The position numbers were made by a program, and so were the translations under genes. The notes beneath the pieces are model-generated. The model had not been told where the DNA came from, searched no databases, and saw only the letters and a list, made by a program, of their open reading frames with translations. Shown in pieces: positions 1 through 64,000 of a stretch of 64,000 nucleotides of DNA (position 1 is its first letter; each line of letters opens with the position of its first letter). The DNA lies in NCBI RefSeq assembly GCF_026210795.1, contig NC_089435.1, positions 3,534,001-3,598,000 on the forward strand, given 5' to 3'. This DNA is from Rhizophagus irregularis. Its lineage: Eukaryota > Glomeromycota > Glomeromycetes > Glomerales > Glomeraceae.

Positions 1-198
1 TCGGAAGACCATATGAAGAACACGAAGAAGTGCTAATGAATCTGAAATTCGAAAATGGATCATCTCAAACAAGATCAGTTGGTAAGTCCACTACTTCATT
101 TTCATGTATATGATTGGTTATGTAGTAAAACTTATAAAATTCTTTTTTAAGAAACCAGACAACATGTTAACAGAAGACAAACTCGGAAATGGAATTAG
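1..198 (+). CDS. 3' end of an unidentified gene (partial)
   Basis: A reading frame is open from the window edge (GRPYEEHEEVLMNLKFENGS and on) to a GTAAGT donor at 82. A plausible intron runs 82-151 and ends TTTTTTAAG. The frame resumes at 152 and ends at TAG 196-198 after a short basic tail (TRQHVNRRQTRKWN). The donor matches the strong consensus used by other genes in this window. The start and most of the gene lie outside. I do not recognise the product. It could also be a chance open stretch, since only about 43 codons are visible. Confidence 0.3.
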
Positions 199-1301
199 CA
201 CTCGCAGAAATTCCGGGGGCAAATCGACAAACCGGGAAAACAAGCAATGGAACTCTTTCCACAATAAGAACCCAAACCACCGCCTGTAAGGAAGGTAAAT
301 ATTGCAGCCAAGATTCTGGACCAGAGAAATTAACAAAGTACACGAATCAGATGCATCGAGATCTACAAAAAGACAATATTCTTAATGATGTAATTTGCCA
401 TAATACTGTATTATTGGGGTAGTTAGGGAATTTTAAATTTAATAAAAAAAGTGGTACCACATATATATATATATAAATCATTACTTAATGTTAAGACACA
501 GGGGTCAGGTGCTTGGCATATTTCTCTTATCCATGGTTCCTATACACAATTTCTTAACATATTCTTTACTAATAAGATCTCTAGCAATAAGCCTTAAAGA
601 ATTATAATATTTTTTTTTAATACCGTAGTATGAATCGCAATATGTAATTTTTTTTATACAAATAATAAACCAAAGACGCGTTTTTACATGGCTATATATT
701 TTGTCGTATGATGTAGCGAGTGTGGGTTTGTGGGCATTATTTTTCGTTGCAGCCAATATAGAACACGAAATATACAATGTAATTCTTCAGAAATATCTTG
801 TCAAGATGATTGGTGATCTTTGAATGGTGTTAGACTTTATTAATTGATCGATTTCCGCGACGAAAAATCATTTTTTTACGTAATGATCTATTCCAATTTG
901 TGCTTACCACAAAAAATATACAATAAAAGGTTGAAACACTAGTTAATGATCCATTTATCCGATTTGTGCATAATTTAGCGAAACAAATAAATCTTAGCAA
1001 TCCTATGAAAATTTCGGACATATTATTCTTGTTAAATATGATCATCCGAGAGAAAATTGTGATCTCCAGCATATATTTTGTTTAATTATTTTTTATTTCC
1101 ACAAATTCAATGTATCGCAAGAATTTCGTTTTTTCTTATTTACTTTGCGAACGTAATAAAATCCAACTAACGTGATAAACACCTAATTATCATCATTGTC
1201 AAATATATAGTAGAATTTCCTGATTCTAAGAATACATAGAGTTCTATGAATTCTAAGATTTTTTTCTCATGTATATATAGATTATATATCTATAGAAAAA
1301 T
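199..1301. other. Intergenic, no supported gene
   Basis: A+T-rich sequence with short open frames on both strands that show no recognisable motif or coding-like composition. A TA dinucleotide run lies near 463. A TATA-rich stretch at about 1270-1290 precedes the pseudogene that starts at 1302. Confidence 0.6.
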
Positions 1302-1930
1302 GAGTAACTCGTTATTTCCATCTTTTAACACATACTACACAACACAACTTAACCAACTTTCACGTTCTATTAAAATGATATATGACGAAGTCTCAAAACT
1401 CGGAAATATCCACTAACAATAGAAGAGGTGAGTGGTATTCATCCTGAATTGGAAGAACTATTGAATCAGAGGTAGTCAATTACACAAAGAAAAAGGATCA
1501 TCAACGACCGAGAACAACGCCAGGTGGTATTGATGTTACTAACAGGTTAGTTTTATTCGAACAGACTCTTTCTGAACGAGAAAGGAAATAACTGACCGTG
1601 AAAAACCGTCATACCAATGTGAAGAAGAATATGCGAAGAAATTGGAACGGGCAAAATTAGAAAATCAGAAAATAATAACCAATCAAATCAAAATGGAAAA
1701 CGATGCTTATCTTAGTGCTGAATCCTAACGTTTGCAAGATGAACAAGAGAGATTTGCGGATGGTTTACGTTCATTAAAGAAGAATCTGAGGGAGCAATAT
1801 AATATCAAAATGTAACGTGAAACTGTCATGAATAAACCATAGAAGAGAAAGACAAAAAAATCGCTCAATTATTATCTGTGTTTAGTCATAATATATTTGT
1901 TTTCGATGATATAAAGTATAAATGTTTGTC
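1302..1930 (+). pseudogene. Decayed charged coiled-coil protein gene
   Basis: An ATG at 1302 opens a short frame (MSNSLFPSFNTYYTTQLN) that ends near 1416. A second charged stretch around 1425-1480 reads EEVSGIHPELEELLNQR before a stop. From 1591 a third frame reads as a typical coiled coil (TDREKPSYQCEEEYAKKLER and on), crossing in-frame stops at 1726, 1813 and 1840. Codons on either side of the stops stay highly charged and helix-like, which random A+T-rich sequence would not give. I infer a dead gene for a coiled-coil protein. The family is not recognised. An intron near 1428-1590 could explain one frame change but not the three stops. Confidence 0.6.
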
Positions 1931-3917
1931 TAATTTTATTGCAACGAACTCTTGATAGTATTAAATAATACATCATAAAAGGCGAAAAATATTCGCTGCA
2001 GATTTAATAGCTGTGCAATACATTAAAAATGCGTTAAATTTATTACCAAATTAATTTTTAAAACAAGAAAGTTGTGAGAAATTAACTGAACTACACAACC
2101 GTGATATGATACAACCCGCTCTTTAAAAATATGATCGATTTCATTTGAATTTCTTCCTGAACTTCTAATTTTTTGCTATATATAAGAAATGGCAACTCCG
2201 ATAATATATGAATATATTCAGTGGTTTTTCTTACTTAGTTAAATGAGTTAAATTACGAAAAAAAATCAAATGGGAATGGATCTGGAACTTGTACCTTCAA
2301 ATTTTCTATTGGTTTAAGGATATTACTTGCGCTCTCTCTTTTCATCAATCAACTTACATAAAACCAGAAATAAATATTTGATATAAATCTGGATTCTGTC
2401 GTCTTGTATATTATTTATCACACAAATTCCGTAGCTTTATGGTAAATTTTAAAAAATGTCGTGTTCATGGCCGTGCGGAAGGTCTTTTTTTGATAACATT
2501 CATACAGCATTCTCTAGTTTAACAGATTTTTCTGGTTACAACGAATGCATTTTTCGGTAGGTGTATTTCAATTCGTTTATTAGTTCTAAGGATAAAATCT
2601 ATATGTACTTACAAAATCTGAAAATTTATGGAAGTACAAATCATATTACTCATCTGGCGCTCGCTCGTTCACTTGACGATTGCGGACTGTCTTTTTTTAC
2701 TTGATTATAAATGGTGATTCTGATATTAAACAACGAGGAACTGATTAGGAAACAATTTAATATTTGCGAAAAAATTTTTTCTCTGAGAAAGAAAATATTT
2801 AATCGACAGATATGAAATTTTTTTTTTTTCTTTTTCGGTTAGTTTTTTTCCAAACTGAAAATTTTTTTTCCCTCTTCTTTTTTCAGGTTGGTTTTTTTTA
2901 AACCGAATGAATTTTTTGTTTTTTTTTCTTTTTTCACCATTTAGATAGGTTCTTTTTTACTTTTTTTTGCTGATTTTTTTTCCGCTTAATAATTTAATAT
3001 AATAATACTTATTTTTATTAATGTTAATAAAAAAAATCTATATAATATTGCTGCCATACTTCTTTAATATAAAAATAGAAATACAAATTTTTCTAATAAT
3101 ATTGTTAATACTAAATCCACATGACACTACTTCATAATATCAAAATTATCATATCAAGAATTTATTAATATAGAATGTAAATATAATTTGTATTTAATAA
3201 TATAATAAATTATATCATTTCAATATTGTGAAATATTAACAAATTATAAATAATGTAATATCGAATAAATATATATCTGAAATTTTTTTTTATGTTGATT
3301 TAACTCATTAATCCTATTAATCCTATTTGCAACGCAACAGGTTATAGTTAGTTATTCCGGCGACCTTATAGTGAAACTTACAATGCGAAGGAACAAAAAC
3401 CATGGAAGACGCATATCTCTAATTTCTTTATTCTAATTAAATAGATAAAATTATTATAAAAGTAAATCAATGATAATTATTACGTACTTTACTAAATTAA
3501 TCATTATTTTATATTTCATATTCATCTCAAGTATATCTAATAACAAATTGTAGAAATTATTTATTCAAAAGATGATAACAATTTGTACTTACAATCTTAC
3601 AACATAGATCACAGATTTATTTTACTGATCGTCTGATCGATAAATTTATACGGTAAGATTTGATATCTTTAAAAACTGCATTTTTTTTCTATGGTAGTTT
3701 AACAAGTTAGTACATATGATTATAAATATAAAGGACAAAAATGTAATGAGTTGGGACAATTTTATTTGAAATAAAATTTTATTAAGAAATTATTTACTAT
3801 TATTAAATAATTGAAGAATAAAGTTGTTAATATTTTAGTGAAAAAAAACCCCGTTAAAACTTCTCTAAACCAAATTACTGTTAAACTTTCTTATTCCTAA
3901 AGGCTAAAGCAATAATA
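1931..3917. other. Intergenic with a T-rich low-complexity tract
   Basis: No gene seen. At about 2815-2995 the plus strand is a T-rich tract broken by short words such as TTTCGGTTAG, CCAAACTG and AAACCGAATG. The same style recurs at 11370-12055. The rest is plain A+T-rich sequence. Confidence 0.6.
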
Positions 3918-4216
3918 GCCCTGTTCATTTCCGGTCGGTCGCATTTTTCGGTCAGATTTAAGTTAATTTTGATTGGGCTGATCAGTTTGTACAACGCAAC
4001 CATTTTCTGTTTGGGTTTTTTGGTCGAACATCAAAAATAACCAACCAAAATTAGATGACATTTAAGAAAAAAATATATATCAATAAGAGGAGTTCGAACT
4101 AAATTTCAATCTAAAGCAGTTCAATTTGCGATCGAAAATAAAAAAATTTTATTGGATAATTTTTGTACACAACAAAATCCGACCGAAAAATGCAACCGAC
4201 CGGAAATGAACAGGTC
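3918..4216. mobile_element. MITE with about 40-bp terminal inverted repeats
   Basis: The left end (CCTGTTCATTTCCGGTCGGT at 3920 and on) and the right end (ACCGACCGGAAATGAACAGG, ending 4214) are reverse complements over about 40 bp, with two mismatches in the outer part. Extended to 3918-4216, the element is flanked by TA on both sides. There is no coding capacity. The size and TA flanks fit a non-autonomous Tc1/mariner-like or similar element. The superfamily is an inference. Confidence 0.75.
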
Positions 4217-4782
4217 TAATGTATCAATTAAGAATAGTTTTATAATTGCAAATAAGCTGTTAAAGATGACAAACATAAAATAGTTGTATTACCAAATCCT
4301 GAAATAATATTCTGACTTTTAAACTTGTAAAATTTGCAGATTTGATCAATATACTAAAAGGTCTACTTTTATATATAGCAACTGACCGGATAATTTGTTA
4401 TTATAAATCCAATATCATATAATTTGCTACCAAAAGGAATAAATATATGATATCATAACATTTGGCAACATTGTTGCATTAATCAATAAAACATTCAGGT
4501 GCATTTGCCTTCAATAATAAGATCTCGTCTTCACTCGTCATTAATTTTCTCATGTTTCCTGATTTGCAATAATTACTAATTATCATAAAATTTTGTGTTG
4601 AAATTTTGAGTAGCTCAAAAGTATCGATTAGTGTAATTGTAGAATAATTGTGTTTAAAGATAAAATTATTATTATTAAATACAAAGGTTCTTTTGTTCTT
4701 AACTTTATTATATAACATTAATATACATAAACCATACCTTTTAGATTCAATGTTTTTTAGAATCATTAAGTTCCTTAATTTT
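4217..4782. other. Intergenic; one unclear 95-codon minus-strand frame
   Basis: A 95-codon frame on the minus strand (4479-4766) starts MILKNIESKRYGLCIL and ends KANAPECFID. It has no motif I recognise and no visible splice partners, and it stops just outside the repeat element that begins at 4783. I do not call it a gene. Confidence 0.4.
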
Positions 4783-4982
4783 CCCTATAGAAAATTTTTA
4801 TCCGAATATTTCTATTATTTCTCCGTGTCTTCCGTAAGAATTCCGTGAAAATGATACATTCACGGATATCCGTGTTAGCGAGATAAAAATTTCCATGATT
4901 TAAGGCTATAAATTACATGAAAATAATACATTCACGGAAAAAACATGGAAAGATGAAACGCGGATCAGATTTTTTACATGGT
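4783..4982. mobile_element. CCCTRTAAAAAA-ended short element, copy 1
   Basis: The left end reads CCCTATAGAAAATTTTTATC and the right end GATCAGATTTTTTACATGG. The interior contains two copies of GATACATTCACGG-like sequence and closely matches 20177-20358 along its whole length. It shares end sequence with 17607-17761, 44495-44675 and 44878-45172. Non-coding. The right end has drifted from the expected ACAGGG. Confidence 0.7.
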
Positions 4983-5309
4983 TTCTGTGGAATATCATGA
5001 TTTTTACGCCCATTCCGTGAAAATAAATAACTATTACATTTATCAGAATAAATAAAACCACATTAATCATTTTTTTTTCACATAATTTTTTTACCGATAA
5101 ATTAGTTTTTATTTCTCTTTTAACTATTTTTTCAAAGTATACTAATATTAATTCCTTGATTTTTCAAAATGTCTTAATTTTTCTGATAAATATAAAAGTA
5201 TTATATTAAATAATATATTCTTTGAATTATCGGTCGTAGTAGTTTTTGAATTAACGATCTTAAAATATTTGATATTAACTAAAATCATGAAAAGAGAGAT
5301 TTAATCATG

Positions 5310-5540
5310 CAGTGACTTCCATAATTATTGTACCACTTCGTAAAATTTTACACTGCCCAGAATTATAAATTATGGCCATTTTGGTCGGCATTAAGTGCAA
5401 ATCGTTGTATCTCATAACCAAATAACTTATAAATAAAATATTTAAATAGTTTATTGTTTGCAAATTTTATTAATGCTTTATTTTTAGTTTTTCGAAAAAA
5501 AAACGTTAAGCAATTTTTGTGGTACAATAATTTTGGCACA
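5310..5540. mobile_element. Tc1-like non-autonomous remnant
   Basis: The left end CAGTGACTTCCATAATTATT is followed by GTACCAC. The right end reads GTGGTACAATAATTTTGGCAC. ATTATTGTACCAC is therefore an inverted terminal motif, and the left end begins CAGTG as Tc1/mariner ends often do. The 230-bp span has no coding sequence. The exact right boundary is uncertain. Confidence 0.5.
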
Positions 5541-5683
5541 TATATAAAAAATTCAATTACATTGATTTTGTACGTTGGGTGACTTTGATGCTAAAAAAAT
5601 GATATACAGTAACGTTTTTATCGTAAAATTTTCTCATTTTCTTTCTCCTTCTCATTTACTCTCTTCTAAATTCTAATATTTTC

Positions 5684-6073
5684 AGCTTGATTAGAAACTG
5701 GTGACAATTTCTATATTATTAGAAGTAGCAGTTATACATGATCATGGATACGTACATCGCGATTTTCATAGCGGAAACGTTTTATATGAATTTTTCAGAA
5801 TCTTTTGAAGAAAAAATCAAATTATAGTGTTATACAAAATATGATATATTATTATTACGTAATGAATTTTTCGATATCAAAGGAACTTCAAAATCTTATT
5901 TGGATTTAATGATAAAATGTTGGGATAATTCGCCTTTAAATAGATCAAATATTAATGAAATTATTGATATTATTGAAAATTGAAACATTCTATGGAATTT
6001 AAATCCTGAAATTATCGAAATAGCTAAAATTGAAAGAAAAGTTTGGTTAAAAGTAATGATTGGTTTTTTTTAA
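5684..6073 (+). pseudogene. Protein kinase fragment
   Basis: After a TTTTCAG acceptor the sequence reads VAVIHDHGYVHRDFHSGNVL, a kinase catalytic loop with the HRD aspartate and downstream asparagine. It breaks off, then resumes as GTSKSYLDLMIKCWDNSPLN and RSNINEIIDIIEN, the C-terminal lobe. The activation loop, APE motif and subdomains IX-X are missing, and IIEN is followed by TGA where related kinases usually have Trp. This is an internally deleted relic of the tyrosine-kinase-like family that is live at 35749-41267 and 56480-61342. No N-lobe is visible upstream. Confidence 0.8.
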
Positions 6074-6514
6074 TAATTGTAAAAATGTCAAAGGATAGCA
6101 GATTTATTTATTTATTTATTTCTAGTAAAGATTAAAATATACATTTTATAATTTGTTAAATAAAATTTATTATATCAAATAAATTAATATACAATACATT
6201 TTATTTCAGTGATGTTTGTCGTTAATAGCAAAACATTGGCTGTCTAATATAATTTGTTATATTCTAGTTAAAAATTTGAATAAATGTTTTATATAATATT
6301 TTATCACTTACTATAAATACTAAACATTTTATGAAGTATTCTACACCATACAAATTTGTTTGTGCATCTTCCCAGGAGTAGATAGTAAATTTCCAACAGG
6401 TATGTATCAATTTTAATTTTCAATAAAAAATTCTTGAAACGAACGATTCTCTAACGAACGATTCTCTAGTATGTTGAATAAAGCAAAAATGATAATATTA
6501 AGAAAAGTATATAA
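6074..6514. other. Intergenic
   Basis: Nothing coding is seen. TTATTTAT repeats near 6105 and a direct repeat of AACGAACGATTCTCTA near 6437-6470. This is the 3' flank of the TPR-RING locus. Confidence 0.6.
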
Positions 6515-9500
6515 TTATAAGCTGTTAAGGATATCTTTTAAATCAAGTAAATTTTCCATTTCTTTTCTTGAAAAATACTTGTCTTTGAAAGTTTCTGGAA
6601 CATTTGAGAAAAATTCGTGATAATCTGGTAATAAATAACCTATAAAACTCGTGTCGGGAATGTAAGTTATTTCGCATGGATTATATCCAAATCGAATATA
6701 TTCTATTTGCTATGTGAATCAAAAAATAATATTATATTTTGTTCAAAAAAAGGAAATTGATCTGAATAAGTAAATAGGAACATACCATTTCAATAGAATT
6801 TATTTCAATTTCAATTGAAAGTTGAGTATCATAATATAGGCCACGTATTGAAGTCCGATATTCTATCCAACCTAACCCCTCAAGTTTTGATACACCTTCA
6901 TGTTTTAACATATAATCTTTTTGATAATTCTATAATTAAGTTAATATTAATTTAAAATTAAATAAAATAATAGAGATTTTAATTAATTAACTTACGCCAT
7001 TGGGTATAAATTTTATAAAGCAATCCTTAGATAATATTTTTTTAACATTCATTTTACAAATGAGATGGTCATAATTATTTTTTAGTGTAGGCAAAACCAA
7101 ATGAAGATTTTCATTTTTAGAAGACAATACCAGCCCTGATAAACTTTAATTTTAAAATTATGATTAATTTGTATTTAAGACAATTTGACTTAAAGTATTA
7201 TTATGAGTAGACTCTACTACCTGCTTATATCACTTTCTTGAAATTGACAAAGTTCACTATTCAAATTTGTAAGATTTGAAACAAAATATACTCCATGTTC
7301 TAATGAGTTTAAGATATCAATTATGATTATCTTAAATAGAAGATAATAAATAATTTGAATATTTTCTTACCTTTATACATATATTTACTAAATTTATCGA
7401 CAATTCCAAATTCGGTAAAATCATTTTTGTTAATTTCACAAACTTCATATAAATATGACCAAAAATCCGGATGATCTTGTATAAAATAACCAATAAATGC
7501 AGATACAATATAACATAAATGAAATTTTGCTTTACTATACTCTTTTAATTCAATATAAATTTTGCATTTAATAAAACGTAGTAAATTACTAATAGGAATT
7601 TGATCGATTTTTGTTAATATATTGTTTAATTCTTTAGAACTATTATTATTTAGCAAGTATTCTAGATAAAATAAATGAACCTTTGCAGAATCATTGTCAG
7701 AATTCAATAATTTTGCACACTTTTTAAATGATACTTTAGCATTGTTATTATCATTCTTTGTATAATACGTTAAACTTTTAAGATAATATGCTGAACTATT
7801 TAAGGGATCTAATTGTATAATTTTATCAAGATCTGATAATACTTTATCATATTTCTTAATAATATAGTATGTAATAGCTCTTCTATTCAAATTATGAATG
7901 TTTTCTGGATCTAAAGTATAAGCTTTTGTAAAGTATGATATAGCTTTCCTATATTGTAACAATTTATATAAAATTTCTCCATAATAACATAAAACCAAAG
8001 AATCCTCATTATTGATATTTAATAATTTATCCAATAAATTTAATGTACTTAAAAATTGTGCATACGCTTATGAAATGAAAAGAGATTATTTAAGACATAA
8101 ATAATTATTTGGATCATTTTTTAATGCAATATTATAATTTTCTATAGCTTTTGTATAATTATAATAATTATTATAATTACGTAATAAGTAACTATTTCCG
8201 AGTAATATATGTAAGTTAATTATTTTTGATTTATATCCTAATGATTTTTCTATATTATATATTGCTTCACCATATATATTTTGTCTAAAAAATATTTCTC
8301 CACAAATAAAATAAGCAATTGATCTTTTGGGATTTAAATCAATAGCTTCTTTTAAAAATAGGTGTGTTTGTTCGTAATTGGTAAGACATCTATAAATATA
8401 CGCTAAAATACATCTTAAAGAATAACTTTTAGGAAAAAAATTTATAAATTCTTTGCATAAAGATTCAGCTTTTTCATAATTTTTTTCATTTATTTCTTTT
8501 ATAATATTTTGATATGTTGGATGTTGTTTTTTTATAATTCTTGAAAGTATTGGAGATGATATTTTTGAATTTAATTTAATAATTGAATTCATAAATTTCT
8601 TTTTTTTAGTTAATATGAGTTCAACTTCTGAATTATCTGAATCATCACTGTCATATAATTGATCGGAATTTTCTAATTCAATTGAAGGTAAAATATGTCC
8701 AGATTCAAAAAATTTTGTATATAAGTTTTTATAAATTGAATTTTGTGGTAAATATCTTATATCATTATCTTCAATTTTTTCTCGACAATTGGGACATATT
8801 TTTTGCTTTAAATTTTCTAAATTGCTTAATGCTAACATATGTTGGCATTTTAAAATACATAATTGATCCGTTGGTTCACTATTAATTGGACAAGTAATTT
8901 CATCTGCTATAACATCTAAAATGTTAGAATTTGATATTTGTTCTTTCTTTAAATATGAATTTTGATTTGATTTTTTTCCTTTCCCCTCTTTTCCTTTTCC
9001 AGTATTATTACTTAGAATTTTTAAATCTTCATGATATTTCTCTTTAACAAAAGTTAATAAATTTCGAAATTTTTCTAAAGAATCTTCCAAATTATTTTCA
9101 CTTAATTTTTGTGTGTATTGATCAAAATCAATTTCAATCATTGAAAACATTTTATTATCAATATTATATAAATGTAATAATAATTCAATAGATTTAAACT
9201 GAATAAAACTGCTTGGTGCTTTATTAAGTGATTCAATTGCTAAATAATAACAAAGACCATATGTTGCTATTCGAGATGATCTTTGGATAAGATTTTGTGC
9301 AAGATCTAATATTCCAAACACCAAAATATGTGGTAGTGCTATAGGTTCATTTCCAGAAAGTTCATTTAAAAAGCCTCCAGTATTTTTCAAAGCTTTAGCG
9401 ACTTTATTTGATACTTCATCAAATTTTGTTTGAGAATCTAAAATAGACTTGTCCACAGCATTAACCCATTCTCTTTCCAAAAAACTCCAAATATATTCCA

Positions 9501-10470
9501 TTAATACTAATTCTCCAAATTTTTTACTTATAATCTTTTCACTTTCAGACCAAATAAAAAGATTATGTTGAATTATTAACATAATTCTCCAATCTACATA
9601 ATAAGATGCTACCGGATATTTAAAACTTAAACTCTGACGTATTTGAGTAAGCAGTGATAAGATTGAACAATTATCATTTGGAAGAGTAACTCCTGCTATT
9701 GATAAAATTCCTGGTGTAATATTTAATGCAGCTTTAAGAAAATCTTTAGTTCTTCGTATAATTTCTTGCATCATCACGTAAACTATGAAGAGTATCTCGT
9801 AAATGGATTAATAAAAAATCAATATTATAATTACGCTTTTTAATTGCAATTTGATCATTATTTTGTTGATTGAATTGATTAAAATTTGTTCTAAAATTAT
9901 TATCAAGTCCTATTTCGATAACCTGAGTTGTTTTACGATGAATTTCTGCAAATTTTGCCAAAGAATTATAAACTTTATCTCGAAGTTCTTTACTAAGTAC
10001 TATTGGTGAAAAACATATCCGTTCTAAAACAGTAACCAAAATTCTTAAATGTAATTCCAATCTAGCTACACTTTCTTTTGAATAATGTTTAAAAGAAGTA
10101 TCAACTAAACCTTCTAATGAATTTTCTAAAACTTGAGACGAAAACTCATTTTGTAAATTTTCAAAAAGTAATTTAAGTGCATACAAATAACTTGATTTAG
10201 TTAGATTTTTTAAAAGTTCTTCTACTTTGTCATCTGGAGTAATGAATCCATCCTCTTCTAATTTGAGAAGGATACGATTGTTGAACATAGTATTTTCATA
10301 CAAAATCGTTTTATATGAAACAGGGTCATTATTTTCTAAGCTACCAGAAGCAGTATTGGTAGAAGAATTTCCACTCTGTTATTATATAAAATTAGTTTTA
10401 TTGATATGCAATTAATTAAAGTTTAATATTGTTTAAAATAATAATTTACCTGACTTGAACTTCCTTTCAT
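6515..10470 (-). pseudogene. RING/U-box-like plus TPR protein gene, disrupted
   Basis: Six exons read on the minus strand: 10470-10450 (MKGSSSQ), 10375-7371, 7299-7221, 7143-6997, 6929-6786 and 6709-6515 (ending DLKDILNSL, stop). The splice phases agree, using donors GTAAAT, GTAAGA, GTAGTA, GTAAGT and GTATGT. The long exon has a helical N-terminal region, a RING/U-box-like segment around 8910-8750 (ITCPINSEPTDQL, then LKCQHML, ICPNCREKI), an acidic linker, then TPR units with motifs such as AIDLNPKRSIAYFICGEIFF. Disruptions: the frame shifts once near 9750-9813, and two in-frame TAA codons (8088-8086 and 8070-8068) interrupt one TPR helix. Three defects with an otherwise conserved model suggest a young pseudogene or assembly errors. 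An E3 ligase or scaffold role would be expected from the domains but is not shown. Confidence 0.75.
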
Positions 10471-10851
10471 ATTTTTTATTACAAAAAGAAGTAAGAAAAA
10501 ATTTTATTATATCGACAGAATTAAGTAAAATTATAATCAAAATGTATGTAACATAATAACTGTGTATTTGAACTCATTGTCTCATTCAGTATTTATTTAA
10601 TGTAACGACTGTAACGTGTCGCAAATATTTGTAAAAATTTGGACGTAAATTCTAAGCGCTGATCAGCGTGATTTAATTGGTTATTCTTTTTCTTTTTTTT
10701 TCAGTACTAGAGAAAAAAAAAAAATTTTTTTCCCGCAGACATACAATTTGTAAATACCAAAAATGTAAATCCTATAATTTATATTAACTTTTCTATTTAT
10801 GCTAACTAGGATATTGTAAACTTTATTTACCGCCCCTCTAATTTTTCTAAG

Positions 10852-11055
10852 AAGTATTGATAAAAGAATTTTCACTCTATATTATATAAAATAAGTTTTC
10901 ACGATTTGCAATTAATTAAATTCTAATATTGCTTAAAATATTAATTTACCTAACTTGAACTTCCTTTCATATTTTTTTTATTACAAGGAAATAATAATTC
11001 TATACCGATAGAATTAAGTAAAATTACAATCAAAATTCGTGTATCACGATAACGT
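10852..11055 (-). pseudogene. Duplicated 5' end of the TPR-RING gene
   Basis: This block repeats about 10352-10555 almost base for base at an offset of exactly 500 bp: start of exon 2, intron 1, exon 1 and upstream leader. The copied ATG is at 10970-10968 and reads MKGSSS, but the Gln codon is changed to TAG (10952-10950). Nothing downstream of the first exon-2 bases was copied. It is an orphan promoter plus first-exon duplicate. Confidence 0.8.
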
Positions 11056-11369
11056 GCATTACTGCATTTTTGTACTTCCAACACTTCATTCAAAAAATTC
11101 GATTCAAATTATTCTCGAGTAATCATTTAATATTATTTTTCATTTAAACAACTTGATGGGGCGTTCTAAACTGTTATATGCAAGGCAATAACTTGAAATT
11201 AGAAACAGGAGTTGTAACTGAACATTTATTGTTATAAACTTATATCCATATAACTAAAAAAATACAATGTGTAGCCGTAATGTTTAGATTAGCCTGTATA
11301 AATTGATTTTGAATTGCTGATCCGTATTCTTTATAATGAAATTTTAATCAGAAATTTCTTTTTTTTGCA
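11056..11369. other. Intergenic
   Basis: Nothing recognisable; ordinary A+T-rich sequence between the 5' duplicate and the T-rich tract. Confidence 0.6.
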
Positions 11370-12055
11370 TTATTAGACTACCGATTTATTTTTTTTTTCA
11401 AATATTTATTTTTTTCATTTTTTTTAAACCTATTTTTTTCCTTTTCTTTCGAACCGATTTGAATTCTTTCAGTTCCCTTTTTTTTTAATTTTCTTTTTTT
11501 TTCTTAAATCGATCTTTTACTTTCGTTTTTTCTTTTTTTTAAATTTTCTCTTTTCTCTTTCGAACCACCTTTTTTTTTTCTTTTCCAAAAATTTCGTTTT
11601 TTTTTCCTCTTTCTTTTTCGGTTTGGTTTTTTTTTCGAACCCGAGAATTTTTTTTGGTTTTTTTTCCCAATCTAAATTTTTTTTTATTAAATAATCCTAT
11701 TGTTTTGGTCTTTTAAGACCGATTTTTATATTATTATTTTTTTCGGTCTTCTTTTTTGGACCATATTATTAATTTTTTTTTATTCAGTCTTTTTGGACCG
11801 GATTATTGTCCTTTTTTTTCGGAATTTTTTTCGGTACTTATTTTTTTTACGGTTTCGAAAATTTCCCTTTTTTAAACCGATTTCTTTCTTTATCCTTTTA
11901 TCCTTTTTCAATTTTATTTTTCGTTTTTTTTTTCAAATTTTCTTTATTGTTATTTTTTTTCGGTTTTTTTCGAATTCTTTTTCGTTTTTCTTTTTTCGGG
12001 TTGGCTTTTGACTTTTTTCTCAATCTGAAAAAATTTTTTCACCCTAAGTTTTTTC
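11370..12055. repeat. T-rich low-complexity tract with CGGTTT/AAACCG words
   Basis: About 690 bp of plus-strand T runs punctuated by short related words (TTTTCGGTTTGG, CGAACC, GACCG, TTTCGAA). Open frames here translate to Phe-rich peptides and are composition artefacts. The style matches the shorter tract at 2815-2995. No tandem period is evident by eye. Confidence 0.7.
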
Positions 12056-12410
12056 AGTGAAAGTTCGGTATATAAAGAAAATCACGTGATTAATATCCCA
12101 ATTTCGACCAGAATTAAAGATGTCTTAATTTAGGCAAAATTTAAGTGGTTCTAATTCTGGCCGAAATTAATTAATTTCAGGCGAAATTGGAAAATCATGT
12201 GACTGAGTTCGGTATATCAAAAATTTTTTTACTATGTTTTATAATACGCGGTGAATCAATAAAAGTTCGGTATACGTTATACAAAGTTTATATGATGTTC
12301 GATATATCAAGATGTTTTTAAATACTATGAAACTGGTTTTTAAAAAAAAGTTCGGTAAGTCGAGAGTTCGTTACATCGTGGGTTCGTTACATCGAGATCA
12401 GACTGTATGT
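12056..12410. repeat. Array of diverged GTTCGGTATATC words
   Basis: The word AGTTCGGTATATC or a variant occurs at about 12062, 12211, 12264, 12297 and 12350, then twice more as GTTCGTTACATCG up to 12396. It ends GATCAGACTGTA, resembling a Tc1-type end (TACAGTCTGATC reversed). Inside, a CCAATTTCG/CGAAATTGG inverted repeat flanks a TCACGTGA site at 12082. It belongs to the short-word repeat class seen elsewhere in the window. Confidence 0.55.
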
Positions 12411-13127
12411 TTATATTTCACGTTTTCCACACGTGTCAGTCGTGTCACGCTTATCATGCAATTCAACTATATTTAATTACGTGCGTTAAAATGATTATTA
12501 TATATTTAACAAGTATAACAAATCTGATTATTTTCGTCTGAAGGTATTTCTATGATAACTTTAAATTTAGAAAAATTTTATAGCATCAATAAATATCCGT
12601 ATAAATACCTTTTCTTTTATTAAGTTATTTATTAAACCGGATAGATTTCCTTTGTAGTTGCTGGAGAAAAAAAAACTTTCTCTTGTTAATTTTTTCTCAA
12701 GTTTCAACAATCAACTAAAATGAGTTTTGATGTATCGTTCTTAATGTTAACGTCGTCTTATTTTGTAGGAGTTTGACATCACGAGCCTGAAGTTAAAATT
12801 TTGGAGATTAATATTTGAACTTTTCTATAAGCTAGACTAAAAAAACCGGATCGATCATCGATTATCAAATATAATAGAGGAATATTATAACATATAACAA
12901 GATACATTTATTCTATGAATGTTTATTATAGATAAAACTTGGTGATATATCAAAAGATCTAATAAAAATTCTACATTAAACACCATAAAAATATTATTTA
13001 ATAGGAACATTACTGAAATTTCTTAAAAATTCTCTTTATTTGTAATAATAATGAATATTATTGACAAATTCTAATCCTAATACTTCTAAATAATAATAAC
13101 AAAATATATTCTAACAGATAAAATACA
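12411..13127. other. Intergenic, 3' flank of F-box gene 1
   Basis: No gene recognised. The last roughly 100 bp before 13128 are the probable 3' untranslated side of the minus-strand F-box gene. Confidence 0.6.
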
Positions 13128-14711
13128 TCAATAAAAGTAATATTCTGACTCTTCTTCTTCCTTTATATTCTCAATCCTAAATTTAATAATATCTAACTTT
13201 TTATATTCTTCAATTATTTTCAAATTTTGATCACGATTACTTAACTCATCATGACTATCCTCATTATTCTCATCATTAATAATATTCCCCTTATACTCCT
13301 CATACTCATCAATAGTAGTATTCCTAATAATAACTAATGTAAGTAATTTTTTTGGTTTTCTATTCTTCCAACTTATAAGAAATAATTCTAAATCTTTTGA
13401 ATTTATCAAGTATAAATTTGAATTGTACAATACTAATTCACAAAAATATTTTGACGAATAAGTTGCAACAATATCAAATAATATTCCAGTCATATCTTTT
13501 TTCCCACACCAAACGCTAATGAATTCTAAGTATTGACAATTATTAAATATAGTCTCTAATGTATTATATGATTCACCTGAATTAATTCTTACACTAAGTC
13601 TTTCAAGATTTGGACAAAAATTTGCAATAGATAAAATTAAATTTTTATTCAAGCCTTTCGGATTAAATACAGTATTAAATATCCCTTCACATATTCCTTC
13701 ACATATATAAACCCTTCTAAGATTTTTTCCATTAATTTCTAAAAATTTCATCAAATATTCAGGCTTTGGACATTGATAAGGAATTTTTAAAGTTTGTAAT
13801 TTAGGAAAATTAATATGTTGTAACTTTTCGAAATCTTTAATATTAATATATGATACAAAATAAGATAAGAATGAAAATTTAAATTCTTGTAAATTTGTGA
13901 ATAAACTTATAAATGATAATGGTAAATTATCATTATTTTCACTATGAAGATGTAATTTTGTTAACTTATTAGAGTTTTTAGTTAAAGAAGGTATAATTTT
14001 TTTCCAACTAGTACCAGAACGAACTCTTAAAGTTAAACTTTTTAAATTATTCTGTAAAGAAATTAATTCTTTTAACTTATTTGAAATATCATTTTCAAAT
14101 GATATAGAAATTGATTGTAAATTATGACATATCTGGGATAACTGATGAAAAAAATCAGAAGAAAGATTTGAATTACATTGAAATTCTGAAAGATTTCTTA
14201 TTCCAGGTAAACAGGAGAAAGAATAATTATTCTTTAATGGACAATAACAATAAGTCAATATTTTTAAAGAAGCTTGATTCATAAACATCTTGATAACTTC
14301 ATTTGTAATTAGATATTTTTTATCTTCTATATTAATTTGATTAATAGTTAATTCATTTCCAAGACTATAATTAATTATTTTACTTATATCAGTAATTGAA
14401 AGTTTCTTACAAAATTTTGCATAATTAAATAATGGTGATTGTAAAGTTGGTTTTGAAATGAAAATTTCATTATTAAATATGAGTTCTTTTGATTCATTAG
14501 GAAGACATGCAATTATTGTATTGAAAAATGATAATGATGAGGTTTTGTAACTACTAATATCCTTAATATCTCTCCACAAAATTTTAACAGAAATTTCACA
14601 CAAGAGACGATTAACTAACAAACATGAATGTAAAGTAATTCTATCTTTCTCAAAATATTCAATAATTTCATGTAAACAATCAAATGGAAGAGTTGTAAGT
14701 TTACAAGTCAT
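13128..14711 (-). CDS. F-box / leucine-rich-repeat-like protein 1
   Basis: A single exon of 527 codons. I start at MTCKLTTLPFDCLHEI (ATG 14711-14709) because the paralogue at 23538-25040 begins MTCQLPTDCLNDI; an ATG 48 bp upstream is in frame but adds an unconserved leader. Residues 5-50 form an F-box-like helix set (LPFDCLHEIIEYFEKDRI, then SCLLVNRLLCEISVKILWRD). The body carries diverged LRR-like strands (HNLQSISISFEN, NNLKSLTLRV, NKLTKLHLHS, PNLERLSVRI). The C-terminus is acidic (EEEESEYYFY). By family, such proteins recruit substrates to SCF ubiquitin ligases through Skp1; this is not shown here. A tandem CEGI duplication sits near residue 350. Confidence 0.85.
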   Translation of the reverse strand: MTCKLTTLPFDCLHEIIEYFEKDRITLHSCLLVNRLLCEISVKILWRDIKDISSYKTSSLSFFNTIIACLPNESKELIFNNEIFISKPTLQSPLFNYAKFCKKLSITDISKIINYSLGNELTINQINIEDKKYLITNEVIKMFMNQASLKILTYCYCPLKNNYSFSCLPGIRNLSEFQCNSNLSSDFFHQLSQICHNLQSISISFENDISNKLKELISLQNNLKSLTLRVRSGTSWKKIIPSLTKNSNKLTKLHLHSENNDNLPLSFISLFTNLQEFKFSFLSYFVSYINIKDFEKLQHINFPKLQTLKIPYQCPKPEYLMKFLEINGKNLRRVYICEGICEGIFNTVFNPKGLNKNLILSIANFCPNLERLSVRINSGESYNTLETIFNNCQYLEFISVWCGKKDMTGILFDIVATYSSKYFCELVLYNSNLYLINSKDLELFLISWKNRKPKKLLTLVIIRNTTIDEYEEYKGNIINDENNEDSHDELSNRDQNLKIIEEYKKLDIIKFRIENIKEEEESEYYFY

Positions 14712-15330
14712 TTTTATTTTTATGTTAATAAAAAAGATTCCAAAATGTGGGATAACCATTTATATGTAATTTGGCGTAAAACAACCCCTGCATTGTGTAA
14801 CTGTGTAACTTTCACAAGTTTTTTGCAGATGTTGATCAATTTGACTTATGATTCGTAATTCCGGTCAAATTTATCTCTAACCGGTTTTAAGCAGTCCAAA
14901 TTAAAAAATGATATACATACCGTATATCGAGTAAACTTTAAATTTAAACCAAATTAGTATAAGGTATATTTCATAAATATTGAAATATATGGTTGGACAG
15001 TATCTGATTGTAGTTGGTAGTGATTCTATAATCTATTATTATTCCCTTTATGGAAAATAACGCCCAGAATATAATTGTTAGTTGTACAGCATACCATATT
15101 TATTTACAACATGACATCTATCTAATTTATTATTTATGGTTACCATTTTGTTTTCACAAAGAAGTTCAAACAAAATAAAATCATACTGCGTTAAATGCAA
15201 TGACTACGGTAAAAATTTCTATTTCTGTATAGTTTTAACTACAATAAGAATGTGGTGTAATAATAAGTGCTATATAGCAAAATAAAAATGTGGCGGGCGG
15301 ACTGGGTACTTTTTTGTTAGGGTATGGTAC
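14712..15330. other. Intergenic, 5' flank of F-box gene 1
   Basis: No gene recognised. A short ATTGTGTAAC-type sequence near 14793 also occurs upstream of F-box gene 2 (25156), which might be shared promoter sequence or a small repeat. Confidence 0.5.
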
Positions 15331-15882
15331 GAAATCCCGAAACTCAAAATCCAATAGGCCAAAGTCCCGAAACTCAAAATCCAACAGGCTAAAATCCCGA
15401 AACTCAAAATCCAACAGGCTAAAATCCCGAAACTCAAAAATCCAAAAATCCAAAAATCCTGACAGGTACAAAATCCCGACTGGTCAAAATCCCGAAAATA
15501 TATTTTATTTAATCCTAACCAACCCTAACCTAAGTCTAAGCTCTCCTTCCAATGCAATAAATCTTAACAAACTAACTCTAACCTAACCCTAAGTTCCCTC
15601 TCCCAACGCGATAAATCCTAACAAACTAACCCTAACATAACCCTAATAATAAAAAATGGAACACTTGAGTATAAATAATTAATATAATATACCACCTGTC
15701 CGAATCTCAAAACTCGAAAAAATTCCAAAACTTAATTCCTGGCAGTATATATATATATATTTACATATATAAACATTAAAGCTTAATGCGGGCCAATTTT
15801 TCTGGATTTTGGACCTGTCGGATTTTGAACTGTTGGGATTTTGGATTTCGGGATTTTGAGTTTCTGGATTTTGGACAGCACC
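15331..15882. mobile_element. Foldback-type element with inverted word arrays
   Basis: The left end holds about four 30-bp units built from CCCGAAACTCAAAATCCAAC, then shorter variants to 15499. The right end (15793-15878) carries the same vocabulary inverted (GGATTTTGGA, TCGGGATTTTGAG). The arms are arrays rather than one simple inverted repeat. Open frames across the left array give a repeating FEFRDFSLLD peptide purely from the repeat. Non-coding. Classification as a foldback-like transposon is an inference. Confidence 0.65.
15510..15645. repeat. Two-copy ~60-bp repeat rich in CCCTAA/CCTAACC
   Basis: Inside the foldback element, two roughly 60-bp units contain a CTCTCCY-type stretch, then GATAAATCCTAACAAACTAAC or close variants, followed by CCTAACC/CCCTAA steps. 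The CCCTAA hexamers match the common fungal telomere repeat, but they are degenerate and short. Confidence 0.55.
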
Positions 15883-17606
15883 CTTTTGTTATATGCTCTG
15901 TAGGAAATCTTTGCAAACCCTGACAATTACACGAGATTGTCAACTTTATTTTAATAAGTAGCGATGCAAAAAGATTTTCCTATAATTCATACCTGAAAGT
16001 ACCTAATAATGAACTACTAACAGATAAACAGGTAACGTTAGTTCCAACAAAAATTATTATCATAATTAGTAGTCAAGCAATATTTTTTCTCCAGCATATA
16101 GTACATCGTTTAGTAGATATGAAATTTACTCTCTAAACCATATAATAAATTCCATGCGCTGTTGGTATTCTTCAAGTATGTGGTTAACGTATTTCCTCTC
16201 ATTGTATAATCTGTATATCGTTCTACTTAATAAAAAAAACTAAAAATATTCCGCTTGTTATTTAACTACACTAGTGATCCAAATGAACGAATAAAAGATT
16301 CAAACACGTGTCATAATGATAATGCGATAATATTTTTTGTAATCGATGGGACTAAAACTGTTATAGTGAAAGTACGACGATGAATATGTCAATTTATTTT
16401 TTATGCATCCATACTATTATTAATTTTTTCACTCAAAATACTTTCGAATTAATAAATTATAAATATTTTATTATATTTAGTTAATTGACTGGCGACATCG
16501 GATAATTGAAATTAATTATACATATGATTATACGAGAATAATAGAAATATTTCGAAAGTGGTGTATTTGAATTAGTATTGAATGTGTTATCTGATCACGA
16601 AAATAATTCCATCGTAATTATTATGTAATAATTATTTTTATGATTAATCTGTAGAGTAGCTGAATACTATAATCACATATGCGATCACAGTTGAAGAGAT
16701 GGGATCTTGGTTATTCTCGTAATACAAAAAAAATGGCTAACGGGTAAACAGATTGGAACACTATAATATGTTAAGCACATACCGTAGGTTGATCTTTATC
16801 AGTCCAGGTTTGATGGTTTTGTTCAGCTCGGCTTGCCATAATTTACATCCCGACTATTATCGACTTCATCAGCTTTGTATTTATGCCAATGAGAAAAAAC
16901 AGAGATTGAACTAATCGTTACATTAGCTGTCATCTAATTTATTTTTTTATTTTTTTAATTTTTTAAAAAAAAGGATTAATAAGGTATTATTTTTTTTTTA
17001 CATAAATAATAGATTAAAAATTACTTCCAAAATATCATCATGAGGAGGTTCCTCATTGAGAGAAAATTTCCTGTAAACCTATTAAACTACATCACCAGAT
17101 GTAAAATCGGGAATCCATTTCAGAACTGATGGATTTTTTGGAAAAAAGGAATTTATTTTTAAATTCTTTGTCGTATTATCTTCTTTTCTCATAATACCAA
17201 TAGTTTCTTTTGTAATAAAATTATTACTTTCTCATTCAACAATTGAATGAATTACACAAATTAAAGTGAGTTTTTCTGATTTAGTATTTATTTTTTTTTA
17301 TTTATTTAATTTAATATGAAATAATTTATTTTTTTTATTTTTTATGTAAGGAATAGACATTTTATTAATATATTTTTCTTAATCGATTTTTTTTTCTTTT
17401 TTTTCCTTTTTTTTTCGAAAAAAAAGAAATATTTATTAAATATTTTTTTTATATGAGCATCATTAAATTAAAAATGAAGTCAATATTTCTTCATAAATAG
17501 AATCTTTTTTTCTTTACGATCAAATATTTTTTGATGCAATTATATTATATCTTGTAAAAAAAAAAAATATTTTAAATGGGAAAATTTGATTACATAATGA
17601 TTGACA
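15883..17606. other. Intergenic; one possible orphan first exon
   Basis: No supported gene. On the minus strand, ATG at 16839 reads MASRAEQNHQTWTDKDQPT up to a GTATGT donor at 16792, which looks like a first exon, but I could not find a continuing exon. The remainder is A+T-rich with long T and A runs near 16950-17450. Confidence 0.4.
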
Positions 17607-17761
17607 CCCTGTAAAAAGACTAATATCCGTTTTTTTTTATTCCACCTTTTTTCCGTAAAAGGCTCATATTTCCGTAATTAATATCTTTATATCACGGAAT
17701 TTTATCGAATTATTTGCATTTTCCGTGAATGGATCAATAACGGATAAAATTTTTTATAGGG
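17607..17761. mobile_element. CCCTRTAAAAAA-ended short element, copy 2
   Basis: The ends are CCCTGTAAAAA and TTTTTTATAGGG. GACA flanks both sides (17603-17606 and 17762-17765), a good 4-bp target duplication. The interior reverse-complements the copy at 44495-44675 (ATGAGCC...TTTACGGAAA, TCGATAAA...TTCCGTGATAT). Non-coding, 155 bp. Confidence 0.8.
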
Positions 17762-18120
17762 GACATTTGAAATCTTCCATGTTTTTTCTTTATTTAACTG
17801 ATAAATGGTAAAAGAATATAAACTTTTTTTTTTTAATTAAAAAAAAAAAGAAAAAAAAGAAAAAAATAATTCATTTTATTTATCTGTGATATCATTTTAT
17901 GGTGATAAATTTTTTTTTTTTTGATAGCTTTCATAGTACTTTTTTTTATCATAGTAAATAAATTAATTATGCTTATCATTTTCCATTTTGTTACGTACAT
18001 GCGTACATGATTGCGTACATGATTATGTACATGATTACGTACATGATCGTCATTTTTTTAAGAATCACGTTTTTTTTTAAAAAAAAGATAGCCATCCGTA
18101 GAGAGGCTAACTGCGGATCC
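17762..18120. other. Intergenic with poly-A/T runs
   Basis: Long A and T homopolymer runs around 17820-17950, then the 12-bp tandem repeat listed separately. No gene. Confidence 0.6.
17993..18050. repeat. 12-bp tandem repeat GTACATGATTRY
   Basis: Four tandem 12-bp units with variants GTACATGATTGC, GTACATGATTAT, GTACATGATTAC and GTACATGATCGT, preceded by a partial GTACATGC unit. GTACATG overlaps its own reverse complement CATGTAC, so the array is near-palindromic. Confidence 0.8.
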
Positions 18121-18350
18121 AATACTTGAAGCTTCAAGCTTAGTGTTCCAATCCGTTAAGCTGGCGGATAAACGGATAAGGCGATTATTTACACTGACCT
18201 GTAGAGCCCAATATCTATTAGCTTAGGTCAATTTATAATTTATCAGAATATACTATAGGGTAGACATCTGATATATTTATTTGAATTCTATCTGTTTATC
18301 CGTCAGTTTAACGGATTGGAACTCTAATTCAAGCTTCAGACTTAATATAA
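18121..18350. mobile_element. Short element with ~60-bp imperfect inverted arms
   Basis: The left arm 18121-18180 (TTGAAGCTTCAAGCTTAG, then TTCCAATCCGTTAA and CGGATAAACGGATA) is the imperfect reverse complement of the right arm 18288-18350 (TGTTTATCCGTCAG, TTAACGGATTGGAA, CAAGCTTCAGAC). Non-coding MITE-like element; target duplication not resolved. Confidence 0.65.
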
Positions 18351-18468
18351 AATGCTGGAAAGCTTAAGCTATATTTGGGCATCAAACTAACAATAAATTT
18401 ATTAAAATAATGCTACAATTAAAGCTAGACACATTACACAGGCTTTTCGGTATTCTTATCTAACAAGC

Positions 18469-18716
18469 TAATAAAATTTCATTAAAGGTAAATCGTTGAT
18501 AGAAAGTTTTGAAAGCTAAAAGTAAGAGCGAAAACTATAGTAAAATAGATAATAGTCGCACAGGTAAGATTACATTAATTATTATTATTGGATTAATAAA
18601 ATTTCATTAAAGGTAAAAGTAAATCTAAAGAAAATAGTTGATAGAAAGTTTTGAAAGCTAAAAGTAGAGCGAAAACTATGTAAAATAGATAATAGTCACG
18701 CAGAGTAAAATTACAA
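18469..18716. repeat. Tandem duplication, ~110-125 bp units
   Basis: Two adjacent copies (18469-18578 and 18593-18716) share AATAAAATTTCATTAAAGGT, then GATAGAAAGTTTTGAAAGC and GCGAAAACTAT, then AAAATAGATAATAGTC. The second copy has a small insertion. It lies just beyond the 3' end of the secreted-protein gene. No function visible. Confidence 0.75.
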
Positions 18717-18827
18717 TATATTGTATATAGTATTAACTTAATAGAACAAGGTTCTGATGATCAGAATCCGTTAAAAATGAATGATTGAAAAAAAAAGAAA
18801 TCGTGTAACATTATTGCTAAAGTTGAT

Positions 18828-19274
18828 TTAGCATTCGTATACATCCCAAGAATCTATTTTACCATGAAAGTGCCAACATTTATCTCCATCATTATTATAT
18901 GGGCCGCGCCATTTATCATCTTCAGTAGACGCAGCAACTCTAAAAGCAACCCAATATGATGACACGTTATCAGGAACATTCAAGCTATAACCTGTATGAG
19001 CCCAGTCGCCCTCTATGTCAATTGCGCCAGCATCACCACTCCAATCAAAGTTCCCTTTTTTATTTGTTAAGACGGTTGCAGCATTAGTCCATGTACCAGC
19101 AGTTACCTTGTTATGTATCCATACGGTATGGTCCGCATACACTTATTCAATAGAAAGTTATTAGAACAGAAGATTATTTTGTCATGATTATTAAAATTTA
19201 CCTTCAGTGAACGGCGTTAAGGCTTGGATAAAAATGATTGCAACGATCATGGTAAAAGAAAAGGAAGATTTCAT
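18828..19274 (-). CDS. Small secreted protein, two exons (128 aa)
   Basis: Exon 1 is 19274-19202 and exon 2 is 19141-18828, with a 60-bp GTAAAT...AAG intron in phase 1. The first exon encodes an N-terminal signal peptide (MKSSFSFTMIVAIIFIQA). The mature part is about 105 residues, rich in Trp, Asp and aromatics (DHTVWIHNKVTAGTW, GDWAHTGYSLNVPDNVSSYW, DKWRGPYNNDGDKCWHFHG), and ends DSWDVYEC. Only two Cys are left in the mature chain, near the C-terminus. Such a composition suggests a compact extracellular beta-sandwich. I do not recognise the family. A small secreted protein in a root symbiont is a candidate effector or cell-surface protein, which is inference only. Confidence 0.8.
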
Positions 19275-20176
19275 GGTGAATGAACTTTTTTTTTTTTCAG
19301 TAGAGGTAGTGAGGAATTTTTTCGGTGGGTGAAATGGGGACCTTTTTATTAGACACTTAGCTGATCTCAGTCATGTGAACAAAATTTAGCAATAAATGTG
19401 CTCTCCATTCTACTTTCTGTTTTATCCCTTAATATAATACGGAGAATGATGCAAATCTGGATGAAATAAATGACAACGACTATATATAAAATCATTATGT
19501 ACTTAAAAAAAAAAAACTTTATTAATGAAAATGTAAGTGATAATGAAAAGTTATAATGAAAATATCTTAATAAAAAAGGACCGCATGTTTCCAAAAGTCC
19601 CTGAAACCTTCTTTCTAATTCATGTTGGCCTTTGGTCGGCCTTTATTAGAGGTATAATATACGTTGTAAACTAGAACTGTGGCCCGCCAAGAATTCAGTA
19701 AATCAATATTCGGGAATTCCTGGTAATCCTTCTCCTTGTTTCGCATGAGATGCTAATCCTTATTGAGGATGGACCGGATCTATACCTAAATAAAAAAGGG
19801 TTATTCGATCCCTTAACGGGTATTACTCATTTTATACTTTACCATATATGACCTGAGTAATATCCTGGTATACTTGGGTAAATAATTTTATAAAATTTAA
19901 AAATTTAACGCAATTTTATTGTTATAATTTGAAAACAATCCATTTTTGTAATTTTATAGTTACTGTAAATTTAATAAAACAATAAAATTGTTTATAAAAT
20001 ATCATTTAATTATTTCAACTTTTTTCCGTTAGTAGCCTTAAAAATTAAAATACATTAATAAAATGAGTATGTTTATTTTGGAAAGTAAGATTCAGCTTAT
20101 TCTTACCATATGGAGGGTTCCGCCTTAAAAAGAGATTTTTTTTTTTAATATATTTGCTCCATACTCCCATTTTTAT
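19275..20176. other. Intergenic; short coding-like relic on minus strand
   Basis: Mostly A+T-rich. Around 19790-19690 the minus strand reads GIDPVHPQ, stop, GLASHAKQGEGLPGIPEY, stop, FTEFLAGH. The G+C content and composition look coding, but two stops fall within about 36 codons. It may be a fragment of a dead gene; family not recognised. Confidence 0.35.
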
Positions 20177-20358
20177 CCCTATAAAAAATTTTTATCCGAA
20201 AATGTCCGTGTCTTCCGTAAAAATTCCGTAAAATGATACATTCACGGATATCCGTGTCGGTGAGATGAAAATTTCAAGACTATTATAAATTCCATGAAAA
20301 TGATACATTCACGGAAAAAACATGGAAAGATAAAACACGGATCAGATTTTTTACAGGG
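20177..20358. mobile_element. CCCTRTAAAAAA-ended short element, copy 3
   Basis: The ends are CCCTATAAAAAATTTTTATC and TTTTTTACAGGG. The interior matches 4783-4982 nearly throughout (two GATACATTCACGG segments, AAAACATGGAAAGAT, ACGGATCAGA). TAT flanks both sides. Non-coding, 182 bp. This is the best-preserved copy of this subtype. Confidence 0.8.
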
Positions 20359-20446
20359 TATTAGTAATATGGTTGTTTGCGTCAAATACTTTAATCATTT
20401 TCTACTTCCGTGTATATCCGGATCATCTAGAGACTGCCCCGAGCAA

Positions 20447-20612
20447 TATATGGGAGGTGGTCAGTAGAAAAGGAGGAAATCCAAATTTTGGTCAAAATTT
20501 TTTTTATCAGTTTACTTTGCCAATCATGGTCATGGGAACAAAATTAGCTTAATAACCAAAAATCTTAAAATTTTTGAATTTCCCCCTTTTCTACTGACCG
20601 CCTCCCATATAT
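20447..20612. mobile_element. MITE with ~40-bp TIR (ATGGGAGGYGGTCAGTAGAA)
   Basis: The left end ATGGGAGGTGGTCAGTAGAA continues AAGGAGGAAATCC. The right end is its reverse complement with few changes (TTTCCCCCTTTTCTACTGACC, GCCTCCCAT). TATA-type sequence flanks both ends. About 165 bp, no coding capacity. Confidence 0.75.
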
Positions 20613-21146
20613 ATATATATATAGGTAACAAGAAAGGTCAAAAAATTTATAATAGCTCTACGCAAGGTTTTTATTAAGATAAATAAGCAAACTCAACATG
20701 TGAATTCACTAATTGAACAAATCAAATCATATTCCCTTATAAAATTTTTTAGTACGAAAAAAATCACAGTATCCAACTATTGTCATTTTATTATTCATTT
20801 TATCAATTAGTTCATCATTTTTTCAATAATGACATCACGACCAAAATATTCATCATATTTCTTTTCATTCTCTATCAGCTTAGTATATTACCATCAATTA
20901 AAACTTTTGTTTATTAGATGGTACATGATATCACTAATGGAAATGTTAATTAAGAATTTTCATAATTAAATATTGCCTAATTTATAAAAAAATAAGCAAT
21001 AATAACATATGACTTGTTGAAATCCCGCCAAAATTAAGCAAATAAAAATTATGACGTTAGCCATAAATATCGTTAATTTTAAGCAAATATTAACCTGTCA
21101 AAACGGTATGTGGCTAAGCAAATAATATTGTTTCCTATGGTATCAG
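20613..21146. other. Intergenic
   Basis: Nothing recognised beyond repeated AAGCAAATA-like words near 21035-21125 that may be the outer edge of the following word-repeat element. Confidence 0.5.
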
Positions 21147-21717
21147 GCATTTCACTGAAGGCCGTTTCGCCGAAACCCATTTCGCCAATGCCATTTCGCA
21201 TTTCGCCGAAGGATGTTTCGCCGAAGCCATTTCGCCGTATAGGTTATTTCGCCGAATGACATTTGCCGAAACATTATTTATTACATTTGTTTATTTTATT
21301 GTTTTTTTTTTACATTTTTTACACCTATTAAGCCACTTTCGATCATCAATTAGCTAATCTTCAAATAAACGTACATATCCCCAAATAAACTACAGTACAG
21401 TACAGTTACAGTACAGTGTATACTAAAATAAAAAAATACATACAAAAATAAACTGCATAAAACTAAATATATATATTATATTAATATTATTTCTAAATAA
21501 ATGCTAAAATTCACGTAACATTCATTACTAATAATTTCACGGCTTAATTTTTTTAACTATTAGTGATCGCTTTATGTTTTATTCATATATTTTTTTAATA
21601 AATAAATAAAAAAATTTTTTATTTTCATTGCGCGATTAATATTTTTATAAAAATAATAATCGTTATCATTTCTATCATTTTCGAAATGGCTTCGGCGAAA
21701 TGGCTTTCGGTGAAATG
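21147..21717. mobile_element. Foldback-type element built from TTTCGCCGAA words
   Basis: The left array (21147-21272) repeats the word CATTTCGCCGAAG at least seven times with small changes. The right end (21680-21717) has the same word inverted (CGAAATGGCTTCGGCGAAAT, then GGCTTTCGGTGAAATG). The interior is A+T-rich with an ACAGT micro-repeat at 21391-21420. Same design as 15331-15882 and 48190-49050, with different words. Confidence 0.65.
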
Positions 21718-21889
21718 TACCGTAACCGCTGGAATTATGAATTAGCCGCAGTAATATGAGATGCATTGATTATATTAATCTGGTGCACACGAATTTGTAC
21801 AAGATTTTATTTATTTATGGATAGTTGAGATAAATACAGTAAATACCGAAAATATTATATAATAAGATCAGCAAAGAATAAAACTGTAA

Positions 21890-22507
21890 AAAAATCGTCC
21901 AATTACTCAGACCTCAAACTACACAAAAGAAGGACTCTAACTGAAACCCGACCGAATCAGCAAAGCCAAAAACGAGATAAAAAAAAAAGCACCGGGGAAA
22001 AGAATATGACCAAAAAAGGGGGGAAAAAGGAAAAAAAGCTAAAGCTAAAATTAAAAAACCCGCAGACCGTACCTACACCATCCTACAAAACTCCTTACCA
22101 CCACCTTTTTGTCACCAACACTCTACAGTGGTTCCTACAAAAAGAAAAGAGAGAAGGGAGACCGAAGTTAGCAACAACCGTTCGTCTTCTACTCCGTTAG
22201 AAAGATTTTGCTCGAAATCATATTAAGTGAGAAGATTCGGGATTAATTTCAACAAGGAGCGAGTATCGTCATTCGTTTTTTTATCTTTCTTGGATTTGTC
22301 ACGTGACTTGGTCGAAGAAGAGGGTTGTTTAGAACCCAACTTCTTCTCCTTGTTGGATTTCGAGTTTCGCTTTCCAACGATCAAGAATATTACAATAAGA
22401 TTTAACCTTCGAAGTCTCGAGTAGACGTCGAATGGTTGCCCTTTTAGGTAGTGGAAACGTTCACGTTCCTTTCGCGAATTTGTACAAGACATTCCACTAG
22501 ATTGCAT
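21890..22507. other. Lysine-rich open stretches, uncertain genes
   Basis: The plus strand from about 21940 to 22200 is open and lysine-rich (MTKKGGKKEKKLKLKL, then NTLQWFLQKEKREGRPKL). The minus strand 22507-22223 opens with MQSSGMSCTNSRKERERF and carries SSSTKSRDKSKKDKKTND. Both have higher G+C than their surroundings and resemble coding sequence, but neither has a recognisable domain. They may be remnants of one element; a similar lysine-rich style occurs at 51918-52930. TCACGTGA is at 22299. Confidence 0.3.
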
Positions 22508-23537
22508 TTTGATCGGTAATAAAAATCAAACCGCAATCACGTGACATTAACTACCCGTTTTCATCACGGTCATGTTTTTCGTTTCTTAAAATATTTCTCC
22601 GGAGGTTGTACAGATTTTTTTTTAACGATATTGGATTTTTTTATCAGATTTTTTTTTTGCAAAGTTTTCTTTAAATTTTTCAAATACTTCTTTTGAACGC
22701 ATTGTGTTGCAACTTTTGCAAAAGGGTATTGTTAGATGTTAAAGACATAACACAAGAAAAAGAGAATGATAGTAGGTTTCATAATCAAATTAATTATATT
22801 ACACGGATCAACGTGTAATACTTTACCAGATCGTATCAAAATTTTAGTTAAAAGTTATACTATCTGGTTACTATTTTGTTACTAAAGTATACGTTTCGAT
22901 ATTTTTCATAGTACTATTATCTGTTTCGTGTGATAATATCTTTTACATCAATTTTTCTATTTATATAACACAAATTATTATTGATACTAAATTCATATAG
23001 CTTCTTTAATGAAATATTTGAAGGTGAAATGGTCAATTATATGTTACTTTCTCAAGAGTAACTTTATATCAACATATTAAAGTTCTCATAGATGATAGTG
23101 AAAATCGCAAGACAAAAAACATTGTATACCATGAGATATTTCATTCTATAAGTAAATTTGTATTTGATAATAATAAAAATTCACTATTATTTGCATAAAC
23201 ACATAAATTATTTAAATTTATTATATTTCATTTTTTACTAATACATTATAATAATAGTAAAAAAAACAAGATCTATTATCTAATAAAATATAAATATGTT
23301 ATTATTACTTTCTTAGTTCGATAGTCCTTGGCGCAACATGAAGGGTACGCCTACTAGTTTTTATAATAAAAAATAAATAAATAAATAAAATACAATACAA
23401 TTTTGAAATCTATTAACCATCTACATTAACCTTAACATTTCAATGAAAATAAACTTTTTATATATTGATTTCCTTATTCGAATCTCAATCACCCCAAAAT
23501 AAAAAACAAACAATATAATAGTATATATGTAAAAAAG
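22508..23537. other. Intergenic, 3' flank of F-box gene 2
   Basis: No gene seen. One TCACGTGA site at 22537. An AAAT run of about five units sits near 23373. Confidence 0.6.
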
Positions 23538-25040
23538 TTAACCACAATAATGGTCCTCCTCCTCCTCTTCTTTTTCTTTATCATCACTTTTAGTCAAAAA
23601 TTTAATAGTACCCAAGTCTTCATATTTTCCTATTATTTCTAAAGTTTCCGAACTAGTATTATTATAATAACGATCTTCATCATCCACAATAATTATTATT
23701 GAAAGCAATTTTTTTGGTGTTCTTTCTTCCCAACTTATAAAAAATGATTCTAAATCATCTGGAGATAAGTCTGATTTTGAAATATTGTATATTTTTAATT
23801 CACAAAAATTATTTGGTGAATATTTTGCAACAGTTTCTAATACCTCCTTTTCAGATAAAAATTCACTAAAATAACCTTTACCACACCAAATTTTAATACT
23901 TTCTAAGTATTGACAACTAATAAATATAGTTTTTAATATATCAATTTCACCGTTATTAAGTATTACGAAAAGACTTTTAAGGTTTGGACAAAATTTAGCA
24001 ATAGATAAACTTAAATCTTTGTTATTTTCATCTGTATAAAACTTTTTAAGGGTTTTTCCATTATTTTCTAAAAATTTCATCATATACTGAGGATTTGGAC
24101 ATTGATAAGGAATTTTTAAAACTTGTAATTTAGAAAATTTAATATATTGTAACATTCTAAAATCTTCAAAACCTGTTCCATCAAAAAATGAAAATAAAAA
24201 TTCTTGTAAATTTGAAAATAAACTGATAAATGAAAGTGGTAATTCTTCATTACCACCATAAAGTTGTAATTTTGTTATTGTATGAGAGTGTTTTGTTATA
24301 GCAGGTATAATATCTGCCCAACTTTTCTCAAAAGCTGATAGAGATAATTTTTTTAAATTATTTTGTGAAGAAATTAATTCTTTTAATTCATTTGAAACAT
24401 AATCATCAAATGATATAGAAATTGATTGTAAATTATGGCATATTTGAGAAAGTTGATGAAAAAAATCAGAAGGAAGACTTGAACTACAACATAATTCTAA
24501 AAGATCTCTTGCTCCAGGAAAATGAGAGAAAGAAATACTAGTGTAAATATATTGTCCATGATAATAGTAAGGATGATAAGTCAATTTTCTCAAAGAAAAA
24601 ATTTGGTTTGCAAACATTTTGATAATTTCATTTGCAACTAAAATATTTTTATCTTTTGAACTTAATAAATTAATAGATGGTTTATTTTTGAAAATACTAT
24701 TAATCATCCATTTAATCTCATAAATTGAAAGAGCTTTACAAAATGATGCATAATTAAACAGTAATGGTTTTGAAGTAGGGGTTGAAATGAAAATTTTATT
24801 ATCACACAAGAGTTTTTTTGATTCATCTGGAAGACAAGCAATTAATGTACTAAGGATTGATGATGCTACCCTCGATGAACGTTGTTGATAATTAAAATTC
24901 CAAATATTCCTCCACAAAATTCTAACGGAAATTTCGCACCAAAGATGATTAGCTAACAAGCATGAGTGCAGAGTGAATTTATCCTCCTCTAAATATTCAA
25001 AAATATCATTTAAACAATCAGTTGGAAGTTGACATGTCAT
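23538..25040 (-). CDS. F-box / leucine-rich-repeat-like protein 2
   Basis: A single intact exon of 500 codons. It begins MTCQLPTDCLNDIFEYLEED, followed by HSCLLANHLWCEISVRILWR, an F-box-like N-terminus. The rest aligns with the 13128-14711 gene throughout, including SSDFFHQLSQICHNLQSISI versus PSDFFHQLSQICHNLQSISI and LKIPYQCPNPQYMMKFLE versus LKIPYQCPKPEYLMKFLE. LRR-like strands recur and the end is acidic. Same strand as gene 1 and about 10 kb away, so likely an old local or dispersed duplicate. Role by family: SCF substrate adaptor. Nothing in the sequence identifies the target. Confidence 0.88.
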   Translation of the reverse strand: MTCQLPTDCLNDIFEYLEEDKFTLHSCLLANHLWCEISVRILWRNIWNFNYQQRSSRVASSILSTLIACLPDESKKLLCDNKIFISTPTSKPLLFNYASFCKALSIYEIKWMINSIFKNKPSINLLSSKDKNILVANEIIKMFANQIFSLRKLTYHPYYYHGQYIYTSISFSHFPGARDLLELCCSSSLPSDFFHQLSQICHNLQSISISFDDYVSNELKELISSQNNLKKLSLSAFEKSWADIIPAITKHSHTITKLQLYGGNEELPLSFISLFSNLQEFLFSFFDGTGFEDFRMLQYIKFSKLQVLKIPYQCPNPQYMMKFLENNGKTLKKFYTDENNKDLSLSIAKFCPNLKSLFVILNNGEIDILKTIFISCQYLESIKIWCGKGYFSEFLSEKEVLETVAKYSPNNFCELKIYNISKSDLSPDDLESFFISWEERTPKKLLSIIIIVDDEDRYYNNTSSETLEIIGKYEDLGTIKFLTKSDDKEKEEEEEDHYCG

Positions 25041-25161
25041 TTTATTATTTCAAAAATTTTATTTTGGTATTTACGACTTAATGGAGTTATTTAAATTATT
25101 TTATTAAACACCTGCTGACCTATTGTGTAATAAACATTGCCATTAATTGATTGCACTATTG

Positions 25162-25308
25162 TGTAACAAAATTTTTGTTGATCGGTATAAATTTAGATCA
25201 TATGATGTAATCGCAGTCTAGATCGCGAAAATTAGAGCTGACTCATTTGATGTAACAAAAATTTTTTTGTTGATCGGTATAAATTTAGATCATATGATGT
25301 AATCACAG
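25162..25308. repeat. 55-bp direct repeat upstream of F-box gene 2
   Basis: TGTAACAAAATTTTTGTTGA and the following ATCGGTATAAATTTAGATC and ATATGATGTAATC occur at 25162-25216 and again at 25251-25308 with few differences. The block lies 120-270 bp upstream of the F-box start codon, so it sits in the probable promoter. It could be regulatory or a small transposon trace. Confidence 0.6.
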
Positions 25309-26926
25309 CGGCTATTGAGATTTACGACTACCTATTGTAATCTCAGAACTCGGAATTTTAGTTCATTATCAAAACTGACTGGTAATAAATTTGTTACACA
25401 GCGCATATGATTAGATGATGCGCGATTAATTTACACTGTTTTAAGTATTGATGATGTGCCAACTTATGAAATTTTGAATGGGATAAACTCATTTTACATT
25501 CATGTTTGTTGATTAATCGGTTATGGTGCAAAATTTGTGTAAGAATTTGTGTAAGAATATTTGGAATTTTAATCGTCAACAACGTCTATTGAAGGTAGCG
25601 TCATCATTCTTAGTATATTGATTGTTTATCTTCCTAATAACCAAAAGAGTTCTAATACAATATTAAAATTTCATTTAAACTTCCACTTCGAAATGATCAC
25701 TGCTTAATTACAAAGTTCTTCTCAATTGTAAAATGAGTAAAATAGTCAAATTTTAAAATTAATGAAATAATGGATGGCACACCTATAAGGATCCATTCTT
25801 TAGAACTGACCTTTTATAATAATAACTAGAGAAGTCGGTGACTAGATTTTAATAATATTTGTAGTATTCATTATTTATCATGATAAAGTATTTTATAATA
25901 ATATTTTTTTATTAAAGATTTAATAAAAGTTTTTAAGTTATAACGCATTTAAATTATGAAATAAGAAAATTCCATCACATTATTTCCATTTAATTTATCG
26001 TGATGTGTAATAAATAAAAAATTTCAATCAATGACAGATAAAGTATGGACGGGCAGATTAACAAATTCTGAATATTAGTAGATAGTTTGATTTTTCTCAA
26101 ATTAAGAAAAAACTTACAGGGAACTTAATTTTTTTTCAACCTTGATCTATTTTAGAAACTGTTGTTAAAAAATCATAAATTAACTAGAAAACGTATATTG
26201 TAAACCCAGGGCGGCGAATGTAAATAATTTAGGAAAACGCAACGATTTAATAAATTTTATAACGTTTTCAAAAATTGTTTTTTCTAAGATCAGACGTGCG
26301 TGATGCGGCGTGACAACCGGCGGATATCTTATGTTACAATTATTAGTGTTCTGCTCTTCGTTCTAGACGAATGAAAGTCGTACCAGAACCCTGGAAAAGC
26401 ATGTAGGTAAGTTGAAGAAGTGCGTAAAATAATCGTGTAGGTCTTTGCTTTTATGAATAATTTCTTGATAATACTAGTTAGGAATTATCATTATAATCCG
26501 GCCCTGAAAGAGATGTAAAATTTTTTGGCTGCAACTTGCCTATACGAGACCGCCCCGTACCCAATAATATCTCATATGTTAATTTAATCGCGATTATGTG
26601 TATAAAACTTGTGCACTTGTATAAGATGCTTTGCAAATTAAACATGAATCTCTATTCTCACCTAATTCAAATTTATTGGAAGACAAATCTTGTAATCGTA
26701 ATTATGAACTTCTAATTATATTGATAATTTTATAGATCTTTTCTCTCGGATGAAAATACCTAAAAATTGAAAGTATAGCATAGTCAGTAATTAACTGAAG
26801 GCTAATAATAGATATAATCATCACGCATCGTATTTTATTTCAAAAAAAAATATATATATTTGTTAAAATAATTTAAAATGATGCTTTATTATAATAAAAA
26901 TTACAAATTTATTTATATAATTAATC
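25309..26926. other. Intergenic
   Basis: No supported gene or clear repeat. A moderately G+C-richer patch around 26290-26420 has no coherent reading frame. Confidence 0.55.
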
Positions 26927-28690
26927 TCAATAAACTGCCAAAATGACTTTTAACATATCCTTTGCTTCTTTGATTCCGTTTTCAGCCGCTTTTGTGTACC
27001 AATAAATTGCTTTGTCATAATTTATATCAGCTTCAATACCATAATAATAGCATCTTCCTATATAATTTTGTGCTGCTGCATATCCACTTTCAGCTGATTT
27101 TGTATGCCATTCAAATGCTTTTTTCATATTCTTATCTACACCTATACCAAACTTATAACAATTTCCTAAATTATTTTGTGCTATTGCATATCCATTATTA
27201 GCTGATTTGAGATACCATTCGAATGCTTTCGTATTATCTTTTTCTGTCCCTATGCTATTTTCATAACAATAACCTAAACTACATTGTCCGTTAACACATC
27301 CTGCATCAGCTGATTTTATATACCATTCAAATGCTTGTATTTCATCTTTGTCTGTTCCTTTTCCATATTGATAACAATTCCCTAAATTATTTTGTGCCAT
27401 TGCACATTTGTTATTAGCTGATTTAAGATACCATTCAAATGCTTTTGTATTATCTTTTTCTGTCCCTATGCCATTTTCATAACAATAACCTAAATTACAT
27501 TGCCCACTAACACACCCTGCAATGGCTGATTTAAAATGCCATTCAAATGCTATCATTTCATCTTTGTCTGTTCCTATACCATGTTCATAACAAAGTCCTA
27601 AATTACATTGTCCATCAGCATATCCTGCAAGAGCTGATTTAAAATACCATTCAAATGCTTTTTTATCATCCTTATCTGTCCCTATTCCATGTTCATAACA
27701 AAGCCCTAAATTACATTGCCCATTATGTAATCCAGAAATAGCCGATTTCATATACCATTCAAATGCCTTTTTTTCATCTTTATTTGTTCCTTTACCATTC
27801 TGATAACAATATCCCACATAATTTTGTGCTTTTGAATTATTTGATATTGCAAGTTTTAAATTTATTTCAAAGATTTCCTTTTCATTTTTATCTTGGATAG
27901 ATTCATTTTGTTCAGATTTTAAAAAAAATTCATATGCTTTTTTTTCATCTTTTTTTGTTCCCTTTCCATCCATATAACAAATTGCTAAATTATATTGTGC
28001 ATTTAAATTATTTTCTTTTTCAGCTAAACTTAAAAATAATTCAAAAGCCTTTTTATAATTAGTTTTAACACCTCTCCCACTTTGATAACAAATAGCTAGA
28101 TTATATTTTGCTTCCAAATCATCATTTTCAGTTAATTCTAGAAGTTTAATAAATTCATTTTGTTTCAAATTAATATCTAAAATGATATCCTCATAATAAA
28201 ATAATGATAATAAATATTTTCCAATAATTATATTTTTATTTTTTAATGAATTAAAAGTATCATTATCATCATCATCCTTTTCAATTAAATTTAATTGATT
28301 AAAATTTTCATTTAAAGAATAATCATTTTCAATTTCATTATTAATAGCCAATAAATAAAATTCTTGAGCTTTTAACTTATCCTGATCACAACCAATACCA
28401 AGTTTATAAAATAATCCAATAATACTTGTGAACCAAAAATTACTTTTTTGATGATTTTTCATTAATTTAAGAATATTTATAGAATCTTTATAATTATTAT
28501 TATTATTATTATCATCAAGATAATATTTTATCCAATCATTTGAAATTTTTTCGAAATCATTAAAATCTTTTGTTTCAATAATTTTATGATAAAAATCTTT
28601 TAAAAATTTTTTCAGGAAATTTTCATCATCTTTACTAATGAGATTAAAATCTATAATTTTTTCAATATCGATAATTTTATTAATATCCAT
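26927..28690 (-). CDS. Sel1-like repeat protein
   Basis: A single exon of 587 codons starting MDINKIIDIEKIIDFNLI. The first 70 residues are acidic and helical with an Asn run. A degenerate Sel1 unit follows (IGLFYKLGIGCDQDKLKA), then about ten further Sel1-type units of 36 residues from about residue 190 to the end, each with the NLGxCYxxGxGTxKDxxKAFEWYxKSA pattern. Units 6-7 and 8-9 form a near-identical 72-residue super-repeat. Sel1 repeats build a helical solenoid that usually acts as an adaptor scaffold. There is no kinase domain, zinc ribbon or signal peptide. Compared with 56480-61342, repeats here are more diverged and lack the NLEKAFYWYQKAAENG signature. Confidence 0.9.
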   Translation of the reverse strand: MDINKIIDIEKIIDFNLISKDDENFLKKFLKDFYHKIIETKDFNDFEKISNDWIKYYLDDNNNNNNYKDSINILKLMKNHQKSNFWFTSIIGLFYKLGIGCDQDKLKAQEFYLLAINNEIENDYSLNENFNQLNLIEKDDDDNDTFNSLKNKNIIIGKYLLSLFYYEDIILDINLKQNEFIKLLELTENDDLEAKYNLAICYQSGRGVKTNYKKAFELFLSLAEKENNLNAQYNLAICYMDGKGTKKDEKKAYEFFLKSEQNESIQDKNEKEIFEINLKLAISNNSKAQNYVGYCYQNGKGTNKDEKKAFEWYMKSAISGLHNGQCNLGLCYEHGIGTDKDDKKAFEWYFKSALAGYADGQCNLGLCYEHGIGTDKDEMIAFEWHFKSAIAGCVSGQCNLGYCYENGIGTEKDNTKAFEWYLKSANNKCAMAQNNLGNCYQYGKGTDKDEIQAFEWYIKSADAGCVNGQCSLGYCYENSIGTEKDNTKAFEWYLKSANNGYAIAQNNLGNCYKFGIGVDKNMKKAFEWHTKSAESGYAAAQNYIGRCYYYGIEADINYDKAIYWYTKAAENGIKEAKDMLKVILAVY

Positions 28691-29073
28691 AATTTTTATT
28701 TATTAATAATTTTTATTTTTATTAAGAATTTTTGATGGATTTTGATTTTTATTTAATTAACGTTAATAATTAAAAAATTTAATAAAAAAAAAAAGAATTT
28801 TTGGCGTTCGTTATTAATATTACCAAATGTGGTACAACAGTTATGGCACAGTAGAGTATTCGTTTACAAGCAATTTAGTAAAGATTTTCTGTTGTAACAC
28901 GTAATCTGGAATTCATTACCGACAGTTCCGTAAATTATCCATATACAGTAATTAAAGCAAGAAGTTTACGACTACTTCTGTTACTTGCCTTTGAAAAGTG
29001 CTAACTGACATGATGAAATAATTTTACTATCTATCAGTTTAGAACCTCAGATAGAAAATAATTTAAATCTATA
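28691..29073. other. Intergenic, 5' flank of the Sel1 gene
   Basis: A+T-rich leader and promoter region; nothing specific seen before the retrotransposon tail. Confidence 0.6.
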
Positions 29074-31956
29074 TTTTTTTTTTTTTTTTTGGTAAATGAA
29101 ATACTTTATTATTTACTATATGATAGAGAACATACAAAATTTATAAAATACATCTTGAGTTTGGTAATACCATTACCTCCTTCCATACCAAAACGTTACT
29201 ACATACAGTAATGTTGTAGTACTATTACCTACTACCTTAAATATTGTACAGTAAGTTCCAATTTTGTATCCCATTATCTAATTCGTTTACTTGAGTATTC
29301 ATTACCCTATTTTTTATATTTTCTACCTAACTTTTTTTTATTAATTTTAGAATTTTTTGTTATTATCACTATTTTTTATATCTTCCGTACTCCCCTTATC
29401 AAGTTATCCTCCTCTGACATAAATATCCTTTTTCTTTTATCCAATTTACCTATTCCCTGAGACTTCTCAAAACTTACGACTTCTTCACATCTTATTTTCC
29501 AAATATAAATCACATATCTTTAGCATCTTCGAATCAGATTTCTTATGTTGTTCATTTTTCCAAATCTTCAAATTAATAAGTCCTCGTGTTAATAAATTCT
29601 CTAAAGGAAATAATCGTGATCTTAACGCTACAATATCATAACACTTTTCCCTTTCTTTTTTGTGATCGCCTCTTTCCCATACAATTGAATTTTTATTTTG
29701 ACTGCATGATTTCATGACTCTACTTGATCATTACACCTGATACATTTGTTTGAAGAAATACCAAAAAATTTACGTTGATATAATATTTCATACATTGGCA
29801 ATAATTTTGCTACGTTGAATTCATTACGAATGATCATAAAAGAAATCGGTCAATTAATGTCATAACTTATATTCGTTACAAACAAATTTTCTAATTGTTT
29901 TAAACCCATAAGTTCCGCCTTATTGTTAAGATGACTAAGGCCTTTTGCCCATTTTCTATAGCATCCTTCTATAATAAAATTATTCCATCGTAAGTTGAAT
30001 TTGCCAACTAATATATTATTCTGACATCTAACATTGACGACGTATTATCCATTAAATCCTTCTTCATTGTTTCAATCTTAACGTCAAATTCTGACATCTC
30101 TTCTAGTATATCGTAACTAAAACTAACTCGTAAACTTTTCTCTGTGAATATTTGAAATAACAAAACATAATTTTTGAAATCTAATTTTTTCCTGTTGCTC
30201 ATCTCATCCCGAAAATTTTCTAATTCTACGAAAAATTTCTTATTTATTTCTATAATAATTTTTTTGTTATCAGGAAACAGTCCTGAAACTATTATTAATG
30301 TTATCAACATTCTTTTTATTTCGTTCATGCCTTTTTCAATACTAAATTTAAGAAATATTTTTTCAATTTTCTTGTATCTCGTCATTAATTTGATTTCTAC
30401 ACTTCCTAAGTTTGTCTTTTCCCGTCTATATTACTAATAATATTTAAAAAAATAGATGCTGCCGTGATCGTCAATTTATCAATAATTCTCTTTGTTTGTA
30501 CAAATATAATCTAACCATATCAAAAAAATCCGTCTCTTCTATATCTTCCATACCCGTTCTTTTGACTTCATTTACTTCTTTATCTTTGTTGTTAATTAAA
30601 ATATTATTTATCTATAATATTAAATATACTCTCATATGGTTTAATACCTTTTCCCCCTTTAATAAATTATTTTCCTTACTTTAATTTCTCTACTTAATCC
30701 ATCCCCAATATTACAATGTAATAAACAAATATCATCATCTTTATTTCTAGAAATATTCTTACTACATCCCGTGCACTTTTTTAACCAAGGAGAATCATTA
30801 TCGTCGTAAACTTCTGAATCCTCCATCATATAATGAATACCTATACTATTAAATTCTTTACTCTTCAATTTTCATTTATATTTACAAAACTTCACTCCAC
30901 TGTTTCGTTCCACGTAATCAATCTATCACTTTTCTTAGAAACTGTATCATTTTTTTTAAAATAATCTATTGATTTCTGTTCCGCCTTATTAATTTTATAT
31001 TTATCTTTGATCTCTCGTGTCTCCTCTATACATACAAGTTGTTTCAACCGTTTATACCAAAGAGGTTCACCGCCACACTTATTAAATCCATTTTCCACGC
31101 AAAAATGATGCCACTTCATTAAATACTCCTTATCGTGTTCTATGATTTGATCTAAAAACAAAATCTTCTTATTCATTAACTGCATTTTCCATTTATTGTA
31201 TACTTTTTCACTAAAGATGTCAACTAATTCATAAAGTCCCCCGAATATCTATGATCTTTATAATTATCATTTATTAATTCATGATCGCAAATAGATATTC
31301 TGTTGTCTTTTAGCATTTTTAGACTATCATTCGCGTAACTGTGATCCACCCTTTTGAAATTCACATTTTTACTTTCTCCAACGCATTTTGCTGTCCAATA
31401 TGTATTTTGTAAATTTATCATGTTCATCTTAAAAATAATTTTTTTTCGATCCTTCGACCATTAATGTAACACATTATATTATATTCTTAGACAAACTTTC
31501 TAGTTCAGTGCATAAATGTTTTTTACCTTTAATATATCCTTATCGTAAATTATGGCGTTAGGACAACCTATTGCCAGATTACAGCTATGTTTAAATATTT
31601 TATTTACTTTCGCCAAAATATTTTCGCATTCTCTTTCCATTAAGACCACTGCTTGCAAATGATACTCAATTGCCGGAATCATAACTGCATTCCATAATGA
31701 TATCAAAATTTTGTCCGTCAACTTACTCCATCTTGTTTGTGCACAGAATCCCTCTACCATCATAGTAACTTTCCTAACGTATACTTTTCTGTCATCTTTA
31801 TATGACAAAAAGATTCCCAAAAACTATTTCCTTCACAGTAGTAGCGAAAAATAATGATAATTTTAAAGTTATAAAATTTTCGGCCAATTTTTATTTTATT
31901 TACTTAAAATTTTAATGACATATAGTATAATACCACAAGTTAATAAAACTAAAATT

Positions 31957-32577
31957 TTAATGATTAATTATACGTCCCTCCTTTTCAATAACTTCTTCTA
32001 AACGTTTTTTCATGCCTGCACATAATTTCGATAAGAGTCTGGACTAAGATTATCCCATTCTGACCGAATAATTGACAAAAAATCATCTAATCCAACCGGG
32101 TTTTTTTGTGCAATATGTTGATTTACCCTCTTTTCTACCTTTTTCTTCATTATTGCCCATAGATTTTCTATGGGGTTAAGGTCGGGAGAATAGGATGGCC
32201 AATCCAACATACGTGGACACCTTTCTTGAAGAAGAATTGTTGTCAACTTTGCCCTATGCTTAGGGTCATTGTCCTGTTGGAATGTCCACCTTCTCCCAAG
32301 TATCCTTGTAGCATTAGAAAAAAGATTTTTAGTTAAAATATCGCGAAAAAGCTCTCCTGGCTAATTTTCCGAGTTGAATACATTTTTTTGGGGATAAGAG
32401 TTTGGGCCTTCCCGGACGTGGTTTTGATTTAATAGTACCGGAACTTTTGAGTTTTTGGACATATCTATATAAAGTAGACTTCGAAATATGTGTTATTTTA
32501 TGTAATTCAGGTATATTACAGATTCCATTGGCTCACAAATTGCCTACAAATGAACGTTTTTTCATCAATTCCGGCAT
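31957..32577 (-). pseudogene. Tc1/mariner transposase, internally deleted
   Basis: From ATG at 32577 the frame reads MPELMKKRSFVGNL, stop, then NIPELHKITHISKSTLYRYV and KPRPGRPKLLSPKK, the N-terminal helix-turn-helix and linker. After a deletion it resumes at FQQDNDPKHRAKL (second catalytic Asp) and DWPSYSPDLNPIENLWAI (catalytic Glu in the DD34E pattern). A one-base shift near 32012 separates NYVQA from GMKKRLEEVIEKEGRIINH and its stop. The first catalytic Asp region is missing, so it cannot be active. Confidence 0.85.
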
Positions 32578-32640
32578 TATTAAAAAAAAAGATGGATAAA
32601 AAAATTTTTTTTTAGCTGATCTCCTGACTTTTTATAGGTT

Positions 32641-33090
32641 GTAGGATAATCGGTACGGTACGAAATTGCAAACCTGTACGGTACGGTTGATCACCCAAAC
32701 AAAATTACAAAATTTGATCAAAACATGACCGTACCGTCCGTACTGACACTATAATAAAGAGAAAATCAGTACGGTACATTTAGCATATAATTAATTGGAC
32801 ACCAGTGTCCATTTTAATAATTTGTACACCTATGTCCAAAATGTCCATTTTGATAATTCGGACGCTAATGTCCAAAATTTTCATTTTGATAATTTGGACA
32901 CCAATGTCCAAAATGTCCATTTTGATAATTCGGACACTAATGTCCAAAATGTCCATTTAAAACAATAACCGTACCGTACTGTACTGGTTCTATATATAGA
33001 GAGATTATTATAGAGCCAGTACGGTACGGTACGGAATGATTATCACAAAAATTGATCAACCGTACCGTACTGGTTAAATATATATTCACT
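32641..33090. repeat. GTACGGTAC word block with 36-bp tandem repeat
   Basis: GTACGGTAC or its reverse complement occurs many times at 32650-32790 and 32960-33085, on both sides of a four-copy 36-bp tandem repeat (about 32815-32957). Each 36-bp unit contains ATGTCCAAAATGTCCATTTT and a GGACACTAATGTCC-type palindrome. The block lies inside the Tc1 element, upstream of its transposase, and looks like a third-level insertion. Non-coding. Confidence 0.7.
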
Positions 33091-34190
33091 TTTTAATTAT
33101 TTATTAAAAATTACGTAAAAAAAGGAAATGCTGATCAAATCACGTGATTTTATCATTATTTTCCGCCACTACTGTATTTTCGTTATCCTATTCTCATAAA
33201 TTTTGAAGTATTTGTGATCCCCGTCAGGATTATTAATTCTTATTAATTCATATTTCTTCACGTTAGCTTTAATATCGCACATTTTATAAAAGCTGTGACA
33301 AATATCTAATAGATATTTAATCAAGTTTTCATCTTTTGCTATAAGCGTTGTGTCTTCCATGAATGCAATCGCATTATACATTGTTGTATTTTTTCTTCTC
33401 TGCTAAATTTTGTTGTAAACTTATTTTTGCATAATCCAATTCATATTCCGTATTTAATCGTACTGATTCCAACTTTGTTAATAATGGATTGTAAAACATT
33501 CTCCATAATTATTATGGGCGACCACGCCTCCCCTTGATCGATCCCATCTTCAATATAATATGCTTCCGAAAGCTCACCATTCACTAAGACTCTACTATGT
33601 CTATCTCGCATATATCTATTATTAATCTATGAATTTGTTTGGTAACTTACAACGCTTTAAACCTAATTCCAGAAAGTAACATTCACATAATCATAAGCTT
33701 TACTAATATCTAATAATAACGACCATGCTTCTTTATGGTACTGATTTGCATGCTCGATTATATTTTGAAATATTTTAATTGGTTCAAATGTACTTTAGTT
33801 TTTCAAATCTGCAAAGTTATTAATCTTAAATGCATTATATTACTTAGTATTATACTCAAGCGTTCCGTTAAGATTTTGATCATTAATTTCCTGGTTACTT
33901 CTATCAATGTAATCGGGTATTGTCAAACTAACCCATTCTTTCTTTTTAATTGGAAAAATTATAATTTCTTTTCATTTTTGTATCCTATCTCATTATTTTA
34001 TTCATAATTGTTATTATAAAAATTCTTGTCTCTTTTTTTGACTTTTTCCAAAAGTCATACGTTATACCGCTTGAACCCAGTGTTTTACCTGTCTTTACTT
34101 TACTTATTGCCAATTTAATTTTTCTTCTGTTATTGTCACATAAATGAACGTAAATATTTTCGTTGACGTTTTTTTAATCACTATAATTCA

Positions 34191-35748
34191 CCATCATATA
34201 TTATTGTACAGTATGTAGTTCTATTACGTATTATCATGTCGATCAGGGTTGGGATAAGTTCTACTTTATAAAGTAGTTATTTGAGTTGTTATAAAAATAA
34301 AAAAAATTTTATTTAAAAATATTTATGATAAAAAATTATAGGTGCAGTAATTTCTGCGCAAACCTAATAATCGTATAAAATTATTTTGTTGCTGGAAATC
34401 TTCGTCGCCATTCAACTTTTAGTCATTGGAAGCGATCATAATACTATAAATCTCAATTCCGGTTTAAGTTTTCAACGTATCCTATATAAATACAAACGAA
34501 GTTTTTATTAAAATGCAAAAATTATTATTATTATAAAGACTTTTGATTATAATTATAAATAAAGCAATTGACCAATACAAAGAAAAAAGGAAATTTAGGT
34601 TCATAGCCATTCTAATAGTTTAACTTCGCAATCCAAGCCTCCAATCCAAGGGATCAAGTACTCTTATGAGACTTGAAGACCATACAATCCTCTTATTTCA
34701 AAGTTTCTAGTATAAAAAATAATATATTTAACAATTTTCAACTCAAATTTAATAATGGTCTTAAAATATTATTCTTTACTACTGTAAATAATATTTGAAA
34801 TAAATAATTAAAAGAAACGACCAAAATAAAAATAATTATTCTATTATGTAATTAATCTCAAAAACTGATAAACTAGCGTCTATTATATACAGTTTTGCAG
34901 CGTATATCTTTACTGAGCCCAGTCCAATGATCTTTCTGAGTCCAGTCATCTCAATTTTTAGCACAGTCATGTGAATTTTGATGCAGACCGAATTTAAACT
35001 TTGATCGGACTTCGCTACCATCGGACTGAGTTAACTATGCTGAGTCCTGTGATTTTGATCAACCGAACTAAATTTACATGACCGATCTACATTTTGATTT
35101 TTTTCTTGTATTTAATAGTAATCATTAGTTGTAAATTTAAATAAGTATTTTTTATACAAAAAACTTATAATAAACAATTCATTTTACCGATCAGTGACAT
35201 AAAATGATTAGTGTAATGTGGAGCAAAATTTTGCTGATGGAAATTGCAAAAATTAGCCAGGCTTATATTGGTAATATGCACTTTAACTGGAGTGCTTTTT
35301 TTTTTATATAACTTTATATTTTATTTCAAAACTTTTTAATGGTGGAAAGGTTTGCAAATCATAAATTAAGGTTTTTATTTCATATATATTTACATAATAA
35401 GAAAACAATGAGACAACAATCAAATACTTATGAAAAATGGAAACAAAAGAAGGGTGTGACGCCGGTGTAAAAAATGTCACGTGATTTTACGTGACATTTT
35501 TTTCTGGGAAAATCATTAACCAGTTACTGCGGTTTTGTAATAATTGATAGTTGTGCAAAATTTGTTTGTCATATATGCAATTATGCAAATGCTTGTACTT
35601 GTGATCAACGTTTTTGCACATTATGCATTTTGCATAAATATTATTACCATATTTATTCATTACTAATAAACTGAAGGCGTTTAGTAATAATAATAATATA
35701 AAAAAAGATATTTACTTTTTTTCAACTAGGGAAAATTTTGATATAGCA
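34191..35748. other. Intergenic; hairpin upstream of the kinase gene
   Basis: No gene. Diverged words of the type CAGTCATGTGAATTTTGATG occur at 34900-35090. At 35470-35505 there is a hairpin (AAAAAATGTCACGT, 6-base loop, ACGTGACATTTTTT) containing a TCACGTGA site, about 250 bp upstream of the kinase start codon. Confidence 0.5.
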
Positions 35749-38700
35749 ATGGACCAATGTATTGGTAAAGGTAAAGCATATAACATGAATAATAATATAA
35801 ATTAGAATTATTCAAAATTATTAAACCAAATTTACAATATAACAAAAACTAGTTTCCAGTAATATTGAAGAATTTGAAGAAAATGGCACTGGAGAATTTG
35901 AAAGTAGTAGTATTAAGGAATTTGAAGGAAGTAACACCAAGGAATCTAAAGGTATATCAAACAAGCTGAAATATTAAGTTTTTATTTATAAACAATTCAA
36001 ATACTACAATCTAACTATATTATATAAATATTATGTTAAATATCTAGCTCGTAAGTTAGTTAATATAATTGAATAAAATGAATTACTCATTATTTTTATT
36101 GTATTCCATATAACTAAATAATTTATTTAATGGTTAATAATACTGTAGTTGGTAAGTCATCAGTCATTTAAATCTTTAGTCCTTTACTTTATTTATTCTA
36201 CATAACATTCAAATAACCAAATTTTTTGTTTAAATAACTATTTAATAATTAATTATATTACAGATGGTAAGTTACAATAATATATATATTATATTTATTT
36301 ATTTAATATTATACATAATTCAACTAATTATATTTTAATTTAAATAACTAGATTGTAAGTAATATATATAATTTACAGTAAATACTTCTATATTATCTTT
36401 ATATCTAACTAATTAATAATTAATAATACTACAGGGTGTAAGTTATATGATATCTATATCTATATTATTTATATAATTTAACTAATTTCTTTATTTAAAA
36501 AATTATTTTGTAATTTAATTTAGTTGGTAAGTTATAAGTTATTTATTTAATTCTATTATTACTTATTATTATAATATTTACATATAATTTAAACTAACTT
36601 ATTTTATAGCTGGTAAGTTATTTATTTAGTTCTATTATTATTGTTATAATATTTTACATATAATTTAAACTAACTAATTTCTTTATTTAAAATTATTAAA
36701 TAATATAGGGTGTAAGTTATTTATTTAATTCTATTATTACTTATTGTTATAATATTTTGAACTAACTAATTTTTTTATTTAAAAAATTATTTTATAGCTG
36801 GTAAGTTATTTATTTAATTCTATTATTACTTATTTTTATAATATTTTACATATAATTTAAACTAATTATTTAAAAAATTATTAAATAATATAGGATGTAA
36901 GTTATTTATTTAATTCTATTATTACTTATTGTTATAAATATTTACATATAATTTAAGCTAACTAATTTCTTTATTTAAAAAATTGTTTTGTAATTTAATT
37001 TAGTTGGTAAGTTAGAAGTTATTTATTTAATTCTATTATTACTTATTATTATAATATTTACACATAATTTAAACTAACTATTTCCTTATTTAAAAAATTA
37101 TTAAATAATAAAGGGTGTAAGTTATTTATTTAATTCTATTATTACTTATTGTTATAATATTTATGTATAATTTAAACTAACTATTTCCTTATTTAAAAAA
37201 TTATTAAATAATAAAGGGTGTAAGTTATTTATTTAATTCTATTATTACTTATTATTATAATATTTATGTATAATTTAAACTAACTAATTTCTTCATTTAA
37301 TAGATTGTAAGTTATAAGTTATTTATTTAATTCTATTATTACTTATTGTTATAATATTTACATATAATTTAAACTAACTAATTTCTTTATTTAACAAATT
37401 ATTTTATAGCTGGTAAGTTATTTATTTAATTCTATTATTACTAATTGTTATAATATTTTACATATAATTTAAACTAACTAATTTCTTTATTTAAAACATT
37501 ATTAAATAATATAGGGTGTAAGTTATTTATTTAATTCTATTATTATTTATTGTTATCGTTCAGCCCAATAGGATCATGCAGATTTTCATAGACCGATATT
37601 TTTATTAGCCATAGCAATAACACATGATTGATATAATAGAGTGGAGTAAAAAAATGGTGTATATGAATATTTTGTAGGAAAAGTTTAATTAAAATTTATA
37701 AAGTAGATTAAAAATGAAATTTAGTATGATCAAAAACGTCAGAACGATAACACACTTGGATGTGGGCTATATCGGTCACAGGGACCTTCATTGATTGGTG
37801 AAAATGGCCACTACGTGGCCCATTTTCATCCAATCATTCAGTCCTGTGACCGATATAGCTACTCCATCATCCAATAACTATTTATTATAATATTTACATA
37901 TAATTTAAGCTAACTAATTTCTTTATTTGAAAAATCATTTTGTAATTTAATTTAGTTGGTAAGTTATAAGTTATTTATTTACTTATTGTAATATTTACGT
38001 ATAATTTAAACTAACTAATTTCTTTATTTAATAGATCGTAAGTTATAAGTTATTTATTTAATTCTATTATTACTTATTGTTATAATATTTACGTATAATT
38101 TAAACTAACTAATTTCTTCATTTAAAAAATTATTAAATAATATAGGGCGTAAGTTATTTATTTAATTCTATTATTACTTATGATTATAATATTTTACATA
38201 TAATTTAAACTAACTAATTTCTTTATTTAAAAAATTATTAAATAATATAGGGAGTAAGTTATTTATTTAATTCTTATTGTTATAATATTTACATATAATT
38301 TAAACTATCTATTTATTTAAAAAATTATTAAATAATAGGGAGTAAGTTATTTATTTAATTATATTATTACTTTTTGTTATAATATTTACATATAATTTGC
38401 TAACTAATTTCTTTATTTAAAAAATTATTAAATTATATAGGGAGTAAGTTATTTATTTAATTCTATTATTACTTTTTGTTATAATATTTACGTATAATTT
38501 GAACTAACTAATTTCTTTATTTAAAAATTATTTTATAGATGGTAAGTTATTTGTTTAATTCTATTATTACTTATTGTTATAATATTTACATATAATTTAA
38601 TTTCTTTATTTAAAAAATTATTAAATAATATAGGGCGTAAGTTATTTATTTAATTCTATTATTACTTATTGTTATAATATTTACATATAATTTAAACTAA

Positions 38701-41267
38701 CTAATTTCTTTATTTAAAAAATTATTTTGTAATTTAATTTAGTTAGTAAGTCATAATTTATTTATTTAATTCTATTATTACTTATTGTTATAATATTTAC
38801 ATATAATTTAAACTAACTAATTTCTTTATTTAAAAAATTATTTTGTAATTTATTTTAGTTGGTAAGTCATAAGTTATTTATTTAATTCTATTATTACTTA
38901 TTGTTATAATATTTACATATAATTATATAATTTAAACTAACTAATTTCTTTATTTAAAAAATTATTTTGTAATTTAATTAGATTGTAAGTCATAAGTTAT
39001 TTATTTAATTCTATTATACTTATTGATATAATATTCACATATAATTTAAACTAACTAATTTCTTTATTTAAAAAATTATTTTATAGATGGTAAGTTATTT
39101 ATTTAATTCTATTATTACTTATTGTTATAATATTTACATATAATTTAAACTAACTAATTTCTTTATTTAAAAAATTATTTTGTAGATGGTAAGTTATTTA
39201 TTTAGTTCTATTATACCTATTGCTATAATATTTACATATAATTTAAACTAACAAATTTCTTTATTAAAAAAATTATTTTATAGATGGTAAGTTATTTATT
39301 TAATTCTATTATTACTTATTGTTATAATATTTACATATAATTTAATTTCTTTATTAAAAAATTATATATGAACTAGCTTGTAAGTATTTCTATTGTTATA
39401 TATTTTATATAATATTTATTTGTTAACTAAATTTCTTCATTTAAAAAATATCTGTTACTTTAGTTGGTAAGTTGTAAATTACAGGTTATTATATGTATTT
39501 TCCAAAAATTAAGACTTATATTACATTAAATTCCTATTTAAATTTTAGAGTAAGTAATAATTTATTTTGTGTAAATTATAATACAATACTATAATATAAT
39601 TTTAATTATTTAAATTTATAGATTTGGGAAAAGTGGAAATACAATTATAGATGATTTTATTCTTGAAAAACAATTGAGATGGATCCCTTTTAACAAGTTT
39701 AAAAATGTTGAATATCTTAACGAAGGAGGATTTGGTACTATATACAAAGCTATTTGGGTAAAGAATAATGGAAATAAATATAAAGATAATGAAGATGATG
39801 AAGATAATGAAGATGATAAAGATGATGAAGATGATGAAGAAGGTGAAGATGATGAAGATGATGAAGAAGGTGAAGATGATGAAGAATATAAAGAATATAA
39901 AGAAGATGAAGAAGATGAAGAAGTAATTCTTAAATGTTGCAAGAAATTAAATGAAAATTTAAATGAATTTTTGAAAGAAGTAAGATAGATTGATAGTATA
40001 TTATTTTTTATTTTTATAATTTAGATTAATAAATTATTATTATATTTTATAGTGGAAATATCATACAAGTGTTTTAAGTTCAAATGATATTATAAATTTT
40101 CATGGATTTACAGAAGATCCAAATACTTCAAAATATATGGTAGTAATGGATTATGCAAATAAAGGTAGTTTAAGAGAAAATTTAACAAGTATAGTCAAAA
40201 ATAATTGGAATCAAAAATTATATATGTTGTACGAAATTATTTCTGGACTAAGTAAGATACATGGAGAAGAACTTATTCATTGTGATTTTCATGATGGTAA
40301 TATTTTAAAACATAATGATGAGAATAAGGATAAAATTTATATTAGTGATTTAGGATTATGTCAACCTGCAAAATCATTTTTGAAAAAGTATGATATTTAT
40401 GGTGTTATACCATTTATGGCTCCTGAAGTTTTAAGAGGCAAATCTTATACTCCAGCTAGTGATATATATAGTTTTTCTATGATTATGTGGGAGTTTACAT
40501 CTGGAATACCACCATTTAACAATCGAGCACATGATCTTCAGCTTAGTTTAAGTATTTGTAAAGGTGAACGTCCTGGAATTATTGAAAATACTCCACAATG
40601 TTATGTAAATTTAATGAAAAAATGTTGGAATAAAAATCCATTAAAAAGACCATCTACTTCAGAAGTGAAAGGTGTTTTTGAGAATTGGATTATCCGTCCT
40701 TATAAAAATGAAGTCAGTAAAGAATTAAAAAGCAACATTATGGAATTTATAAATGCACCAATTGGGCATAACAATCTTACTACTAAATCTCATCCTAAAG
40801 CATGTTTTACAAGTCGCTTACTTGATTTTACTAGTAAAAAATTGAATGAAATTCTTGAAAGTGAAAATTTACAAGCATATCATAAAAGTCATTCAGATTT
40901 GAATGATTGTGTTATTAAAGATTTGAGGTCATTAGGTATATACTATAATATATAAAAAATTAATCTTGCAAATTATTTATATGAAATTAATTAATTTATT
41001 TAATTATTAAAACAGATGAGAATATTAATAAAAAATTGAATGAAATTCTTGAAAGTGAAGATTTACATGCTAGTGTAAAAGCAAATGAAATAAATGAAAT
41101 GCTAGTAAGTGAAGATTTGAATAATTATATAATTAAGGATCTGGGGTCATTAGGTATGTACTATGATATATAAAGAATTAATCTTGCAAATTATTTATAT
41201 TATTTATGTGAATTAATTTTATTTAATATTTAATTATTTAGATATTAAAAAAGCAGATGAAAATTAA
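35749..41267 (+). CDS. Tyrosine-kinase-like protein kinase with micro-exon array
   Basis: Exons: 35749-35764, 35853-35951, then 32 three-base exons and a one-base exon (39549), then 39622-39979, 40053-40935, 41016-41153 and 41257-41267. All phases agree and give 533 residues. The N-terminus is acidic (NIEEFEENGTGEFESSS). After the array come FGKSGNTIIDDFI and WIPFNKF, then the kinase: G-loop NEGGFGTIYKAIW, an Asp/Glu-rich insert of about 45 residues, VILKC with the Lys, catalytic loop HCDFHDGNIL, ISDLGLC in place of DFG, MAPEVL, and DIYSFSMIMWEFTSGIPPF. Core residues are present, so catalysis is plausible. HCD replaces HRD and DLG replaces DFG, as in the relative at 56480-61342 (HGD, DLG). 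The array may instead be skipped as one large intron using the acceptor before 39651, which also keeps frame. Confidence 0.8.
35952..39621 (+). repeat. Tandem intron-like repeats separated by 3-base exons
   Basis: Units of about 80-123 bp each begin GTAAGT and end TAG, AAG or CAG. The three bases between AG and the next GTAAGT start at: 36048, 36149, 36264, 36352, 36435, 36524, 36610, 36709, 36798, 36894, 37004, 37114, 37217, 37304, 37410, 37515, 37956, 38035, 38146, 38251, 38339, 38441, 38539, 38634, 38743, 38859, 38982, 39087, 39186, 39284, 39377, 39464. The final junction (39549) holds one base. The triplets are TTG x6, ATG x5, GGT x5, ATT x3, CTG x3, GGA x3, GGC x2 and single CTC, GAT, ATC, TTA, CTT. 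Most introns share a core (TTATTTATTTAATTCTATTA, then TAATTTAAACTAACTAATTT) with four kinds of 3' end; the first four and last three are more diverged. Confidence 0.85.
37557..37878. mobile_element. Insertion inside one array intron, with long palindrome
   Basis: It interrupts the intron 37518-37955. The first ~170 bp (CGTTCAGCCCAATAGGA and on) match, reversed, the 62890-63045 region. The second part is a palindrome (about 37766-37860) with arms of roughly 45 bp around GGCCACTACGTGGCC, including CTATATCGGTCACAGG and CCTGTGACCGATATAG. Neighbouring intron sequence resumes on each side. Non-coding here. Confidence 0.7.
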
Positions 41268-41689
41268 CTAATCATTGTTGGTTTTTTAAAAAAATTTATA
41301 TTTTTTTTTAAGTACTATTTGATATTACACATTCAAAAGAAATTGTTTTTTATTTTATTCTTTTTAAATTTATTTAAACACTAAGGCTAGAGTAGTAAAA
41401 TATTTTACAAGTTTCTTAGTTTGCAATTTAAATAATTCTTTTTTTTTTTTAACTTCTGTATTTATATTCACTTTTTTTTATTACACTTAGAATTATTTAA
41501 ACACTAAGATTAGAGTAGTAAATATTTTACAAGTTTCTTAGTTTGTAATTTAAATGAATCCTTTTTTTATAACTATTCCAATTATGAGATATAAAACCAT
41601 TTCCAATGATAATGTAAAATTTTTTATACTAATACTAAATTTATATTTGTTGACTTTTATTTTTAATATTATTTAAATATTTTGATAAG
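41268..41689. other. 3' flank of the kinase gene, with a direct repeat
   Basis: A roughly 60-bp sequence (AACACTAAGGCTAGAGTAGT, then ATTTTACAAGTTTCTTAGTT and TGCAATTTAAAT) at about 41378-41440 recurs with small changes at about 41498-41557. No gene. Confidence 0.6.
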
Positions 41690-42390
41690 AAACTACAATG
41701 ATAACTGCTGTATTATATAATGCATCAGTTATTTTTTTTCTTGATAAACCAAAGTCTTCTAACTTTATTTTATTTTGATGTACAAGTATAATGTACTCAC
41801 TAAAATGAATATATGATATTAATTTATTGCTTGATATAATCAAATTAAAAAAAACTCACTTGTTATGCATAAATTTTACAGAATTTGCAAGTTGAAGTAC
41901 TAATCTATATTTATTATTCCATCCAAGTTTATTGCTATTCTCTTTTAATAGAATTGTATGTAATAATCCACAATCAAGTATACTTCATAATAAATAAATA
42001 TGTCTTCCATTTTTAGGATTCCATAAAATTGGATGATAATTGCATGATAATCTGTTGCATTTTAACTATTTTTAAAATATAGTAACATATAATATTAATA
42101 GTGTATACCCATAATATTACAAATACTTTTAAATAATTTACCTCATTAACAATTTCATTAATAGTTAAATTAAATGGACATTTTAGAGCCATAATAGTAT
42201 TAGAATCTTTATAATTTGTATGAATAACATTTCCAAATGACCATTACTTATTCCTTCTTCATTAGTAAAGTTTGCATACTAATCATAATAATATTTGATG
42301 TAATCTTCTAATATTGCTTTTCCTAACCAATCAATTAATATAAGTTTTAGAATTATCCATTTATTCTTTGGTTGCAATCAGTGTTTTATA
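41690..42390 (-). pseudogene. Protein kinase N-lobe relic
   Basis: The minus strand reads DWLGKAILEDYIKYYYD, stop, YANFTNEEGISNG, then after a one-base shift FGNVIHTNYKDSNTIMALKC (G-loop and VAIK-type Lys) and LTINEIVNE. A conserved-looking intron follows (GTAAAT at about 42145). The next exon gives DCGLLHTILLKENSNKLGWN and YRLVLQLANSVKFMHNK, where related kinases have YADGGTLR and the helix before the catalytic loop. The catalytic loop and C-lobe are gone. A dead member of the same kinase expansion, opposite in strand to the live neighbour. Confidence 0.7.
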
Positions 42391-43639
42391 AGTACCACAC
42401 CTTTTTATGATAAGATAATAATGAATTTATAATATTTGTTGCTATTGTTACCGGTAATAACGGTAATTAAGAGTTGGATAACTAGCGATATTATATCGTA
42501 TAAACACTCGGTTATCAATGGGATTCTTACTCAATACTACCTATCCTGGTATTCCGGTATTGTTCGTTAAGAATCGTCAGATAAACAACTACAAAATACG
42601 ATAAATAATAATACGCAATAGTTATAATAACAAATGTTATATGACTGTTAGAAACAACGGGTAATATTTGACCAGGATATAACGATTTTATTAATAGATG
42701 TAAATTTCGGGTCTTTACAACAAGTGATAAAAAGTGATAAAAAGGGATAGAAAATATATCTTAAAGATATTTAGCAACAAGATAACTATAGAAAATAGCT
42801 ATGAAGGTAACTACTCTATCAAAGAGTTGGCAGAAGGTATATTTATATCTTATTTTATCTAACTGTCATCTCTTTTTCCCGTCATCAAGACAAAATCTAA
42901 TCTATAGATGTCTATTGATGGGTTATTGATTTTCTATTGTCAAGTTTCATCGTGATATATCGTAATATATCAATACGATTATAAGCCACTTTAATAAAGT
43001 ACAAATGATAATTTTGGACGGTTAATTACTATTGAGCTGATTTCCCCACAATAACTTCTAATAAAATCTTATACATATAAACAATACAAATAAAGAAAAT
43101 AAATAATATAAACAATAATAATATGAATAAAATAATAATACTACTTATGTAAATATAATAAAAATAAATAAAATCAATATCTTCTATTAGGTTAATCTGG
43201 TGTACACAAATCACCGGTTGTATAACGATATAAATCGGCACGTAATATCAGAAATCGACATGTACACAAATGTACTGTATTCATATCGGATCGTCATATA
43301 TCGTCGGAAATCATGTGAGTAAGATTTCGTGTAACACTATTAATCAGTTCACACTGAATATTTGAATATGGGTGTATAATTCAATATGATTTTATTTTAT
43401 TTGAGTTAAATAATTTATTTGTCTTTTTTTTTTATTTAAAGTAGGAATTCATGAAAAAAGGATATATCTTAATTTCATTATTATCATCATTATCATATTC
43501 ATCATTAAATGATTAATATAAAAACTTGAAAAAATACAAAATACAAAACAATGGATTCATCAAACAAAATTCAAACATTGCTGATAATTCTCCATCATTT
43601 TTATTCATAAAAGTATTTAAATAATTTAAAACACTTTAC
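42391..43639. other. Intergenic
   Basis: No gene recognised. Word-like repeats such as GGTAATAACGGTAATT (42450) and ATATCGTCGGAAATC-type sequence (43250-43315) occur, but no clear array or inverted ends. Confidence 0.5.
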
Positions 43640-44010
43640 AGGTTGGTACAGGATTAGGATAGCAGGTTTATGTTACAACTTACAAATAGAATTGGAACAG
43701 ATAGAGATTATGATAATGGTATTTCAAATCACCTAATAATGGATTTACTTTGGGTCAATATAGTTTATACTTTATACTTTACGGGAATTAACAAAGTTTA
43801 TTCTAATTGAATGCTTTTTAAAATCAACTAATAATGGATGTGCTAAAGGTCAATATAATTTATGTTATTGACATGATGTCATGATAATGAATTGGAATAA
43901 ATAATAATTACAAAATGACATTTGAATTGTATTTAAAATCCACTGAATCAGGAAATGGAATGGTAAAGAATAGTTTGAAGGAAATATAAAGAGTTTGATA
44001 TGCAATATTT
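43640..44010 (+). pseudogene. Sel1-repeat gene relic
   Basis: The plus strand retains broken Sel1 units: WYFKSPNNGFTLGQYSLY, then FLKSTNNGCAKGQYNLCY, then TFELYLKSTESGNGM, in different frames and separated by stops. The spacing is close to the 36-residue Sel1 period and the words match the KSANNGCAMAQNNLGNCY style of 26927-28690. A decayed paralogue; flanking sequence gives no further units. Confidence 0.7.
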
Positions 44011-44205
44011 GTCATATTTTGAGTAATTTAAAAACTAGAAATGATAACATTTAATTTTGTAACGGTTTCCCTTTATGAAAATCTTTTATTACAGGATTTC
44101 ATATGAATTCAATTAATCATTGTGGAAAAAATTAACTTTATAGTAATGAAATTATCAAAGTCAGCCATTACATGTAAATTATACTAAGAATTGAATTATA
44201 TTTGT

Positions 44206-44421
44206 TTAATTCTTGTATTTTTGAATAAAGTTATTAATTATTTCATTTATAACAGTTTTTTCATGATTTAACATTTTTTTATATCGCATAATTCCAAATT
44301 TTACAATATCTAATATAATTAAATAAAAAGTTTCTATATAATTCATGATTAAATTAGAATTATCTCTTATTTCATCATCTATAAAGTGAATTAGCAGTGA
44401 ATTATTACATTTGATAGTGAT
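44206..44421 (-). pseudogene. Coding-like fragment, family unknown
   Basis: An open frame of about 70 codons without a Met at its head ends at TAA 44208-44206. It contains NNSLLIHFIDDEIRDNS, LIILDIVKFGIMRYKKML and EIINNFIQKYKN. Composition is amphipathic and protein-like. A second frame upstream reads FIEESARYLNKKK, suggesting a frameshift. I cannot name it; it may be the last exon of a dead gene. Confidence 0.35.
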
Positions 44422-44494
44422 TTCTTCTTATTTAAGTATCTCGCGGATTCTTCTATAAAATTGGAATTATAATTTCTCAATATTTGAAAAGTTA

Positions 44495-44675
44495 CCTCTA
44501 TAAAAAATTTTATCTATTATTTCTAAAAACTCCATAAAAATGAGCCTTTCACGGATCCATTCATGGAAAATGTAAATAATTCGATAAATTTCGTGATATA
44601 ACAAGGTTATTAATTCTAGAAATATGAGCCTTTTACGGAAATAAGATGGAATGTAAAAAATGGCTTTTTTAGAGG
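44495..44675. mobile_element. CCCTRTAAAAAA-ended short element, copy 4
   Basis: The ends are CCTCTATAAAAAATTTTATC and CTTTTTTAGAGG, with GTTA on both sides (44491-44494 and 44676-44679). The interior is the reverse complement of copy 2 at 17607 in content (TCACGGATCCATTCATGG, AATTCGATAAATTTCGTGAT, ATATGAGCCTTTTACGGAAA). 181 bp, non-coding. Confidence 0.8.
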
Positions 44676-44849
44676 GTTAACATATCTTGACTTGAAAAGG
44701 ATCTTCGTGTCAAGACTTGTTTTTTTTTCAAATTGTTTTCTTACAAATTTAATCTTTTTTGAAATTTTTGGTTGTGATAGCATGTAAGAGAATTATATTT
44801 ATATTTATAAACATAATACATTATTAATAAATTACTTTTTGTAAATCAT

Positions 44850-45330
44850 GACGGGAAAATGTCTGTCGGGATATATGCCCTATAAAAAAAGAAAATTCGG
44901 AATTTGTCCTGAAAAGTATGGAAAATGTCCGGAAATTTTCCGTGCGTCCGGAAAACATTTGGAAACGGTCACGTTTTGGAACACTTTCCGGACGCACAAA
45001 TTCCAGACATTTTCTTGACACTCCAGAATTTGTCCAGAATTTGTCCAGAATCGAGCGTCCAGAAAATGTTCCAAAACATGACCGTTTCTGAATGTTTTCC
45101 GGACGCATGGAAAATTTCCGGACATTTTCCATACTTTTCAGGACAAATTCCGAATTTTCGTTTTTTATAGGGATGTTGTTGGGATAATGTCATGTCGGAA
45201 AACTAACATGTAGTATAATGTCCATTAGGGAAGGTGTCATTTCGGTAAAATGTTCATTCGGGAATATGTCTTGTCGGGCAATCATCATCGGGCAAAGGGT
45301 ATGTCGGAAAAAGGTTGTCGGAAAGTTGTA
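44850..45330. repeat. TGTCGGGAAAATG word array
   Basis: Words of the form ATGTCNTGTCGGGAAAATG (for example GACGGGAAAATGTCTGTCGG, TCATGTCGGAAAACT, GTCTTGTCGGGCAA, GTATGTCGGAAAAAGG) occur at 44850-44877 and 45173-45325, split by the palindromic element 44878-45172. Another member of the short-word class. Confidence 0.6.
44878..45172. mobile_element. Near-perfect palindromic element (~115-bp arms)
   Basis: The left arm starts CCCTATAAAAAAAGAAAATT and the right arm ends in its reverse complement (TTTTCGTTTTTTATAGGG). Over about 115 bp the arms differ at only a handful of positions. They contain GTCCGGAAA-type words (ATGTCCGGAAATTTTCC, GCGTCCGGAAAACAT). ATG flanks each side. The same peptide appears in mirrored open frames on both strands, which is an effect of the palindrome rather than coding. 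End sequence ties it to the CCCTRTAAAAAA family. Confidence 0.8.
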
Positions 45331-45997
45331 AAAGGATAAATAATTAGTAAATCAGTTGCCACAACTGCGCCTTATACTCCATAGTTGAGAAGATTCTCTA
45401 GGGAGTATCTGTTTTATAAAAAAAATATCGAGTGCAGCAAAATCTGATTTTCATGCATAAGAATAAACCTTCAAATGTTTTATAATTTCTTTAAAAACGA
45501 TCTAAATTCTCAGTTTGGATCGATTGAAGCTTCTAAACAGTTTTCGAATTAGTGTCAGGTTATTCGTATCTAAATAAAAAAAAATACGGTATATAATACA
45601 TTCGGATAAAGAATTAGTTCAAAAACTGCATATATCTTTTTTGGTAAAATAAGTAAGAACACAGTACTTAAAAGAATAATAGCATCTGTATAGTGCATAG
45701 CGCCTAGAGAATTTAGTGATTATACCATACGATCACAAAATTATCTTTCTAAATTTAATAATTTTTGGTGTTGACGCGTTGTAATTGGCTTTTCGGATAC
45801 TGAGTACCAACGATATAATATTTATAAAATATTTCACATTTAAAATATTTTTAAACGCAAAAAAAGAATTTATTTATTTATTTAATAAATATAAAAAAAA
45901 ATTAAAATAAAATAAAATTAAAATTATTATTAATTAATTAACTATTAATTTACTTATTATTAATTAAAGATTCGTGTAAAATGGGTACATCAAACAC
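45331..45997. other. Intergenic, 3' flank of the ML-domain gene
   Basis: Nothing recognised; TTAATTAATTA-type low complexity near 45890-45965. Confidence 0.6.
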
Positions 45998-46510
45998 TTA
46001 TAAAAAACTCCAAAAGTCAGGTACAGCAGAAGAATCACTAGGACCAAAAATAGCAGCTGAACAGGCTAATGCTTCAACATTAGGTGGTGTTCCATGTTGC
46101 ATTGCAACTAAAATAACGTATGATTGAGGCAAATCTTTTGGTGCAGTGTATTTCTGCGTTGTAGAAAATGCAGTTCCGGCTTTAATCGGACAAGTAACTC
46201 CAGGTATTGTACAAATATCCACAACAAGGGGAATTCCTATGGGTGCTTGCGCGACAAGATCGATGAATCCAAGACCTAACAAATCTCCAGCGACAACATC
46301 TTTTTTCAATGTTCCCTTAATGTCAAACGTTTCTTCTTGTCCAGGAACGAAAGGATCAGGTGTCATTTTTACATCGAGTCCCACTACATCTGGTGGCAAA
46401 CCGGGACATGGTGAAAATTTAGTTTCTCTTTTTACAAGTTCAAGTGGTGCTGCATTGACCGCAAAAAGCATAGCAAATAAAACGAATGCCAAAATAAAAA
46501 TTCGATTCAT
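45998..46510 (-). CDS. Secreted ML-domain (MD-2/NPC2-like) lipid-binding protein
   Basis: A single exon of 170 codons. The first 20 residues (MNRIFILAFVLFAMLFAVNA) are a signal peptide, followed by a possible Kex2-type KR site (LVKRE). The mature chain has the ML-domain layout: FSPCPG start, LDVKMTPDPFVPGQ, TFDIKGTLKKDVVAGDLL, VDICTIPGVTCPIKAGT and SYVILVAM. Several Cys are placed as in fungal phosphatidylglycerol/phosphatidylinositol transfer proteins. Family members bind sterols or phospholipids in a beta-sandwich. Secretion to vacuole or cell exterior is inferred from the signal peptide. G+C is higher than in the flanks, which is consistent with real coding. Confidence 0.9.
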   Translation of the reverse strand: MNRIFILAFVLFAMLFAVNAAPLELVKRETKFSPCPGLPPDVVGLDVKMTPDPFVPGQEETFDIKGTLKKDVVAGDLLGLGFIDLVAQAPIGIPLVVDICTIPGVTCPIKAGTAFSTTQKYTAPKDLPQSYVILVAMQHGTPPNVEALACSAAIFGPSDSSAVPDFWSFL

Positions 46511-47180
46511 GATTACTTAAATTTTCTTGTAATTAGATTTTTATTAAAATAAATGTTTATTATTTTTTTTTTTTGAATTCGGATTAAATCAGTTACTTCT
46601 TTTATAAGAAAAAAACAACAACCAAAAGATTAACTTTGTTTCATTTATTCTTTTTCTTCGTATTAAATTTATTAATTTGCAAATCTAAAATCTTAGAATA
46701 GAACGATTATCATCATGCTATATATCAATCATGTTGGAAGAAAATCATGCTAAAATAATTATGTATTATTACTGCGTTGGATATCTTAACTAATTTCGTT
46801 TTTGTTTAAAAAAAAAAATTTAATAGACATCTCTGGTCGTTGTTTCTTATCGGCTGTTCTTTGTTATGAAATTCCAGCCGTCAGAATTTAAAAAAGGATA
46901 TGGGAGTGTAGAAATTTGAGATCATGTGAGGAATACAAATTTTAGGGGCTTTTATTAAGAAAGGAAATAAATTGTCTATTATAAAAATAAAATAAAATAA
47001 AATAAAAAAGGAAATAAAAAATAGGGGGACGGATAATCATTCATCTAAAATTAATTTTAAATGAAATTATGTCATTCAAAATAAATCGTAAAGTTTATTC
47101 GAATGCATAACTATTTCATACAAGAGGCATCACCATATGATCCCGAGGGGGAATAATAGTGCTCCAAACTAGTAAGGTAA
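46511..47180. other. Intergenic, 5' flank of the ML-domain gene
   Basis: No gene. AAAATAAAATAA runs near 46983-47020. Confidence 0.6.
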
Positions 47181-47435
47181 ACCGGGTGTTTCTCTTACAA
47201 GAATCTTTCATTTAGACACAAACAGAGTTATAATGGCAAATATTGTCCCAACGCATTTCTAAATGTCGAGATTTTCAATGCACATTCGGCATTCCATATG
47301 CCCTTATTCTCAAACACTATTGATTATAATAAAGAAGTTCCGAATTTCGTTCAAACGTTAGAAAGAGTTAAAAAACTCATACCAGCCGAGAATAAGTTTC
47401 GTCTAGATAGATTCCAAAGTTTCGGCCAGGAATGA
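47181..47435 (+). other. 84-codon open exon-like stretch, unidentified
   Basis: Open between TAA at 47178 and TGA at 47433 in a region of raised G+C. It reads GCFSYKNLSFRHKQSYNGKY, later PLFSNTIDYNKEVPNFVQ and LERVKKLIPAENKFRLDRF, with protein-like composition and no Met near its head. It could be an internal or last exon, or a gene relic. The family is not recognised and no splice partner was found. Confidence 0.4.
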
Positions 47436-48189
47436 AGAGTTTAGCAAAACCACATGCCCGAGCCCTTTCATCTTCTATTACTTTCCATTACTCCATTGTT
47501 ATTTCATTTTTTTTATTAGCATCTTTCTCCTTGATCATTGTAATTTATTTATCTTTTTATTTATTGTTATTGTTTCTTTTATTTGTATCACTTCATTAAA
47601 AATACAGTTTAAAATCGTAAATGTATGACTTAAATTTTAATATTTGCAAATAAAATTTCATTAAATAAGATTATTTTGAATAATATGTTTGCAAAAAAAT
47701 TTTTTTTAAAAAAATATCTTTTGTTAAAAAATCAGCTGTCAGCCGATCAATTATATATTGTACATCATGTGACATATTTGAAAAAAAAACCCAGGCGACA
47801 ATCACCCAGGAGACGTTTAGCAATTCCCTTAAATTTTTACTATTTTACTATTTTGACTTATAATAAACCGAAATCTGCCATTTCTCTATACTTAATTTAC
47901 TCATTATAAATAGAAAACATAATTTGTTTATTTATATTATTAATTTATTTATTTTAATGAAGCTTATTTATAAAAGTGAGATCAACAATTTGCATATTTA
48001 TAAATTGGTCTTTTTTTTTATAATAACTTTCACTTAAAAGATCTTTTAAAAGCATGCCAAGCTCCCCCATTAAAATGACCTCTTTTTTAATTCAAGATGT
48101 GTGATCGTCAATGATACTCCGATTCATAATGTTTCATTAATTGAATATCATAATCTCATTTAACTGCATGTGGTAATTTTGTTAAATGA
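47436..48189. other. Intergenic
   Basis: A 77-codon frame at 47676-47909 has low-complexity Lys/Leu/Tyr composition and no motif; I do not support it. Nothing else seen. Confidence 0.5.
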
Positions 48190-49050
48190 GACGATTGATA
48201 GACTGGTTACAGTACGGTTTCCTGAATGTCATTTTACTGAAATCAATTTTCCGATTGGCCATTTTCCGACCGGATCATTTCCTGAATATCTCGAACTTTA
48301 CGATATATATATAAATTTCCTTTTTTAGAATAGATTTTGTTTATATTTATAGTTAAATCACAAATGACAGAAAAATAAAGATTAATTCCTTAAATAATAT
48401 TTTCCTATAATTTTTAGGCTTCTTTTTAACCCATTCCATTTTTTTACCAAAAGATTATTTGATTACAAAATTTAAAATAAAAATAACTGATAACGATAAT
48501 TTTCAAACAAATATTTTAATATATGATAAATTGATAATAAAAATAATGATACAATAGTATGTAACTATATATATACTGTACGTAAACTTTTTTTGCGTAA
48601 GAACCATAAAAGAAAAATTCATCTGAACGGTTACAGGACAATTTTAATATTCTACCGACATGAAATTGACTGACGCCATTTTGCTGACTTCCATTTTACC
48701 GACATGTAAAATTACCCGACTTGCCATTTCACCAAAAATTTATTAGCTGCGCCTCACTCCTTACTGCGCCTTAATTTCAAATTATTTCAAATGCTGAAGT
48801 TCAATAAACTGATTAACAAAATGCAAGATTTTATAGCACCAATCTAATAATTCCTTTGTAATCTTTTCTCTATTTTTTTTTCAAATATTACAGTTAGAAA
48901 TTTAGAAACAAAAAATTTTTTTCATTGAAAATATTTAATACTGTAAGGGCAAATTTCATGATCGTCGACAAAATAAGGATTCGTTAAAATAATTTCGGCA
49001 AAATTATGTCGGTAAATTTTATGTCGGTGAAACAAGTGTCGGTAAATTAG
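48190..49050. mobile_element. Foldback-type element with CCATTTTRCCGACAT words
   Basis: Three word clusters occur: 48217-48300 (GTCATTTTACTGAAAT, GGCCATTTTCCGACC), 48651-48733 (GCCATTTTGCTGACTTCC, TTTTACCGACATG) and, inverted, 48975-49045 (TTTCGGCAAAATTATGTCGG, TTTTATGTCGGTGAAA). The inverted right side matches the middle and left clusters, so the ends are arrays in opposite orientation. The interior is A+T-rich and non-coding. Confidence 0.55.
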
Positions 49051-51589
49051 GTGAATACGCATCTGATCTACTACGCAATAATTATTGCTGGTGCATACAG
49101 TAAGTACATAGATTTAATAACTCAATAAAATTCTTGAAGCAATAATTCCTTAATCCTTGTTTTATTTTATACAATGTTTATATAAAAAAATAAATTTAGA
49201 AATTAAATAGTTAATCTGTATAAACCTGGAATTTGTCGGTTAATGAGTAATGAGTAATGATTAATGATTAATGATTGTTTTCTATCTTACGATAATGTTT
49301 GTAAACTGATTTATTAAAAATTCTCTATAGAACTTTTTTTTCTGATTTGAATTCCATGGAAGAAATATTTATGTAATAATTTCTGAATATAATCATTTAT
49401 TGCCATTTTTATCCCAATTGAATGTGTCAAAAGTCCGATAATCCGCAGTAGACTGTTCCTCAATAATCGGCCAGGTGCATATTTATGACGAAAAAAGAAA
49501 ACTAGTAGGCAAAAAGTTCAGCCAATTATCTCACAAAAATTGGTTAAAAATTTTCCAGAGGCCAGGTCGATTTTTCATATTTTTTTTTTGTATGGGAAAC
49601 CTATTTAGCCTTAGGATAACGTTTCAAAACGTTTCAAAAAATATAGTTCTACACCAAAAAATATTTCTTTTAGTTTTACGATGCTTTAACGAACATTAAA
49701 ATTAAATATATCGATATATTTAGGTTCTATTATATTTTTGAAAATTAATTAATTAACGTGATAAATTATTTGAGTGTTATTTAACTAGAACGATGTTGAC
49801 CTTAAATTGTTGTTATTTATATTAAACAAAACAATCAAATTTGAATTAAATTTGGCGAGGATGAAATAAAATAAGTATGTATTGCAAATTGAGGTGATAT
49901 GTATTCTTATTGACGGTTTGTAGTAGTCATTATATATTTTTAAATAAAATTTATCAATATACACAGTTTGCACATACTTCGATACTCGATACTTGAGAAT
50001 AGAGTTAATATATACTTTAACACTCTTTTAATATAAGGCTTTATAATACTCTAATTAGTATATAATATATTATCCCATTTAAGCGCGTCTGTCGAGTTAT
50101 GTTATTGTTTGGTCGGCATAATATTAATAATAGGATTAAAAAAAAACATTTTATTTTATTTTATTTTATTTTTTTGCTTTCTTCAATAACGTATCTTAAA
50201 TATTTATAATTTATGTATATAACTTGCAATCCTGGGTTTCATTACGGTATTGAGGATTATTATAATTGCAATTGCTTAATAATAAATGGGAAAAGTAAAG
50301 AGTAGTGACATTTGATGGACAAAAACATTTCACTAAGTGATTTTAAGAATTTATACATTTTGGTTTTAATTTGTTAATTTCGACTTCCATTGAATTATTT
50401 TTATTTTACTGGGAAAAATTTACTTTAGACGAAAATATAGAAATTTTTTTTTCGATCATTCAAGTAAAAAAATCACTAAAAGGAATATTACTAAAAATAG
50501 ATTTTTTTTTGGAAGCGAGAAAATCAATTAAAAGTTAAATACTAAATCATAAAAAAAGAATTATTGTGAATTAAGATTTGATTATGATATTAATATTTAT
50601 ATTTAGTTAATATAATTATATGTATTAGCATTACACAATCGAAAATTGACAAATAATAAAATTGATTTGAACCGCAGTATCAAAAAGATCACATGTTCCA
50701 TCTGTATTATGATCACCATGGTCAGAACGAATTGTCAACAGATTAAAAAAAAAATTTTTTGTCTTTAGTTTTTAAATTAGAAAATTTTTCATGGAGAATT
50801 TTTTTTCTTTTTTATTAGATTTTTATAAAATATAATTTTTGGTAAAGAATTCTTTTTTTTTGATGGAATTTCTTTGAGTAATTTTTTTTTTCTTGATAAA
50901 AAATTTCGTTGGAGAATTTTTTTTATTGATAGGGGAATTTCTTTTAATAGAGGAGTTTTTTTTTTATGATAGATAATTTCTTTAAAGAATTTTTAATAAG
51001 GAGATTTTTTTGATAGATAATTTCGTAGGAAAATTTTTTAACAGGAGAGATAAAAAATGATTCATTGAGGACAATATTCTCATTTTTATTTTTGATAGAG
51101 AATTTCGGTAAAGAATTCTTTTTTTAATAGGAGGGAAGGGTTTTTTGATGTTGTATAATATAGTTAATGAAAATCTATACAGTATGCAGAGTATATATAT
51201 ATATATATTTAATTGGTAACGCATTTCTTTATTAATTAAAAATTCATATATAATACAGTATAGATTATATAATTAAATAAAAGAAATACATAGAGATAAT
51301 GATACTAGTACACATATATCCCTATAACTAACTTTAATTATCTAAGAAACTTTTCCTTTTTCCTATTTTCATAGTTATTAACAGGGCAAAATTTATTATT
51401 GTAATATTTCTTTTATTATAGTATATCGGTTTATTTTTTTTTTCATTCCTTTCGTCCTTCCTTCAAAACTCACTTGTATTAATTAACTGGTTTCAATAAC
51501 AATAATCCGATAAAATAATACAAATAGAAATTTTAAAGAAGCTTCTTTCATTCCTTTACAACAAAATTTTTATTTGATATCTGGCCCTA
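49051..51589. other. Intergenic with simple repeats and a T-rich word tract
   Basis: A 7-bp tandem repeat (TAATGAG/TAATGAT) at about 49236-49275. A 75-codon frame at 49475-49699 is unsupported. The minus strand at 50745-50625 reads LTIRSDHGDHNTDGTCDLFD and ends in a stop, a possible relic exon. At about 50740-51140 a T-rich tract repeats GATAGATAATTTC and GAATTTTTT words. No gene called. Confidence 0.45.
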
Positions 51590-51795
51590 AAAACATAGTA
51601 TTTGAAAGAAAAATCTCTTCCATATAACTCATGGTTAAACATTTTGATGATTTCATTTGTTACAAATATATGGTTCTAACAGAAATTTTACACCAAAGAT
51701 AATTAACTAATAATCGTTAATAAAAGTGATTTATTTTTCTTATGTGTCCAAAAATTCACGTAGGCACCCGGAAATGTTAAAAGTTGACAAATCAT
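51590..51795 (-). pseudogene. F-box gene relic
   Basis: ATG at 51795 reads MICQLLTFPG, then after frame changes RLLVNYLWCKISVRT, which matches LLVNRLLCEISVKILW and LLANHLWCEISVRILW in the two live F-box genes. Next comes TNEIIKMFNHE, matching TNEVIKMFMNQ. Sequence between these anchors (about 120 residues in the live genes) is deleted, and nothing beyond is kept. Confidence 0.8.
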
Positions 51796-51917
51796 TTTAT
51801 TTTTGTGTTTAAAACTTTAAAAATACAAGAAAAAAAATTTCATTATATTAATCTCCCATCGACACATTGTGGTTGAGCATTCATGTACGATAGGAGATAT
51901 ACATAGAGTTTGGCTAG

Positions 51918-52930
51918 TGAGAAACAAGAAGACGATTTACGAGGAAGATACAAAGAAAGAGAAAGATAAAGAGGAGATAGATAAAGTGACGAATAGGAAA
52001 GAAAACACAAAGTCAGTTTCAAGTTTGCCTCTATAACGTCAAATCGAAATGAGGATGCCAATGACACCACCGGATAGAATTTACATGGAATTAGCGAATT
52101 TCACTTCAAACAAAGAAAGATTTTCATCAAAGAAATCATCAGAGAAGAAAAAGAAAATCAAGACGCCAAACGAAGAAGTAGTTGTCGATATGATCAAAAA
52201 TTTGAGAATAGAGAATAGTAAAGGAGAGAAGGAAGTAGAGATAGAAATAGGATCAGCTGTTTCAACAATCTAGAAAAATGGAATAGCAAACCTTTGAAAC
52301 GTGACAACGTAGCGACAGACGAGATTGTTGAGATCATAAAAAATTATTGAACAAATGAAAAATTCAAGTATGTTCAATTGCAAGACTCAGCAAGTGACAA
52401 GGAGGTAATGGATAAGATGTGGTTAAAAATATCTTTGACCAAACGTCCAACGAAATGGAATAGGAAAAAATTAACTTGGACGCTATAACGGAGATAAAAG
52501 AAGAGCGGAAGATAAAGACGGGTGACGAAGTCAGGGCTTGGGCAATAGAAGAGAATAATTTTCTCCTGTTGGGGAAAAAAATCATCAGGTGGAACAAAAT
52601 AAAATTCTATTAGAATATACAACGCTAAATAATGATTTTAAACAAAGGTTGAAGGACGAAAATAGATACCAAGATGAAAAAGAAGTTGAAGACAAAAGGC
52701 CAATTTTGGAATCACCATCTCCATCAACTCGAAAGACTTGGTTCTTAGAAGAAATTAACAATGACCTGGAAAAAAGGAAACCCTATAAGAAAGATATAGA
52801 AGCGATGGGTTTTACGTCATCACCATCACTGGGTGCAGATAAAGATAAAGATAGTGAGGAAGGAAAGAAGAAAGACAAGGAAGAGCTAGCCAAAAAGAAA
52901 AAGAAGAAGAACAAAAAGAAACGAGGATAA
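51918..52930 (+). pseudogene. Decayed lysine-rich protein gene, unknown family
   Basis: One frame runs VRNKKTIYEEDTKKEKDKEE to a TAA at 52034, continues in the same frame as PMTPPDRIYMELANFTSN and EEVVVDMIKNLRIENS to TAG 52271. Other frames then give KRDNVATDEIVEIIKNY and DKMWLKISLTKRPTKWN. A final open frame (52589-52930) reads FKQRLKDENRYQDEKEVED, KTWFLEEINNDLEKRKPY and a Lys-rich end. Charged, helix-forming, no domain recognised. It converges on the minus-strand pseudogene 53297-55341, and the two may be parts of one dead element. Confidence 0.5.
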
Positions 52931-53296
52931 CAAGAATTTATTTTATTACTAAAAGAGTGTTGGAACCCAGACTATTACAAATAAAAGAAGAAAGAGTTCG
53001 AAAAGACTTAAAACTAATATGTGTGTATAGACCTTTGTTCTTCATCCCCTACGGGACCCCACTCTTCGATCTGTACTATTTGATAAAGTAGGACTACGCT
53101 AATAAATCAAATCAATCATTAATATAAAAAAAAATGATCCGTATTTTTCTTTCAACCCAAGGGTTGCCAACCATAAATACTGTCATAGTTGGATTGATTC
53201 ACACTATTCTAAATTGTTTGTTTGTTAAAATAACCTGGTACGAATATGTACTATATACTTATAAGAAAAGAAACTATATAAAGGGGTAATTTTGAC

Positions 53297-55341
53297 TCAA
53301 AAATGGTACTTGGCGTGAAAGCTACGTAAATGATTGAACGTTGAAGGACCTGCTCCTGATGAGTCATCAGCTTCTGCAGGTGGGTTTAGCCTTCGTTTGT
53401 ATTCATTCTCTTAACTGGTAAAAAAATTGTTAGGAACCATCGTAGGGTTACGTTTGTTAGGGCGACGTTCAAGTTCCTTGGTGTTATCGGAAAGTTCTGA
53501 TTGTGGTATACAACATTTACCGTAAGTACTGGCTATATAATTCTCATTAAATACCTTGAGTTCATGATCGATATAGGCACGGTGGTCCCTATCAGATCCA
53601 AATTGTCATAAATCAGACGTGAATTTTTTCATATTATAATCAAACTCATTAGACTTGTTAACAAGTCGATTAACTTCACTAGATTGATCCATGAATCGTG
53701 GAAAAGATGTTCCAAAAGTTTTATTGATCCTTTCATGGGTCTCTTCCCTTTTGCGTTGGTTTGTAGTGATAAGATCTTGTTCTGCATAATATTCACTTTG
53801 AGTTACTTGACGCGTAAGAATAGGTATCGGTATAGTACCTGATTGATGTAAATTATACATATAAGTAAACCATTCTCTTGATCCTGGAATGATAAAATTC
53901 CCTTTATTGTTATAGATCAGATCTTTAGGTATGATATTCCTATATTTATGCGGAATAAACATATCTGGATATGGCCAATATGGTGCAACCGTGTGAAAGA
54001 CTTTCGGTGAGTACTCATTCGTAAACGTCGCGCTTGATATTAACTTCTTTTGATTATTGTGCTGATCAATACGGTAAGGAGTGACAAAGCCGTAATTTGG
54101 ATGGTCTAAACCATGAGTATATTTTAAATGTTTGATCGGTTTGTTAATATATTGTGATGGGAGAAATAAGAATCTGTAGCGTCGCGCTGTGTTTAATTGA
54201 TGATGAGGTGTATTACGTCAATTATGTTCAGGTTTATTGAAGATACATCTACAAATGCGTGCGAACTGAATTTCTTGTCATTTTTTTGTTTTGTCATTAT
54301 CACTATATTTGGGTGAGAAATTATCTAAACGTTTCTCATACATGTGTATATTGTTGAATTTAAGTACTGAGCTAACATTGCGAGCATGATAGGATGAATC
54401 ATAGGAAATGCCCAATTCATTTGAATAAATTTTCTTCTTTACTCGATTATTCTATCTTTGGTGTAATAGGTTTCCATGTGATTGTTTAGAATTTACAACA
54501 CCACTAGCACTAATTGTTCTAGTATTATTATTATCAGTTCTAACATTGTGATATAAATTTGATTTAAAGAATGCGTGTTGATGCATAACGCATGCTCGTC
54601 TACAGTTTAACATAACAAAAGGTGCAGGAACCATACAACGACTTGGACGTGAACCTATTCCAGAAGTGGTTGATGATTGGCAACAGGGGATATATAGTCC
54701 TAAATAAAAATGATATTTCTTATATGTAAAATTAAAAAAAGTACGAGTATGAATATTACGTGTCTTGTGAGTATTAGCACGTGATCCAATGATCTCTTTT
54801 CGAGCCAATAATTTATCTTGAATAAAGTTAAAATATTTTTGTTGAATACGTCATGGAATAACTCTTTGTGAGGAAAAAAAATGCGTGAGCATACAGCTTA
54901 TTCTGTATTTGTCATTTGGCATTGTGCTTGTGTTATAATAACTTATTGGAGAATTTTTCACATGGTAATCATTTGTGTAAATCGTTAGATTAATTTCATT
55001 GGTGTCGAGAGGAAGATCATTTAACTCAAAGAAGTAACATCTTGATCGTCTGATTTCATAGATCTTGTTATATCCTGCCTGATTCGGTTAGTCACGTGAA
55101 ATTTTGAAAAAGAGATTTTCAAAGGTTTTTTATTCTCAAGCGTGCGAGAAGGAATTTTACGAGGGTTATTAGTCGAGTACGGGTGTAGGTACTTGGGAGT
55201 AGCAGTCGGAAGTATGCTGTTATGTGCGTTATTATCACTATTTCTGTGGTTAGTAGTTGTAGAGACTGTATTACTATTTGTAAAGTGTGGGTACAAACTA
55301 GGGACGTTAAAGTCTATGTGTATAAAGTTAGAAGAGGTCAT
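53297..55341 (-). pseudogene. Long decayed reading frame, unknown family, four TGA stops
   Basis: An N-terminal frame (55341-55021) starts MTSSNFIHIDFNVPSLYPHF. A shifted frame then runs from 55087 to 53297, about 596 codons, protein-like throughout (YNKIYEIRRSRCYFFELNDL, SRPSRCMVPAPFVMLNCRR, YTHGLDHPNYGFVTPYRI, PGSREWFTYMYNLHQSG). Internal stops are TGA at 54853, 54280, 54220 and 53608, TAG at 54454 and TAA at 53413 (coordinates of the first base, read downwards). All four TGA codons are followed by C. I do not recognise the protein. Raised G+C and sustained open frame argue for a real former gene, perhaps from a mobile element. Confidence 0.6.
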
Positions 55342-56048
55342 AATCCGTGAGTATAGGATATAGGTACAAACAAAGAAAACCTCGTCTTATGCCCGAGGCG
55401 CCCTCACTGGACCTCTTCCCCTTTAGTTTTCAATAGAAAACTTGAAGAAAAACGAACCAAAGCAAAATTGCTATATTTACTGCGGAAAATTAATAAAATT
55501 GGAAAAAAGGGGAAAGAGTTTTTTTTTTTCTTTTTTTACGAGGACAACAAGAAGGAATGACCAACGAATTTTCAATATTTATTAATCGAAGTCACGTGAT
55601 TCCACGTTAAAAATATTCCGATAACAAAGGGAAAATAAATAGTTAATTCATTTTTAAATTTCTTTTTTTTAATTTCGATTAGGATAGAACATAAAGTTTA
55701 GGATATAGTAGAGATTAAATTAGATTTGTAACTATAGATTAAGAGATATATCTTAGTTTAATCTGATATTCTTTGCAATTTATGTCTTGAATAGCCTTTT
55801 ATCCAAATAATTTTAGATTAGTTAGGTCTGGATTGGTAGGTTAGAGCATAGGAAGGGTATAGTATTTATTTTTATTATTTTTTGTAATGTGTCTTTTAGT
55901 GCTAAAGAATACTCTGTTATAGGTTGTCACCTGATTTGCACGGATGGCTCTAAGTGTCTTAATTTGTTGGGAGCGATTTATGTATCAAACAGAATATAAA
56001 AATTTGATAGATCTTCGTCATTTAATTTGAGTAATAAATCACGGTATA
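55342..56048. other. Intergenic
   Basis: TCACGTGA at 55592; otherwise no gene or clear repeat. Confidence 0.6.
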
Positions 56049-56211
56049 CAGTCAACCCTATATGATCACACCCTTCGGGACTAAAAAAATTGGTGAAATA
56101 CTATATGAAATGATGTGACTAAAGAGGGGTTTTTTTAATAAGCTCACTAGTAACTTAAGTCAATATAAATGTGATGTGACTATATCTGGGTGACTATGAA
56201 GGGGCCAACTG
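56049..56211. mobile_element. Tc1/mariner-like MITE
   Basis: The left end is CAGTCAACCCTATATGATCA and the right end GGTGACTATGAAGGGGCCAA ending CTG. Both are flanked by TA. The outermost 10-12 bp and the inner AGTCACCC/GATCACACCC words are inverted. 163 bp without coding sequence. The ends beginning CAGT plus TA flanks fit Tc1/mariner. Confidence 0.7.
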
Positions 56212-56479
56212 TAAATCAAATTCGAAGATCAATGTTCATCCTACTTTTAATCTAATTAAACTTGTAAATTCTATGTAATATGTAATTTCAGAAGCTTTGC
56301 AATTAGTATGCAAGGTTTAATCATTAAATAACTCTGCAACTGTAAAAAGTATGTTAAATGTCTAATGAAATTAGACAAACAATTTTATTTTAATGACAAT
56401 TATAAAAATGATCCAATTACAAACCAACTTTATTTAAATAAAATAAGGTAACCATAGATTAAAAAAAAATAAAAATATA

Positions 56480-59400
56480 TTAATTTTCAATTATACATTC
56501 CACACACTCAGAATCTTCTTTAACTAAGATTTCAGTAAGTTTGCGACTTGTATAATATGCTTGTGAATGATGTTGTATAATAGAAGTACCTGCTTGTCCT
56601 TGTACTAAAACTTTGTTTGCTTCTACAAATTCCAACATATCATTTTTTAACTGTTTATCAATATTAGGTACTTCATATTCATAATTATCATCCCTGTTTG
56701 TCTCATAAAATTTATTAATACTTCTAACCCATTCAGATATGATATTTTCAAGCATTATTATGTTTGGTCTATTAGAAGGATTTGTATCCCAACATTTTTT
56801 CATTAAATCTACATAACATTTTGGAGTATTTTTTATAATTTCAGGACGTTCCCCTTCACAAATACTCAGGGTAAGGTGATAATCATGTGCTTTACGATTA
56901 AATGGAGGAATACCTGATGTAAATTCCCACATTATCATTGAAAGGCTATAAATATCACTTGCTGAAGTATAGGGTTTTTTTCTTAATATTTCAGGCGCCA
57001 TATAAGGCAAAACTCCATAAACTTCATTTAATTTACTATCAGAATCTTGTAAATCATTTATAGGTTTACATAATCCTAAATCAATAATAAATATCTCATT
57101 GTTATCTGACATTAAAATATTACCATCATGAAAATCACCATGAGTTAAATTTGATTCATGAATTACTTTAAGTCCTAGTATAATTCTTTTTAATAATTGT
57201 AACTTTTCTTGCCACTTAAATTTAATTATATCAGATAAACATTTTCTCAAACTTCCTTTTCTTGCATAACTCATTATTATTATATAATTTAAATTTTTTG
57301 GATCTTGGGTAATTCCAAAGAATTGAATAAATCTTGAAAATGATTTTTTCTGACAATTATAATGATATTTCCACTATATAATCGATAAAAAATTATTAAA
57401 TTTTTGCAAAAGAAAATAAATATACAATTAAATAATATAAGTACTATACCTCATCCAGAAATTTGCTATTTAAACTTGATGAATTATTAAGTGTTTTAAG
57501 AATAACTTCATAACCTGTTTGTCTATTCCATTGTTCTTTGTCAAAATTCCAACCAAAAATAGGTCCATCTGACCAGATAGCCTTATAAATTTCACTAAAC
57601 CCTCCTTTATTATAATGATTAATTTCTGATAATTTATTATAAGGTATCCACTCTAAAATTTCATAACTATTTTTAGCATTTAGTTGTGCCTCTTGAATAA
57701 ATTTATCAATAAATTCATTTTTACTAGTCCACTTTGAAAAATCTTGTTGAAATCGTTTAGTATTACATTGTTGACACCACTGATAATCAGTATATGGTTG
57801 TTTGCATTCACTGCATAATTCAGATTTATTTCTAGGACTTATTTTGTTACTTTCTACCACTTTTTGATGCCAATAAAATGCTTTTTCTAAATTTATTTCT
57901 GTTCCTTTTCCTTTTTCATAACATATGGCTAAATTATACATTGCTTTAATGTGACCATTAACTGCTGCTTTTTGATACCAATGAAAGGTTTTTTCTAAAT
58001 TCTTTTCTGTTCCTTCTCCATTACAATATCTATTGGCTAAATTAAACATTGCTTCTTTAACACCATTTTCCGCTGCTTTTTGATACCAATGAAAAGCTTT
58101 TTCTAAATTCTTTTCTGTTCCTTTTCTATTATAATATCTATTGGCTAAATTAAACATTGCTTTAACATGATCATTTTCTGCTGCTTTTTTATACCAATAA
58201 AAGGCTTTTTTAAAATTCTTTTCTGTTCCTTTTCCATTATAATATTTATTGGCTAAATTAAACATTGCTTCTTTATCACCATTTTCTGCTGCTTTTGATG
58301 CCAATAAAAGGCTTTTTCTAAATTCTTTTCTGTCCTTTCTCCATTTTCATAATAAATGGCTAAATTAAACATTGCTTCTTTATAGTCATTTTCCGCTGCT
58401 TTCTGATACCAACAAAAGGCTTTTTCTAAATTCTTTTCTGTTCCTTCTCCACTTTCATAAAATATGGCTAAATTAAACATTGCTTTAATATGACCATTTT
58501 CTGCTGCTTTTTGATACCAATGAAAGGCTTTTTCTAAATTCTTTCCTGTTCCTTCTCCATTATTATAACATGTGGCTAAATTGAACATTGCTTTTTCATC
58601 ACTACTTTCTGCTGCATTTTGATACCAATAAAAGGCTTTTTCTAAATTTTTTTCTGTTCCTTTTCCATCTTCATAAAATATAGCTAAATTATACATTGCT
58701 TCTTTAGCACCATTATCTGCTAACTTTTGATACCAATGAAAGGCCTTTTCTAAATTCTTTTCTATTCCTATTCCACTATAATAATACATGGCTAAATTAA
58801 ACATTGCTTCTTTAAAGTCATTTTCTGCTGCTTTTTGACACCAAAAAAAGGCTTTCTCTAAATTTTTTTCTGTTCCTTTTTTATTATAATAACATATTGC
58901 CAAATTAAACATTGCATTAATATGACCATTTTCTGCTGCTTTTTGATACCAAAAAAAGGCTTTTTCTAAATTTTTTTCTGTTACTTCTCCATTTTCATAA
59001 AATATGGATAAATCAAACATTGCTTCTTTAATACCATTTTCTGCTGCTTTTTGATACCAATGAAAGGCTTTTTCTAAATTCTTTTCTGTTCCTTCTCCAT
59101 TATAATAGCTATTGGCTAAACTATACATTGCTTTAACATGATCATTTACTGCTGCTTTTTTATACCAGTGAAAGGCTTTTTCTAAATTCTTTTCTGTTCC
59201 TTCTCCATTATAATAGCTATTGGCTAAATTAAACATTGCTTCTTTAATACCATTTTCTGCTGCTTTTTGATACCAATAAAAGGCTTTTTCTAAATTCTTT
59301 TCTGTTCCTTCTCCATTATAATAACTATTGGCTAAATTAAGCATTGCGTTTTTATCTCCATTTTTTGTTGCTTTTTGATACCAATAAAAGGCTTTTTCTA

Positions 59401-61342
59401 AATTTTTTTCTATTCCTTCTCCATTAAAATAGCTATTGGCTAAATTAGTCATTGCTTTTTCATTACCATTCTTTGCTGCTTTTTTATACCAATAAAAGGC
59501 TTTTTCTGAATTCTTTTCTGTTCCTTCTCCACTTTTATAAAATATAGCTAAATTAAACATTGCTTCTTTATAGTTATTTTTTGCTGCTTTTTGACACCAA
59601 TAAAAGGCTTTTTCTAAATTCTCTTCTGTTCCTTCCCCACTTTTATAAAATATGGTTAAATTAAATATTGCTTCTTTAATACCATTTTCTGCTGCTTTTT
59701 GATACCAAAAAAAGGCTTTTTCCAAATTCTTTTCTGTTCCTTGCCCATTATAATAACTATTTGCTAAATTATACATTGCTTTAATATAATCATTTTCTGC
59801 TGCTTTTTTATACCAATGAAAGGCTTTTTCCAAATTCTTTTCTGTTCCTTTTCCATTATAATAGCTATTGGCTAAATTAAACATTGCCTTTTTATCACCA
59901 TTCTCTGCTGCTTTTTGATGCCAATAAAAGGCTTTTTCTAAATTCTTTTCTGTTCCTTCTCCATTATTATAACATATGGCCAAATTGAATATTGCTTCTT
60001 CATTATCATTTTCTGCTGCTTTTTGATACCAATAAAATGCTTTTTCTAAATTTTTTTCTGTTCCTTCTCCATTTTCATAAAATATGGCTAAACTATTCAT
60101 TGCTTTTTCATTACCATCCTCTGCTGCATTTTGATACCAATAAAAGGCTTTTTCTAAATTCTTTTCTGTTCCTTCTCCATTTTCATAAAATATGGCTAAA
60201 TTGAACATTGCTTCTTCATCACCATTTTCTGCTGCTTTTTTATACCAATAAAATGCTTTTTCTAAATTCTTTTCTGTTTTTTCCTCATTCTCATAAGATA
60301 TGGCTAAACTGCTCATTGCTTTTTTATTACCATTTTCTGCTGCTTTTTTATACCAATGAAAGGCTTTTTCTAAATTCTTTTCTGTTCCTTCTCCATTATT
60401 ATAACATATAGCTAAATTGAACATTGCTTTAATATGACCATTTTCTGCTGCTTTTTGATACCAATGAAAGGCTTTTTCTAAATTCTTTTCTGTTTCTTCT
60501 CCACTATAATAGATATTGGCTAAATTATACATTGCTTTAATATGACCATTTACTGCTGCATTTAGATACCAATAAAAAGCTTTTTCTAAATTCTTTTCTG
60601 TTTCTTCTCCATTATAATAGCTAATGGCTAAATTAAACATTGCTTCTTCATTACCATTTTCTGCTGCTTTTTGATACCAATAAAAGGCTTTTTCTGAATT
60701 CTTTTCTGTTCCTTCTCCATTTTTATAATTATTGGCTAGATTAAATATTGCTTCTTTAAACCCATTTTCTGCTGCTTTTTGATACCAATAAAAGGCTTTT
60801 TCCAAATTCTCTTCTGTTCCTTCTCCATTATAATAGCTAATGGCTAAATTAAATATTGCATAAATATGACCATTTTCTGCTGCCTTTTGATACCAATAAA
60901 AGCCTTTTTCTAAATTCTTTTCTGTTCCTTTTCCAGTTCTGTAATTATTGGCTAAATTAAACATTGCATCAGTATCACCATTTTCTGCTGCTTTTTGATA
61001 CCAATAAAAGCCTTTTTCTAAATTCTTTTCTGTTCCTTCTCCATTATTATAACATATTGCTAAACTGAACATTGCTTCTTCATCACCATTTTCTGCTGCT
61101 TTTTGATACCAATAATAGGCTTTTTCTAAGTTCTTTTCTGTTCCTTCTCCATTTTTATAATTATTTGCCAAACTAAACATTGTTACTTTATCACCAATTT
61201 CTACTAATTTTTCTAAAGAATTAGTATATTCCTTACACCATAATTCTTCAGTAAGAGGTTTATTGCAATATGAACAATTTTTCGTATTTATATTATCAGT
61301 ATTTTTATTTGAGATATTAGATTTACTAAATTTAGTTTCCAT
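56480..61342 (-). CDS. Sel1-repeat / zinc-ribbon / protein kinase fusion
   Basis: Exon 1 is 61342-57450 and exon 2 is 57373-56480 (intron 76 bp, GTATAG...ATAG). The N-terminus has a partial ribbon (NCSYCNKPLTEELWCKEY). About 31 Sel1 units of 36 residues follow (EKNLEKAFYWYQKAAENG), then a complete ribbon (LCSECKQPYTDYQWCQQC), TSKNEFIDKFI, and a kinase: G-loop YNKGGFSEIYKAIW, VILKT Lys, HGDFHDGNIL, FIIDLGLCKP, YMAPEIL, IYSLSMIMWEFTSGIPPF. Sel1 solenoids act as scaffolds, so a multi-client signalling kinase is likely. One defect: a T run at 58293-58296 has four T where sister repeats have five, shifting the frame between two Sel1 units. Restoring one base is all that separates the halves, so this may be an assembly error. 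Confidence 0.88.
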
Positions 61343-62390
61343 TTGGCTATTTTAAGGATTTATTTTATTGAAAAAATTTTTTATTTTTTTTTTATAATTT
61401 TTTTTGACAATTTATTTTTATTTAATATCATGAAAATTTTTTATAATACTTGAAATAACGTAGTTGGATAATTATGCTACGCTTCAATTTTTTTTAAAGG
61501 GCTAAGAACCTAATAACCCTGATTGTTTTTTTGTGACTAAAGAAAATTATTATTATTTTATCTTTTATTTCACTAACGTAAGGAGGGTTGGTCAAACAAA
61601 AAAATATTCGGAAACGATACTTTCATAGGTTTTAATATATTTTTTTTATTATTATTCCGGATTGTAACGAAAGGCTAGTTTCACAAAATTTTTGTGTTTT
61701 TATGATTAGTTACATTAGTTACATTTGTGCTTACCGTTCCAAATTTTGCAGATCATCGGAATTCTGCAGATCAACGGATATCTATATTTTTTTAGTATCA
61801 ATCAAGACATGAAGAGCAAAATATGATGACATATATATCATTAAAATTATATAAGCAATGTCTTTCTTCCATCTTTATGGCCTTCAGGCCTGAAATAAAT
61901 ATCTTTCCGGAATTCTATTTTCAAAAAACTTATTCATTTTTTGTGCTACATGATTGACATCAATTTCATCCATTTTGAAAATATTACTAAGCTTATGTAA
62001 TACTTACATAAGTTTAAATTGTGTTATATAAATTTTCTTTTTGGAATTCTAGTTTAAAAATATCATGAATTAATCACTAATTTAACCAAAAGTAGAAATT
62101 AGGCTGGATTATCTTGCCATACCATCCTTGCAGGTCATTTTGATCGGCAGTCTGCTTTTGTTTTTAGATTTGAACAAGTTGCAAGAGAGAGATCTTATTT
62201 AATACAAAACTATAGTCCCCGGGCGAAAGCAATGGCGGTGTGAATGAAATCTCATTTTTAAGTAATAGCACGAGCATTTTCCCAATTTGGAATTATTAAT
62301 TGTTTCCAAATTGGTAAATAGGCTTTACATTTAAAATCAAACGAGAAAAAAATAATATACAATAAATTTTTTCTGTTTTTTCTTTTAAAA
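61343..62390. other. Intergenic, 5' flank of the Sel1-kinase gene
   Basis: A+T-rich; no gene or obvious repeat. A G+C-richer patch at 62100-62245 has no coherent frame. Confidence 0.55.
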
Positions 62391-62755
62391 TGGCATTAAC
62401 CACCATTGAAAAAAACAGAAATGTCGTTAAACTTCTTTGGCAGCAAAAAAGCTGAAATGCAAGGGAAATTTCACAAAGAACAGGAGTTCCCTTACGCTCC
62501 GGTGAACGGTACGTTAGTTCATTAAAAAAAAGTGTCAAAGTTATTAGGTTATCTGTCTGGTCGACCGTACCACTACAGCTGGTGAAACGAAGGCACAACT
62601 TGAGGAAAAAAATCCAGAGCTTGAGGTTAGCGAACGTACCATTTGTCGTGAGCTTAAAAACCTTTGGTTTTGTATCCATTCGTTCCAGGAGGGTTTCTCT
62701 TTTGACACAAAAAGCAGTAACACGATAGATACGAGTATCATTTGGTAAATGATAA
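62391..62755 (+). pseudogene. Tc1-like transposase N-terminal relic
   Basis: The plus strand reads MALTTIEKNRNVVKLLWQQK, then in another frame REISQRTGVPLRSGERYV (helix-turn-helix), then TTAGETKAQLEEKNPELEVS and ERTICRELKNL, then GFVSIRSRRVSLLTQKAV. These are consecutive segments of Tc1-type DNA-binding domains, scattered over three frames. The catalytic domain is absent. The 201-codon frame on the opposite strand over this interval is a shadow. Confidence 0.7.
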
Positions 62756-62901
62756 TAAAACTCAAATATAATATTATGAGGCGCAAGAGTCGTAGAATTA
62801 ATATTATTAATGTGCAAGGTGTTTAAATTCGTATCAGATACACCAACATTGTTAATTAAAGTATGTTGATTATTTTCATTATTATTATTAAGAATTTGCA
62901 T
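62721..62901 (-). other. Possible truncated gene start
   Basis: ATG at 62901 reads MQILNNNNENNQHTLINN and later IIFEFYYHLPNDTRIYRVT, about 60 protein-like codons, before running into sequence antisense to the Tc1 relic near 62720. The upstream 150 bp (62902-63045) recurs in the insertion at 37557-37730. I infer a gene or element start truncated by the Tc1 fragment; the identity is unknown. Confidence 0.4.
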
Positions 62902-63045
62902 TTTTATGCTATTTTAATCCACTTCATAAACTTTATTTAAACTTTTCCTATAAAAATTTCTCCACTTTATGTATTATTGCTATGCCTAATAAAAATATCG
63001 GTCTACGAAAATTTACGTCCTATTGGGCTGAACGATATTATTAGA
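62890..63045 (-). repeat. Repeat shared with the 37.6-kb insertion
   Basis: Read on the minus strand from 63045 it begins CGTTCAGCCCAATAGGA and passes TAGACCGATATTTTTATTAG and AGGAAAAGTTTAA. The same order occurs at 37557-37730 on the plus strand, with small indels. It ends at or just inside the ATG at 62901, so it covers a putative promoter. Confidence 0.7.
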
Positions 63046-63668
63046 CAGATTTTATTATATAAAATAAATATTATTTTCCATCTCTATTATTGAAAATATT
63101 TAAAATATTATTATTATTATTTTATATAATAAAGCATTAATACATCAAATTTTTCCATGATTTTCTGTAATTCAAAAAGTCGTGATTTTTTAATTTCTTT
63201 AACACAAAATTGATACAGCAGAAGAAGGTATTATTATTATTATTATTAAGAACATTTTTTTATTTATTATAATGTAAAATTTAATTTAGATTAGTTCAAA
63301 CATTTCATTATTTTATTACATTATAATGATTAAATATTTATTTAAATTAATTTTCTATTATAGTAATTATGATAGAATGTTCAAATTTTATTAAATCTTT
63401 TAATATCTTTAAATAAATCAATTTTTTATTATGATAATTATGATAGAAACTAAATTTTTGGTCAATTATAATTAAATTTTATAAATTTTTTATTTAAAAA
63501 AATCAACTAAAATTATATTTTAACATATTCCAAAAAAGTACTTTTTTAATGAAGAGAGGGCAAAGGAATTTGTAATTTGATCGTCATTAAACAATTAAAC
63601 AATCGCAAACTTTATTTTTTTTAAAAAAAAATTTTTTTTTTTGCTCTTCTTACTTTTCCAAATTTTAG
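63046..63668. other. Intergenic or intron
   Basis: A+T-rich with TATTATTAT and poly-T runs and a direct repeat of TTTTCTATTATRATAATTATGATAGAA-like sequence (about 63350 and 63422). It may be intron or 5' region of the BTB relic. Confidence 0.5.
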
Positions 63669-64000
63669 TCAAAACTAATTTTGGATGATAATATCGAAGT
63701 TGGTGAAGATCCAAATGAATAATATTTTGCGCGTATATGATTATACCGCCGTTCTCCTTTAAGATTAAGGCGAACTTTGGCTTTCAATAAAAAGAATGAT
63801 AATCATGATGTCTTGTCTCACATAAAAATTGTCAAATATTTCACCAAAAACTTTTCAAATTTTTCCACAATATTAAAGTTATATACCAATTTTTTTTATT
63901 ATATTAAAATTTTTGTTATCTAGATATATTTATAGTGGAGTTATTTTATTAAATGAACAAGAAACTTCAGAGTTTTGGTCGTCGCTTCTTCAAGAACTAA
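63669..64000 (+). pseudogene. BTB/POZ domain gene relic (cut by window edge)
   Basis: After an ATTTTAG acceptor the frame reads LILDDNIEVGEDPNE, TAA (63720), YFARI, TGA (63738), LYRRSPLRLRRTLAFNKK and VLSHIKI, matching the BTB pattern of YDVTIEVGEDPN, FRAHxxILxYRSPYLRRxL and HIKLPNI. An intron 63878-63923 joins AA to A, giving KYIYSGVILLNEQETSEFW, the classic YIYSG BTB helix. Two in-frame stops and a short deletion mark it as dead, unless the stops are sequence errors. The C-terminal partner domain lies beyond the edge. Confidence 0.75.

Follow-up and report, generated by a model that had tools for sequence, protein, structure and literature searches.

The question raised by this locus is whether a run of introns separated by only three bases, lying ahead of the kinase domain of a gene in Rhizophagus irregularis, encodes protein. 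The run extends from 35952 to 39621 on the + strand of the window, which is the whole 64,000-nt stretch of DNA that was analyzed. Judged from the sequence, the array is quite probably a series of one-codon exons that are translated, in a large family of kinases of this arbuscular mycorrhizal fungus. The original prediction, in which the introns separate one-codon exons that can be skipped in any subset, was partly right; one-codon, frame-keeping exons are supported and freely skipped isoforms are not.

The site count and the gene model give an array of 34 introns, 32 one-codon exons and one 1-nt exon. There are 33 GTAAGT sites between 36051 and 39550, as had been claimed. The distance from AG to GTAAGT is exactly 3 nt at 32 of them and 1 nt at the final site (AG-A-GTAAGT), and the count agrees with the original prediction on the constant spacing and on the GTAAGT donor at 33 of 33 sites. 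The donor of the first array intron (35952) is GTATAT rather than GTAAGT, which adds one intron and brings the total to 34. The + strand of the window contains the AGNNNGTAAGT pattern 33 times, with 32 copies inside the array, and the - strand contains it once. Window introns measure 72-120 nt, so the upper bound of the predicted range (about 76 to 120 bp) stands and the lower bound does not. The single longer intron of 438 nt (37518-37955) contains the expected insertion, which sequence inspection found to carry inverted repeats. The exact CTAAC branch sequence is missing from 11/34 introns. The G+C content is 46% in the triplets versus 15% in the whole array. The first and last units have diverged and retain the 3-nt spacing, as had been noted. 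Since the array is tandem, its regularity is weak proof by itself, and it is about 50 paralogous arrays that provide evidence beyond chance.

Exon 1 (35749-35770) is predicted to start with ATG, to encode MDQCIGK and to end in phase 1, with an open frame into exon 2 (35853-35951), which ends in phase 1 and carries the GTATAT donor. The head of the array contains microexons 1 to 5. CTC (36048-36050), TTG (36149-36151) and ATG (36264-36266) are placed by the site count and the starts of paralogous arrays; ATT (36352-36354) and GGT (36435-36437) are placed by the ATT-GGT order in those starts. The variable interior, placed by the site count, begins with microexon 6, TTG (36524-36526), followed by CTG (36610-36612), GGT (36709-36711), CTG (36798-36800), GAT (36894-36896), TTG (37004-37006), GGT (37114-37116), GGT (37217-37219), ATT (37304-37306), CTG (37410-37412), GGT (37515-37517), TTG (37956-37958), ATC (38035-38037), GGC (38146-38148), GGA (38251-38253), GGA (38339-38341), GGA (38441-38443), ATG (38539-38541), GGC (38634-38636), TTA (38743-38745), TTG (38859-38861), ATT (38982-38984), ATG (39087-39089) and ATG (39186-39188). 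It ends with microexon 30, ATG (39284-39286), which is also supported by paralog array ends. The same array ends place the tail, which consists of microexons 31, CTT (39377-39379), and 32, TTG (39464-39466), and the one-nucleotide exon A (39549), which the frame of exon 3 also requires. All of these features are on the + strand. When the triplets are read in the phase that exon 2 sets, they give 33 codons (ALDDWFAGSGFGWYSGFDRRRRNGLIDYDDAFE) with zero stops, as predicted, and the one-base exon supplies the phase needed by exon 3.

Exon 3 (39622-39979; FGKSGNTIIDDFI...) encodes the start of the kinase N-lobe and an acidic low-complexity insert, and homology to the neighbouring kinase confirms its frame. 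Exon 4 (40053-40935) encodes the bulk of the kinase domain, with HCDFH and DLG, and exon 5 (41016-41153) and exon 6 (41242-41267, stop included) are supported by their open frames. Most of the protein is encoded by exons 3 and 4 and not by the array. The gene had been called a protein kinase, and the match to PF07714 (E 7.9e-38) and the catalytic motifs HCDFH and DLG bear this out. Among solved structures, 13 match at E up to 1e-20 (best E 1.6e-22), and every one of them is RIPK1, which is a TKL kinase. A dN/dS of about 0.75 in exon 4 suggests moderate constraint.

Neighbouring AG-NNN-GTAAGT pairs number 2734 in the fungus's own genome (32 contigs, 146.7 Mb) versus 58 for the reversed pattern, which alone serves as the background. 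The best matches to the ends of the window's array supplied about 50 related kinase genes, which were read in part or whole; they come from one genome and are neither an independent nor a random sample. Exon 2 and the first two cassettes match 39 further loci of the genome with 72-91% identity. Several of these matches begin only inside exon 2. The paralogous arrays have in common the head triplets (typically A-L-D-D-W) and the tail (CTT, TTG, one-base A), and their middle is hypervariable. ATT directly followed by GGT is found within the first nine triplets at 30/30 start loci. In the aligned array ends, the tail CTT has T at its second and third bases in 30/30 and C at its first in 25/30, and the tail TTG has T, T and G in 30/30, 26/30 and 29/30, respectively. 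The one-base exon is A in 30/30 array ends, including that of the window; one array outside this set (L038) has T at this position. An ORF of at least 280 aa lies downstream of the array end at 30/30 loci, and exon 3 is open over 61 translated codons, in the frame set by the one-base exon, at 29/30. These counts uphold the claim that the one-base exon provides the phase of the kinase exon.

Among 777 distinct GTAAGT sites, 735 lie exactly 3 nt past an AG, 28 follow a one-base exon and 14 have another spacing. The donor is GTAAGT at 827/861 sites of the kinase arrays, in which the longest run of recognised triplets is 45. A YTRAY branch-like site is missing, within the zone searched, in 23/761 introns, and given such introns some units may be skipped. 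Some units look dead, with altered donors or an intron that is too short. A second intron family has the same 3-nt spacing and forms a 67-site array ahead of an AIG1 GTPase gene. None of its 63 junctions forms a stop, and shuffles give 0.55, so this absence is uninformative. A 33-nt intron core occurs at 1527 places; among about 100 listed, many are clustered in arrays and several are isolated.

In-frame stops occur at 2/761 junctions between neighbouring triplets versus 17.0 +/- 3.3 in order shuffles (0/2000 as low), an expectation that is overstated because the all-site shuffle contains the conserved ends. The interior-only junctions are more trustworthy and give 2/572 stops versus 10.6 +/- 2.6 in shuffles (4/20000 as low); the interior set without the spacing filter has 3 stops in 678 junctions. 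The two strictly adjacent junctions that form stops (C4:4281154 and C6:381461) are both in genes with long kinase ORFs. Pairs two to five apart are unprotected, with 15/683 stops when one triplet is skipped and 18/605 further apart. The difference between neighbours and skipped pairs has a Fisher p of 3e-6 for all sites and 0.014 for the interior set without the spacing filter. In the other phases the kinase arrays have 131 stops (phase 2) and 4 stops (phase 0). With only 4 stops, stop counts alone leave phase 0 possible, and the phase is set by exons 2 and 3. Since stop avoidance is limited to neighbours, the triplets look translated, in order and mostly unskipped. Constraint on the microexons at the level of frame and codon is indicated by sequence comparison.

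Chance or plain tandem repetition was rejected as an explanation of the array, since the 3-nt spacing holds in the diverged ends, in the paralogs and in a different intron family, and stops between neighbours are avoided. It is unlikely that the microexons behave as cassette exons, with numerous combinations of skips yielding the very many single-residue isoforms per gene that the original prediction allowed. No triplet alters the frame and a good branch site is absent from some introns, so some skipping is likely. However, a skip in phase 1 creates new codons, and stops are avoided in neighbours and not in triplets one or more apart. Constitutive, ordered inclusion predicts exactly this, so free skipping is unsupported; the nearly uniform donors also weigh against it. 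The array is very unlikely to be one composite intron, with its sites left over from tandem duplication or acting as recursive-splicing ratchets, and with an mRNA that runs from exon 2 through the one-base exon into exon 3, or from exon 2 to 39651. Both joints are in frame and tandem duplication explains the regular spacing in the core of the array, but neighbour stop avoidance is phase-specific and the 3-nt spacing persists in diverged end units and in a different intron family. The four-letter composition of the triplets and the shared head and tail codons also argue against a composite intron, and the 39651 acceptor would remove a motif that this gene has in common with the neighbouring kinase.

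Triplets differ at 15.4% of sites versus 0.7% for the last 20 intron bases in the same run. All four bases occur at triplet positions, whereas A or T predominates at most adjacent intron positions. Intron length changes freely, as 82% of 1401 same-array pairs with less than 3% mismatch differ by gaps. Identical introns in different arrays are followed by different triplets in 167/235 pairs, which would fit introner-like elements that invaded an existing coding stretch, one per codon, leaving alike introns and unlike triplets. This origin is highly improbable, since identical introns within one cassette run are followed by the same triplet in 110/138 pairs, multi-cassette blocks are repeated (arrays L022 and L041) and triplets track the 3'-end classes of their introns. 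The same-run difference could also come from a mutation hot spot targeted to the exon between splice sites instead of selection, and the head triplets are somewhat above the surrounding introns (0.161 versus 0.119 differences per site at 30 start loci). A hot spot is nevertheless quite unlikely, as the head and tail triplets (the latter 0.086 versus 0.071 per site at array ends) have the same splice context and show just 1.2 to 1.4 times the intron difference; the triplet just inside the tail reaches 0.57 per site, though its column need not be orthologous. The variability could also come from introns being homogenised and triplets being left to drift, as an alternative to diversifying selection. 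The variability found is between genes at the DNA level.

In a chain of translated one-codon exons, each cassette would consist of an intron of about 100 nt and one triplet. Since a 3-nt exon cannot accommodate two splicing complexes simultaneously, the cassettes would be spliced successively by intron definition. Each splice would extend the exon by 3 nt and set a strong GTAAGT donor right behind it, resembling recursive splicing with a 3-nt step instead of 0. In phase 1 each codon would take its first base from the end of one microexon and its other two from the start of the following one, so the microexons would have to be included in order and almost completely; the one-base exon would then move the phase into the kinase exon. 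The paralogs suggest that cassettes in the middle of the array are duplicated, deleted and substituted, whereby the encoded segment would vary in length and sequence among kinase genes and the frame would rarely break. In the protein, the A-[LF]-[DN]-D-W head and the FEFGKSGN tail would flank a hypervariable peptide before the TKL-type kinase domain. Such a peptide would probably serve in recognition or in the choice of partners and be under diversifying selection. More tentatively, tandem cassettes of an intron and a codon, read in ordered 3-nt recursive steps, might be a frame-proof hypervariability system placed genome-wide before signalling domains (TKL kinases and an AIG1/GIMAP-type GTPase) of this root symbiont, perhaps to recognise partners or to tell self from non-self.

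If the triplets are included, dozens of successive introns would lie one codon apart in many genes of one fungus, which to our knowledge would be the densest exon-intron arrangement known. Among the papers listed by literature searches, none reports a comparable one-codon exon array. Such arrays would test the reach of intron definition and recursive splicing without exon definition. They would also generate diversity at the DNA level with scarcely any shift of reading frame and could allow rapid change, in a large hypervariable family of a fungus living inside plant roots. Present gene models of these kinases may omit or misread the variable segment.

The micro-exon genes (MEG) of Schistosoma mansoni have exons of 6 to 81 bp (given as 3-81 bp in the abstract of the source), most of 15 bp and 10 to 20 per gene, introns of up to about 5 kb and secreted proteins (PMC10526429). 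They resemble the fungal genes in having consecutive, very short and mostly frame-neutral exons, a variable protein, a multigene family and difficult automatic annotation (PMC10526429). In contrast, nearly all interior exons of the fungal arrays are 3 nt, with up to 45 (kinases) or 67 (AIG1) consecutive, and the introns are about 100 nt, mutually alike and ahead of a kinase domain. Short frame-neutral exons of 6-81 bp make up most of a MEG coding sequence, whereas exons 3 and 4 dominate here, and the Pfam match to a kinase sets this protein apart by description from a secreted non-enzyme protein. Recursive splicing and zero-nucleotide exons (PMC6224609, PMC6110457, PMC8605326) share an acceptor immediately followed by a strong donor, so that a donor is rebuilt at the joint by each splice. 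The fungal arrays differ in their short introns and in that each of dozens of repeated steps would leave 3 nt of coding sequence behind; AG directly abuts GT (0 nt) at only one of the 777 sites. Drosophila homothorax (PMC7392893) and Arabidopsis APC11 (PMC4674806) show that exons of 3 nt and 1 nt are within reach of the spliceosome, and the APC11 authors suggest that a combination of intron definition and recursive splicing might apply. Those are isolated cases, with no chain spelling a protein segment. The aphid bicycle genes have small exons of an ordinary kind. They are likewise a fast-evolving multigene family recognised via gene structure (PMC9168663). The fungal exons differ in being one codon each, and the proteins are unrelated. 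Fungal NLR repeat domains, such as the WD40 repeats of HET-E, are alike and diversify at a few codons per repeat for self/non-self recognition. In the NLR the repeat is protein, whereas in the arrays described here the introns form the repeat and each exon consists of one codon.

The array in the window contains 33 sites between 36046 and 39555, of which 32 have the form AG-NNN-GTAAGT and the last is AG-A-GTAAGT. This count bears out the run of 32 three-base sites and a final one-base site in the original prediction. Elsewhere in the window GTAAGT occurs 14 times on the + strand and 12 times on the - strand, and just one of these per strand is preceded by an AG at a distance of 3 nt. Exon 2 (35853-35951, + strand) ends in phase 1, and this phase is kept through the 32 triplets. 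The one-base exon A (39549, + strand) gives phase 2, in which exon 3 (39622-39979, + strand) is open and continues FGKSGNTIIDDFI; the single base thus supplies the phase of the kinase exon, as had been claimed. When the triplets are joined in order, the predicted protein reads ESK-ALDDWFAGSGFGWYSGFDRRRRNGLIDYDDAFE-FGKSGN across the array, and conceptual translation of the whole gene model gives 540 residues with no stop. The model matches Pfam protein kinase models, which supports the prediction of a protein kinase gene. Among solved structures, the kinase part is nearest to RIPK1, a TKL kinase. Homology to another kinase in the window (57447-58346, - strand) confirms the frame predicted for exon 3; 24 of 51 aligned positions are identical (pair E 4e-13).

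Other features of the region were also noted. The insertion in the 438-nt intron (37551-37859) carries two inverted repeats, one perfect and 17 nt long (37766-37782 and 37843-37859), the other imperfect and 39 nt long, and resembles a small foldback element. Exon 3 contains an acidic 9-bp microsatellite (39783-39921) within the kinase N-lobe; this insert is shorter or absent in many of the 30 loci read at their array ends. On the - strand near the array gene, at 57444-61351, Sel1-repeat proteins were recognized by eye together with a kinase that has a cysteine motif; Sel1-repeat and kinase content of this kind is associated with Rhizophagus.

The arrangement is common in the genome, which was searched over 32 contigs and 146,748,485 bases (the window is on contig 7). 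The pair pattern AGNNNGTAAGT-N60..90-AGNNNGTAAGT occurs 1306 + 1428 times, compared to 56 + 2 for the reversed pair pattern used as control, and a 33-nt intron core is found at 734 + 793 places with at most 1 mismatch and at none for its control. Exon 2 with the first cassettes (each an intron of about 100 nt plus one triplet) matches at least 40 loci including the window's own (152 candidates, 40 scored), and the last cassettes with exon 3 also match at least 40 (280 candidates, 40 scored). The 30 best start loci and 30 best end loci were read; ten genes are common to both, giving about 50 genes including that of the window, and since they are the best matches to the window they do not sample the 2734 pairs at random. 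Two candidate very long arrays were seen. In one (G000:C2:1346683-1355448) an array-start match lies at 1346683 and copies of the intron core extend to 1355448; in the other (G000:C3:4850243-4855039) such copies are spread across about 4.8 kb.

The spacing of the sites is nearly invariant. GTAAGT lies 3 nt after AG at 423 of 433 sites behind the match start in the start loci and at 450 of 484 in the end loci, where 28 more lie at 1 nt and represent the one-base exon. When sites with the same 120-base context are merged, 735 of 777 distinct sites are at 3 nt, 28 are one-base exons and 14 have other spacings. Three of these 14 touch a locus edge and two are inside exon 2; the remainder include two at 6 nt, one at 4 nt, one at 0 nt and one at 2 nt, whose preceding intron is too short for splicing. 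Rare 6-nt array exons that keep the frame are TTGTTG (L021 at 1822) and TGGGGT (L014 at 3030). Intron lengths are spread over all classes modulo 3 (284, 256 and 221; n=761). The donor is GTAAGT at 827 of 861 sites, a count for which the site definition itself included AG, NNN and a list of GT-type donors. GTAAGT is nearer the donor consensus than the ordinary donors of the window gene, which are GTATAT, GTAAGA, GTATAT and GTATGT. A GC donor (AG-AAG-GCAAGT) occurs in the third cassette of L001 (G000:C1 near 1382800), an array otherwise using GTAAGT. Branch-like sites in the zone searched in 761 introns are CTAAC in 289, CTAAT in 346, another YTRAY in 103 and none in 23. Over 683 units, the triplet positions take all four bases and most of the 20 flanking positions on either side are mainly A or T, except +12 and +20, which have much G or C.

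Stop codons are rare where neighbouring triplets meet. If the triplets are joined in the frame of exons 2 and 3, the possible stops are T|AA, T|AG and T|GA. Only 2 of 761 adjacent junctions do so, compared to 17.0 +/- 3.3 when the order is shuffled within runs (never below 7 in 2000 shuffles), and with each distinct pair taken once per run there are 2 stops in 671 versus 16.4 +/- 3.1 (0 of 5000 shuffles as low). Since the conserved ends inflate the all-site result, the interior, or variable middle of the arrays, was tested alone. It has 2 stops in 572 junctions versus 10.6 +/- 2.6 (4 of 20000 shuffles as low), or 3 in 678 versus 11.7 +/- 2.9 without the spacing filter (1 of 3000); junctions within tandem blocks are not fully independent in these counts. 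The avoidance is specific to neighbours. Triplets 2, 3, 4 and 5 apart show none, with 15/683, 18/605, 17/535 and 12/474 stops, nor do those of the interior, with 8/499, 6/434, 7/378 and 5/326. The neighbour-only pattern fits an ordered inclusion of neighbouring triplets and does not support the suggestion that any subset of triplets could be skipped freely.

The arrays have common ends. The head is exactly CT[CT]-TT[GA]-ATG-ATT-GGT, encoding A-[LF]-[DN]-D-W, in 17 of 30 start loci, and with rarer donors also accepted the first nine triplets of all 30 include an ATT with GGT immediately after it. The tail is CTT-TTG-A; all 30 aligned ends have the A, and in at least two its donor is GTAAGC. The 13 arrays read end to end have 18 to 45 recognized triplets, in lists that omit units with unusual donors, and 10 of them are open into exon 3 in translation. 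L016 has a stop in the translated array, L022 came out of frame because the GTAAGC donor of its one-base exon was not recognized in the translation, and L038, which the translation left unjoined to exon 3, has T as the one-base exon in its own sequence.

The middle of the arrays is variable, and the variation is concentrated in the triplets. The comparison used pairs with an identical 5' part of the preceding intron (156 within runs, 746 between runs). In the 20 intron bases that immediately precede AG, 0.7% of sites differ for pairs within a run and 3.8% for pairs between runs. The corresponding figures are 15.4% and 35.7% for the triplets, and 3.0% and 12.6% for positions +7 to +26 of the intron that follows. 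Paralogs that are 97% identical over 700 bp of kinase flank, such as three contig 14 genes (L041, L042, L045), have the tail in common but few of the other triplets among the final 14 to 16 that were read. Such variation could come from a mutational hot spot linked to the splice context, and the head triplets are somewhat more variable than the introns around them (0.161 vs 0.119 differences per site in 30 loci; ATG, ATT and GGT 0.122, CTC and TTG 0.220). However, the tail triplets vary about as much as the tail introns (0.086 vs 0.071; 30 loci), and the first triplet inward from the tail reaches 0.57. These figures point more to an interior under selection or turnover than to a hot spot, which is an improbable explanation, but they do not settle the question. 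Cassettes are also duplicated in blocks: in L022 a seven-triplet run (GGA TTG ATC ATC GGT TTG TGA) is present twice, and in L041 five triplets are repeated two and a half times.

The kinase genes themselves are largely intact. Each of the 30 end loci is followed by an ORF of 280 residues or more that contains H-x-D-x-H. In 29 of 30, exon 3 is open in the frame it needs across the 61 codons that were translated; L056 has a stop. The mean dN of 0.093 and mean dS of 0.125 in exon 4 (435 pairs; 263 of 346 codon columns kept) represent moderate constraint.

A second array with different introns is located on contig 1 (G000:C1:1723678-1731440; L077, L076, L078) and has 67 triplet sites with mostly GTAAGT or GTGAGT donors. 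In a genome search, a 671-base piece of it matches only itself and one contig 17 array, and none of the kinase arrays. Directly 3' is a 931-residue ORF that has an AIG1-family GTPase domain (PF04548, E 1.7e-17) and, as judged by eye, a coiled coil; the array would be joined to this ORF. Read from the second base, the array gives 66 proline-rich residues with no stop, an absence that is not significant, and the initial M comes from an ATG split between the first two triplets. The contig 17 array (L079, G000:C17:3900700-3905200) belongs to this second intron family, has 17 triplets and is open in 2 of 3 phases. On its 3' side are kinase-like ORFs, and a cysteine (zinc-ribbon-like) motif was seen by eye in one of them. 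Since one array lies 5' of an AIG1 GTPase and others in kinase genes, one-codon arrays precede at least two kinds of signalling protein.

The triplets are probably included in the mRNA, in a constitutive order, and the encoded segment may have a recognition function. The intron of each cassette would be removed by stepwise intron-defined splicing combined with recursive splicing. Titles and opening lines of abstracts among the open-licence PMC matches listed contain no report of such arrays, in Rhizophagus or elsewhere, and the word "microexon" is absent from the main text of PMC10234402. That paper presents an assembly of R. irregularis DAOM197198 made with Nanopore reads and Illumina polishing, and it also describes how Nanopore RNA reads were used. 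In Arabidopsis, correct splicing of a one-base exon has been shown, and intron definition with recursive splicing is suggested as a scheme that might apply there (PMC4674806); that scheme is the same as the one proposed here for each cassette.
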